This document shows, one piece after another, positions 1-64,000 of a stretch of 64,000 bases of DNA (position 1 is the first letter of the stretch; every line of letters begins with the position of its first letter). This stretch comes from Bryum argenteum (Eukaryota; Streptophyta; Bryopsida; Bryales; Bryaceae). The notes under the pieces were generated by a model. That model saw only the letters and a list, made by a program, of their open reading frames with translations. It did no database searches and was not told the DNA's origin. Position numbers and translations under genes: made by a program. The DNA is taken from the NCBI GenBank assembly GCA_037043015.1, contig CM073328.1:607409-671408 (forward strand), read 5' to 3'.

Positions 1-1332
1 GCAACTTGATATGTTACAGACTCTTAAAAACCTCAACATCAAAAGATATACACAAAAACTATAGGTTCAGTTTGAAATACGCTCGTTAGCATCATCTATA
101 TGTTCAGAAAGTAAGATACCCTCTCTTCTTCAAATGAACATCACGACTTCATACTAACTCCAATTGGAATACTCAATAGTTTCTTACAAAAGCAAACTCA
201 AAATACACAAACCCTTAAATTCCATGCTTAGAAACGCTTTTCACATAACATAGTAACTTCTCAAAGTCACGGTTAACAAAAACACAAGGCAACAAACCAC
301 CTTGCATTAAATAGAGCGTTGCTCCTTCCTCACAAAACACATAAACGCACCAAACACCATTTTCCAAGCTTACTTACAACATACTCAAAACTTAACAAAT
401 TTCTCACAAAACTGAAAACACAATACACCCCCAAAGCCAGCAGCTCTTAATGGAAAGGAGAGAGAGAAAAAGAGAAAGAGGGGGCCATCAAGGCCCATAC
501 CATGCCTATGTGGCATTCTCATGTCATTGGACTGGATGGTCACCCCCGTAGCTCCTTATCACTCATTATCTCCTTGAACTAATGAAAACACCTGCTTCGT
601 TAAAAGTGCTCATAGGCATGTGCACTTTTTTTGTTGTAAAATACGTTTTCTCTAGAAACGACCTACAAAGTGGTAACTTTTTTGGATATTGTCTGTATAA
701 CTTATGGCTTTTCACTTGTGTAGCTTTTTCATAGTGTGCTATTAAACATGCGATTGCTCTCACATTTTTAATTTAGAGGAATTTACATTTCCTGAAACTG
801 AGAATTTAGAGGCAGAAATTTTGAGATTTGTAAAAAACATTGAATGCGTATGATCTGATAAATTATATTATTTTCCTTAACTTGATGTTGTATTCATTAC
901 TGTTACTTAGTTTATATATAAATATTTGCCTCTCATGTACAACTGCTATGAAGCGATTGTGTAATATTCTCGATATGTCATTGCTTGCATGGATACATCA
1001 AATTACTAACGTGCCTCATTGATTCAAAGTAGGCCTATTCTACTTTCATTGATAGTCTAGGTTTTCTTGCTTCAAAGCTCTTATCGGACATGGGCACATG
1101 CCTACCTCAAACTATATTCTTCTTTTGTACTTTTGGTGTTTGAAATTTTTGAAAGTGAAGTCATCACTATTATAAGACTTCTATGAAATAACAACATTCA
1201 AATACATAATAAATACAATAAATTCAAATTAGTTTATTTAAAGGAAATTGCAACACACGTACATATTTATATAACCAACATAAATTGAAATGATTCTACA
1301 TAATACAAGCTCTATCATTTATGTAGAATCTA
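1..1332. other. AT-rich spacer at the outer (3') side of the decayed minus-strand transposon gene
   Basis: I see no convincing gene here. Short open frames at 566-763 (minus) and 840-1022 (plus) lack recognisable domains. Two degenerate versions of the palindrome found in the arrays further right occur near 614-626 and 1090-1108 (GGCACATGCCTACC), so the mobile-element sequence probably extends at least this far left. No terminal inverted repeat could be assigned. Confidence 0.4.
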
Positions 1333-4300
1333 CTATGTTGAATTTGGTAAATTCAAACTAAATGGATCTCTGTCTGATGGATATACCAAAGCATTCTCCG
1401 CAAATTCCGTTGCTACGTTTACACCAACATCAACTTCACCAAGTTCCCTTGCAGTTAATTCCGAAGTATTATGATACGACAGTAAGTCAGTGGGGGTATA
1501 AATGAAAGAACATTCATTCAGGCACTTGGTGATTCTTTGCGTGTATACCAATGATTACTATCAAACCAAAGTTTAAAAGCAGAAAAATAACGGTAACCAT
1601 CTTTATTTATATCTTGATTTTCCGGAATTTGGGAAGTGGAAACGTGAAAGGAATGTTGAGAAGAAGATCCTCCAACGCCTCCGACTCCTCCAACACCTCC
1701 AACGCCTCCGACTCCTCCAACACCTCCAACGCCTCCGACTCCTTCAACACTTCCAACGCCTCCGACTCCTCCAACACCTCCAACACCTCCAACTTCTTCA
1801 ACTCTCCCAAATTCTCTAACTCTTCCAACGCCTCCTACTCCTCTAACACCTCCAACTTTTCCAACTCTTCCAACTCCTTCCATGTTTGTAATGTTAACTG
1901 CCGTATTTGTACCTTGAAGATTAGGTGCATTACTTGATTGCTTACGCATCTTCTTCGGTAGAGGAGTGCAATCTTCATCACTGCTCTCGATACTTTCATC
2001 GATATCATCGGATGAAGAGTCGATTTACATATCTATCTAAAGCGGTTTATCTCCATCTTCCGGTGAAACTTCCATCTACCGTTTCCGCTTTCCACTTGCG
2101 AAGCCAAAGGTTCATGTTCTCGTCGGATTCAAATAAAACAAAATGTGTTGTTTAGCCAGCTAAAGCATAAATCATATGAAATTCCAATACCAATAATCAT
2201 CCACGAATCCGATCGAAAATACGATGAAATGATTTCATCTACAACTGCTGGACACTGCGCATCGCAGTACTTTAAACACATATCCCAACCATTCAAAGGC
2301 TCCATAAATGAAGAATCAAGAACCTGAACATCCTCGGCAAAATTATCCGCAATTGATGTTGTTGGTGGATGATGCATTACAAAAAAAATCGGACCTAGTG
2401 GAGTGTATTTTGCAATCACTTTACCACAATCTTTTATTGTTTGTCCATGCTCTTATGTTTGTGGAGCAAAAGCATAAGTACCTGTAATAATATGTCATCC
2501 TGGTGAGTTCAACACACCTAATGCAGAAATCACCACCTCTGCATTCTCACCAGCTGGAAGCATGAAGATTGCGTTCCAATGCTCAACATCACCCGTCTAG
2601 GTCGAATTTTTTTGGATGATAGACTTGTAGTCAACCTCGGTCCAAAAAAGTCTATTTAGACCCTTTCGACAATCAAAAGTCTATAATGCAGGGCGACAAA
2701 ATATTCCGTTTCCTTCAGCGAATACGGATCCACCGACTTTCACCTTCGTCTCCAGACCTGCAGCCCGTTGACCTTCTCCAAAATCGAACTCCATTATCCA
2801 AGCTCCATCTTCACCATCAGGAAAAATCTCTTTTCGATTAGCAAATAAACCAAGTTTTCCTTCCAAAATCAATTTCACGTGATTCTGAATCTTGAAAGGT
2901 ATTAAAGACTTGTATTCAGCCATAGTCTCGAATAAAGTCAAGTTCTTAATGTGCATCCAGTTCTTTTTGAACTCATTCGTGACATCGCGCCCAAAAAAAT
3001 CAAATGTTTTCTTGTCTCTATACTGTGTAATCTCACGATCCAACTAATTTTTTCTCTCTTGTATTCCACCTGTTGCTTCAGTGTCAAGCCATCGCATAGC
3101 ATTCTGAACCCTTGCACGAAGTTTTGAATTCTCGGCCCAAGCATACAATGTGTGTGGAATAGGATCAACACTTTTTGGACCAAAATAAACTTTTTGATCC
3201 ATACCTGCTGCGGTTACAGTAGCTCCTTGGCACAATACAATAAAATCATTTGAAGTAGTCCCTTGCAAAGGCCTTAACCATGTAATGACCATACGCTTAC
3301 GTTCATAAGTCTTGGATTTCTTGTGTTTTGCTTTGACTCCTTGTAACTCGTAAACCTTATTTTTTTCGGAAAAATATGTGAACTCATGATCATATGCGTT
3401 ACACATTGTCTTCAAAGCCATCTAGCAGTCATCATTGACTGTTGCCATAGAAATATAGTCTCTAAATAAAAGATTCGTCTTCTGAACAGATAGTTTTTTA
3501 TCTGCATTGTCGAGGCAACTACTTGTAATGCTAGGTAAACATTGAAGAACTAAACGCGTCTTCTCCACATCTTCATTGTTGTACGGATTAGGTGAGCCAA
3601 ATTCTTTCCAAACCATACGTATCTTCTCAAGGGTTTCCCCTATCGTACTATGGTACTTTCGCATTGTATTTTCCTCGTTTTTCTTGTACGATGCCACTAG
3701 ATAGTTCAATTCTTCATTGTACACTACAATCAATGCTGGTCGCTTAGTAAACAAGCTTCAAAACTCTTCATCCGATAGTATACCAAGTATCCAATCCTTC
3801 TCTGCTAGCACTTGACAAGCATGTAAGATATGTTGACCATCAACGGGTTCCCATGTCACAAGAGGTAAAAACTTTTCTCTTTTTTCTTGCGGAGTATTGT
3901 TTGGTATCAAGTCAAGGCATTGCACAAAATCACTCCTACTTTCTCCTTTTGTGAATAAGTATGGTTCTGAACTCTCTCCAAAATCATTCATAGGTGGTAC
4001 ATAGTGCATTGATCGTAAAGTCATCATATTTGCTTCAGGAAACTCATTTTCTCTAAGTCTCTTGTAAGTAGAGTTTGCATTTGCAACATTTAGCATTCGT
4101 TGATTCGTTAAAATGTTGCTTGCTGGTCGTATCTTTGCAACATCTACTCCAAATGAGAAATCTTTTCCAAATACAAATCCAGAATCGATTTCGTTTTGAG
4201 TTGGCAACATTAATTCATCATCCTTGACAGCTTTCTTTAGAGTAATACCAGCATAAAGAAGCTGATTAGTGTTCCCACGACTTTGCAAAGACGGTTGTAT

Positions 4301-5013
4301 AGTTTCAACAAAATCATACTCTGTTAATCCTTCATTCTCACGTCCAACTTGTGCTCCACCTTGAATTTCAGATAATCAAGAGTTTCTTCTTTCTTTTCTC
4401 TTATTAGATTTGGAGCCAACCGACGATGGAGTTGATGATAATTCTGCAAATCTAGAAGCATCTCGTGCGGAAACAAACGACAGTCCATACATTATAGGAT
4501 CATCGGCGGCCAATACTCCGGTTTCATTTGATGATGATCCCGTCCCGTGCATTCCCCTTTTGTACTCTTCCATATAAATCCTCAATTTCTCAATTTCCAA
4601 TTCGCTCATACTTGTCACAGACATCACAATCCTTTCACGCAATTCTTCTTGATGAATATTAATACTCTCTCGCCATTTTGAATATTTCGCAAGTCCGGTG
4701 AATCGCTTTCCAGAGTAATCTATATAACGGTCAATGTTTTTGGTTTTCAAGATATATGATGAAGGCTCATCTTTACTTGAGCCGCGCAGAAAACCTCGCA
4801 TAAGCCTTCACCATCCGTTGGAGCAAGCTTAGCAATCTTGATTACTTTGCCAACAAAATTCGTCAACCCGCACTAAAGGTCCTTGTTTAGCCATGCATAT
4901 TCCGAGATATGCAGAATTGGTATTTTTTCCACTCAAGACAACCACCATCCATGACCCTTGAAACTATCCACAGCCACATTGGAAATATTTGGTGATTTTT
5001 GGCTCTCCATCAT
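1333..5013 (-). pseudogene. Decayed transposon gene: ParB/DGQH-like protein with possible methyltransferase-like C-terminal half
   Basis: One reading frame runs from 4801 to 2129 (about 890 codons) with no frameshift but interrupted by in-frame stops at 4376, 3758, 3422, 3044, 2681, 2597, 2495 and 2453, and finally 2129. An N-terminal piece begins at ATGATG (5013), right after an AG acceptor, and needs frame changes to reach 4801. After 2129 the frame shifts into an acidic, Lys/Arg-rich tail, a Gly-Val repeat (1518-1949) and a final segment ending near 1333. Around 3790-3850 the protein has VTWEPVDGQHILHACQ followed by a KRPALIVVYNE strand; this resembles the DGQH core of ParB-like domains. 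Towards 2130-2500 hydrophobic strands around GPIFFVMHHPP and a late glycine-rich strand faintly resemble a beta-class DNA methyltransferase; that part is inference. All stops can be explained by C-to-T (or G-to-A) changes. It is divergent from the DUF7869-type gene at 9391 and faces the palindrome array. I do not recognise a named family for the whole protein. Confidence 0.6.
1668..1880. repeat. CTCCAACAC-type 9-bp minisatellite inside the decayed gene
   Basis: A stretch built from degenerate 9-base units (CCTCCAACA and close variants) is open in more than one frame. On the minus strand it encodes a Gly-Val-Gly-Gly-Val run, on the plus strand Ser/Asn/Thr-rich peptide. It lies within the C-terminal extension of the decayed minus-strand gene and is probably a repeat expansion in a low-complexity linker. 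Confidence 0.75.
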
Positions 5014-5071
5014 CTACCAAAAAAAATGAAAAAAAGAAAAGTATTAGCTTCAAATTTTACTAATACAAGGC

Positions 5072-5885
5072 AGGCATGTGCCTACCCTTCACCCTTTGCA
5101 CTCACAAAAACAAGTTCGAAATGAAAATACGGTAGGCATGTGCCTACCCTTCACCCTTTGCACTCACAAAAACAAGTTCCAAATGAAAACACGGTAGGCA
5201 TGTGCCTACCCTTTACCCTTTGCACTCACAAAAACAAGTTCGAAATGAAAACACGGTAGGCATGTGCCTACCCTTCACCCTTTGCACTCACAAAAACAAG
5301 TTCCAAATGAAAACACGGTAGGCATGTGCCTACCCTTTACCCTTTGCACTCACAAAAACAAGTTCGAAATGAAAACACGGTAGGCATGTGCCTACCCTTC
5401 ACCCTTTGCACTCACAAAAACAAGTTCCAAATGAAAACACGGTAGGCATGTGCCTACCCTTCACCCTTTGCACTCACAAAAACAAGTTCCAAATGAAAAT
5501 ACGGTAGGCATGTGCCTACCCTTCACCCTTTGCACTCACAAAAACAAGTTCGAAATGAAAACACGGTAGGCATGTGCCTACCCTTCACCCTTTGCACTCA
5601 CAAAAACAAGTTCGAAATGAAAACACGGTAGGCATGTGCCTACCCTTCACCCTTTGCATTCACGGAAACAATTTCTAAATGAAAACACAGTAGGCATGTG
5701 CCTACCCTTCACCCTTTGCACTCACAAAAACAATTTCTAAATGAAAACATGTTAGGCATGTGCCTACCTTTCACTCTTTGCACTCACAAAAACAAGTTCT
5801 AAATGGAAACACAGTAAGCATGTGCCTACCCTTCACCCTCTGCACTCACAAAAACAATTTATAAATGAAAATACAAAAACAAATT
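5072..5885. repeat. 13-copy, 62-bp tandem array carrying an 18-bp palindrome
   Basis: The sequence AGGCATG recurs at 5072, 5134, 5196, 5258, 5320, 5382, 5444, 5506, 5568, 5630, 5692, 5754 and (as AAGCATG) 5816, exactly 62 bases apart. Each full unit contains GGTAGGCATGTGCCTACC, an inverted repeat with 8-bp arms and a 2-base centre, then CTTCACCCTTTGCACTCAC and an A-rich link. Middle copies are nearly identical and the right-hand copies are more diverged. The array starts about 60 bases upstream of the ATG at 5013, so it occupies the promoter or leader of that gene. Similar palindromes recur at 8280-9360 in front of the divergent partner gene. Confidence 0.95.
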
Positions 5886-5939
5886 CTAAAAGAAAACACT
5901 CAGTTTCTTGAGAAATACCTCATGCGTAAATGAATTTCA

Positions 5940-6780
5940 AGAGCCTCTACCGGAAATTCAGGTTTATCTTCTCTTGATCGATTGCTTTCAAGGAAACCCA
6001 AACCTCAAAAGCGAAATTCTTCAAATTGGGTCAACCTTCTATGAAATTGGTAAGAACTCTCGGTCAAGCTTCTCATATGTCCAGCCGTTGCTACCGTCCA
6101 GAGACAATATTGTTGAGTGGTACGTGGACCATACAAAGATCTCCAGTGAGATCCGATGAACCAACTCCTCCTCATCTTTCATTCAAAATGTAACAGAAAA
6201 TTTCCATTGATTGTATGAATATCATAACGTGCGAAATGATAGCAAGACTTTGGTCATAACATCTAGAGCAAGATGACTTTTTGTAGTGTTGCATGTCAAC
6301 AGGAAAAATGAAGGAGTTAGTTCGAGGGAAGGGCTACTTACTTCTTATGAGCAGGCCAGTGAGCTATCAACAGCAATGTGATGCCACTCTCCTGCAAATT
6401 CTTCTACAAGTTTTCCTCTCCGTGTGCACTCACTGCTGATGTGCATTCATCCAGAACAGCATACCTGATCTACAAAAAAAAATCCAAATTATGTGAAAAG
6501 TCCTCTCCTGGACCATAAATAGCACGTGGTCGAATCGCGCAAGTGTACAATTTCTTTCCTTTCCTATCTCTACGAAAGAATGCAAGATCATATCCGAGTT
6601 AAACTCTGCTAATCGCATAAAAGTTTACCGAAGTTCGATCGAATACAAAAAAAGTCACGACCTGTGGAGTTGCACACTCAAAGACGACAACTCGGTAAGA
6701 ATCTTGTACGAGCCCAGAGGGTCCTATGATGAGGCAACAGACATTCCGATTGATACAAGCACAAATACAAGAAAGATGCT
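5940..6780 (-). pseudogene. Exon fragments of a peroxisomal ABC transporter (subfamily D, PXA1/COMATOSE type)
   Basis: Read on the minus strand, four pieces of one nucleotide-binding domain appear in order. A degenerate Walker A (CLIIGPSG, about 6700-6750) has lost its GKS. A possible PGE signature remnant lies near 6490-6510. An exon at about 6341-6469 carries the Walker B YAVLDECTSAVS, an internal TAG, and SGITLLLIAHWPAH, where the usual H-R-P of the H-loop has become H-W-P. The C-terminal segment with LDGSNGWTYEKLD is at about 6060-6122. The middle exon is bounded by a T-rich AG acceptor and a GTAAGT donor, so this was copied as genomic DNA, not from mRNA. It lies beside an unrelated 3-beta-HSD exon in the same orientation, which suggests capture by a mobile element. 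Family match is firm, non-functionality is near certain. Confidence 0.75.
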
Positions 6781-6881
6781 GATATGCATAGAAACACGTG
6801 GTTGTTCCTCCTGAGTCGCAATAAAGATAAGAGGTTTGTTTGCCTTAGATTTTAAACTCTGCGTAGGATGATACGATGGAA

Positions 6882-7042
6882 CTCACATTAAAGGCCGCCC
6901 ACTGTTTCGGATGACTAGTTGCTCTGCAAGTGCCTTGCTTCGCCCATAAGGGTCAACGTGCTTCTCGACTGGATAGTAAGGCAGATTTTCTGTACCGTTG
7001 AGAATTTCCTGCCCGCCGTACACAACATTGTAAGTGCTCGTA
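6882..7042 (-). pseudogene. Isolated exon of a 3-beta-hydroxysteroid dehydrogenase/decarboxylase-type SDR
   Basis: The minus strand encodes TYNVVYGGQEILNG, then PYYPVEKHVDPYGRSKALAE and QLVIRNSGRPL. These are typical of plant sterol-4-alpha-carboxylate 3-dehydrogenases (extended SDR family), including the catalytic Y-x-x-x-K as YGRSK. The exon starts after an AG and ends at a consensus GTGAGT donor, so its splice sites are intact, but no other exon of the gene was found. It sits directly upstream, in the same orientation, of ABCD-transporter fragments, which argues for a captured fragment. The parent protein would act on sterol intermediates at the ER. Confidence 0.75.
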
Positions 7043-7460
7043 TATCGTAGTCACCGCAGATCGTTGTTGAAGACGAAATTGTCGAAAAAGAAGAGCACTA
7101 GTAGTAAGCCAAAGTTGAAGAAGAAGAAGAAAAGGAAGGGGGCAAACGAGTCGGAACATGCTTTGAACAATAGGGACAACGAGACTGGACGACTAGATTG
7201 TCCTCGCGGCAGAACTTTACTGTAGAAGCCCTTCCATATTCACGGCGAGATTGTGGACGAAACGCACCTTCTTGCAGCAGATGACGAATCTGATAAACAG
7301 GTGCTCATCAAGACGAAGAAGCTCAAGGTACTGGAGTACTGAAGAAGCCGAAGGTACTGGAGTACTGAAGAAGCCGAAGGTATTGGAACAACGTGGAGAA
7401 AGCAACGTGCAAAGCAACCCTCTCTCTTCGACTGTCCAGAGATTGAAACAGGAATTAAGG
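7043..7460. other. Unrecognised stretch, probably more captured sequence, with a short 30-bp repeat
   Basis: Plus-strand frames here give Lys-rich peptides (7034-7225) and an acidic stretch with GEIVDETHLLAADDESD near 7240-7300, but I cannot assign them. A degenerate direct repeat of about 30 bases (GAAGAAGCCGAAGGTACTGG) occurs from about 7320 to 7390. It lies next to the captured exons and may come from a third host gene. Confidence 0.3.
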
Positions 7461-7753
7461 TTAACCTAACCTAACTCATACCTAATTCTTAAAAGTAAAA
7501 GTGTAGCCGCCACAAATAAGGGCAAAGTCACTATGTGAAGGTGCTCCTAGCAACTATAAGAGCATACGAAGTCATAGTTCATTTATTTTCCAATTGATGA
7601 GTGTGATGGTTGGTCATGAACATTCCATCCCGTGGAGTTTTAAAAACATCCGGTTGGTTCAAATCAAAAATAGAAATCATGCATAGTTTAAACTAAACGA
7701 AGTCGAAGTATTATCCAAATTTTGTTAAGGTAACATTTTAACCCGCAACTTCT

Positions 7754-8193
7754 ACTACCATAACACCATAGCTGGTTCGTTATCTGCCGAACGAATAATT
7801 ATTTTTTTTGAAAAAATAAGGTTCATTTCTCGCAAATCGAATTTTAAAAAATTCGTCTCTATATTTTTAGAGAAAAAAAAATTCGGGGTTAAGAAGGGGG
7901 TTTATTTGTGGATGGAGCTTCATAATGACAAGACTAAGCAAGACTTGAAATCAGTAGATTTGGCAGCTACATCAGTGGGGCCACAACATAGATTAGTCAT
8001 TTACACATTTTTGGAGGGCGGCAGAATAAGTCCACAATCCTCCAGAATCATTATACTCTATTTTCTCAATTTTCGGTTTATATTGAGATTATTTTTCCTG
8101 AAGTTTGTTCTTGAAGGCATAGAATTTCCGTTTTTTTTCGTTTGTTATTTTTGGAATTATTTAAGAACGAACCAGCTATGGTGTTACGGTAGT
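7754..8193. mobile_element. Small non-autonomous TIR element (MITE-like, 440 bp)
   Basis: Terminal inverted repeats of 28 bp lie at 7754-7781 (starting ACTACCATAACACC) and 8166-8193 and differ at a single position. The interior is AT-rich and has no transposase. I could not establish a clear target-site duplication, so the superfamily is unassigned. An open frame at 7906-8217 covers much of the interior but has no recognisable domain. Confidence 0.8.
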
Positions 8194-8254
8194 TCAACAT
8201 TGGATTTCTATTTTTAAATACACTTTTCACTTCAATCATTAATGTAATTTATGA

Positions 8255-9360
8255 TCTATGTTGAAATTATTGAAGCCCGGTAGTTAAATGCCTACCCCGC
8301 CTTCAATAATTGACTATTTTGTAAGTTCCGTGAAGGGTAGGCGCATGCCAACCCCTATGGAATTTGGTGACTTGTATTAGGGATTTCGGATTGCGTTGTA
8401 GCGTTGTACCGAGTCTTTAAGGTCTTGAACATTATTTATTCTCTACTTGTTGAATTATTGTGGTATGCGCGTGCCTACGAATTTAGAATTTAATCTCTTG
8501 TATTTGCAATATGTCAAGCAAGTTGTACCCATTTTGGAACTTCTACCTAGAAAATTAACCATGTTGAAATTATTAAAGCCCGGTGGATACATGCCTACCT
8601 CGCCTTCAATAATTGAATATTTTGTGAGTTCCGTGAAGGGTAGGCACATGCCAACCCCTATAGAATTTGGTGACTTGTATTAGGGATTTCAGATTGCGTT
8701 GTAGCTTTGTACCGAGTCTTTAAGGTTTTGAACATTATTTACATTATTTTCTTTAATTTTCTCAAATTATTGAATTATTGTGGTATGCACTTCCCTACCT
8801 TGCCTTCAATAATTTTTTTATTTGTAAGTTATTTGTAAATTTGTATAAGGAGTACGCATATGCCAACCTCAATAAAATTTAGTCGCTTGCTTCTCGTTTT
8901 TTTGCTAGAGTCGTACCCTATCTGTTACTCTTTTGAACTCTTTTTACCTGAAATTTTATTTTTATATATCCATATGTTTCATCTAAGGTAGATAGGCACG
9001 CGCCTACCCCGCTTTCAAGAATTGTATATTTGTATGTTCCATTAGGCTTAGCGGCATGCTTACGCTTATAAAAATATTCACTTATATTTGTGATCTTTCA
9101 TCGTAGTACCGACACTTTATAACTCTGTAACATCATTTATTTTACAATTAGTGAATGGGGAGTGGATTCAAAATTCACAACTCCCTCAACAATTATATAT
9201 TTGTAAGTTACATGAAGGATAGGCACATGCCCACCCTTATAGAATTCGTTGACTTGAATTTGGATTTATGGCAACTTCGTTGTTACTTCTTTAACATGAA
9301 TCTTCATATTTGTACGTTCACATGTTCTATCAGAGGTAGGCACATGCCTTACCCCTTACT
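8255..9360. repeat. Degenerate long repeats with variant palindrome GGTAGGCACATGCC(A/T)ACC
   Basis: A segment of roughly 190 bp at about 8261-8450 is repeated about 302 bases downstream (8563-8750), and a poorer third copy follows. Within and between them lie many versions of the palindrome seen at 5072-5885: around 8290, 8335, 8464, 8590, 8638, 8785, 8855, 8990, 9210 and 9335. The block ends about 40 bases before the ATG at 9391 of the DUF7869-type gene, mirroring the array in front of the minus-strand gene. Confidence 0.85.
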
Positions 9361-9390
9361 TGTTTGACATTCAAATATTTTTATGCAGAT

Positions 9391-11591
9391 ATGAATGGGG
9401 CTTTACGTTGTAGTCTATCTTCGGGTGGTGGCCCTAATTCAAGTGGAGAAGGATCGGCATCGGTTAGAACATGGTCTGAATTTGAGAATTCAAAACTTGT
9501 TTCTCTATTTAATATTGATGGCACAAAGGTTGCTCATGGTGTGTTCGAAGAAGTGAGAGTTGGAAGTATTGTTGGAGGTCGTCCAATACGAATTATAGAT
9601 GAAGTAGTTTGTGTGAAGAGCATTTTAGATGGAAGTGCACATGCGTACGAATCACACATGGCCAGAATGGAAGAGTGTTTGGACAGAATTATAAAGTGGC
9701 CTAGGTCTCAAGTAAAGGAAATGAGGCCGAATCCACCTTCCAATCCGGGGCAAAGACTTCCTTACCTACAACCATCAATTCCACAGGAAAGTCAAGTTGG
9801 AAACAACAATAGTACAATATTTCCAAGGTTTGTACACTCATTGGACAGGTTGCCTTCATCTCCTAAAAAAAACTCATACATTTTTAGGAATCGCAAACAA
9901 AAAGCTACAAAAGGTGTCCGAATCATTGGAGTTGAGAGAAAGGAGACGGTGACATTGGCGGCGGTCACCTTTGCAAAAGAACAAAGAATTTGCTCAAAAT
10001 GGTGTTTGGCTTCAATCGATTCGTTTGATATCTTATCTCTACGCTATCAAGCTTGGAAAAGTAAAGATTACAAACAAAGAGCAACTTGGTTACTCACTAC
10101 CTTGAGGGCATTCAAGGTAACTTCTTTAGAAAGGCCGGAACAATGCAAATTTGAGACAAATATTTGTGGAAGTCCGGTTTGCAATAGTTGCTTTGCGCTA
10201 GCCATTGGATATTGCAGTAAAAGATTGACCAAGATCATATCTAATATTCGAGAAATAGATATGTATGAAGCTATCCATGGTAACAGAGGTAGCCGTCGAT
10301 AAACATCGCATATATTCATGGCAAGGGCAAAATTTGAATCATACATCAATATATTTGGTGAAACACTCCCCATAGGCAAGTTTGCCGAAGAAGTAATGAA
10401 GTAATTCTCCCTGTAGTTTGTTTGCCCATGAGTGTACGTCGCCAAGAAGTATGGACAATAATCAACTCCACACTTGTTCGAATGGGAGAGAATCAAATAG
10501 GGTTGTTCACTTTTTCTAAAATGTGGAGAACTGAATTTCCTAATGTGCATGTTCCGGCGGAGTCAAGGTTTTCAAAGTGCCAACATTGTTGGGAATACAA
10601 AGAAACTCAAAAATCGCTATCCAACGAAGCAATGAAGGAAGCCGTTGATACATCCTATTGTCTACATTTAGATTTGGCCATAGAAGAGCGGAAAGAATCT
10701 ACTCAAGCAAGATTGGCTGCAATAGAGAGCCCAGATGAGAGCATGAGTATAATTATTGATGGAATGGATCAAAATACAACGTACGTGCGAAAAGTCAAGC
10801 AAAATGTGAAAGGAGTTGAGTCCCGATACGTGAAGACTCATCTATGTTTTGTATTGGTGCATGGAATAGGACTATATTGTCATGTGTGAGTGGATTCTCA
10901 TCACAAACACGATAGCAACCAGGAAGTAACATCAATCATGAAGGTTATCCAAGATGTGAAACGGCATCGAGGTAAATTACCTCCGCTTCTTCGCATTCAA
11001 GCAGATAATTGCGGAAAGGAAAATAAGAATATATATATATGCTTCCAATGTGTGCAACATTGGTTGCATTGGGTTTTTCAAGGAAATCCAATTATCTTTT
11101 TTGATAGTTGGTCACACTCATGAAGATATTGATCAACGTTTCAGTTTCATATCTTGAGCATTGAAGCGACAAGATATCAATAGTCTTCAAGAATTGTTGG
11201 AATGTGTTCGTGAAAGGCCAACACATACGAAGCCTTTGTGCGTGCCGAGCACTTGGAGCACATAAGAGATTGGAAGGAATTTATTACTCCTTATTCCAAA
11301 TCAGATGCATTTGTTGGTATTAGTCAACCTCATCATTTTTTATTTTATATGCGGAACAATAAGCCTCATGTCCAATATAAGAGTTACGCAAGAATCCCTT
11401 TGTGGAAGCCAGAAAATAGACACGAGTGCCTTCACTCCGTTCCTCCAATTGAGTCCGAGGTAATATTCGCTCAAGTTCACCATGCGGATGATAGGGAATT
11501 GCGCGCACTTCAAGATTTCATCCACTTGAAAGAACGACATATTTCAAGAGTATTAGAATTAATTAAAATGTGCAATATAATTTTGAAGTGA
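9391..11591 (+). pseudogene. Decayed DUF7869-type, transposase-like protein gene
   Basis: The ATG at 9391 follows a TTTTATGCAG acceptor, so a leader intron is likely. The N-terminal part (9391-10302) ends in a TAA but the same frame continues with MARAKFESYINIFGETLP. A frameshift near 10398 leads into LPMSVRRQEVW, then a Zn-ribbon-like FSKCQHC (about 10565-10590), a QADNCGKENKN motif near 11000 and, after another frameshift, GHTHEDIDQRFS (11110-11145). A further segment (11238-11591) contains a WKEFI...GISQPHHFLFY region. The order Cys pair, D-N...EN, GHTHEDID, then a late WxPE-like region is what I know from DUF7869 proteins, which recur in repetitive eukaryotic families. The conserved acidic residues suggest an RNase H-like fold, which is inference. 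Inactivating changes include TGA at 10887, TGA near 11152 and at least three frameshifts. Confidence 0.75.
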
Positions 11592-11629
11592 CTCTTGAGA
11601 ATCAAGGTAAATAAGAAAGAGACCATCTA

Positions 11630-11990
11630 GATAGACGGATAGGAACTCCGATTCCTTTCTAAGGGGCCGACGTGAATGAAGTGTCCGTTCGTAATGCTAA
11701 TATTCCAATGGCCACGTGACAAGGGGAAATTGGAACAATACTACTTCCCCCTCTCGAGGGTGAACACTATAACTACGCTAGTTTCTACCTAGTTACTAAT
11801 GCCTTGAAGATTCTTGACGTAGTATCCCTCCAAAGGGCTTTGAGGTACCTATACAACAAGGTCCAAGGACCCCCCCACAATAGTTGGGTGGACTATAGTG
11901 GTGAGCACCATGCCGGCATGGGGAGTAGAACCCTCGACCTCCTCATTAGGGGCCATGAGTCCTAACCACCAAGCCAAGGCCTGTGGTGCC
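11630..11990 (-). mobile_element. tRNA-derived SINE, full length, with perfect 13-bp target-site duplication
   Basis: The direct repeat AAGAGACCATCTA occurs at 11617-11629 and again at 11991-12003, exactly bracketing a 361-bp element. On the minus strand the element begins GGCACCACAGGCC and then has an A-box-like TGGCTTGGTGG and a B-box-like GGTTCTACTCC about 44 bases apart. That is the layout of a Pol III tRNA promoter. The body is homologous to the copy at 55715-55991. It sits just beyond the end of the DUF7869-type gene, so the SINE landed in an existing mobile element. Confidence 0.88.
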
Positions 11991-12003
11991 TAAGAGACCA
12001 TCT

Positions 12004-12315
12004 ACAACTACCATCTTCCATGTAGCTCATTATAATTGTTGATACAAAAGCCTATATTTATTATTTGAGGCATGTTGTTTTTTTTTGTGTGTGTGTGTGA
12101 GAGTGAGTAACACTATGATATTGGGGACCGCCGATTGGATTGTAGTCAATGAGGTGTCGTTGCAAGTAACATTTTTTTTTGTAGAGGTGTCTACAATGCT
12201 CCGATCGCAATTTCCGGCGAACGGTTCTTGAGATATTGAATTTCCAAGTATCTATGTCCCGAGAAATATTGGAAATTATTTGTATGAGGGTGGCAACGCC
12301 GCGGAGGCATACTAG
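12004..12315 (+). mobile_element. Helitron-type 3' end
   Basis: The stretch ends GTGGCAACGCCGCGGAGGC followed by ATACTAG and then T (CTAG at 12312-12315). GTGGC-AAC-GCCGC forms a 5-bp stem with a three-base loop about 11 bases before a CTRR terminus, and the next base is T as expected for insertion between A and T. This is the usual 3' signature of plant Helitrons. No Rep/helicase gene and no TC 5' end could be placed, so the element's extent is unknown. Confidence 0.65.
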
Positions 12316-12766
12316 TTTTGATTTGGATAAGGACAACTAAGAGACTTAGGGGTGACCCCACACCCTACTTGCCATTGTAAAGAAAATTTGATAATGGAAT
12401 ATTGGGGCTCAAGGGTATACTAGTTTATAAATGTGTTGATACATTGGTACCTAACAACTTCCTATGGAGAAATAAAATGTCATTATAGTGTTGTAAGGCT
12501 TGTAATAAAACAACACATACGTTGCACTCAACTTATTACTCACCAAATTTTCAACACTGTCTTTGTAGTTGTAACGACCCTTCATAGTTTCACTAAGATC
12601 ACAAAGTGGCTACTTCTGCATTAAGAAATTACAAGTCAAGTTTTTCCATATCTTTCGGAAATCACTAGAAATCACAAAAATGACCTAATTTTAGGTCTAG
12701 TAGAAAGCAAGAGGGATACGGTCAAAATATATAAGTGGCTATGGCAACGCCGCAAGGGCACACTAG
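12316..12766 (+). mobile_element. Second Helitron-like 3' end
   Basis: A related terminus, ATGGCAACGCCGCAAGGGC then ACACTAG, ends at about 12766. The preceding 100 bases (GACCTAATTTTAGGTC and an A/G-rich run) resemble the sequence before a third such end at about 55340-55371. Here CTAG is followed by A, not T, so this copy may be decayed. The left border is arbitrary. Confidence 0.5.
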
Positions 12767-13340
12767 AACTATACTAGTAGATTATGATAAGAAACATTTG
12801 CACGGTCATTTGGCCTTGCCCTAATTTTTTGAAGTTGGGCACTTTGACCTCATACCAATAGTGTGACTTGATTGGTCCTCACCTTGGCCTTCAAAGTTTA
12901 CTCCCTAAGAATGGCCGAAGGATTTTTGTTTCCGCTATTTGTGTTTGAAGCCACGAAGCCACGAACTTAAATAAAATAGTGTAGATTGGATATGATTCTT
13001 AGAATTTCAAGTTTTAAAGGGTGCAACAACCCTTCAAAGTAATACTTCCGACTCAAAAATGGTCGATTGGGTGGTTAAGGGTTAACATCAAACAGCCCAA
13101 GGTAGATGGTTTGGAGGAAAAAAGCAGTGAGGGGGCAGCAGGGGGGCGGCGCACGAAAAAACGAAAAAGGGAGGCGAGGAGGAGCGTCGATGTGTCCACA
13201 TTAGGTCAGAACTGCTTCCGGACTGCGCGGGGAACGGGGTCGGAAACCGAGCGGGAAGTGGCGGGCGGCCGTTGGATGGGAGATCGGACGGCGGGGGCGA
13301 ACGGAGGGGCCCTTGAAGAGGCAGCGCTGAAGCTAAGCTC
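12767..13340. other. Spacer and probable eEF1A promoter region
   Basis: No gene is seen. GC content rises sharply after about 13,130, marking the approach to the eEF1A transcription start. No clear TATA box was recognised, and the region was not resolved further. Confidence 0.35.
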
Positions 13341-13341
13341 G

Positions 13342-15374
13342 GCCACTTTGACTTGAGAGCTCTCAGCGAGCGTTCTCTCCGCTGCCGCCTCTCTTTGGAG
13401 CTCTTCATCACCGATTGCCTTTCGCCTTCAGGTACGCTACATTGCAATGCTCATGACGCATTGACGCTGAGGGTGCGAGGTTCTGTATTGCGTGCGATTT
13501 TTTTTGCTTCGTTTTCCACGGTGGGCTAGACGGGTTGCTAGAGCGATGTCTGCATGCAGTAGAGTTGTGTTTTTAAATTTCTAGTAGGGTAAGCTGGGAG
13601 GTAGGGTTTTTGCTCACCGCGGGTGGTGCGGACTTCAAGTTCTACGACTTGAGGGGGTTGTGTCTGTCTTTTCGACGGACCGGTGTGGCGCGGCTCAGGG
13701 AGAAATTTAGGGTTTTCCCTGAGCCGCCGGGGCGCTCCGAGTCTGCGTGTGGGAGTTGAAATGGGGGCGGGGGGTGTGTGTGGCGTAGCTGCTGGTGTTC
13801 GGGACTGAGGTGTGGTGGTCGGTGTTTGCAGATTATCCAAGATGGGTAAGGAGAAGGTTCATATCAACATCGTGGTTATCGGCCATGTCGACTCCGGAAA
13901 GTCGACGACCACGGGCCACCTTATCTACAAGTTGGGAGGAATCGACAAGCGTGTGATCGAGCGTTTCGAGAAGGAGGCGGCCGAGATGAACAAGCGTTCG
14001 TTCAAGTACGCGTGGGTGTTGGACAAGCTGAAGGCCGAGCGCGAGCGTGGTATCACGATCGATATCGCCCTGTGGAAGTTCGAGACCGTGAAGTACTACT
14101 GCACCGTGATCGACGCCCCCGGACATCGTGATTTCATCAAGAACATGATTACGGGAACGTCGCAGGCTGACTGCGCCGTGCTGATCATCGACTCGACGAC
14201 CGGAGGTTTCGAGGCCGGTATCTCGAAGGACGGGCAGACCCGCGAGCACGCTTTGTTGGCGTTCACCCTGGGAGTGAAGCAGATGATCTGCTGCTGCAAC
14301 AAGGTGAGGGGGCCGAATGCGTGTTTGGATTGATTTGCCGTTTGCAGTCGTAGATGGGGAGTCTTGTCGGGTGGGAGGTTAGAAATGGGGTGGTGTGGTT
14401 CGGGTAGATGTGGGATGGTGTAGAGGGCGGATGATTCGGATGTGTTGGATGGTCGAGGGATGTGTGCTGAATACGTGGGGATGATTGTGCAGATGGACGC
14501 GACCACCCCGAAGTACAGCAAGGCCCGTTTCGAGGAGATCAGCAAGGAGGTGTCCGCGTACCTGAAGAAGGTGGGATACAACCCCGACAAGATCCCGTTC
14601 GTGCCCATTTCCGGGTTCGAGGGTGACAACATGATCGAGAGGTCGAGCAACCTGGACTGGTACAAGGGCCCCACCCTGCTGGAGGCTTTGGACAACGTGT
14701 CGGAGCCCAAGAGGCCGTCCGACAAGCCCCTGCGTCTGCCCCTTCAGGATGTCTACAAGATTGGAGGCATTGGAACTGTGCCGGTGGGACGTGTGGAGAC
14801 GGGAGTCATCAAGCCCGGTATGTTGGTGTGCTTCGCACCGACGGGACTGACGACTGAGGTGAAGTCCGTGGAGATGCACCACGAGTCGATGCCCGAGGCG
14901 CACCCAGGAGACAACGTGGGATTCAACGTGAAGAACGTGGCGGTGAAGGACCTGAAGAGAGGATACGTGGCTTCGGACTCGAAGAACGACCCCGCCAAGG
15001 AGGCTGCCAACTTCACGGCGCAGGTCATCATCATGAACCACCCCGGACAGATCGGCAACGGTTACGCGCCGGTGCTGGACTGCCACACTTCCCACATCGC
15101 TGTGAAGTTCGCCGAGATCTTGACGAAGGTGGACAGGCGATCGGGCAAGGAGCTCGAGAAGGAGCCCAAGTTCTTGAAGAACGGAGACGCCGGGTTCGTG
15201 AAGATGATTCCGACCAAGCCCATGACGGTGGAGACGTTCGCCGAGTACCCCCCTCTGGGTCGTTTCGCCGTGCGTGACATGAGGCAGACGGTGGCTGTGG
15301 GAGTTATCAAGGCTGTGGAGAAGAAGGAGCCGACCGGTGCCAAGGTGACCAAGGCCGCGGCCAAGAAGAAGTGA
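13342..15374 (+). CDS. EEF1A: Translation elongation factor 1-alpha (eEF1A)
   Basis: Two coding exons, 13842-14303 and 14493-15374, give a 447-residue protein, the usual plant eEF1A length. eEF1A delivers aminoacyl-tRNA to the ribosomal A site with GTP hydrolysis in the cytosol. The G1 loop GHVDSGKS, the [13 protein letters not shown] switch region and DAPGHRD (G3) are intact. The G4 motif NKMD is split by the intron precisely between Lys and Met. The C-terminus is [11 protein letters not shown] leader exon ends at a consensus donor near 13430 (TTCAG/GTACGC) and the leader intron ends at the TTTGCAG before ATTATCCAAGATG, so translation starts at 13842. The in-frame upstream start at 13812 lies inside that intron. 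Codon use is strongly GC-biased, as expected for a highly expressed gene. The gene looks complete; the start given here (13342) is an approximate transcript start. Confidence 0.97.
13431..13831 (+). promoter_or_regulatory. eEF1A leader intron with telo-box-like motifs
   Basis: This is the intron in the 5' leader, common to plant eEF1A genes and often expression-enhancing. It holds two copies of the telo-box core on the plus strand in reverse form: TAGGGTTTT near 13602 and TTTAGGGTTTT near 13706. Telo boxes are typical of eEF1A and ribosomal-protein genes. The effect on expression here is inferred. Confidence 0.6.
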
Positions 15375-18365
15375 ATAGTGCAGTTGGGGTTGGCACAGCA
15401 GTGCTGTGCGTGTCTGGCGGTTGTGAGGGCGGCTCTAGATTTTTCTCGGTCTGTGCGTGCTCGGTGTACCTGCAGCAAGCACGGCAGAGGCAGACTTGGG
15501 TCCTCGACAGGAGATGGCAGTGTTCGTGGCAGCTCTGATTGTCTCTATTTTTGAGTTCTCTCCTTTAACGTAATGAAGCCCGTTGCGGCAATTTTTATGA
15601 AACTGAGTCTCGTGCCGCGGAGTCGTTGCATCGCATATGATTGAATGATTGTTGTATGCCTGCGGCTTGTTGGTTCGGTGTCTGTCGTCGTGGGCAGGAA
15701 TGTGTAGTCTGCGTATTATTTGTCTCGTTTATTGTACGGCAACGGGTGCGGTCCCGGATAAGTGCTGATCCGGGATTCTGCTTGCCGCTACCAGTCCGGA
15801 GTCGTACTAGCAGTAGGAACGCCCACTTGATGGCAGGAATTGGAGCGATTGCAATTGAGTGGCAGTTGAAGGTGTGGAGGCCGTGACAGGGGGTGTGTGC
15901 AACCCTTCTCGGTGACATGTATGGTACCATTGTTGCGGGAGAGAGTTTCGTTACCGTGGGTGTTATCTTCCGGTGAGGTGGGTGGTTGGTTGGAGATGTT
16001 TCTCAGCTATTGTTGGTGATTGCCACGGCGGATACGGGGTAGCGCCATGGATGTATGAGCAGCCAGGCAAGAGTCAGCGCCACGCGGCGTCCATGGAGTA
16101 AATGCTTGGTATCGATGGTATTCGGGCCGTGTGCCATCCGGTTACTTTTCGACACTTCTGGCGGCCAGGCGATAGCAGTCTAGGTTTGTCATGAGTAAAT
16201 TCTACCTCGTTATACAGCAGCGGCTTTTTGTGCGATGGCTATGATGCAGTTGGAAGAGTTTTTGGCAATGTTCATGGGTAGAGTCGAACCTGTTTTGGAC
16301 TTTTTTGTTGGATTACCATAAATGTGGGAAGGCATTTCCAATCGGAGATGTGGTTTTCGTGGGAGATGTTATTTCTTGTCGCGCGTTGGAGAGTGAGATT
16401 GTTCGTGACTCTCCCGTTTCCCGAGTGGTGCTCGTGATAATTTCAAGTACTGTGATAAATAATCTGTTGGAAAGGAGGGGTTGATGGAACCTTATATCTT
16501 TGGCAGTATGTTCGTTTAATGCCAACTCTCACATGTCCTTAATGTTTTGGGATGTTTTCTTTTGCCGTATTTGGAATTGATGTGACCTCGGCATAGGTTG
16601 AGGGTAAACGTTATTGAATATTCATAGTTGTTACGGTTCAAAGTTTCGTCTGCGCGAGCCGTGTTTCGGGGTGATTGGTTGGAGGGGGGTGTTATCATGT
16701 ACCGTTGGTGATTGTCGGGCGCGGACGGGGTCATCGGCAGCCAGCCAGGTTCCCATGCTTTGCTGCTGGCGCCCACTTGCGACTGCCACGCGCTTGTGTC
16801 GCATGAGACCTTTGACGCGTCGAGCTTCGGGATTTGTGCATACCGGTTTATTTTCTGTCCAGAGCTTCTGTTAGCTGGGAGTAGTGTATTTTTAGCTCTT
16901 TGTCAGTCGTCCTATGATTGTTTTCCCTTCATCTCGGAGTTATTGTGATTGTTATCTAATCCACTGAATTGCACCCCTGGGGTACTGCGGTATCTTAGAG
17001 AGTTTTACTCGTCAAGATGCAGTTGAAAATTTTCGTATTTGGCTTGTTCCTCAATGATACGGTGCACTGTTTTGTTTTGAAAAATTTTCAGCAGCATGGA
17101 GGACTTCCTTTTCATCTTCAATTTGCAGAGTAATTCGGAGTCTCTGGTGGGCCTCTGATGGCCCTCGAAGTTACTGGTAGTCGAGAATTGCCAAGCTCCT
17201 GACAATTGTTTGCAGATTTTGTTGCTGTTTTAAGACATGCTATTTGTGATTCTTGAGTACTCTATTCTAATGGTCATGGTGCACGGATCTGTTTCCGGTG
17301 TGTCAATGATGGATGCAGTTCAGTCTCTGGAGATGGATGGATTCTTTTGAGTGGGATGAGTAGGGTATGCAATGGACTTGTAACTCCGATACTCGTGATT
17401 GTACCGGGTCAGTTTTTTTAAAGTCGATAGATGGAACTCCTGTGGGTGTTGGAGAGAGTGCTCTGAAATGAAGCAGTATCAGTAATGGAATTCCAACCTT
17501 CTTCACTTATAGCTCTATAAACATTACCATGTACTCATCCTAATCATCATAAGGTGTCAAATTAGGACACTATTTTAGTAAACAGTACCATGTACTCATC
17601 CCAATCATTATAAGGTGTCAAATCAGGAAACTATTTTATTTTAGAAAATTTCATGATAAATTGTAGAACAGTTCAATAATGAGCAATCCTCTTACTTTCT
17701 CCGTGACAAAAATCTAGACTACAAATTTCCCATGCTGATATTAGAGCCATTATCGAACACTTCCCCTTGTATGCACATTAGGGCTGTAATGATCTCATAA
17801 CTGCGTGTGGAATGAGGAAGCAGTGGGGATGTCACCACTAATTTGAACTGCTCAAGTGAGACTCGTGCCTTTAAAGACCTTCAGTCTCCTGGTTCGCAAA
17901 AGGTGTTCAAGTGAGACTCGTGCCTTTAAAGACCTTCAGTCTCCTGGTTCGCAAAAGGTGTTTTCTTACTATGGTTACACAGAAGCATTTGAACGTTAAC
18001 ATGATCTTTCATGCTGGTGCAGTTCAAAGCATGCAACGGAAACATTACTTCCACCTTCTAGATTGAGTAGCTGTACAATTCCTTCGAACGTATCTGTAAT
18101 ATGCTCAGGTACAGGGGTCTGTATTCACGACCACTTGAGTAATGAACTAGGAACCCTTCGTGCCTGGGACCTGGACTATAGTTTCCGAGCGTACTGATAT
18201 AGACTATACAATTATATAATGATATGAGGATCCAAGAGGATCCCTACTGTACTGGACAACATCAAGCCCTATGGAATGACTTTTGATTGTTATATGTACA
18301 AAATTATAAGTGGTAAGCTTCAAGTCGTAGGGATTTGTGGGACTCGGAAGCTTACCAGTTGTGTA
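15375..18365. other. Spacer between eEF1A and the callose synthase
   Basis: No convincing gene was found. The first few hundred bases are probably the eEF1A 3' UTR and downstream DNA. Contents: two diverged copies of an ATAAGGTGTCAAAT-containing segment near 17525-17640 and an exact 55-bp tandem duplication at 17852-17961. The open frames at 15641-15886 and 16614-16948 show no known domain. The last part (18270-18365) is the callose synthase 3' UTR region. Confidence 0.4.
17852..17961. repeat. 55-bp tandem duplication
   Basis: Two consecutive, essentially identical copies start TCAAGTGAGACTCGTGCC at 17852 and 17907. Such perfection implies a recent duplication. No gene overlaps it. Confidence 0.9.
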
Positions 18366-21300
18366 CTAATCGGCATGAGCGCTCTTACCCTTTCCCGTCA
18401 ACAAACGAGAGATCTGCAGGCCTCGACTGAAAGCTTCATTGTACAGAATCCGAGTCTGCATGGCTTGAAATCCAGGTAACCACGAAAGGATGGCCACAGG
18501 CGCCAGGATGATCATGCCCATGCCGAGATCATACAGACGTGCCACTGCCGTAATTGTTCCCCAAACCTTAGAATTCTCCAGGAAAGGACGCCGGAGCACT
18601 AGGCAGATCTGAAGGATGCCCCAGCCGGTTGGCAGAAATGCGAGAAAACTGGCCAGAATGTCAAGGAACGTGAAATGGGTTTGGGTCCCGAGCACAATCG
18701 CAACTGCCATAATGACAGCGATTGTGACAGTTTGAATCAGCCGATACAAGCCGTGATGTTCGGCAGCATAACGCCTGCTTGCATTTGAGATTATGAGGTG
18801 AAGCAAGATCGCAACGATCATGTAGGTCCACGACAGGAGGTAGACGAAGATAGTTGTATTGCCGGCAGCGATTTGTAGATGATAGACGATGCCGTACTGG
18901 AAGATGAAGAAGCGCAAGTCCAGTATGATCTCCAGCATTTTCCCCCACAACCCCGTGGTCCTCAAATGCGATTGCTCATCTTCCCACCAAATTTCCCAGC
19001 TCTGGTCCCCTTTCAGAAACGTGTTCCCCTTGAACCATAACCATTGCATGAAATCATCCCAATCTTCCACTGTCTTCAGCCAATCGAACCCCGACGGATT
19101 GAAAATAAAAGGCGCCATGATCCACGTAAATGCCAGGAACCAGCTGGAGATCATGACCACAACATAAGTGGCAGATGAGTCGATGACCCCGTACGCCAGA
19201 TAACAGAATAGAAGCATCAAAAGCTCGAGGCCTTTTGTAAAATGGCTTCTTGAATATAGTCGGTATATTTCTGCAAATTTCTCGTGCTTCACCACAAACG
19301 TCCGCCCTGTGGCCCTGTACTGCAAACATTGACGACGAAAGTGACGAACGGTAAGATCGGCGAGGTAATACGCAATCTAGCACTCGTTTCAGTATAAGTC
19401 CTTAGTCTTGAAGATTATCTAGTAGATAGACGTTTCTATAATTTGTTCTTCACTCCCGGAACTTGGATCTCGGAGATGTAAGTGATGAATAACTTCAAAT
19501 ATTGAAGCTAAGTCTTGACTGGGTGAAGATGCAGCGCTACGCTTGCAGTTATGCGAACTCATTGCCTGCTTCTATACTGAAATGAGCAATTTTATGTTGA
19601 TTGGTCCATGGTTATTTAGCGACTACTAATATCGAGATTATTTCCCTAAAATACTATTCGCAAGGCCGAAGCATTCCCGAAGACTTGAATACTCAAAACA
19701 GAAAGGGACGTAGGTCAAGCATACCTTCGCACCACCGTGCAGAAGAGTGCGTCCAAAATAGTGACTTCGCGTACCCATTTCGAAGGTGAAAAAGAGAGAC
19801 GCAAGCTGGAGTTGCATTGTAATCATGTTCCACAACGCTGTCGTGAAACCGCGCTCCAGGGCATCTTCCACAAGCATAGGCAGAGCAGTGAGCAAACCCA
19901 ACTGAACCACGAGCTGCTGGTTCAAGGTGGCCGTTAGCGCTGCGTTCGTGAGCGCATTTGATCCAGTCGTTAACGAGCGTTCTATGCCACTCAGGGCCAA
20001 GTACACACGACCCCAAAGGAAGGTGAAGACGGTGAGCACAATCAGCATGTTGCTCACGAAGAACCCAACTGTGGTGTAGTAGAAGGAAAACATTCGAAAG
20101 AAATCCAAGTGGTGTCCCAGACGGTATACGTCACGGCTCAGCATCTGCTCCCCATTCCCACTCGCCACCTTAGCTTCAAACATGGCAATCTGGTTCAACC
20201 CGACGTCCCGTCCTTTCCCAGCCTGCATTTACATCAGCCAGAACAGGCCAAATCACAGAGATTAAATCGCAAATTTCAGGAAATAGAAACTTATCTGAAA
20301 CTTAGAAACAGATACGGGGTTGAAAAGTCTCCAATGATCTCAGTCGCTAGGCGTTTTATGGAAGAATTCATTTTAACATGCCATTTTTTGCACTCACAAT
20401 CTTATTACCCAAGCCGTCTACCTAAACAACCGTAAAGGAATCTGCACGGTTTAGTTGACAAGCGCTTGTTTGCCACCGCCGAAAGTCAGCTAGAGTTTAA
20501 AAAGGATTGTCGTCCTTACCTGGATATACTCGTGATGAGTGACGGTTCCACCACGGAGTGTACAATTGAAACCGGCAAAGATATCCTCACTAATATTAAT
20601 TGTTCGGGATGCTTTGCTGATACCACCTCGACCCAAGAACCACAACCGATCAAATACATCTGGATGCCCATAGTGCATTCGGATTTTGAGAGGATTGGCA
20701 TACACACGTTGGTTGAGGGTGACAAAAACTGTTTCTTGAGCGGACATGAACCATGCCAATGACGAAACTGATCCCGTGAAGACATGCTCTCGCACGCCCA
20801 AAATCGCTGGCTTTCGAATTCCGTGAAAGCGATTGAATTCTTCCAGTAAGTTCCTCATCTTGAATGCCTCCTCGAAGTACATATCCTGCAAAGTTGATTC
20901 AAATATAAGCAGAGTTTGACTTCCATCGACGGCGTAACCTCGCGAAGATGGAGACACGTAACTGGGGATTGTAAGCAAATGAATGTGCAGAAAACGCAAA
21001 GGGCAATATGCTTCTCATGTAAAAAAGTAACTTACGTACCTGGTTCATGTCTATAGTCTGAACTGCATCACCTCTTGTGAAAATCAAGGCATGATTCTGG
21101 TTTTCTGGCTTGCCTTCACCCAATTTCAATGGGCCAGGTAACTGTATTCGGTAAAGCTCCACCTCCTTTTCTGCTGTATGGTCATACTTGACAAGAACAG
21201 AGTAGAATTTGTCACCCTTCAATTCATCCTTAATCTCATCCACGTAAGCAATTCGTAGGCCTGAATAGTTCTTCATTAGACGAAGTATATCTGCTGCATG

Positions 21301-24300
21301 ATAATCTTTTTGACTCTTCTGTTGCCCATATATCTGACAGGTCACGACGTACGTGAACTTCATACTAGCGGCTGCGAGATTTTGCTGCATCTTGTTCTTT
21401 CGGTTCGCGTCTATAAATTCATGCTCAGAACCCATAGAGCCGGCTCTGCTATTGATACTACTGGATCGTTCTAGAAGCTCTCTAATCCCCATAAAATCAG
21501 TCTCGTCAGCTGTGTCTAGAAAAGCCTGAACTTCGAGCGCCCTGCATAGAAAAGAGGAGAATATCCCTGTCAAAATTGTAACGCCCTAGGACACTTCTAA
21601 CTGATGTATGGAAGTGGAGAAAATGAACATATTACTGTGAGCAATTCATGATAGGTAAGAGCCTCAAGAGTCAAAGGCTTGTAATATGCTTGAATACAAC
21701 CAATACGAAAGGTGATCACGTTACTTTCTAGTATTCCGCTGGAATTACAAAACGGCAAGATTCAATTCAGAATGATGATAAGACAGAACCTTTCGTAGTA
21801 CATCATTCCACGCACAGTGCGCGCAAGCGTCTGCCCTCTGTAAGAAGCCCAAAGTCGTAGTTCCATTGCATCATTGTGTTCCCACAACAGAATTTCCGAT
21901 GTTAGACCCTGTCTTGCCATACGCTCCAGGAAGTTCGTCCAGTCCTCTGAGAATTATCACAAAAAAGTCAGCCCGGGTCTCCGTGCAAACGTTCTACATC
22001 AGGCTATGACTGGTTTGACAGAGAAACTTCGTATTTCTAGAAGACGCTTGCACCCACTTCATCAAACTAGACGGGAAATTTAACCAAGAATCCATTACCG
22101 TACTTTCTGACCAGACCTTGTTTTCTGGTTCTAGATTTTCACGATTCTTTTGTGTAACTTGGCTTTCCAAATGCAGAGACGTTCCAAAGGATTCAAAGTA
22201 AACAATGAGTTTGCTTTGAACCAGTATGCTCTAAAGGCATTGGATGAAGCAGCTGGGTACCTGGGAAAACCTTTTGTAGATAAAATAGTATAGAAATACC
22301 ATCCTCATTCTCTTCTTTCAATGCCTTCTTGCTGAAGATAACTTCCTCAGAGTAGTATGGTGTCAGGACGCTGAATGCCAGCATCCGATCCACCTACACA
22401 TCACATTGTTAAACGATCACAGCATAAGTAGAGGGCCTTCCAGAAAGTTGAGCAAGTGAGTTAGGATGTTTACGACCGCAAGGTCTGTGTTCGCGCAATA
22501 GCTGGTTCAGCCGGTGACTTAAAAACACAAAATTTTGCAAACCAAAGGAGGAAGACAAATCGTTCGAGAAAGATCAACGCAGGAACGATCAACCAGGATA
22601 CATTGAAAAGGAATGAACATCAAGAACATAAAGTCACGTAATGTCCCGCTTACTCTGCATTTCGTGCATTACTTAGATATCTACCTGATCACATTATTTT
22701 GGTAAATAAATAATCATTAGTTACGAACACGAGATGGACTCATTCAACATGTTCACTCTTTCTCTCTATTAAAAACAAGAACTATCGAAGGCAAAGTGAA
22801 AGCATAGTATTATACTCCCTCCGTCTCAGAAAAACACCTTGATTTGCTAGAATCTGAAGGTAAAACACCTTGATTTGCTAGAATCTGAAGGTCTAGATTA
22901 CTTATTGATATAGTTGGATATGGTTTGGATGGTCTTGATTACTCCTTAATATCAAATGTTGGTATTATTGTGAGACGGGCGTTTGAACCAAATCATGGTG
23001 TTTTTCTGAGACGGAGGGAGTAACACGGTATTGAAAGAACCTGTGGCGCTCGCGGCATGGTCATAAAGAGGGAGTTACTGAAAAAAGAGATTCGCCGCCT
23101 GGCCTCTAATCCATTGGGCACGTTGAGCAGAGGGTCACTTGTGCTCAACGTTGTATGGAGTCTCCGAAGGTGCTTAAAAAACACTTCGTTGTCTACAGTA
23201 TCTGGAAGTACAACGGCATCCATAAACAGCTCCGTTCCTTTGTTCTTCTCACGAAGGTGCTCTTTAACGATTTCCTTCATAGCAGAATCTCTTGGAAAAT
23301 CTTCTACTGCACTCTCGTACAAACTTTGCAGAGCGTCCACCACCTAGAAGGCATAAATCAGACCGTTACAGACAAAGAAAACTCGGTTAGACATTAATGC
23401 ATCCTACATATTGGATGATCTTAGTTTTGCATCGTCCAGTTGCTGCTTCAATGATCGACATTGTTCCACAAGAGGACAGACACTCATAGTAACACCTGCT
23501 GGCCTATGTCATTAGCTCTTTATTTTTCTGACCTCAATATCAGCACTTGTGCACTGAAACCCGACCTCTAATACTGCATAAGGTTCACAATGAGCAGCAC
23601 AAACAAAGGCATCATTCATATCATCTTTTCCAGTAAAATATTGAATAAACTAACCTTTTGAATTTGCCGAGCGGATGGCCTAGTCATTAGAACTTCAACC
23701 AGGTGCACAATTCGTCCATGGATCGTTAAGAGTTCTCTAACAAGAAAGGTTGATGTAAACCGTCCATTATTAATCGAACTTTGAATCTCCTCAAAAATGA
23801 TGTCCATTATCTTGAACTCCACTGATTCGGGCTTCAATAGCTGCTCGAGTAGTAAAAACCTGATACTCTCGTAGCACTCTATGACTGCACTCTTTCGATA
23901 CTCATTCTTACTAATTAAAGCCCATAACATTTTGTCATTTCCCTTGAAGTAGCGAACGTCATTAATCAATGTTTGCAGGATCTGCAGGAAAGATCATGCC
24001 ACACCATACTGTGAGCGCTAAATCATCTCTTTCATACACAGGAAGCATCCTAGAACTTTGATAAGGAACTCAAACGAAAATCGAGGAAAATTGTAAGCTC
24101 CACAATCCCCGTAGAGGTCGTAAGCCTTTGTCAACAACACCTTGTCCTACTGAAGAGACAAGTTAGGCACCCAGATGAATCCTTCAGAATCTATTATGAA
24201 GCATGCGAAGTCACTCTCGAAATATCCTTAGCTCACAAAAATTATGCTTCCAGATTAAATGGTCATAACGAATAGTGCAAGATCTTAACTAGGCTGATGA

Positions 24301-27300
24301 AATTGAAAAGTTAACTTGGGAGTCGGTTGTTGACTGCGAAGCAAATGTTAGAGTGGCATGTTGCAAACCTGATTCGCTAGCAATGAAGAAGGCCACCGGA
24401 AAAATTTCAACCTTCCACTGGAAAAAGCTCCAACGTTTGGGACTTCCAAAAGCTCCAATTCCCTGCATGTAGTAACAGAGTCAAGGGATGCATTGATCTG
24501 AAAACTTAGTCCAATTTATGAGATTTACGTAGGAGAAATTAAATTCTTCGCTACTTGTTACGCATTTGGTACAAAACATAGACCTTTTAGGCGAATCAAG
24601 ACACAATAGTAAGTAGCAACTATGAAAATTTCTGCAGCGTTTTTTTTAATGACAGTGGATAATACTGCACACGAGATGCAACCTGTCGCTTATGAGGTCC
24701 TCGTCTCGAAAGGTATGTACGATTGTGTTCCACACATGAGCAAATCGTCCCCCCTCGATATCAGCCCATTCCACCTGCCAATATACAACTCAAAGAATAA
24801 ATTAACCAGGTAAACCGCGTGCAAAGTTCGAAAGAAAGTGACAATTTACATTTATATGCATATACTCGAACATTAACTACGGTGTGGTAGATAGGCCATC
24901 TTTGAAGTCGCTTCATAGAAAGTTCCAACCATGGTCACCAACCAATGAAATACTTACATTCGCCAGAAACAAAATTTCGAAACGAGATGTGATACCTTGT
25001 CATGTATTGCAGACCAACCATATCTGAGCCTGATTCGCTTGATGAGGTCCTTCACATTTTCCCACAAACTGCTCCGAAGAAGATATCAACATTATTGAAT
25101 TTCGTAGAGTATAGTGTTTTCGCAGAAGCCCAGAGCATTAAAAACTATTACTGTAAATAGCATGGAAAACCTGGACCATGATCCCTCCACTTGCTTTTAT
25201 GCAAAAGAAAGAATTGATGAAAAGACTACGAAAAGCCAGAATATCATTGAACACTTAAGACGAATATTGAAACCAAGAGTTCGCCAAGTGAAACCATTTG
25301 TAGGATCTTCAGAACAGGAAAAGGGCAAGTTCGACCAACAAACACTCTTTGCCTTCTGTAAGAGTAATATTAACTGGTGTAAGAGCTGTGAGTCACCACA
25401 GTGCATTCTCGATACAAAGAGAGGTAACTGATAAATGCAAAGAGCAAGATCCTTACTTCAGATGTCCCGTGTCTTTTGGCATAAGACTGAAATTAAAGGC
25501 AGTCGGAAAGATCTTGAATCGTAACCTCAGTTGGTGTACATTTCGAATCTGACAAGCCAAAACACAAGGTCCAATCTTAGATGCATGCCTATGAGACACA
25601 AGCCTGCGGTACGGGCCAGGAGAAAATATTCTCCTGTATCTGAGACCTTCCTTAAAGAACTGTACAATTTAGACGGTGAAGCATTCTCGAATTACGAATA
25701 TCAAGTCATCTTACGAGAGTGCGTTGGGTCGTGTTTAAAACCACAACACGGTAAAATGAGCTAGACAATTGTGATTTTGAAAGGCAAACCTCGCCAAGAT
25801 GCTGAAGGAGCCCCACAAAAGCTCCAACTCCAGAAGACCATATGGAATACCAGATTTGGATATCCATAAAGTAAATCTATTTCAAAGCATCCAACTTGAA
25901 GATTCAGGGATTGCCAAAAAGCTCCGTCAAGGATGTGATATATAAGAAACTCTCTGCAGAACTGCATCCTAACCCCCATTGGCACCAAACTGCAAACCCA
26001 AAATGTAAATTCAACGAGCTAGAACTACATGGTCCATTACCCGAATTTATAGCTTCAGATGGCACGAACAAGGTTTTCACAACTAATGTTGTTTGTACTC
26101 TACAGCTTTGTAAGCTTCAAGTAGTGAGCATCTAAAGCGTGTAGTCGCATGTCAAAGCGTGGAGTTTCAGATGAAACTTAACCGGCAGATTTTACCCCGA
26201 AGATATTATAAATGTCTGACGAAGTAAATTGTTACTAATATCATCTACTTTAGAGATCTATACTTGAAAATTTCATGCAGAACACTTGGTGTCCTGTAGC
26301 TTTACGAGTAAGAGATTTCTTGATGAAGATCTTACGTAGTCAATGAAACTTGAAACCCAAACATTGCTTCTAATACAGAGGACATTTTCTTGTCCATTTC
26401 ATGAACTCTATCCTCATGCGTTTAAAAGTTGCAGACCATTCATGACCATTTGAGAGGTTGCAAAGCGTAACATAAACCCCAGGTACGAGTTCAAGTTAGC
26501 TCACCAATAGTACAGGTGTCCATAATGCGACTATTGCTGCTCGATGACCTGCAAAAGACCGATCATTCGGAGAGAAATCACCTTCTAGCAGAAAAAAAAT
26601 GAGCTTGTGAACGGTGAAATACGATGAGAAACGGTGGAATGGTGATGCAGTTTCAAGTATAGACAAGCTAAAATATTCAAACTCAAACACAAGGATAATA
26701 GTTACCATAGATTGCCATACTTCAACAATGGATTCGCTAGACGAGGTGGTTCATATACTAACGAAATCCATGTAGGGGCAAATCATACCATTAGGGAAAA
26801 ACTCGTGCCATCGATATTCCACGTTTGTAGCTCGAAGAATTTGCTTGGTTGGTGCGATCAAAGGTCTAATCTGTCCACCACCGCAATAGATAATATGAAT
26901 AAGGTGGGGAAATCCGACGTCAAAAGCATCTTACTAAAAGGATCTCAGATAAGAATGACCGACAAACAGATCTTATTAAAGCAGAGTCTCAACTTGAAGT
27001 TTAGAGATCAGAACGACTCGATGATCTAACGCTAAACTTGATACCTGAAGCCAGTAGCTGAAGGAGCATTTGGAGGCAAATACAGAGAGCCAAAACAAAG
27101 TGTATCTGGCATCAGTTACGGTAAAAACACTGTCAGTATAAGGAGTAACTGCAGAAAGTGCAAGAGGTTCATAACACAGGTACGTCTGGAGGACGTTGAC
27201 AATGTGAGGCCTTCATAGCAGGATTGCAGAGAACCTATCCCAACTAATTGTAGTACACTGAGATATTTTTTTAACAAACAAGGTAGGACGTAAATGAGGG

Positions 27301-30300
27301 TGAAAATTAGTTCGTTGAACTGTCACCCTCATTATTATATAGATACTCACTTTAAGTTATCAGATAAACCTTCTCGTAGACCTCGGGCGACAAACAGTCG
27401 ACTCTGCACACATTACAACAGAAGTTGTGAAACCCTACAAAATCAATCCTCCCCATTTTATGGGGAAGAATCTGACATTCATGAAACCGCCCATTGATCA
27501 TGAGATGCCGGACTAGCAGGTTTAGGTGCCCATTTTAACTGAAAGTAAATCTGCATAATGTCAACACACTTCATTTCGTCAGATACGAAGACCTACGCCG
27601 ATTTGGTCCATCTAACAAATATGCCAGTTTAAGTTCTTAGCTGAAGCAACCGAAGCAGGCGAATTAGTAGAACAAAAGTTCATACCTGAAACCACCATGT
27701 CAGAACATGAAAAAGCCTCCAGTTTGAGTTCTCGATAAAATTACGCACCCAGGGCAAAATGAAAAGCGCAAGAGCAAGAACCTCTGGTACAATAAAGGCT
27801 GCAGCTATGTACAAGTACTCATAGAGCCTATCGTATGCATAACCAGTCCAATACTGATCAATGTTTCGCTGCCACCACATCCTCCTGCTCAAGTCAAAGT
27901 TAATCGAATTGCAATTACTACAATGTTCATACGTCAGGATGCAGTGCAACAGAATACTGTAAAAGAAACCGTGCCTATGGAAGAATTCCTTGAATATGAA
28001 TAGTCAAATATCTACAACTGCGTCCAAGAATCTCGACAGTATGAAATCAATCTTCACATTGGTTGTAAGAAGATTACTATCCTCGCCAACATTACACGAC
28101 ACTGGAAAGGTTGTCAAGGAAGGATTCATACCTGTAGTAAATGATGAAGAGGATGGCCCATGTAGCGGCTACCATCAGTTTCAGACACATTCGCACTCCA
28201 GTAAATAACGTTTCTCTCGAGACAAGGCTGTATTGGCTGCCAATGTCGAGCAAAGCTGCACATTTAGGGTTCATCGATTCACAGCCCACAATGTACCAGA
28301 TGGATTTCAGTAGACAGTAACAAAGTAATAGCGGCAAAGAAGACAAAAATTTGATGAGTTTCATAGTGTACTGGAAATTAAGGATGAATAAGCAAATAGA
28401 AAATTAAAGAAGAAGAAGATTGATGCCAGTCTTCGACCTGTCAGGGAGCAGTGGCAGTCAACCATAAACTTTTGTACCTTGTAAAACTCGCAACAGTGAC
28501 CAAGTGATGAAGATGCTCAAGAAACGTGCTAGAGGGTCCGGCTTCTGCAACTCAATCCAAGGTGGACCGCCGTTGTGCCACAGTATTATAACAGAGGCCT
28601 GACAATAACCAAGGTCAAAAGATTGAGTGCCATATCTAGAATACAGGATTGTTGGCCTTACACTCCTGATTTTAGATTAACGTTCGTACCCTGAATTTAC
28701 GTGTCGCAATCTAACTTACGAAAATATTCAGGTTTTTTATTGACGGAGACACAGATACTAAACACTCAGACAGTCAAATGCTGTAGCGAACACCTGAGTA
28801 TGTTCGCTGCAGAGAAAGTTTTGGTGAAAGTATGATAATCACTAATGACATTGGAAGCGCAATGATGACAGAACAGTCCAAGTTGGATTAGCCGCCTACC
28901 TGAAGAATGAGGATGTGCGCTACCCACAAGCGATCGAAGTTACGGAAGATGTACCAGAATGAGCGTTGCTCAACATAAAATGTCTTTCCCACCTTGTGAT
29001 GTTGTACCTTTGTTCCGCGATTCTACCAGGACCACAAATCATTAGCAGGAAAGGACTGAATAAGATACACTTTTGACTTGAGTGACATCAAGAGTAAGAT
29101 TGTGATCGGCTACTTAAGCTAAGCACGGGGGACAACATATCAAGTGGAACATACTACGTAGCCGAAGACAACAATTGATTGCAAAGCACAATCTAACAAA
29201 TTCGTCACGATCAGACCGAAATTCTCCTCCAGTCAGACTATTGATGCACACATACACATGATAAATGACTTTCGACAATACAGGCAAGTAAACATTAGGA
29301 GTCAGCTTAAAGCCTTACAAGATAGCCTTTCTCTCGAACAGGCTTGGCAAGGTAGGTGCACTCTGGGTTGAATGGCCACCCTAGTTGTTCAAAGCAGCGG
29401 GAGCTCCTGCGCACTATCTTAGTGAGCACAAGAAGAAATTGAAGTCCCTCACCATAAACACGTTGTTGCATGATCATCGTATTAGTTTGAGTGGCTCCCA
29501 CGAATACCGTTCTTGTTACCAATGAATCTGCTGAAATTCAAGTAAATGGAATATACAAACTTGAAGCTTAGCCAGTATATTCTAACTGGTCAATGGTTGC
29601 AATTACCAAAAATATTCATTCATATCATCATAATTCCTCCAAGATGAGTGAGGAGCTGCTCCACCATTGTTGGAATCTGCCTCCTGTATATGAACGACAA
29701 ATGAAGGTCATCATTCGGCAAGGCCTTATTATGAAGGTACAACGGAATCACATCCTGTAATGAACAATAGATGCTACAAAAACCTAAGCTTCTTCCGCTT
29801 ATCCAGGATCTGCAGAGTATCAATGATTATTCTATTTTTTTCATGAGAGACTAGCTACATAAACAAGACCTCTAAAAAAATCCTAACTTAGCTTTTCAGT
29901 ATGTTGTATCATATTAGTGATGCAATTATCAGTACGCAATATCTGGAGAGAAAAAGAAATCTTACCGCTTTAACCACCTTGTATATGGGACTAATAACGT
30001 TGTTAAGAAAACCGTTTGGTCCTTCGTAATGAGCCCTAGGCATCCCTCCTTGCACCTCAATATCATCCTCAAATGTGTTGTTTAGCACTATGTTTAGATC
30101 AACAAGCATCTGCAAGACAAACATCAAGATGCTCATTTCCAATTTGATAGAAGTAACAGAAATCAGGAGACTGAAAGTGCATATCAGAGGTGAACATCTC
30201 TTAGAGAGGATGCACGGCTTATGTGAACACTAGCTCACAAGAAAATATTATGATACCTTCTAACATCTTTTCAGATATGTTAGCACTGATCTAGTTCGAC

Positions 30301-32623
30301 ACTCTCTGTCAACTACTGCTGAAGCAGAAGTTCCTTACGAAAGATATAGAAGTAGCAAATACCGAATTTTCATAACATCAATTGAGACGGTGAAGAAGTT
30401 TTACGTGATGATATATAAAACATAGACACTCGGGCATGAATCTTAAATTGGCGGCCTCTCCCCAGATCAGGAGGAATAGACACGTATACATCAACTCACG
30501 CCCCATTTGCTCCTGCTGATCTTCTTCCTCTTCTGGCCGGTCTCGTCGTCCTCGACGCAATCGTCTTTTTTTCCTAAGGCTGAGGAACCAACGCCAAGAA
30601 GAATGAGTCTAATATCATCCTGAGAATGGCATGAACAGAACGCTACGTCGACTTCCAAGTACTGGAGTCAGTGAATTCTCAACTAGAAAAACTTAAGATT
30701 GAATTATATGTGTAATAGATGTATACATTCATAAGAAGTCCTGTAACCTGTATTTCAACTTACGAAGGACACTCACATATGCAGAATTGGCTCAAACTAG
30801 AGGAGATTTGATAAAATGTGTACATTACGAAGAATGTTAAACTGAAGGACTTATCGTTTGACGATGTGTTCCTTGCTGACATCATTGTTACTATAGAAAC
30901 GAACTTAAAGGAGCACAAAAACTCAGAGAAAAGAAAAATACTGAAATAGTACACAGTCTATTTCGTGATACAAACAAGCATCTAAAACCTCCAATGTGCG
31001 AGGAGTACAATGCAGATATTCAGACGAGCTGTCAAACCCTCAAACCGTTCTCACGATTATCTGATAAGACAGAATACAAACAGAATACAGACACCCAGAT
31101 GGAGTTGATTATGGAGATAAGAGTAACCAACAATCATGAAAAACATTTGAGGCCAGATAACCACTATTGAGGAGACGACACACATTGTATCCGATAAAAT
31201 CTACTCGCAAATAGCATTAAGAGACCTTAAGGTGGGCAACAGATTCTACAAGAGACTCCAAGAAGTGTTTAAGACATTACTGCATGTTGTTGTTGCAACC
31301 GATGAACCTGCACCATTTAGCGTAATTTCCCGTCACCTTCTTTCGGATCCTCGTAACAACATCAGCTTTCAGCTGCAATCATTCAACCAGAAAGTTCATG
31401 AATTGTGCACCTGTAACGAGTGAGACAACAGGAGAAACGAAAGCTTCTGAGAACAAAAAACTGGTGGGAAAATATGGAAATTTCAATTTCATGCTCAAGG
31501 AGTTACAATAATTTTGCAGTGACATAAAACACAAGAATTTAAGCTAGAATTGGAGTCAAATCTCGCATAAAATATCAATTACAAGTGTACAGTCACAGCT
31601 TTAACAAAGACTAATTTACTTTTGCTTCATGATAGGTCTCAAGATACTGACTGAGGAAGTGTTGCAGTGATGTTCCTACACTTGATTGCCACAAACGCTT
31701 AAAGGATGCTTGCAGTATGGCTATACCTCAGTGTCAGTGAAAGACGTCGGTTCTGAACTTGGTTCTGGAAATAAGTGCATCAACCCATTGGCAATAAGTA
31801 ATACAAGATGCTCTCGCTGATTCCTCACATTGTCTGCCTGTTCAGGTGGCAAGGAGCGCTTGAGGAATATAGTCATGATAAATCAAGCTAGTATCTGACA
31901 ACATTGCTTGTAATCACTAAGCACTGAGCTAAACACCAAATGAAAGAGTTGAAAATTCAGTAAAAGCTGATCATGAGGAGGCGTAGAGGTTAACCTGAAA
32001 ACCAAAGAATCTACCGAGCCAGTCCAGCATATCTGATTCATCGTCCCACGTCCGAAGATCTGGCGGGACAGGTAGTTTCTTCAGAACAGCCACGGCTTCC
32101 TTCACCTACAAAACCATAGATAGTGATTTTAGCTCTCCAAGTTAGTGAGCTACACACATAAGCCTAACAATCTCCGTACATTCCTAGCATCACCTTCTAA
32201 TACTTCTGTTAACGCAAATTTGCGTCCTTCATTCAGAATCACTGTTAAGGAACCTTATTGATATATCAAAGGCAGCGCTGCAGATTGAACTTCTATACAA
32301 ATTAAAAGTCCAACTGCTTCGTGTGAACTCCAAAATTGCTCAACCCGATTCCATCTCCGACAATGTAGAGTTGAAAGTCCAGAGTGAATTGCTTGTCTGC
32401 CTCTCCAATTCGACTTACTAAATCGAACACAGAGTACACGAGCACGAATCCTCTCAAACAGCAAGCGAGACGCCCGGTTCACACTCTAGGTTGTGCACAG
32501 GCCAAAACCAGGGTCTCGATTAGGTACAGATTGGCAACGTACCTCTTGAAACGCCATCCCGGCATGCTCTCTCCAAATAAACGGATAGTCCACTGGCAGA
32601 ATATTGTATGCAGGATCCGCCAT
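18366..32623 (-). CDS. Callose synthase (1,3-beta-glucan synthase, GSL/CalS family, closest in style to CalS12/GSL5)
   Basis: This multi-exon gene encodes a plasma-membrane GT48 enzyme that polymerises UDP-glucose into callose. Translation starts at 32623 ([14 protein letters not shown]). Exons recognised, in transcript order: 32543-32623, 31996-32105, about 31726-31850, 31290-31415, 30380-30590, 29960-30120, 29607-29690, 29320-29420, 28890-29030, 28470-28610, 28130-28220, 27686-27895, 27055-27140, 26790-26875, 26506-26560, 25789-25880, 25457-25551, 24994-25073, 24683-24774, 24369-24462, 24076-24150, 23655-23981, 23041-23343, 22261-22393, 21790-21946, 21040-21541, 20520-20885, 19725-20222, 18366-19320. 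Hallmarks: [115 protein letters not shown], then a multi-spanning C-terminus ending KGKSAHAD. No stop or frameshift was seen in these exons. The early exons are placed approximately. The N-terminus is of the CalS11/12 type; in Arabidopsis those genes have very few introns, so about 28 introns here is notable. Confidence 0.93.
22815..23020. mobile_element. Stowaway-type MITE in a callose synthase intron
   Basis: The element begins CTCCCTCCGTCTCAG and ends with its inverted copy. The first 24 bases are a perfect terminal inverted repeat, extending to about 32 with one mismatch. It is flanked by TA on both sides (22813-22814 and 23021-23022), the Tc1/mariner target-site duplication. It is 206 bp long with no coding capacity, and a 31-bp segment is tandemly duplicated just inside the left end. 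It lies in the intron between the exons at 23041 and 22393, only about 20 bases from the donor of the upstream exon. Confidence 0.93.
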
Positions 32624-34050
32624 CTTCTCCGTCCTGGATTGAAATCGCAAAATCTGGATTGCACTCGGGTCTAATAGTGCACTTTGTCAAGGCCATGAAT
32701 TAGGCGGCACAGTACCGTCCCGTGCCACCGGCAGCAAAGTAGCCTGACTGCGTACATCTCCTCGTCACAATCGCTGAAGCGTTTCTTATCGAGCCGTCAC
32801 TCCAAATAAATGATCAATACTCATAATCAACTGCAAAACAGTTCAAATTACAGCGCCTCAGAATAAAATCATCAACCATTCTGCCTCGTCAAATTGGATA
32901 GAACTAATTAAGAAACGAAACTGATTGACCATCGGTATATTCCATTTGATAGAGAGAAACCGGCGACATGTTCCTTATAGATACTTCATTCAAGCTGACA
33001 TTTTCTACTCAAATCGAATCAAAACCATAGTACAGCGCAATTTTCGACTTCCTTCTACCTCTCTCGCTGTAAGCCGAACAAGCACCAAGGCCTAAATTGA
33101 TCAATTATCTCGTACTATAAAGAAAGAAAATTCAAAATTCGACACTCAATTTGTGAATTCATGGACAGTACTTGAAACAAAGCAGATATCTCCGACCTTC
33201 CACAGTACCTTGCCGATAGGAGCTTGTTGTGATCGTCGGAACTTCAGGAGACATTCTATCTCTATCAATTTTGATAATTATTTCGTTAACGAAGACGACG
33301 AGGTCGTGAGGCACCGCTTTTGTGAAAAAGATCGCGGCTATGGAGTCGTGCCTAAGAAGACGACCACTCTTGAGGTCCGAAATGAACACCACAGGTACAT
33401 TCTAAGGTGTACTGGTCTTGTTCGTCTGCATGGGACTTCCCCGACAAACTCATATCTACCAATTAGCAATATTCCAGGATGTAAGTAGATTTCGGGACGA
33501 TTTTGTTGTCAGGGATGGAATGGGGACTGTGCCTTAGCCTGCACTTGAAATCTAGGAAAACGTTAAGATTATTCGGCGCTGAATGACCTATTCATCTGAC
33601 ATGGGGTACCCACCTGCATGCATGAAAGTGTGAGCCTGTTGAACAGTCAATGGCGTACCTCCTGGCATGCATATAATTGATGATTAGACAATAAAGCGAA
33701 GAAATGGTTCTGGTTTTGAAATGGCCAGACGATAATTTCATCTGTCCTTCTTGATTCAAGTGACAAGAATGAAACGGATTGTGAGGGTGTTGGTGCAGAT
33801 GCCCATATTTTTGTGGCCTTTATATAATATAATATATACCGTGGTATACACTGTACATTGTCTGTGCTATGTAATGTCATCCCTTCAAACTCTGTAATAT
33901 GACTTTTGTAATGTCACCCATCCAACCTTTACTATGTCACCTCCTAGCTATATAATACCACCACTCCTCTCTTTGTAACGTCATCCCTACACCTTCTCAC
34001 CATGGGCTTGGGCTTAGCCACCATGAGCAATTGTATTCTATCATGATCTT
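32624..34050. other. Upstream region of the callose synthase gene
   Basis: This should hold the 5' UTR and promoter of the minus-strand callose synthase. Overlapping open frames on both strands at 33153-33488 (plus) and 33159-33392 (minus) have no domain I recognise. A TATATAATATAATATATAC stretch lies near 33822-33840. No confident promoter element could be called. Confidence 0.35.
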
Positions 34051-36400
34051 ATAAGCGTATGACCCCACCAATTTGGCGAGAGGGGATATGAAAAGTTAAA
34101 AATTTCATAGATAGTCATTTGGAAAAATTAATACCCTCTCAAGAAAATTTCATTTGTAAATTGTTACCTCTTCCTCTCTAAGATGTTACCATGAATCCTA
34201 TCGCTTGGCCCCTATGGACATGCCCTTTATCACCATGGAAAAAAAGGAAAAACAAGGTCTTGGGACTAATTTGTAATGTTGAGGTTACTTAACAGGAGAA
34301 ATCTAGTTGTTTATGGGGCCTAATGAGGGCAAAATTATCTTGTATTATTAAACCATTCCTTGTCATTGACTCAAAGGGCCTTATTTGAACAGTTAAGGCC
34401 AATCTCATACAACTCTATTTTAATAAGTGAGGACAAGTTATAACACAATGATGTTCAAAATATGGGAGTAAAAATAAATAAAAAATTTCACAACCTTAAT
34501 AGATTCACTTCTTCATTTCATACTAGTAGTATTATTTTAAAAATCATTCCTTATGAACATATTAAAAGCGTTGACTTTAACTAATATGGCCTCCTTTTCC
34601 CTTTTACAAAGCAACCCCCTCGGCTTGACACATGGAGTAATTGACCTCTTCTGTATCAATTTATGATGTGTTCTCCAAGTGGTTTGTCCAAGCATTTGGG
34701 CTCAACCCTTGGTTAAAGTAGCTTGAAGATTCAATGGCCTCAATTCCCCATGTAAAGCATCTACAATGCTACACACCATGTTTTTTAATGTCCATAATTA
34801 AAGAAATCAAGAAATGGCCCCAAGGCCATGATTGGTTCATATTTTTGTAACTCTTGACCAATTGGAATGCCAACAATGTTAAAACTTGTCCAAGTTACCC
34901 AAGTAGGAAAATTTTCCCAAATGCGTACTTATACTTAAGAAAAGCCTATGTATAAAAGATTCCTTCCACAAGTACAGAATATTCTGCAAGCTCTGCTTTC
35001 ATGCCTTCGACTGGTTTACCAGAGAGGCAGAAGCAACTTAAGTTTATGCATCCTGATTGATTGGCGCTACTTTTCTCCTTCAAAACAGTAGCAATGCTGA
35101 ACAATAGTCAGTTCACAAAGCCGTTAAGATCTTGGGTCACTAAAAATGTGATCTATAACCAACTCGGCATGACAGCATGTTCAGCTATCTAAAAATATCG
35201 GAACTAGTCTGGTTATACGGGACATAACTAGAATAGTGCGTAACTCATTCACATGTACACCAAACAACAGCAAATGGTGACAACAATCACAAGTGAGTTG
35301 GCAATCACATCAGGACAGGTAAAGATCTCTCACAAATCCAGCAACTTACTAGAGATGCGCAATACGAAAATATTTTGCAATCTAGAAACCTCCCTCACTC
35401 AAGTCAACGATTGTTGAAACATCGATCCTGCAAGAACAAAGATAGGGACCCTTCCAGATGTGAAGAAGGTCCTCGGAGATCGTAGCATATCACACTGACA
35501 AGGACAGAATCGAGATCTACGAACGTGGATATGCCGTTCGGTAATGTATTCTTCAAGTACTTCTGATGACAACTGCTTGGGAAGGGAACATGATCTTATG
35601 ATAAAAACTCATGACTTCCTCTACAAGAGTAGAATATTGAAAGAAACAAGGAAGGAGGTAATTTCGTTTTGATAATTCCCAAAGAGAATTGCAGACGAAT
35701 TTGATGTAATTTGTTCTTACCCAAGTAGAAGTGTATTGTAAGTTGATACAAGTACCAGAGTATATAAGCTTTGTCCTTGAAACAAATCAAAGTGTTCAAG
35801 TTTCTTGCCAAAAGACATCTGTTAATACAATTGATACTAGTTATGATCATGAGCCACAAGAAGATTCATTCCACTTCAACGTTTTGAATATTTTTTAATA
35901 TACATGTGGATCTTAAATCATCAGTGCATAAATACCAAGTTTATTAGTTAAACATGTTGATAGTTGATAAGAAGTATAATAAATAGTAATAGATTTGTTG
36001 GTGAACACAAGTTGCACTTTAGTTACCATAAATGAACCACATTTTTATTTTAAGTATGAAAATAAATCACGAAAATGAATTATTGGTCAAAGGTACTTGA
36101 CTTTGCTTGTGAAGTTGTATTTAGCAAACAAGTCATTTTTCTCAACAAAAAAAACAATATCAATTTGTGTATATGTCAAAATACAGTGATAAATTCCTAT
36201 TGATGAAGGAACTGAGTTTTGTGAGGCAACTATGTGACATGTTTACTTCATTAGGTTCAAGAAAATGTTTTTTTATTGATATGTAAATATACTATGAGGT
36301 GTTTCTTTTACGAACATTGCCAACTTATTAAAGGCAACTGTGTATGTCATTGACTTAGTCTATGATGATCCAATCTATGTGACAAAACAGAAGGATAATT
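34051..36400. other. AT-rich spacer without recognised genes
   Basis: Only short frames and low-complexity AT-rich sequence are seen. The longest open frame (35596-35859, minus) has no recognisable domain. Confidence 0.4.
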
Positions 36401-36409
36401 TGTGATATT

Positions 36410-36965
36410 ATTATTTCATCACATCGAAGGGAATGTTTTCTTATTCATGTGTTGTGACGTGATTCCTAATTAACTATCGTCACGCGAAAGAATGTTGGTC
36501 AATGTTCTATGACATGATTAAAAAGAAATGTCGTGTCACCTCCGAGAGAATATTCGTCGATCTATTGTGACGTCGTCTATCTGAAAGCACTGCTGTCACA
36601 TTTGAGTCACGTTGGGAGAATATTTGTCGACGTGATCTACTGTAACGTCGTCCATTGAAAGCATTGCTGTCACATTTGAGTCACGTTGGCAAACATGTTT
36701 GTATACGTGTTGTGACGTGATTTATATGAAAGCACTGTCATCACATCTCAAAGAATGTTTGTCAATGTACCATAATGCAACTCATCTGAAAGCGGTATTG
36801 TCATGTCCGAGAGAATATTTGCTAATGTATTGTGACGTTATTCATCTGAAACTAGTGCTATTACGTCCAAAAGATGTTTGTTGCTTTACAATAACATGAT
36901 TTATGTGAAATTCTAGTTGTCACGTCCAAAAGAATGTTTTCTTGTTGATGTAATGTGACATGGTA
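36410..36965. repeat. Degenerate tandem array with ACGT cores
   Basis: Units of roughly 60-70 bases recur about eight times. Each contains a variant of GTCACGTCCAAAAGAATGTTTGT and a TGTGACGT(G/T)ATTCATCTGAAAGC block. TGACGT/ACGT cores resemble bZIP-binding sites, but the repeat nature is enough to explain them. No gene lies within 1 kb on either side. Confidence 0.75.
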
Positions 36966-37698
36966 CATCTAAAAATAATATCAATTTTCAAAAAGCAATT
37001 GGATATATTAATTGATGTTGTAATCACTCTTAGATCACAATCACTTCTTGTAAGGAGAATAATGAACATGTTTACTTTAGTATTTCCAAGAGGATATTTT
37101 TTTTGTAGATATCTAAATGTACCATGAGGTAATTGCACTGAAGGCATTGCCATCTTATAAAAGGCAACTAGGTGTGTTATTTTACTACAATATAATCCTT
37201 GTGACAACAGAATTATTGTAGCTTAAAGAGTATATCATACAATGTGTTTACTTCATACCTCCAATAGAATCTACTATATTGAATTATGTAAAAAATCTCC
37301 TAAGGAACATAAGAGAAGTAGCCACTTAAACTTAAGAAGGTTATGACGTACTTCAAAAGCTTTGGAATTTCCTCTTAAACAATGATCGTAAACACCTGTA
37401 CCGGAAAAGCCCCTTAACTTTGAAGAGTGATTATGACCCCTAATCTCCCTGTTAGGAGGGAACTCCCGCGTAACCAAGGATTGCGGGGATTTCGTCCATT
37501 ATTTCAATTGGCTTCTTTATCATCCATTTTGCATCTTTATCTTATCGTCTGTTTCAATTCCGGTTGTCTCTTGTCACAGCTGACGCATTTCCATTAGAAA
37601 TTCCCGCACGCTTGAGCACCGTCCATGTCTAGGAGTTGTTATAGGAGACGTCGCGAGAAAGTGTCACGCGTAAAGAAAAGGAATCTTTTTCTGTGCCT

Positions 37699-37932
37699 GC
37701 CACTTTACGCCCGCCAGCTTCCTCGGACAGTATGTAAGATAATCCCCCTTCTGGCCACTTTACGCCCGCCAGCTTCTTCGGACAATATGTAAGATAATCC
37801 CCCTTCTGGCCACTTTACGGCCGCCAGCTTCCTCAGACAGTATGTAAGATAATCCCCCTTCTCGTCAATCCCCGATTCCTTGGACAGTATGTAAAATAAT
37901 CCCCTTCTCATGGGGGGATTATTTACATACTG
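37699..37932. repeat. 55-bp tandem repeat followed by a hairpin
   Basis: GCCACTTTACGCCCGCCAGC starts copies at 37699, 37754 and 37809 (period 55). A shortened fourth copy follows. The last copy runs into its own inverted version: CAGTATGTAAAATAATCCCC (37884-37904) pairs with the block at 37915-37932 around a short loop, with a one-base difference. Confidence 0.85.
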
Positions 37933-37960
37933 CCCTCGTCATAGGGGATTACCCTATACA

Positions 37961-38076
37961 TAACACTTAATATTGATGATAGAGCAATGATAACATACTA
38001 CAATATCACAACAATGTATAACACTTAATATTGATGATAGAGCAGTGATAACATACTACAATATCACAACAGGCAT
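37961..38076. repeat. 58-bp tandem duplication upstream of the HSP110 gene
   Basis: TAACACTTAATATTGATGAT begins nearly identical copies at 37961 and 38019. One A/G difference was noticed. It lies about 50 bases left of a TATA-like site that may serve the chaperone gene. Confidence 0.85.
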
Positions 38077-38122
38077 TACAACGGGCAATTTATTCACGCC
38101 GGATGCTCAAGTGTCTGTGTTC

Positions 38123-38355
38123 TTATATAACGATGCGAGCGCAAGGGGGGGGCTTAAGCTGTAAAATAGTGTGGGAGGAAGGGAGAAGGGGCGAGAAGGC
38201 TCTAGAGGCTCCGCTGGAAACGAGGAGATGGTCGTGTCTTAATTCAGGTCTCAGGCAGGCAGGCAGGCCTTTGCTTTACCAACCGAAGAACAAAGGGGAG
38301 TCCGGCCCAGCCCAAGGGGTTCAGTTCCGTTTCTTCGGAGGACCCAGAACCTTCC
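38123..38355 (+). promoter_or_regulatory. Candidate TATA box and heat-shock element for the HSP110 gene
   Basis: TTATATAAC at 38123-38131 is a good TATA box. AGAACCTTCC at 38346-38355 matches the nGAAnnTTCn dimer of heat-shock elements, with a further TTC block nearby. If the TATA is used, the HSE would lie in the transcribed leader, so one of the two calls may be wrong. Experimental support is absent. Confidence 0.35.
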
Positions 38356-38584
38356 ATTCGCGGACCTCCTTCCTAGAACCATCACTCTCGCAAGAACAAG
38401 TCTTGCAAACTCATTAGGGCATTCCCGTTCCCTGTCTGCATTTCCATTCTATTGTTTGCTGATTTTTTTCCATACCCATTGTTGCTGCGTCGAGGCGCCG
38501 GCTGTTTATTCGTTTGTTTGGAGCGAGCTTTATTGAGGAGTCTTGTTTGCGGAGTTGTGATTTGGGGGTGGGCCGGCAGGCACC

Positions 38585-41053
38585 ATGAGTGTGGTAGGGC
38601 TGGATGTGGGAAATGAGAACTGCATCGTTGGCGTGGCACGCCAGCGCGGGATCGACGTCGTGCTCAACGATGAGTCCAAGCGCGAGACCCCCGCCATGGT
38701 CTCCTTCGGGGAGAAGCAGCGCTTCGTTGGTGTCGCGGGCGCGGCGTCTGCTATGATGAACCCTAGAAATACCATCTCGCAGATCAAGCGCCTCATAGGC
38801 CGCCCGTTCGCGGATCCGGAACTCCAGAGGGACTTGCGCTTGTTTCCGTTCTCCGTCACTGAGGGCCCCGATGGATTCCCGCTCATTAATGTGCAGTATC
38901 TGGGTGAGCAGCGTCAGTTCACGCCCACGCAGATTCTGGGCATGCTGTTGTCGAATTTGAAATCCATCGCCGAGAAGAACCTGGGGACGTCGGTGGTGGA
39001 TTGCGTGATGGGTGTGCCGGTGTACTTCACGGAGCTTCAGAGGCGCGCGTATCTGGATGCTGCGCAGGTGGCGGGGCTGCACCCGCTGCGATTGATGCAC
39101 GAGACGACCGCGACGGCGTTGGCGTACGGGATCTACAAGACGGACCTGTCGGACACGGAGCCGCTGAATGTGGCGTTCGTGGACATAGGGCACGCGAGCA
39201 TGCAGGTGTGCATTGCCGCATTCAAGAAGGGTCAGCTGAAGATTTTAGGTCATTCGTTCGATCGGTGCCTCGGGGGTCGCGACTTCGACGAGGTGCTGTT
39301 CGATCACTTCGCCGCCAAGTTCAAGGAGGAGTACAAGATGGACGTGCCGGCGAACCCGCGCGCGAGCCTGAGGCTGCGAGCGGGGTGCGAGAAGGCGAAG
39401 AAGATTCTGAGTGCGAATCCCATCGCGCCACTGAACATCGAGTGCTTAATGGACGAGAAAGACGTGAAGGGCGTGATCAAGCGCGATGAATTCGAGGAGC
39501 TGTCGAAGGGCATTCTGGAGAGGGTGAGGGGTCCATGCGAGCAGGCACTGGCGTCGTCGAAGCTGAGCGTGGAGCAGATCTTCGCGGTGGAGGTGGTGGG
39601 ATCGGGATCGCGCGTGCCGGCGATACTGAAGATTCTGAGCTCGGTGTTCGGGAAGGAGCCGAGCCGCACGATGAACGCGAGCGAGTGCATCGCGCGCGGG
39701 TGCACGCTGCAGTGCGCCATGCTGAGCCCGACGTTCCGCGTGCGCGACTTCGAGGTGCAGGACTCTTTCCCGTTCCCAATTGGGCTGTCGTGGAAGGGCG
39801 CGGCTCCGGAGACGGAGGGTGAAGAGGAGGTGTCGTCGAACAACGTGGTGTTCGTGAAAGGGAACCCCGTGCCGAGCACGAAACTGTTGACGTTCTACCG
39901 GTCTAGCACGTTCGCCATCGACGCATTCTATGCCGACACAGCAGACTTGCCACCGAACATGGCCGCGAGGATTGCGACGTTCACGATCGGGCCATTCACG
40001 CCAACGGTGTCGGAGAAAGCGAAGATCAAGGTGAAGATCAGGCTGAATCTGCACGGAGTGGTGTCGCTGGAAGCGGCCACCATGATCGAGGAGGAGGAAG
40101 TGGAGGTTCCAGTGACGAAGAAGGAACCTGCTGCGGCGGCGGCGGATGAGAAGAGTGCATCAGCTCCTGCGGAGAGCAACGCGGCAGACGTGGGTGCGGA
40201 GAACGGGACCGGAGAGGACGGCGCGAAGATGGAGACGGACGCACCGAAGCCAGAGGTGGTGAAGAAGAAGAAGACGAAGAGGACGGACGTACCAGTGCAC
40301 GAGGTGATCTACGGTGGGTTGGCAGCGGCAGAGCTGACGAAGGCGGTGGAGAAGGAGTTCGAGATGGCATTGCAGGATCGCGTGATGGAGGAGACAAAGG
40401 AGAGCAAGAACGCGGTGGAGGCGTATGTGTACGGGATGCGGAACAAGTTGTACGAGAAGCTGCAGGACTACGTGACGGACCACGAGCGCGAGGAGATGTC
40501 GGCTAGGCTGCAGGAGACGGAGGACTGGTTGTACGAGGACGGCGAGGACGAGATCAAGAGCGTGTACACGGCGAAGCTGGCGGAGCTGAAGAAGTACGGT
40601 GACCCGATGGAGGCGAGGCAAAGGGAAGAGGAGCTGCGGGGACCGGCGATGAGGGAGTTGAGCTACTGCATCTCGAGCTTCCGGGAGGCGGCCCAGAGCA
40701 AGGACCCGAAGTTCGACCACATCGACGCGGGCGAGAAGGAGAAGGTGGTAAGCGAGTGCAACAAGGCGGAGGAGTGGTTCAAGGAGAAGAAGCAGCAGCA
40801 GGACGGGCTACCGAAGTCGGCGAACCCAGTGCTGCTGGCGGCGGACCTGAAGAAGAAGACGGAGGTGCTGGACAGATTCTGCAAGCCCATCATGACGAAA
40901 CCCAGACCCGCCCCGCCAAAGCCCGCCCCCGCAGCGGAGCCGAAGCCAGCACCAGCAGGACCCGCTCCCGATGCGGCAGCAGCACCCGAGCCCATGGACA
41001 CGGACGCGCCTGCAGCCGCTGCGGAGCCCGAGACGATGCAGACGGACCAGTGA
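38585..41053 (+). CDS. HSP110-type HSP70 family chaperone (Hsp70-14/15-like)
   Basis: A single uninterrupted 822-codon frame encodes a cytosolic/nuclear HSP110-class protein, which acts as a nucleotide-exchange factor and holdase for HSP70. The N-terminal ATPase domain (about residues 1-380) starts VVGLDVGNENCIVGVARQRG instead of canonical HSP70 GIDLGTT, as in HSP110s. It includes AFVDIGHASMQV and VEVVGSGSRVPAI. A substrate-binding beta domain follows, then an acidic insertion (about 500-560, with EEEEVEVPV), an alpha-helical lid, and a Pro/Ala-rich acidic tail ending ETMQTDQ. Length matches plant Hsp70-14/15 (about 830). The start is the first ATG in a GC-rich context (GGCACCATGAG). No introns are present, although angiosperm relatives are multi-exon. 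GC content is high compared with the flanks. Antisense open frames over this gene are GC-bias artefacts. Confidence 0.96.
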   Translation: MSVVGLDVGNENCIVGVARQRGIDVVLNDESKRETPAMVSFGEKQRFVGVAGAASAMMNPRNTISQIKRLIGRPFADPELQRDLRLFPFSVTEGPDGFPLINVQYLGEQRQFTPTQILGMLLSNLKSIAEKNLGTSVVDCVMGVPVYFTELQRRAYLDAAQVAGLHPLRLMHETTATALAYGIYKTDLSDTEPLNVAFVDIGHASMQVCIAAFKKGQLKILGHSFDRCLGGRDFDEVLFDHFAAKFKEEYKMDVPANPRASLRLRAGCEKAKKILSANPIAPLNIECLMDEKDVKGVIKRDEFEELSKGILERVRGPCEQALASSKLSVEQIFAVEVVGSGSRVPAILKILSSVFGKEPSRTMNASECIARGCTLQCAMLSPTFRVRDFEVQDSFPFPIGLSWKGAAPETEGEEEVSSNNVVFVKGNPVPSTKLLTFYRSSTFAIDAFYADTADLPPNMAARIATFTIGPFTPTVSEKAKIKVKIRLNLHGVVSLEAATMIEEEEVEVPVTKKEPAAAAADEKSASAPAESNAADVGAENGTGEDGAKMETDAPKPEVVKKKKTKRTDVPVHEVIYGGLAAAELTKAVEKEFEMALQDRVMEETKESKNAVEAYVYGMRNKLYEKLQDYVTDHEREEMSARLQETEDWLYEDGEDEIKSVYTAKLAELKKYGDPMEARQREEELRGPAMRELSYCISSFREAAQSKDPKFDHIDAGEKEKVVSECNKAEEWFKEKKQQQDGLPKSANPVLLAADLKKKTEVLDRFCKPIMTKPRPAPPKPAPAAEPKPAPAGPAPDAAAAPEPMDTDAPAAAAEPETMQTDQ

Positions 41054-43161
41054 AGTGACAAATCATAGAAAATGTAGAGAGCGTGTTATGACTAGGACTA
41101 AATAGTATGAGCTCTTGATACTTGAAAACAGCCATTCCAGCCCCCGACCTGAAAGCCCAAGAGTGGTCGTGCAACTTAGAGAAGGGACCCTCTCCCTTAA
41201 CATTAATATGAGTGGCTACCTATTTTTTTTGAGGAGCAAAGCAGCGTAGTGAGGACTAAATTTTTTGCTGGTTTTGTTCCCTATTCCTCAAGTCATCGGG
41301 CCCAGCAGCCTGTAGGCATTCTGATCTTGTCAAAGCTGTCTGATTTACTACGTGCTTCCCGTCAGTTTTGTGTTACTACTAAGCTTTATGTAACTGGTGT
41401 TGAAGGTCTTGACTGGTAGGTCGGGGAATCTTGATTCAGAATTACAGATCGATGGGTTCGGACTTGGATACTGGGTTGAGAGGGATCCCGGGCCTCGGGT
41501 TTCTTTCTGCCGGTGACAGAGGTTTCTGTTTAGTTTGATGGTACAGCGTCTTCAAGAATCGAGTCTATGAGGGAATTTGGTTTAGAAAAGCAACAATGTA
41601 GAGAGTGAAGTATCAAAGCAAATTGTTTTATAGGGATGGTTTGTAGTTATTTATATATTTCCACAAGTGTGAAACACATCGCAAGAAACCGCGTGATTTT
41701 ATGGAGGATCAACTTGCCTTGACATGAAAGTTTGAGAGTAAGAAGTAATTGACAACCTCAAGATAATTAGAAGAATTTGTCATTAGATTAGGAAAAATTC
41801 TTCGTGTCAAGGTTGACTATGTAAAATAGACTTATTTTTTGAGGGATTATTTGAAGCATAATCAAAATCTTGTATAGTCTACCCAAGCAGGTAGAATAGC
41901 TGCACTCAATCTGTCAAGCTATTTGGAGTCACTCAAAGGCACTAAATAAAATCTAGTCATTTCGGAGAAGTTATATTGAATTGCTCCAAGTTAAGTCACA
42001 CATGACATTCTAGTCAAGGTTAACTAGTATTACCAACAAGCCACTAACATTAATCAATTTTTTTGATAAAGTCAGAGAAGTTATTGAATTGTTCCAACCA
42101 TATTTCAATTATTTTCCTAGTTGGGTTGACTCATTTGCTGATCTCGCTGTAGTTATGGTTGATGGATGTCTGGATTGATCTCGCTGTAGTTATGGTTGAT
42201 GGATGTCTGGATCGTTGTGGTGTTTAAAATGTAAGGACACAATGTTTGTTTTCATTGGATTCTAGCTTTTACAAGAGAAGCATGAAGTGCTTTTACAAGG
42301 GAAGCATGAAGTGTTTTATAGGATATGAGTAACACTTTTGAGTGTGTTAAGTTGTGCCTATTGATTTCACTAGGCTTTACACGGTTGTTCAATCAGGAGT
42401 TAAGAACGAGGTGGATACCATGTACGTCGTAGAAGTATGTAATGAACCAAATTGGAAGTTGTTGTCCTTCATAATAAAGCATAGTCTAACCACAACACAA
42501 CACTGTATAATATGAAACCCTCAATTATACAAGACAACACATTTACTGAACTTTGTATTGTAAAATACTGAGAGCATGTACTATAGAAATCAACATGTAG
42601 ATATAAAACATGAATTACATTTTAATATACCAGAATACTATCTTTGATAGCACTTTGAAATGATAGTGTTATGATAGTATTTTGCATACTACCAGTATGT
42701 TAAACTATCAGTGTTTTTGTCATATAACAAGTGTTGTAACATACTTTTATACCTGATTCTAAATGCTAAGTATTGTTACAACATAGCCTTGACTCTCTGG
42801 AACATGATATTGTGTGTTCCATGAGAAGTCTCCGCTTCTGTTCACTGTACAGTACTAAAATAACCGTTGCAAACAACTCCAAGAAAAGTAACAATAGACA
42901 ATTCCTATTTCAGATAAAGGGTTTGATACATTGAGCCGAACCATGCTTGCATGTGGTACATCAACCAATGTTCATAACACAGACTTCAATTGAATTCAAG
43001 TCCGGCCAGTCAGTGAACAGATGGCTACTGTTACTTGGTTTTCTGAATGCAGTACTTTGAACTATCTTGAAAGATTCCTAATGCATCTCTGTCCTGCATG
43101 GAGATCAGTCATCAAGTAGGACGATGCTCATAACAGATTGCACGGAAGAAATAGAAGGGAG
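41054..43161. other. Spacer with small tandem duplications
   Basis: The first 200 bases are probably the HSP110 3' UTR. No gene is seen beyond it. A 37-bp exact tandem duplication (TGATCTCGCTGTAGTTATGG at 42139 and 42176) and a short doublet around 42270-42315 (TTTTACAAG(A/G)GAAGCATGAAGTG) are present. The last part before 43162 is the SDR gene's 3' flank. Confidence 0.5.
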
Positions 43162-45179
43162 TTAGAGCGATGACCAGATGGGCATGCCGGGCAAACTCTC
43201 GCCACCATCCACAACAAACGTGTTGCCAGTGATGTAGTGCGAGTCATCACTTGCAAGCAACAGCACAACGGATGTCAAATCTGGATCCGCGCTTCCCCAT
43301 CTCCCTGCCGGCACCCGCTTCCTCGCCACCGTGTTCAGCCAATCCTTCTCGAACAGGCTGTTTGTGATCTCTGATCGGAACAACCCTGCCGCTATGGCGT
43401 TCGAGCGTATGTTGTACACCCCAAGTTCGAGCGCCAGCATCTGTCAACCCCCCACCACCATTCTCAAATCATCAAAAACCACCACCCTTTCTCTCCTTTG
43501 TGGATCCACTCAAACATGTGATAGTAGCTTGAAAGGATATCATGTGACTGCTTGGAGCTTTCAATCTGTGTCCACTATAAGGAATAGATTATAAACTTGG
43601 GATCTTGGACAGAAAGTATCAAAGAACACCACCTCTTCTCTACTTTGTGATTCCACTAAAACATGCAGGTAGTGATAGTAGGGTCAACATTGCAGCTTGA
43701 AAAGAAATTATATGACTGCAAGGAGCATTCGATCTGTGTCCACTATAAGTAATTGAGTATGGAATTGAAACCTTGGACAAAAATCATCAAAGAGCACCGC
43801 CTTTTCTGTACTTTGTGGATTCACTAAAACATGTGATAGTAGGTCAACATTGAAGCTTGAGAGGATGTTATGTGACTGCAAGGAGCTCTCGATCTGTGTT
43901 AACGAAATGGGGTAGAGTATGGTTGGAGTAGGGACCTTGGACAAATGGACGATGGCGGCCTTGGACACGGAGTACGCCATGCCACCAGGCAACAAGCCTC
44001 TCTCAATGCCCCCGATTGACGAGATGTGGATGATGGAGCCTCCTCGTTTCGCGGCTGCCAATCGCTTGGAAACGGCCTTGGACATGAGCCATGTGCCGCG
44101 CACGTTCGTGTTGAAGATCCCATTCCATTCGCTTTCCTCTTGGTCCAACGGCGTCCTCAATGGACCTGAACAACAATGGATAACAATCTAAGCATTTTAG
44201 AAGCGAACGTCTCCAGTAATACGAAGGTGTTAATTCTTCCACAGAAGGTTCCATGATGAACGACATTGTTCAAAGAGACAATCTGAACGAGGCAATACAG
44301 TGATTCAGCGTCGTCCGAACATTCATATGCCTCAGACAGTAAATCCGGAGAAGCAAGCGAATGTTCGACCCAACTTGTCGATCAGGTGCCGGTTCTGAAT
44401 GCATAATGACTCCAGTGGGGTTCGAAGACAATATGATTCCAGCAACAGACGTCTCTAAACAAGTTGTAACTGAACCTTACAGTAACTAGAGGCAAAGCGA
44501 TTAACGATACTACGAACTTGATTCGAATACATGCACTTAAATTCACTGTTATAGCAATCAAGACCACCGCCGTGACCTCGGTCCACCTCTGTAAGTACTT
44601 ACCCTAGCTTTGAATTCAAAATCATTTTCCCGCTTCTCAAAAATAGGAATCGGCAATCGGTTTCAACATCGGCAAAGAAATGGCAATCGGCATCAAAATC
44701 AGCAATTGGGATCGGCAATTCGTATCCCAATCGGCAACAAGAATGGCAATCAATATCATAATCGGCAATAAGAATTGGCAATCAGTCCTCGGTGAAGATT
44801 GAATGCAGGGCTTCGAGTGATTGGAGAAACGATTATTGGAGACATTGCGAGAGAGCTATGACGAGATTACGGTACCTCGCAATCCAGCGTTATTCACAAG
44901 GACGTTGATGTAGCCGAAAGCGGTCCACGCTTTCTCAACGGCGGCGTCGATGACGGCCTCGCCGGCGCTCACGTCGACCTCGACGGCCACCGCCTTCCCT
45001 GATCGGCCTGTCTCGGTCGCGGCGGCGTTAATCTCGTCGCAAACGGATTGTAGCATGTGCTTGCGTCGCGCAGCCAGGATTACATTCGCCCCGTTCTTAG
45101 ACAGCGCGAATGCAAACTCCTTTCCCAACCCCGACGAAGCCCCTGTGATGAGCGCCACTTTCCCTTCCAGCTCCGCCAT
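43162..45179 (-). CDS. Classical SDR oxidoreductase, copy A (At3g55290/At3g46170-like)
   Basis: Three exons, 44876-45179 (304 nt), 43936-44165 (230 nt) and 43162-43440 (279 nt), encode 270 residues. This is a classical NAD(P)-dependent short-chain dehydrogenase of the plant group annotated as 3-oxoacyl-ACP reductase-like or glucose/ribitol dehydrogenase-like. Its substrate is not known from sequence. The Rossmann glycine motif [12 protein letters not shown], the catalytic Ser in ISSIGG and YSVSK (Y-x3-K) are all present. The C-terminus [10 protein letters not shown] is characteristic of the group. Splice sites are consensus: CGAG/GTACC, TTCAG/GTCC, CCAAG/GTCC and GACAG/ATG. Its paralogue at 56955-57991 has identical exon lengths. 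Intron 1 holds a degenerate ATCGGCAAT-rich repeat (44640-44785). Intron 2 holds a threefold repeat that includes copies of the splice donor region. Confidence 0.93.
43455..43935. repeat. Threefold repeat of about 150-170 bp in intron 2 of SDR copy A
   Basis: CTTTGTG followed by ATTCACT/ATCCACT and AAAACATG recurs at about 43496, 43643 and 43811. Each repeat is preceded or followed by CTTGGACA, the complement of the real exon-2 end TTGTCCAAG/GT. The tandem duplication therefore copied the 5' splice site, and at least one copy (about 43770-43785, TTGTCCAAG/GTTTC on the minus strand) still looks usable. Confidence 0.75.
44640..44785. repeat. ATCGGCAAT-type simple repeat in intron 1 of SDR copy A
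   Basis: Degenerate copies of (A/T)TCGGCAA, alternating with GGAAT or AAAAATGGCAATC, fill about 145 bases. They have no coding value and simply lengthen the intron compared with the paralogue, whose first intron is 142 bases. Confidence 0.7.
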
Positions 45180-46191
45180 CGCAACTCCCTGATTGTATCC
45201 AATTCTCTCGAATTTGCCCTCTTGCCTACATGCTCAAATTGCCACTTGCCAGTTTGCAATGGCACCGAATGAGAATCCTCCGCAATAAACAAGAGCACCT
45301 TTTGAAACGACTTTCTCAGATTGCGCATGTGTACTGTAGTCAGAGGTGCCATGCCGATCACGTTGTTGAGATGGAAAAAGCTCAAAGATAGAGCAGGTAG
45401 TGAAGTTGGTAAATTAGATAGTAAAGCACGATCCCGCGATCGGAGTAGAGCTTTGCGCCGTCTGTGCATGTTCGCTTGTCATGCTCGCTGCCGTAGAACA
45501 GTTTTCGACAATTTTGGGATTCTGCAGATTTTTGGAGAAATGTTTTACGAAAATTGTGATTGAGAGTAGATATATCAAATTACACTTATTTCGAAACATC
45601 GTTTTTGATGTGGGTGACAGTCTGAATATTTTGAGTTTTGATATTCTGATATGACGAACCTTCTTCCCAGTCGATTTTTGAGAACTAGCAGGCACTCGGT
45701 GCTCCAGAGCTGAAAATAAAGTTTTTTTTAGCTACTGCCCAACAGGGACAGCAGTACTTTGGAGGGTCAAAACTATTTTTTAACATTTTATTTCAATTGT
45801 GGCTCTTTGGAACCTTGATACAACTTGAGTTAGGAGTGTGCTGGGAAAAAAAATTGAAATTTTGAAAAAATTCCAAGTGAATGAAAAGTGGAATAATCTA
45901 GCATCTGGAACTTTTGTAAGATCCGTATACATGTCGAGAGATGGGGAATATATTTAAACTCTCCATACAGAATTAACCTCGACGTGAAATGTTAAACGTG
46001 AAACGTGAAACCTCTACGCAGACCAAGTGAAAATCAAATGCTAGAGCTGCGTGATATGATTTGAGTATATTACAGATGTATGAGTAAGGGTCGGCATAGT
46101 AATCTGCTAAACAAATAATGTACAGAATAATGTACAGTACAATAGGCTAAGTCTCAAAGAGTCTTCGAAAACCCAATTCCTAGAGTTCTTT
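45180..46191. other. Spacer between SDR copy A and DNA ligase IV
   Basis: This contains the probable promoter and 5' UTR of the minus-strand SDR gene and the 3' region of the ligase gene. Open frames on both strands around 45321-45695 have no known domain. Nothing else is seen. Confidence 0.4.
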
Positions 46192-49100
46192 TCACCTAGG
46201 CTGTTGCGATGAGTAGTAGTCCGGAAGCAACGTGGTCATCATGGCTTCAAAAGCCTGGCTGTGCTGATCGTCATCACCAGTCTCCTGATTTACATTTTCA
46301 TCGAGGTTCTGGGACTCCTCCGGCTGCGAAACTGCAACGGGTTCCTCGCTGACATGACTGCAAGCCGCCCAATAAAGAGTTGCAAACCAAAAAGAATGAT
46401 CAGCAAGTCTGTATCTCACCAACTGCTATCCTGATGCCAGCAGAAAATGGCTCTAAGTATTAAGCTACACTGGCGATTCAGAAATGATGTGCTAGAGACT
46501 GGAGTTTCTGTTTCTGACAATGGCAAACGTACCTCTCACGTATTTTTCGCTTTCGAGGGGCTCTTGTGGACGTCCTTGGTCTGGAGGGCTCTGGTGGTGG
46601 AGGAGGAGCCATGTCGGGATCCTGGCTGGCCGCTGCCACTGTGTTATCATCAATTGTCAAGCGCCGTTTGGGTGGAGACTTAACCGGTGATTCTTCTTCT
46701 ACTCTTCTCCTCTTTCCAGCTCCTGCTTCATCATGCTCCTCGTCCTCTGGGGATTCTTCTCTCTTTGATCCTCGGCGCCCTCGTCCACGCCCTCCAATGG
46801 GCAAAGCTCGTCTCCGCGCAACCGGCTTTCGAGGAGGTCTTGGAGCAAGTCTTTTGTCTGGGGTGATGGGAATCACTGTTCCAGAAGCTGTCTTCGCAAT
46901 TGGTTTCGTTGCCGCCTTTTCTTCGTCTTCTGCTTCTCCTTCGTCCTCTGACTCCAGGGACTCCCCATATCTGTGAGAGGATTGCCTTGCGTAAGCAAAT
47001 TTATTCCATTTTCTCCGTGATTTATAGACTTTGGTCATTCAACTATATCTAACGATGATGATTATTGTCACGGCTTCAGAAATTAGAGAAATTTAAATTG
47101 AAGGCAGTTGCTATTATCACCCAAGGAAAATAAATTGAATTGTCCTCTGACGCAAATTTTTTTTGCTCCTACAGTGTTAATTCAATATAAACAGGAGGTA
47201 CATTGACCAAATGAGACAGAATGGATCCTACTGAAACACGAACCTGAGATCGTAGTTGTCTTCTTCAGGACGAGAGCAGCTATTGCTGTCAGCTGAGTCC
47301 TCAATCCAACGATGACTGACCACCTTGACCCGCTTTGACAACAACCGTCTTCTCTCCTCACCCGCACTGCACCCATGCAAAAGCAATCATCAACTTCCAA
47401 AACAGACACTGAAGCAGCGAGTGGTCAGCACAATCTGTAAATGAGATCAGCGATCAATGTAATCAGCTGAGAACAGAATGAAGTAATTAATCTAGCCAAA
47501 AATTCAGACAATCAAATTATAGGAATCTGCAAGTGTACCTCTTTAGTATCGTCTGAAATGCCACAGGACTCGCCGACGATGTGTAAGCCACGATGTGAGT
47601 GACTTTACGTGTCAACTTGTTGGAGACGGTGCCTTCCTGCATCTCCACCTCCAGTGCAAGTCTTCTCAGTGTTATTTTAGCAGCTTCTTCATTCCTGCAA
47701 TACTCATGAAATGATTTAAGAAACTCCGAAAAACTTCTAAATGCGTGGTCAATATTTATTGTTGCAAATACAATGAGAAACCACATTGTTAATTCGAAAT
47801 ATCTTGGGTAGCAATCGGGTTTACGGAATTAGTACGTTGAATGGAAGGGACGAAGAAAGAAGACGCAGCAGCCAGAAAAGTGCGACCAGGTAGGAGTGGG
47901 GCAGAATTTCTTGGCGTAATGCTTCACCATCTCCATATCATGTTCCTCCACGCTTGCTTCCATACTTCCAAACAGCTGCATTGGAACATGTATGAGGATA
48001 TTACCTTCACGAAACTATGAAACAATGCACATGGATATGCTCAGCCATCCGAAACAGTCATGATCATTAGTAGCATCAGAAATGGGCAGGCTATGCATCC
48101 ATGACCTACCTGTAAAAGGTCAGAATCATCAACGTCAATGAAGTAAAAATCCCCAAACTCGTCAACTTCAGACTCTAATTTTTTCTTCGTGGCGGCTGAC
48201 ATGTGCAAATAATGCCTGTCAAGATCACTCAAAGAAGTAAGCCTGGAGGATAATGCTTGAAGAGTCGGCAGCAAGCGCCGGACGATAAACGATGAGCAAC
48301 CATACATGAGTCTATAACACCCCTGGAATATCGCCAGTAAAACGAAATTGAGATGACTATCCTGATCATTGTAAACAGAGATGGTAAAGAACTTACTTCG
48401 GCCCTATTGGAAGAAGAGCTTTCTGAGCCACGCAATCAAGAAGCCACGAGAGATGAATGACATCTCCAGTCTTAGCAGCTGCTAGGTACTTATAACCTGC
48501 ACAGCAGCATAAGTTCATTCATCTCAGAACCTAGGTTTCTAGTGTATAGTAAACCGTTCAGTGCAATTCCTATCAGATCGGAGGAACATGATAAGTTGAC
48601 ATCATTTTACCTTTCTTTTCATTTGCAACTGCGTGGGTCACAATGCTGCTCATGTTCATAGAGAAGGAGCCCCCGTTTTCTACGATCTGCTTATGCAGTT
48701 TGTCAACTGGGTGCTCACTGTTTGAGTTCACAATATCTGAAGCGCAGTCAAGTGCAATCAATCTCAAAATCAAAAGATTTTGGCGTGAAACTCGTTCACA
48801 ACATTTCTCCAATATAAGTCATCTTTGATGTCGAGTAATTCAGAAGGCTAGCAACTCTAAATGATCGAAGGAGCATCTGTGTTCCTTAACATGATCAGTA
48901 AAAGTAGTTTCATAAGGTCTGCACCAATGCCCAGTCAATGTAATGGCAAACCCGATTCTCCAATAGCAAATTCTCAAATCACGAAATTGAATGTCATGAC
49001 AGTTTAATCAAGACTACAGTCTTAGCGTATAATAGTCAGCGCTACTATTATTTGCTTTTCTAAAGCAATGATTCCTGTAACGCTCAAAGGAATAAGCATG

Positions 49101-52100
49101 TATGAAAGTAAACAAGGATACGGAAGACAAGGTCTTTGAAGAGATGGGTTGCTTCTTTAACTTGAGAGACATCCGTCAGCAACAAGTGGGAAGGAACCAC
49201 AGTGCGTTTAGACTCTGGCTTCTCCACCTTGGCCCTCTTTCCAGGGCCTTTCCGATGATCCCCACCCTCTCTGACCTTATAGTAGTCCCCCTCCTTTGCA
49301 TGGACAGTGTCTACCAATGCTGTCACAGCAACATGTATCATTCACATCAGCGCCTAAGAAGCAACAACCGCTCAAGTTAATGTAGAAAAATTTACGCTTG
49401 AATAAGAGTAAAAAAACTTACTTTGAACGTCGAGGCAATCGTACCACGGCTTATCATATCGTATCTTCTGAATGCGAGGAAATCGCAAACTATATGGTGA
49501 TGCAAATACCTAACCACGTCCAGGAGGAATTATCATGAACTTAGTAAGTCCATCGTCCACATAAGTGGGTCAGCAGGCCATGAATGTATCAAGCAAGGAA
49601 TACAGCTCAGTTTACAAGCGAAGGTGGCCTTCCCTCAACGATTGATAGCGTTTCCTAAACTGAACCAAGTTGGCACACTAACCTCAGATCTTATAGTACG
49701 GATGTCGCTTGTAATTTGGAGTATAACAGACCTGAGGATGAGACAGGAAGGCATGAACTTAATACGTGAATACAGATGCCGTGAGTGTACTGGGCCTGGT
49801 TCCTACTCAGTCCCAGCTGAAATGTCCACAACACAAAGATAGAGACGTTCTGGTAGACAAGAGGGCAGGTTAAGAAATGGGCAACTCACTTCTCAGGTTG
49901 GTCAATCCAAACATCAGGCCGTTCTTTGGCTGCGTCAGTAACCACATAGAAAGCTGGTGGTTTGCTGCCCTTTTCATTCCTCCTGCGACGCCAGCATATG
50001 ATTAAACGGGCGTTTAGATGATTAATAACTTCATGAACATGATATATGGTATACATAGTTCTCTAGTTATTTGATAGTGAGGAGGCGACTTACAGAATAT
50101 GCTGACAGTAACAGCAAAGACCAGACATTCTAAAATGGCATGTATATACTGACTGGCACGACATTAAACAAAACCAAGACTAAACTCAAGCAAAGTTGAT
50201 CCCAAGTCAAAGGCTTTCGCATGTACCAGTAAGCATTTTTTCCTGAGCGTACCTGAAATACGGCTTAAGCTTGTGCACCAACTGCTCTGCTTCATGATCG
50301 CTAAGGCCCGTCCCTACCCTGCAGAAAGAAAAAAACCTGCGCAAACGCACTGTCTTAGATTCAGGAATTAAATTGCCACCTACGTGATGTTAGCGACAAA
50401 GAGACGAGGAAAGACTCATTGCATGCTAACTTTGTAGAGTGATGAGATTGCTAACTTTGTAGGGTGGCCACCCAGTTTTGACCGCTCAGCCAGCCCCAGT
50501 AAAAACTGAGCAACCTGCAAGTATTAAGATGATGGCGCAACGATCAGTCATGTTTGGAAATCAATGCAGCAGCTCATGGACGCAAACGTGCACATATCCT
50601 TTCATTCTTTCCGATCTAACTTGTTTGTTGAGTGGCTTAATGAACGGCGCATTGTCAATATTATGATTCGAATAACAGCTGGTAGAAGCACTGTGTTAAT
50701 TTTCACAGATATCCTTACAGTACTGGTCCTGGTAACATGACGCCTTTCAGGGCTGCATAGGTGCGAACTAGTATTACTGGTAAGAACAATCTTAGATAGC
50801 TAACAGAGTTCCTCAATTGAAACTGCGATCAGAAAAGCTAAGACGAGTTACTGACCTCACCACCACGACGTCCGGATCCATAGTAACCACCTGCACACAA
50901 CGTGGAGAATAACTGAGTACAACCCTTTTGATGTGACAAATTAGTTTGCAATCAAGTCCAGTCAGGATATGGCAAGATCCTAATATTTTCACTACTGCTC
51001 CAAAGAACAAGATTTTCTGCACGAAGTACTCACCTATAATAATAACATCAAGATCGGATTCAGCATGGATGTAGTCAGGCTTGAGTTTCAGCCATTTTGT
51101 ACCACGATCACTAGGCTCCCATTTCGAATCGAGGTCTTTCAATATTACACCTTCTTCTCTGCACATGAAACAAAGACCTCACATCATAACGACTTCGTAC
51201 TGAAGTCCTCACTGTGTTGTGACATTCGAACAATAGGAAAGAGTTTAGAAGCTTTAACATGTAAAGACTACAGTTTTTAACTTAGATACGGAAGGATGTA
51301 GGATCACATGTACAATTTCAGGAGACATGCGAATAATTTTGCGATCACAGCTGAAAAATATCAGGCCCATATAGCTGAAGGCTACCTGTTGTCAATTGTC
51401 TCCTGGAAAAAGCGTTCCACCTCCTCAGCAGAAGTGGCCAAGATTGACCACCTCGGTTCTCCTGAAAAACTCAGAAAATTCAGTAGAAAGCGCGGAAGCT
51501 TTACTGGAATTCCTACGACACTCAAATCTGATGAGGAACACAAGTATTTCAGGCGAATGCCATATCCGTTAGCAAAATTATTCTGAACCAAGCAGAGGCA
51601 GATGAGTGGAAAAGGATATTTCGAACTTTACCAGCAGCTCGCTTAGAATTTAAACCCCCTGCTTCTGGGTTGAGAAGCTCGAGACGGCCGCTAAGAGGGC
51701 GGACAGCACTCTGCAGGAGCTGCTGCCTTTCGCGCAATGGGCGATGGATGACACTACCGTCGCCACAATAAAGAATATCGAAAGCAACATCTGGAATATC
51801 ATTAAGGAAGTCATGGAATCTATATTGGAAGACATACACAGGGTACAAGAAGCCATACGCTCAAAGAGCTGTTTGCTTGAAGTGGTCAAAAAGGATACAG
51901 CATATCTGCATTCAAAAATTCAAAACAGACAGAAGACATAGTCAGAGAAAGTATTGCCTCCAAAATCCTACAACAACACGGCCGATAAAGCATATTATAT
52001 ACGCACGGCGATAGAAAGCTTTAGTTGAAAGGGAAGCTTGACATTTTAAAATCTCAAGTCAAATTAGTCACAGGAGTTGTATAATACCTGTTGACCATCG

Positions 52101-53806
52101 TCCAAGCCCTCCATAGCCCCTTTCACTGCAACAAAAACATGTCAACTGTCAAGATGAATGGACAAACCACGCTGAGATTGTGAAGTCTCAATAATTCAGA
52201 TAATAATACAATAACACAAGAGCCTTGGTGGATGCAAAGAATGCTCACCAACGCCACGATTTGCGCCGAAGTCTGCAAATCGATTCGTAATCCGATCCCA
52301 TACCAGCATCTCTCCATCAAGAATACATCTGTACCATCATGGTTTCAGCCATTCTAAAATCGTAATGTAGACACCAACGATCTTAAGCCTATAACAAGCT
52401 GGTACTTACTTATCAGGAATGATGTGTTGGCACAACACATCACCAATCGCATTTATATACTCTGGATGGTCGATGAACGACCTTGACCAGAAATTCAGTT
52501 TGTTTCCGTTCTTGTGTACTTGAATTCGGTCTCCGTCAAACTTACATTCCACAACAACTTCTTTCCCTTTCATCTGAAGCAAACAACACATAAAACTTTC
52601 ACATTACTCCGACAAGCTTAAATCTACAAGAACCAATAATTTGCGGTCACAGTGTTCTGAGACAAACCTTCTTCCAGGCATCTTCAACATTGCGAGCCCT
52701 TGCAGCCAATTGTGGTCGTACCGCTTTACCAACTTCGATATCCTGGCGCTGGTAGCGTATGCTAGGATCGCGTAACTTTTCACAGACCAACTTCAGATCA
52801 CAGGTGACATTGAAATAATCCTCTGCATCGGGGTGGAACTCGGTGAATACCGTCTTCTCACTGATCCCAAGCTTCAGTTCTGGGATGTCAATGAGGCTCA
52901 CGTGTCAGTAGAACTAATATATCAGTAAAACTTACATCGGATGAAGATGCACAAACCCAAAGCATATTTCAAGTCCTTCTATATCACCTTTTAGCATTAT
53001 CATTATAATCCACCGCATCTCCTGCGCGTTGGTCTTGCTAATGAATTCCGCAAGCACGCCTGTTTTCTCTTTACTGTGCATCCAAATCAAAAATGTCAAT
53101 TCAATGTAGGCGGCCATAAGCGATATAAAGACATCTGCTGCCTCACCCTAGAACAACATCTCTCCGATGCATCACTCTGGACCTTCCTTGAGAAGCTTAC
53201 TTGTCCTGTGCTGCAGCTAAACGATCCAGTAAATCATTAACGTCACAAATCTTCAAAGTGCCTGGGACGGTCTTTTGCCTGGCGGAGAGCACCTGTAATG
53301 AGGAGTTTTCAATAGGATATGAGTAAATACCAGATAAAGAGTCTCTTTCTCCTGCTTAAAGATTAGAACCATTCTCAGACAATTGGAAGCGGCTTCCACA
53401 ACCTATCTAAATGACAGCCATGAAACATGATGCAATTATATGGGATGACTGCATCGTTGAGAAATTGAACCTCTGAAGCAACAACAGAAAAATTCCCGGC
53501 GTTGCTACCGGCTTTCTGCCCTCCCTTCCTCCAATTCACGAGTTTCTTGGCGTCTTCCGAGTCCTTGGAGAGGCCTAACGCATCCGCAAGTAGCTTGGCG
53601 AGAGCAGCTTCCTTCAGACCATAGTTTGCACGCTCTTTGTCCAAGTCCGGCAGAATCAAACGCATCGCACTAAAATGCTCGTGGCCTGTGTAAACATGGT
53701 GCAAGAACGTCCGGATGTGCTTTCGTTTGAGTGCCGACTTCTTCGACCTCACGATCGCTTCAAACATGGCACACAAAACACCAAACTCGACTGTAGCGTC
53801 TGTCAT
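46192..53806 (-). CDS. LIG4: DNA ligase IV (non-homologous end joining)
   Basis: An ATP-dependent ligase that seals double-strand breaks with XRCC4 in the nucleus. Exons: 53471-53806, 53201-53292, 52988-53073, 52668-52879, 52411-52573, 52249-52328, 52088-52125, 51656-51790, 51386-51461, 51033-51158, 50856-50890, 50456-50514, a small unresolved exon near 50390-50425, 50253-50318, 49890-49982, 49683-49731, 49422-49509, 49121-49319, 48611-48736, 48397-48497, 48110-48215, 47836-47975, 47539-47694, 47244-47366, 46533-46971, 46192-46357. The start at 53806 (MTDATVEFGVL) matches the family N-terminus; an in-frame ATG at 53851 is less likely. Marks: ANYGLKEAALAKLLADALG and NWRKGGQKAGSNAGNFSVVA; TNAQEMRWII; ECKFDGDRIQVHKNG with the adenylated Lys in KFDG; ILDGEMLVWD; EEGVILKDLDSKWEPSDRGT; GYYGSGRRGGE; two BRCT regions (VENGGSFSMN...VTHAVAN and LPIGPK...HYLHMSA; later VTHIVAY and VVSHRWIEDS); and a basic/acidic Pro-rich tail. 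No inactivating change was seen. Confidence 0.93.
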
Positions 53807-54340
53807 GATTCCCTGCTCTATAGACACCAAATATCGAGTCCGGCACTTCACGAATTCCGGATCCTACACCATCGCAATGCACGCTCTCCAAGGTTTACTC
53901 TGACACCAAACTTGTCCTGTTATCTAAAATGCTCAAAAAGCTTCATATGCCTCAAAATTGCTCTGATCTTCTTGGAACCTCTTTTAACTGCACACGCTTT
54001 TCGAGATGATCGATGAAGGAAAGCTTCTTCAACAATCATCGCACATTCTATATTGATTGGCGGAGTTTCCGCCAAGGAAAGTCGGGATGAGACGAGGAGA
54101 AGTGGAGAAGCTGGAGATGAGCTGCAGTGCGTCCATCGGTCGGTAGTCCGATCCGGTGACCGTTAGACGGGGGTGAAACGTTAGATGGTCAAGGGTCGCG
54201 GTTTGAATTCGGCCTATTGCCGTGGTCAGCGTACGGATATAGGGGAGCATTTAAACTGCGACGCATTTAATATCAGTCCGTTGCAGTAGGCTGTCGGCTA
54301 TTCGGGAACTTGGCTTGAGCAAGAAGTGACTGGAGCGAGG
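53807..54340. other. Upstream region of DNA ligase IV
   Basis: This is the probable 5' UTR and promoter of the minus-strand ligase gene. No clear TATA box is visible. An open frame at 54029-54250 (minus) has no recognised domain. Confidence 0.35.
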
Positions 54341-54490
54341 GAAGTCTGGACTTGGGGCGAGGGAAGTCTGGATTTGGGGCGAGGGAAGTCTGGACTTGAG
54401 ACGACGGAAGTTTAGACTTGGGGCGACGGAGGTTTAGACTTGGGGCGACGGAGGTTTAGACTTGGGGCGACGGAGGTTTAGACTTGGGGC
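54341..54490. repeat. 22-bp minisatellite, 7 copies
   Basis: Copies of GAAGTCTGGACTTGGGGCGA begin at 54341, 54363, 54385, 54407, 54429, 54451 and 54473 (period 22). The left copies are of the type GAAGTCTGG and the right copies of the type GAGGTTTAG. It lies about 550 bases upstream of the ligase IV start codon. Confidence 0.92.
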
Positions 54491-55714
54491 TTCCGAGTAG
54501 TGCTGATAAAGTAAGTGCGTAACTTTTTCGGAAAGGGGAAATAGAGGCTATTCAGGAGTAACCTCTTTCTATCCGAACTGTTACTACCAAATGGATGTTT
54601 TTCATCCTCAAATGGCCTTATCTCCCTCCATGAATCTATAATAAACCCCAATTAAATGCAGATTCAACCTTTGGTTACTGTACTTGAAGTATAACTTATT
54701 TGGTCGTGCTTAATTTTAATCGTAAACCCATACTAATGACAACGTACTTATTTAGTATCACATGAAATATGTTACAGGAAATGCAATTTTAACCAAGGCT
54801 TGGTATAAATTGGTAGTAATTTTCATCATTGTAAACTTCATACATGTACTCATAGGCGGATTCATTCATTCATTCTGCAAAATTTAATACTGTATATACC
54901 ATCTTGAATTGTTGAGTAAATGTGATCAACATTTGTCATTGTACTAATGATAATTGTAAGGCAGAAGTTAAATGATTAATTTCATTTCTATTGAAAAATG
55001 GACATGTCATGTTTTATTCTACGACTATTATATAAGGCGGATAGTTTGTTTGTTTTGTTTGTTTCGTGACGATATGATCTAGAGAACAGCCGGACAAATT
55101 GGGCGACATGATGTGTCATTGGCGGCGAGTATTTTTGTTGGGTTGTGGGTAAGGATTTCAGATTACACAATAAACTACAAAAAAGGACCTAATTTAAGAT
55201 CGAGCAAAGAAACAAGAGGATCTCAACTCCGCAAGAATCAACAAATTTAAAAAGAAATGTGGACTTGTAAGCATAATTTTTAAAAATTTTAAAAAAGTTT
55301 TTTAGTAGAGGGGACAAGCGTGTCAAAGTATTGTGTGGGCGTGGCAACGCCGAGCGGGCATACAAGTAGAATCATTTAGTGACAAGTAGTAGTTCCACAC
55401 CACAATTATATCTTGTGGGCATATAATTGAGGATATGTTGAAGTGATATTTTAATTTATGGTAGTCCCAACGATAGTTAGCGTTCTCTTTTGTCTTCGTA
55501 CATATCAGATAGAAGCTTTGCAAGAGCATTTGATACAAAGTTTTTAAGTTAGAACAAACACTTGTTTTAATTAATTTATTTGTTGAGTTAAATTGGTAAG
55601 AATGTGATGTTGAAAGTACTATGATATATTAGCCAAATGCCAATTAGAGTAAGAAAATATATTACACCAAGGAGTCACCTTGTTGTAGTAGTGTCTCCAA
55701 TAGTGGCTCAAGCC
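54491..55714. other. AT-rich spacer with a third Helitron-like 3' end
   Basis: No gene was found. Around 55340-55371 a hairpin GTGGCAACGCC followed by GAGCGGGCATACAAG matches the two Helitron-like termini at 12315 and 12766, but the terminal CTRR has become CAAG, so it is degraded. The upstream sequence (GGACCTAATTTAAGATCGAGCAAAG) also resembles that of the 12766 copy. Confidence 0.45.
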
Positions 55715-55991
55715 TATCACCACCATAGTCCACCCAACTATCGTGAGGGGTCCTTGTACCTTGTTGTATGTGTACCTCACAGCCCTTCGGGGGATACTAT
55801 GTCAAGTATCTTCAAGGCACTAGTAACTAGCTAGAAACTAGCGTAGTTATAGTGTCCACCCTCGAAAGGGGGAAGTAGTATTGTCCCAATTTCCCCTTGT
55901 CTAGTGGGCATCGGGTTATTAGCATTACGAACAAAGAGTAATACTTCATTCACGCCAACTCCTTAGAAAGGGACCGGAGTTTCTATCTATC
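55715..55991 (+). mobile_element. 5'-truncated copy of the SINE family, with 11-bp target-site duplication
   Basis: TGGCTCAAGCC occurs at 55704-55714 and again at 55992-56002, bracketing a 277-bp insert. The insert, from TATCACCACCATAGTCC to GGAGTTTCTATCTATC, aligns with the body and 3' end of the minus-strand SINE at 11630-11990, which fixes its orientation. The tRNA-like head is missing, as expected after incomplete reverse transcription. Confidence 0.88.
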
Positions 55992-56002
55992 TGGCTCAAG
56001 CC

Positions 56003-56372
56003 ATTACTTATGGAGTTTCTCTTATGGTATGTTGTCTACAACGGCTTTATGTTGATCAACATTTAATCTGACCAAAAATGCAACAATCTATGCAAGTAGC
56101 TTATTAGAAGATGTTTGCTTCCGGTTTTCAAATTGTAATATAAATGGGAGGAGGATTTTTGTTGGAATCTAGGAAGCTACATGGTAAGTATATCTATGAC
56201 TTCCACTCGCAGAAATTCATAAGTCATTTTCAAATAAATCCAAGATTTATTATTTCAATTGGTCCAATCTCCTACATACTTTGCATATTTTCCAGAACTG
56301 ATTTCCTTGACTACCCACACTAAGCTTGTCAATGTGAAATTTTGTACAGTTACTGAAGCATGATATGTTAGA
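56003..56372. other. Spacer
   Basis: I see no gene or clear repeat here. Confidence 0.4.
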
Positions 56373-56439
56373 CTAAAAAGAACTAAGTAGAACAAGAATG
56401 ACGTTTAAGTGAAGTAAGTAAGAAGTAATTCTAGAGTAT

Positions 56440-56648
56440 TCATCATTCTCATACCTGCTTGTTGAAACCAAGTAAGCAAAGCTTTTCGGTACTTGAACGG
56501 TGCCATTGTAATTTTCGAGGGGCAGGTTAGACTGCAGTCGTTGAGGCAATCCACTGTAATCTCGCATAGCATGACTCAAATCCATGTGGCTCCTTCCCAC
56601 CAGCTCTAGAGAACTATTGCGGTGCATCACCGAATTAGACGAAGCCAA
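56440..56648 (-). CDS. Possible first exon of an unidentified gene
   Basis: An ATG-initiated frame on the minus strand (MASSNSVMHRNSSLELVG ... KSFAYLVSTSR) runs into a consensus donor AGCAG/GTATGAG near 56455. It starts about 300 bases from SDR copy B, transcribed the other way, so the two could share a bidirectional promoter. No downstream exon was recognised between here and 55000, and I do not know the family. It could be a chance open frame or a relic. Confidence 0.25.
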
Positions 56649-56954
56649 AAATCCATAAGCAGTAGCTCAACAATCAAAATCGCTATGGAATTTCATTCCT
56701 CAGTCTAATACGTAACAGGTTTTCGTTGTCAAGAGACGTCTCTGGGGGAAAGCAACTTCCAGAATTTTCGCCACCAAGAGGTTAGAGAGCACAATTCGCT
56801 TCATTTGGAAATTCTATGAAGCGTTGGGACAGATTTTCAATGGTGCTAGGCATCTGTTGAAGAGATTTTTGATTTACGGAGCGATCGGGGGTTTGTTGCT
56901 GGCCAATTTCGGAGGGGAATACGGTTTGTTGCTGGCCGTATAGGGGAATTCAGT

Positions 56955-57991
56955 ATGGCGGATTTGGAAGGGAAGGTGGCGATCATAACAGGCGCGTCGT
57001 CGGGGTTGGGACGGGAGTTTGCGCTGTCCTTGTCCAAGAACGGGGCGAACGTTATCCTGGCTGCGCGGCGAAAGCACATGCTGGAAGCGCTCTGCAACGA
57101 GATCAATGCTGCCGCGAACGAGACAGGGGGATCAGGAAGGGCGGTGGCGGTGGAGGTGGACGTGAGCGCGGGCGAGGCCGACATCGACGCGGCCGTGGAG
57201 AAAGCGTGGGGCGCTTTCGGCTACATCGACGTTCTTGTCAACAATGCCGGAATCCGAGGTAGCTCCTCGTTCTGTGGCTATGGCTCGCCGGGGCTCAAAT
57301 GAAAATTCCATTTCCAGTCGAATTGTCATAGTAACGTAGGGAATTACAAGGTTCAATTTTGCGAACCGCTTCGATTTCGTCATTGAATGGCTTCATGCAG
57401 GTCCAGTGCGATCGCCTTTGAACCAAGAGGAGAGCGAATGGAACGCCATCTTTAACACAAACTTACGCGGAGCCTGGCTCATGTCTAAGGCCGTGGCTAA
57501 GCGATTGGTAGCAGCGAAGCGAGGAGGCTCCATCATTAACATCTCCTCGATTGCTGGTTTAGAGAGAAGCTTGTTACCTGGCAGCATGGCATACGCCGTA
57601 TCGAAGGCGGGCATGATCCATTTGTCTAAGGTTCGATGTCTACCATAATATTCATCTTGCCGCTACAGTACAAGATTGTGAGCCTCTGAGCGTTGGGATG
57701 TTGGCTTGACAGAGTTTGGCCCTTGAGCTCGGGAAATACGACATCCGCACAAATACAATAGCTGCAGGATTGTTCAGGTCGGAGATCACCAACGATCTGT
57801 TCGAGAAGGAATGGCTGCAGAAGGTGGCCACAAGAAATGTGCCATTGAAGAAATGGGGAAAAGTGGATCCAGACTTAACATCCGTGGTGCTGCTGCTTGC
57901 GAGTGATGACTCGCGGTATATCAATGGCAACACATTTGTTGTGGATGGTGGACAGAGCCTGCCAGGCATGCCCATCTGGTCATCCCTCTAA
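56955..57991 (+). CDS. Classical SDR oxidoreductase, copy B (paralogue of 43162-45179)
   Basis: Exons 56955-57258 (304 nt), 57401-57630 (230 nt) and 57713-57991 (279 nt) encode 270 residues, matching copy A exon for exon. Family and expected activity are as for copy A. Motifs: [18 protein letters not shown] and YAVSK. The C-terminus [10 protein letters not shown] is identical to copy A. Splice sites are CGAG/GTAGC, TGCAG/GTCC, CTAAG/GTTCG and GACAG/AGTTTGG; the first codons of exon 3 read SLALELG where copy A has MLALELG. Introns are short (142 and 82 bases), whereas copy A's are expanded by repeats, so copy B probably has the more ancestral gene structure. It lies in inverted orientation across the ligase IV gene. 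Confidence 0.94.
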
Positions 57992-59434
57992 TTCCCTCTG
58001 AATCTTGAGTTTCTCCATTTGCATCATTATTTTTCGAACCACAGCATCTTGACTGGTGTGACATCGAAGGTAGTATGCTGCAATGAATTTTTGGATTCCG
58101 GAGTTGCACTGGTGCATAAAACCCTGCTCTTTGAAGCCGGAAGCGATTCATTTAGTTGTAAATATTGTTGTGCCTTCGAGCAGAAGGTTGTAGACATTGA
58201 CTGCAATGGTAGTAGGTAGTCTGGATCGTGAAATTCAACGTGGTTATCACTTCACTTGGATTGTTTTCAAGCTTTGTACTTAATCTCCTGTGATGCTTCT
58301 AGTGAGCCGAAATGGTTAGTTTTGCTCTGGTTAGAATGGAGCTATTGTATTTTGTGAAGCATCTGTGTTTCTTCTGGACCAATTTTTCGAGTTTGGTCAT
58401 GTGCACATGGGTTTCATTTGCAATCGTAGCTTACTTCATTTGCCGCTCAGATTGAGTAGGAGAGCATGTAAATGCTCTATATTTGAGTCGTTATTATATG
58501 TTTTCTTCAGTTCGCCGCATATTGTGTCATGTTTTCAGACATGGTTGTTATTCAGAAAGGTCTCGAAATTATCATATTACCAAATGAAGCATGTGCATCA
58601 TAAGGGAACCTGCTCGAATTCTGAGCAACAAGAACCGTTCGCAGTAAACTTATCTGCACAGTCATGAGAAGGTTTCAAGAATATTCAAGTACACTTAAAT
58701 GATCATATTTAGTAACACCTATGACATTACCTCTTAAAATCCATAACTAAAAGAAGATTGAGTCCAAAAATCATCCTATCATCACTAGTCTCCAACAAAT
58801 CTTGCACATTCTCCTAAAAAAATTCCTTTGCCCACTCCACAAGAACAAATCTTGCACCTTCTCCTATAAAAATTCCTTTGCCCACTCCACAAGGAATTAG
58901 TCATTTTGGATTTTGATTACTTCATGAGTAGGTTCCATTTCAATATACAACACTTGACCCCATGTTCTCACCATAGTGCTAAGCTCACACCACACTTACT
59001 TTGTGAGATATCTACCCTATAACCACACCTACCAATCTAAATATTTGCCTTCAAATATTCAAATGTCATTTCCCAATTGAAACTACTTACATACCAATCA
59101 TTACTTGATAAAAAACAATCGAGAGATCAAAAAGTCAAGTCACTCATGATCACAATAAAAGCAAGAGAGAGAAATAGGTACCACATATGATACCTTAAAA
59201 GAACAATGCCCAAACTGTATCAATATATTAAAAATCACTTAACACATAAAGAAACACCTCTTTCAGAAAAGAATAGTGTCTCGTAACTCTTGTTGTCCCT
59301 TGCAAGCCTTTGCTAGAAGTTGATGACTACGACTCCTTTTATTTTACTGCAACTTGAAGTTGCATAGGCGACATGAAGAGTTTTTTGTCACAAGTGAAAC
59401 AAGCCCTCCTCGTTTGCGTGAAACAAGGCTATGT
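57992..59434. other. Spacer between SDR copy B and the antimicrobial-peptide gene
   Basis: The first part is the 3' UTR of SDR copy B. No other gene was recognised; the frames at 58019-58219 and 58365-58667 have no known domain. A 50-bp tandem duplication (AACAAATCTTGCAC at 58794 and 58844, each followed by ATTCCTTTGCCCACTCCAC) is present. Confidence 0.45.
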
Positions 59435-59760
59435 CTAGCAATCAATGCTGACGCTCTGCCAGCCGAGAGCAGAGCACTGGCCGGTGCTACCAGTGAACCT
59501 GGTGTGCACACCACAATTGCAGTTTTGGCAATTGTAGGCGTTGGCAGTCTGACCGGTGTATGAGAAGGAGTAGCCGCCCTTGGTGTTGGTGGGGATGTTG
59601 CTGCATCCGCACGAGTTTAACGTCGCCGAGTTTCCTGAGCATGGCGCTGAGAAGAACACAAATGTGCTTGCCTCCGCAGGCTGGGCTGCCATGGACATCA
59701 TCACCAGCACCCCAGCACGGCACCCAAACTCAGTATCATCATGCTCTTAGCGCCTGCCAT
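59435..59760 (-). pseudogene. MiAMP1-type antimicrobial peptide gene, apparent one-base frameshift in the signal peptide
   Basis: The mature part begins STFVFFSAPCSGN and contains CGCSNI, KGGYSFSYTGQTANAYN, GVHTRF and GWQSVSIDC. This is the signature of the MiAMP1 (Macadamia antimicrobial peptide 1) family: small secreted beta-barrel defence proteins with antifungal activity. Eight cysteines are present (six in MiAMP1), all in plausible disulfide positions. The natural start ATG at 59760 (MAGAKSMMILSLGAVLG) opens a hydrophobic signal peptide. The coding length from there to the stop is 326 nt, one short of a multiple of three, and the frame terminates before the mature peptide. The second half (VMMSMAAQPAEA) is in another frame. 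Either a recent one-base deletion or a sequencing error explains this, or translation begins at an internal ATG with a very short leader. No intron is needed. Confidence 0.8.
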
Positions 59761-62400
59761 GGTCGAAGATCACGATACCTGCAGCACCAACCATGCTATC
59801 AGTCAGAGCAGTACAATCCCGTGTTCCGGGGTATGAAATAAATCAGTACATGCGAGTAGATCACGTCAGCGCCAAGCCCTTGGCCCTGCAGAGGAAGCAC
59901 TGGAAGATCGACCGAGGGTCACACAATGAAAACTGAATCGACCGTGAGTTACAAATCGGCCCAGAATTAAAGCTGACTGCTCTTCTAAGTCATGAGGAGC
60001 ATATATGTGAGAAGCCAACTTCGCCTTCAGTGCTATCAGTCAGAGCAACATACACTTATCAAATGAACGATTCATAGCTAGTATTATGCTTGCACATACC
60101 CGATGAACCAAGTGAAGTGGTGATCGAAGGCTGGATATCGACTGTAGATGGTGGATGGTTTGAGCTCTGTGAGCTAGCTGAAGCTTTTATAGTCATGGCT
60201 GGTTTTCGCTATCGAATCGGTGGCCTCCAAGCAATGCTGATCACTGACAGAGAAGTTCAACGCACGTTGTTACGTACTACGATTTCTTCAGCCCTTCCAC
60301 GAAATCCAGTCAAAGGCATGAAGGTCATGGAGGTAATTCTGTGTTCGGAGTTCAATTTTTTTAATACGAGCGACACACGCAGCGATGTATATTCATTTTC
60401 TTCATGAGTGGGTTCAATTTAAAACATTCTAATCAGCAACTTCTACCTGATTGTGTTTAAGACCCTTTCAGTTACAGCGTCACCTCTGACGCTGTTCCTA
60501 GTAAAGTTTTATTTCTTTGATAATGGGAGCTGCATCCTTCAAAATTTTATTCCTCAGTCTAATGAGAGCTGGATCGTACGAACTTGATGAAAGAAAAGAA
60601 CTCCATTAAAAGCTCATCATATTAAATTGTCGTAGTATTTGACAACCATCAACTAAGAAGATCTTGAAGCTCATTGTTATCGGAAGTGATACATCTAATT
60701 TTAGCAATTGGGTGTGCATCAATGGAGGGATCACAATGTTTAAAGTTGATGTTAAATAGATGGAGAGACATAGTATACTTTACAAAAAAGGGGACTTTGT
60801 GATTGTTACCCAAACGTTGTGCTTCATTTTCCCCAAGAATGAGAGCATGCATGCATTACGGTAGAGATTTATTAATTACGGTTCAAGAGATTTATTAATT
60901 ACGGTTCAAGTCGCCACACAAATTGTTTATTTGATAACTTATAGTAGGATGTTCTAAAATGGAGCAAATCCTACGATGGATCTATGATGATCTGCACTGA
61001 TAGGTACATAAAAGCTTTTCCATACAACGGTACCATATACTCACTGCAAAAATTATATGGCATCATTTTAGGAAGACCTATATTTCCTGCATCATAAATT
61101 TATAAGTCACTATAAAGAAGTCTAAAAATGATAATTCCACTTGCTCTAGCTTTCTACCAATTTTCTCCATGCACGAAAATTACTCGCACCGGCAACATCC
61201 CTATAAATTTCCCGTGCTGGAAATTGCACCATTATTGGCCACCTACTATGATTTGGTGGGCTTGGAGAGTTACATATCTCCATCGCCTACATTAATATAA
61301 CTCAGTATATGGGTACTTGAGTGTCCAAGTTACAGCGTAGATGACTGTGAAGGTTTTTAAAAGAAATTGACCAGAGTAGGTGCAATGGACTATCAAAATA
61401 GTTGGAAAAATACAACCTTCTAACCCAAGTCCACCAAATTATGAAAAGCTGGTGAATTCAGTATAAGAGCCATCAGTCTCGCAATAGAACAGAAAATTAC
61501 TGTAGGCCACATCCACCCGTATTCCTGCTTTCACACCACCGCTGTAGTAGAAACATTGTCCGAGGAGTAGGTCAAGCCAAGTGGGTCTATATTGCAAGTT
61601 GGTTGTCTTTGCATAGTTTATTCATACCACTTTTCTACTATAATGGTACTCGTGGAAAAACTACAGCTCTTTAATCAGGTGGATTGAAGAATGTTGGATG
61701 ATTGTATAGAGAAAGTCCATATGAAAAGGAGACTGCCTCAAGTGTGAACTACTATTGCTTGCTTATGGAAAGTTATAACTCTTCAAAGTTTCTGCCCTTC
61801 ATCTAGAATGTTGTTTCTCGAAACTAGAGACGCTTAGAATTCCCTGATATTCTTTTGGGAATTTAAATTGTTGTTATCCATTCTGTTGTCGAGGCAAGTA
61901 CACGGCTGCCGGAAAGGAAATTACCAGGCATTACATGCCTACAATTTTAGATTGTGGGAGGGTGTCATCAGAATCAAAGGGGCTCAACATTTCAATTCTG
62001 GTGCATCCTTGTCAAAGCGTGCGCGGGTATGTGGAAGCTGCAGGAAGATTAGGATGCTCTGAAAGCGGTTTCCGTTGAACACTTCAAACCGACCATCTGG
62101 TAAATTATGATGTTTCAAAAATCAAACAACACCAAAATCGAACTGTCTATGTATTAAACTAACAATAATATTCTAGCTTTGAGTTTACCTGGGAGTTAGA
62201 GAATAGCTAAAGTCTAGGGTGTTTGGTTTATGATGTGCCTATGAGCTTCCATTCACCTAATTTTATCAATAACTTGGGCTTTGTAGTACTTGAGGGACAG
62301 TCACCCTTCTTGATATCGTGCCAATTCCTGAAAATTGTTTCAACAAGGACTTTCCACAACAGAATATGTTTGGCCGTATAAGTAATTTAAGCCCATTAAC
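59761..62400. other. Spacer upstream of the antimicrobial-peptide gene
   Basis: This presumably holds the peptide gene's promoter. No other gene is recognised; frames at 60090-60407 (plus) and 61868-62062 (plus) lack known domains. A segment at about 60240-60340 (GAGAAGTTCAACGCAC ... CACGAAATCCAGT) recurs in diverged form at 62985-63060. ATTTATTAATTACGGTTCAAG is duplicated at about 60868-60910. Confidence 0.4.
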
Positions 62401-62408
62401 AAGAATTA

Positions 62409-62451
62409 ACTTAGGAGTAGGTAATCTTGCCAAGGTTACCTACTCCTAAGT
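62409..62451. repeat. Perfect 16-bp inverted repeat (hairpin/cruciform)
   Basis: ACTTAGGAGTAGGTAA (62409-62424) pairs perfectly with TTACCTACTCCTAAGT (62436-62451) around an 11-base loop. There is no T-run and no adjacent gene, so it is unlikely to be a terminator. Confidence 0.85.
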
Positions 62452-64000
62452 AAGTTAACCCGAGAAAGTCGAAACAAATACAAAGTGTTAGATATATGAA
62501 TTTGAGATCTGATACTCGACAATGAGAAAGTCGAAGCGAATACAAAGTGTACGTTTTTTATCCAAAATCATCTTCCCAACTTCCTCATCATCCACGGTGA
62601 TGGGCTCAGACGTTCTAGGGTTAAGCTTGTCAAAGCTTCTTACTTAGTGCTAGAACAGTACGGGATACTGTACTTGCTTGAATTGGGTTCGATTGAATAT
62701 GGCAATAGGCGACCTGTGAATCAGCAAACCCCACAAAGACATCTCGACCAAGGCAGGGACGGCGGAGTCTGACGATGATGGATTCGGATGCATGAAAGGA
62801 GGGTTTGGATGGACGAGGACGCAATCCATGCATGGGATTTGTGATTGCCTTATACTTCCCCAGTTGAGCTGTGTGGCCGGGCCTAAAATGAGGCACTTTA
62901 GTCTCCCAAGTATCGAAATCTTCTAGTGATGCCTCGGATCTGACGAGATTTTTGCAATCGAATAGGTTCTCTAAGCAGAGCTCAGTGTCAGAGAAGTTCA
63001 ACGCACATGTTACCTACCACGAAAGTTTCTTCATCCTTTCACGAAATCCAGTTAACTGAGGTGATGATGTGGGTTCAGAGTACCCCGGAACACGGGCTTA
63101 AACTGATGTGGGTACAGAGTCTGAAACATCCATGATGATGAACACACACATGATACATGCAGCGATATCGCATCGTACATTCTCGTCGGAGTTAAGAATA
63201 CCGACAGTTCATTTTCAGCTGATTTCAATCGCAATGAGAGTTTGAGATACAAAAGAAGTTTAAAAACTGTCTAGTAGTTTGCACCTGCTTGTACTCTGGA
63301 TGATTGAAGCCTTACAGCTACCGAATCAGTTCAAGTTACCATTAAATCGAAGTACCCATGTGACGAAATGGAGTGTTTCCGATGGCCGCAAGACCAGGGC
63401 TGAAGGTAGGACACGTTTGACACGGTCACGCACGGAACGTAGTACTTTCTGCAAGAATCCAGCTTCCGCAAGCCGTTACAGACAATGTAGCGACTTTTCT
63501 TTCAAGCTGAAAAGCATATTCAAAAGTAAAATAGAGTCTTGTACATGTGTGTAAAACTATACTGCATATTGAAAACTAGATTATCATCTACAATTCATAA
63601 TCAACAAGTGTATGTAAGACAGTACTTAGATTTTGTTCAATTTACTTCTTGAACTTCAAAAATCTATCTAATAGCTTCTAGTAAGATGCCAATCTGTCTG
63701 TAGCAATTCTTTCTGGCATGCTCTCAAACAATGTCATGAAATCCTCGTCACGAACTTTAGAAGGAACAACGCATATACATGTGTTTCCATGATTCTTGGA
63801 TTCCTCTCGGAGCTGTAAATTTGTTCAAATGTCGTTGTATAAGAGCACAAAAATGCTTCATGGGAATGATTCAAATTTGGTGATTAAGCAGGCATGTAAT
63901 GTACAGATTGAGCGAGCTTTAGTTTAAGTTGCACCATCTTACTTATGTTTTGGATAATTATCTTGTTATAACGCCACATTTCTTGAATCCAAATTATAAT
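62452..64000. other. Terminal spacer
   Basis: No gene is recognised. A direct repeat, GAGAAAGTCGAA(A/G)C(A/G)AATACAAAG, lies at about 62463 and 62524. A diverged duplicate of 60240-60340 lies at 62985-63060. The open frame at 62630-63001 (minus, 123 aa) shows no known domain. Confidence 0.4.

Follow-up and report, generated by a model that had tools for sequence, protein, structure and literature searches.

Two decayed genes that point away from each other, each lying behind palindrome-rich DNA, raise the question of whether they belong to a single mobile element and, if so, what the second protein does beside a transposase. The window analyzed here is a stretch of 64,000 nucleotides (contig C8, bases 607409–671408) belonging to a genome of 258.8 Mb in 25 contigs, which was searched for further copies; ten of these contigs measure between 7 and 44 Mb. 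The window contains a decayed, right-truncated copy of a large two-gene DNA transposon of plant type (Table 1), and the two-gene transposon family that it represents is real.

Table 1. Features of the copy in the window (window coordinates), followed by members of the subfamilies (contig:position).
Feature	Position	Strand	Remark
Left terminal inverted repeat (AACACCTGCTTCGTTAAAAGTGC...)	587..622	+	Matches right ends of other copies at 86% across 36 bp
TAGGCATGTGC, palindrome core of the arrays, inside the left terminal inverted repeat	motif at 615	+	
Minus gene: decayed ParB-like + methyltransferase-fold protein	1333..5013	-	Outer limits from the first-pass annotation; 3' end ill-defined
TFDCRKG at the methyltransferase motif IV place, DCR replacing DPPY	2660..2680	-	Fold match
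WEPVDGQH motif, ParB-like domain	3830..3853	-	
Tandem array upstream of the minus gene, 13 units (62 bp) with GGTAGGCATGTGCCTACC	5065..5871	.	
Insertion of 0.43 kb nested in the copy, inverted ends of 28 bp, not the element's own	7758..8189	.	Missing from the C8 copy
Looser repeats, forms of the array palindrome, upstream of the plus gene	8280..9360	.	
Plus gene: decayed, 3'-truncated; likely DUF7869 DDD transposase	9391..11543	+	
Truncation junction of the window copy	11543..11544	.	Other copies continue with the transposase frame, then the right terminal repeat
Subfamily F1	Window copy; close copies C6:10164128, C8:194948, C3:1496124, C7:12866973, others		
Subfamily F2	C9:12423212, C3:4176333, C3:19509758, C3:25942869		
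Subfamily F3	C2:11848503, C9:10795268, C9:15868678		
Subfamily F5	C5:21308077, C6:4522464		
Subfamily F6	C2:26169361, C7:7431920, C1:30959991		

The left end of the window copy is shared by three other copies and, counting itself, the segment 587–780 is matched 28 times across the genome. The minus gene can be followed from 4807 to 2681, through the WEPVDGQH motif, in a single frame with five stops and no frameshift, and shows 26% identity to protein P0001 over positions 4132–2180 (tblastn, E 4e-59). Inspected by eye, its stops (4376–2681) fit C-to-T changes at CpG or CHG sites, as after methylation silencing. The plus gene, starting at 9391, carries IDGMDQNT (10755–10778), RIQADNCGKENKN (10992–11030) and GHTHEDIDQ (11110–11136). 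Both decayed, diverging genes are thus confirmed, together with the motifs quoted in the first-pass annotation. The right end has been lost: the compared copies diverge from the window at 11543 or earlier, those followed beyond the junction have additional transposase frame and a right end, and the window has no correctly oriented instance of the right-end word. Since homology to the other compared copies stops at 11543, positions 11544–11591 are foreign DNA, open by chance. The span of 1333–11591 initially given to the element is thereby corrected, with the start moved to 587, the end of homology set at 11543 and the segment 7758–8189 recognized as a nested insertion. The inverted ends of this insertion are 96% complementary and, with flanks suggestive of a TA duplication, it may be a Tc1/mariner-type MITE. 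Elsewhere in the window, an open frame at 13809–14333 looks by eye like a plant-type EF-1-alpha, and tandem repeats with units of 168 bp and 22 bp lie at 43526–43899 and 54331–54490, respectively. The genome is presumably that of a plant, perhaps a moss. A tRNA-derived SINE suspected by eye on the minus strand (~11850–12000) was discarded, with 0 ARAGORN hits in the window and 0 Rfam hits in 11500–12300.

Matching of the DGQH piece against the genome gave at least 119 matches (150 of 151 candidates scored), while the first and second pieces of the plus gene gave at least 131 (130 of 251 scored) and at least 150 (150 of 662 scored), respectively. The 119 and 131 matches were merged into 110 DGQH loci and 122 transposase loci, fragments included. 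A transposase locus lies within 25 kb of 80 of the 110 DGQH loci, in divergent orientation in 79 cases and convergent in one; with the transposase loci randomized on the same contigs (200 trials), chance pairing reached a mean of 2.97 and a maximum of 8. The matches of the second plus-gene piece were left out of the pairing, so that partners may be missed for some of the unpaired loci (30 of 110 and 41 of 122, respectively). Chance neighbors, or a second element nested in the first, are ruled out by the 79 divergent pairs among 80. The two genes thus do occur together in other copies, and the proposal that they form one element, which the first-pass annotation had tied to their co-occurrence, is upheld by the pairing and by the inverted ends, target-site duplications and intact frames described below.

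The subfamilies listed in Table 1 are our own grouping by the identities of the DGQH-piece matches, with no tree involved. The search for intact copies recommended at the outset led to the C5 element (12,951 bp), in which both the partner (1395 aa) and the transposase (1121 aa) are open. The C2 element (16,025 bp) has a transposase frame of 1081 aa, a partner frame of 1055 codons and, upstream of the latter, an additional frame of 281 codons that is perhaps a separate exon; both genes are broken in the C8 element (12,250 bp). The open frames of the C5 and C2 elements indicate that the family was active not long ago. Three other loci (C4:22812433, C3:12188640 and C3:24847093) carry the F1 left end (82–85% over ~140 bp) with no DGQH match within 20 kb, and are possible non-autonomous relatives.

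Alignment of copies, also recommended in the first-pass annotation, located the ends of the element where homology between copies stops. The ends read AACACARTATTGAGG... in F3, AACACCTGCTTC... in F1 and AACACGCAATTAAGC... in F5, and the terminal inverted repeats measure ~28–47 bp, varying by subfamily and copy pair, inside the range of Sola elements (11–1124 bp). They are flanked by 4-bp target-site duplications, exact in seven of nine copies and with a single-base difference in the other two (F1: AATC, TAAG and ATAA exact, one copy ATTA versus ATAA; F3: TTAT, ATAT and ATAT, all exact; F5: ATAC exact, one copy TAAA versus AAAA). The hallmarks of CACTA/EnSpm elements are CACTA ends and a 3-bp duplication; the AACAC ends and 4-bp duplications seen here place the family outside that group.

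The DUF7869 profile (PF25273) scored 171.7 and 179.7 bits in two copies, well over its curated cut-off of 26, with the window piece alone under it at 20.5 bits. The three DDD residues are conserved in the readable alignment rows (D507 in 32/32, D589 in 31/32 and D629 in 31/31), and the model of the protein shows an RNase H-like fold (mean pLDDT 69.8, pTM 0.49), in line with the transposase-like character first attributed to it. Judged from fold and residues, the DUF7869 protein is likely a DDD transposase. The same catalytic core, with DGMDQ, DNCGRENKN and GHTHEDIDQRFS, is found in two DUF7869 proteins of Mytilus (P0029 and P0030). By sequence the transposase matched nothing in NCBIfam or the PDB, and the term DUF7869 was not found in the literature searched, as might be expected of an unnamed superfamily other than Sola marked by this domain. 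We regard such a superfamily as doubtful, given that size, DDD residues and 4-bp duplications fit Sola, and that a Sola1 element with the same type of partner on the opposite strand has been published (PMC12477816). Membership of the Sola superfamily is most likely on the basis of anatomy, and the initial label of the element as undescribed was too strong, its ends, duplications and DDD residues fitting that published superfamily (PMC10741241).

The model of the partner protein shows a ParB-like fold (ParB/Srx) and a beta-class N6A/N4C DNA-methyltransferase fold (mean pLDDT 61.4, pTM 0.48). The ParB-like nature first proposed for the minus protein is therefore retained at the level of the model, but that description was incomplete, as it left out the methyltransferase fold; structure prediction thus returned both the ParB-like and the RNase H-like folds on which the first-pass reading depended. 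Longer ParB structural matches, which bear on the helix-turn-helix and CTP-dependent clamp of the ParB family proper, span residues 72–415 of the partner, but with an rmsd above 10. WEPVDGQH is nearly invariant in alignment A1. The ParB family proper carries the nucleotide motif GERR at the place that DGQH occupies here. A DGQHR motif together with a ParB/Srx fold has been described for GmrS (PMC4619093). Searches of 12 members up to an E of 10, with filters that drop most weak matches, listed no Pfam ParB or methyltransferase profile, PF01555 included; the PDB yielded weak sequence matches only (best E 0.046), and the best PHROGs match (E 0.0018, one of 12 members) was to a family without function. 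A TNP1/DUF8039-like domain, suspected by eye in terminal parts of the two proteins, had no Pfam support.

Beta-class methyltransferases are recognized by the signatures (D/N/S)PP(Y/F/W) at motif IV and GxG at motif I. The motif IV place is occupied by DCR instead of DPPY in 12/12 relatives of the partner, and GxG is missing in 11/12, with P0005 alone keeping GLG. This pattern suggests that the methyltransferase is probably catalytically dead. An active N6-adenine or N4-cytosine methyltransferase marking its own transposon DNA, as proposed for algal ParB-methyltransferase accessories, is improbable in view of these replacements and of the missing PF01555 match. The combination of folds could also bring to mind what remains of an integrated virus or plasmid carrying a ParB partition gene, since a survey of the ParB fold reports phage proteins fused to an N6_N4 methyltransferase and describes such fusions as frequent in phages (PMC12704722). 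Scans of IMG/VR (21 and 51 pattern matches) gave no relative of either protein and a scan of a prokaryote genome collection, for the partner only (22 pattern matches), gave none of the partner, each scan using two peptide patterns, so that distant kin could escape. With the inverted ends, the 4-bp duplications and the presence of two long frames only in the copy read fully, a viral or plasmid origin becomes extremely improbable.

The palindromes reported at first beside both genes are indeed there. The units of the array upstream of the minus gene match at 94%, looser copies of its palindrome stand at 8643, 9222 and 9339 on the plus-gene side, and the segment 4808–9390 contains 21 near-palindromes of 16 bp versus a mean of 7.5 and a maximum of 14 in 40 first-order random resamplings. 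The arrays of the window carry GTAGGCAnnTGCCTAC, and units in other F1 copies range from 62 to 296 bp; one arm position is unmatched in the palindrome form that prevails in the C8 copy and in two more F1 pieces. The F2 units carry GTGGGCAnnTGCCCAC on the partner side (58–61 bp plus one of 118 bp) and a much less perfect palindrome on the transposase side (61 bp), and those of F6 (164–227 bp) carry TGAGGCAnnTGCCTCA on the partner side and TGTGGCAnnTGCCTCA on the transposase side. The partner-side forms keep a constant center while their arms covary, as selection on a symmetric site would produce, with a weight limited by the few independent arrays. Near-palindromes were counted in 18 pieces, each against 40 resamplings, and exceeded the resampling maximum in the window, four F1 pieces, three partner-side F2 pieces and F5 (16 versus 13, without a repeated word). 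Four F6 pieces were over the mean but not over the maximum (4 versus 5, 3 versus 4, 7 versus 7 and 7 versus 7), and the maximum was not exceeded in F3 or in four transposase-side F2 pieces, the latter at or under the mean. The array palindrome is absent from the two distant subfamilies F3 and F5, and a single array motif common to all subfamilies was not found. Between the genes of the C5 element, an F5 copy, there is a GC-rich array of 7.2 units of 28 bp (element positions 6159–6359), unlike the F1 palindrome. We regard the arrays as putative binding sites.

The core motif is also placed ~28 bp inside the F1 left end, which has an inverted repeat of its own (AAAAGTGC...GCACTTTT). TnpA of En/Spm is a structural transposition cofactor, and a partner of this kind, pairing the ends and regulating only secondarily, would suit such a motif placement. 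We find this unlikely, as most sites lie between the genes, away from the ends, and the right end of the C8 copy has none of the listed motif words within 100 bp.

The reading that we favor, and hold to be rather probable, is that of a decayed, right-truncated cut-and-paste transposon of 12–16 kb, most likely Sola, whose second gene encodes a partner with a replaced methyltransferase motif that sits on the element's own palindromes and shields it from silencing. In this scheme the DUF7869 DDD transposase would act on inverted ends starting AACAC, generating 4-bp, mostly AT-rich target duplications. The partner, built of a ParB-like domain and, after it, a beta-class methyltransferase fold with its catalytic motif swapped for other, strictly conserved residues, would recognize as a dimer the palindromes of its own element, both in the arrays at the two gene starts and at the core in the left end. 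Staying or spreading there, it would leave the shared promoter region and the ends accessible, most likely because host silencing is kept off them, much as VANC does for the VANDAL elements of Arabidopsis, which are Mutator-like; the partner may organize the ends for transposition as well. Arrays and partner protein would then co-evolve from subfamily to subfamily. That the partner acts on the element's own palindromes is what we infer as probable. More tentatively, land-plant transposons might have converted a ParB-methyltransferase fusion of prokaryote type into a sequence-specific clamp, its methyltransferase dead, that loads onto the transposons' own parS-like palindromic arrays and counters host silencing, with protein and palindrome co-evolving and the invariant DCR marking a new use of the fold.

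The "unknown" domain DUF7869 thus gains a likely job, as a DDD transposase probably of the Sola type, and the range of ParB-methyltransferase accessories widens beyond algal transposons to take in a plant-type genome that holds 110 loci or pieces. The subfamilies offer a natural series of protein/palindrome pairs that allows tests of transposon self-recognition, and, should the methyltransferase have lost its activity with no variation at the former active site, it would clearly exemplify a pseudo-enzyme retained by a mobile element.

Sola elements have a DDD transposase and 4-bp duplications, measure mostly 2–9 kb with some above 15 kb, and are present in the moss Physcomitrella and seemingly uncommon in flowering plants (PMC10741241). 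The present family shares with them the transposase type, duplications, inverted ends and size, a likeness of anatomy; it differs by its second gene, which does not figure in the available part of that description. VANC proteins, the anti-silencing proteins of VANDAL elements, are likewise accessories of a plant DNA transposon, and their targets are often tandem repeats varying between related elements, although neither a ParB nor a methyltransferase fold is named for VANC in the accessible text (PMC5735166). The phage fusions contain the identical domain pair, but are of phage or prokaryote origin and have no clear sequence match to the present partner, and transposons and plants are not mentioned in that survey (PMC12704722). 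A further close system is Sola1-1_Ec32 of Ectocarpus, an element of 21.5 kb with a 1104-aa ParB-like and N4C/N6A methyltransferase protein opposite the transposase strand (PMC12477816), the sole paper recognized on eukaryotic ParB-methyltransferase transposons among the matches listed. A ParB-like partner for a transposase, presented as new in the first-pass annotation, had thus a precedent in an alga. Both elements are large and have their ParB-methyltransferase partner on the opposite strand; as described in the part available, and compared by description, the algal case is one family whose methyltransferase is predicted to modify DNA, whereas the present family comprises 110 DGQH loci or pieces in several subfamilies, with divergent orientation in 79 of its 80 close pairs, DPPY replaced by DCR and palindromic arrays in three subfamilies. 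With Sola and the algal ParB-methyltransferase already published, the kind of element is known, and the variant described here is new as far as the searches show.
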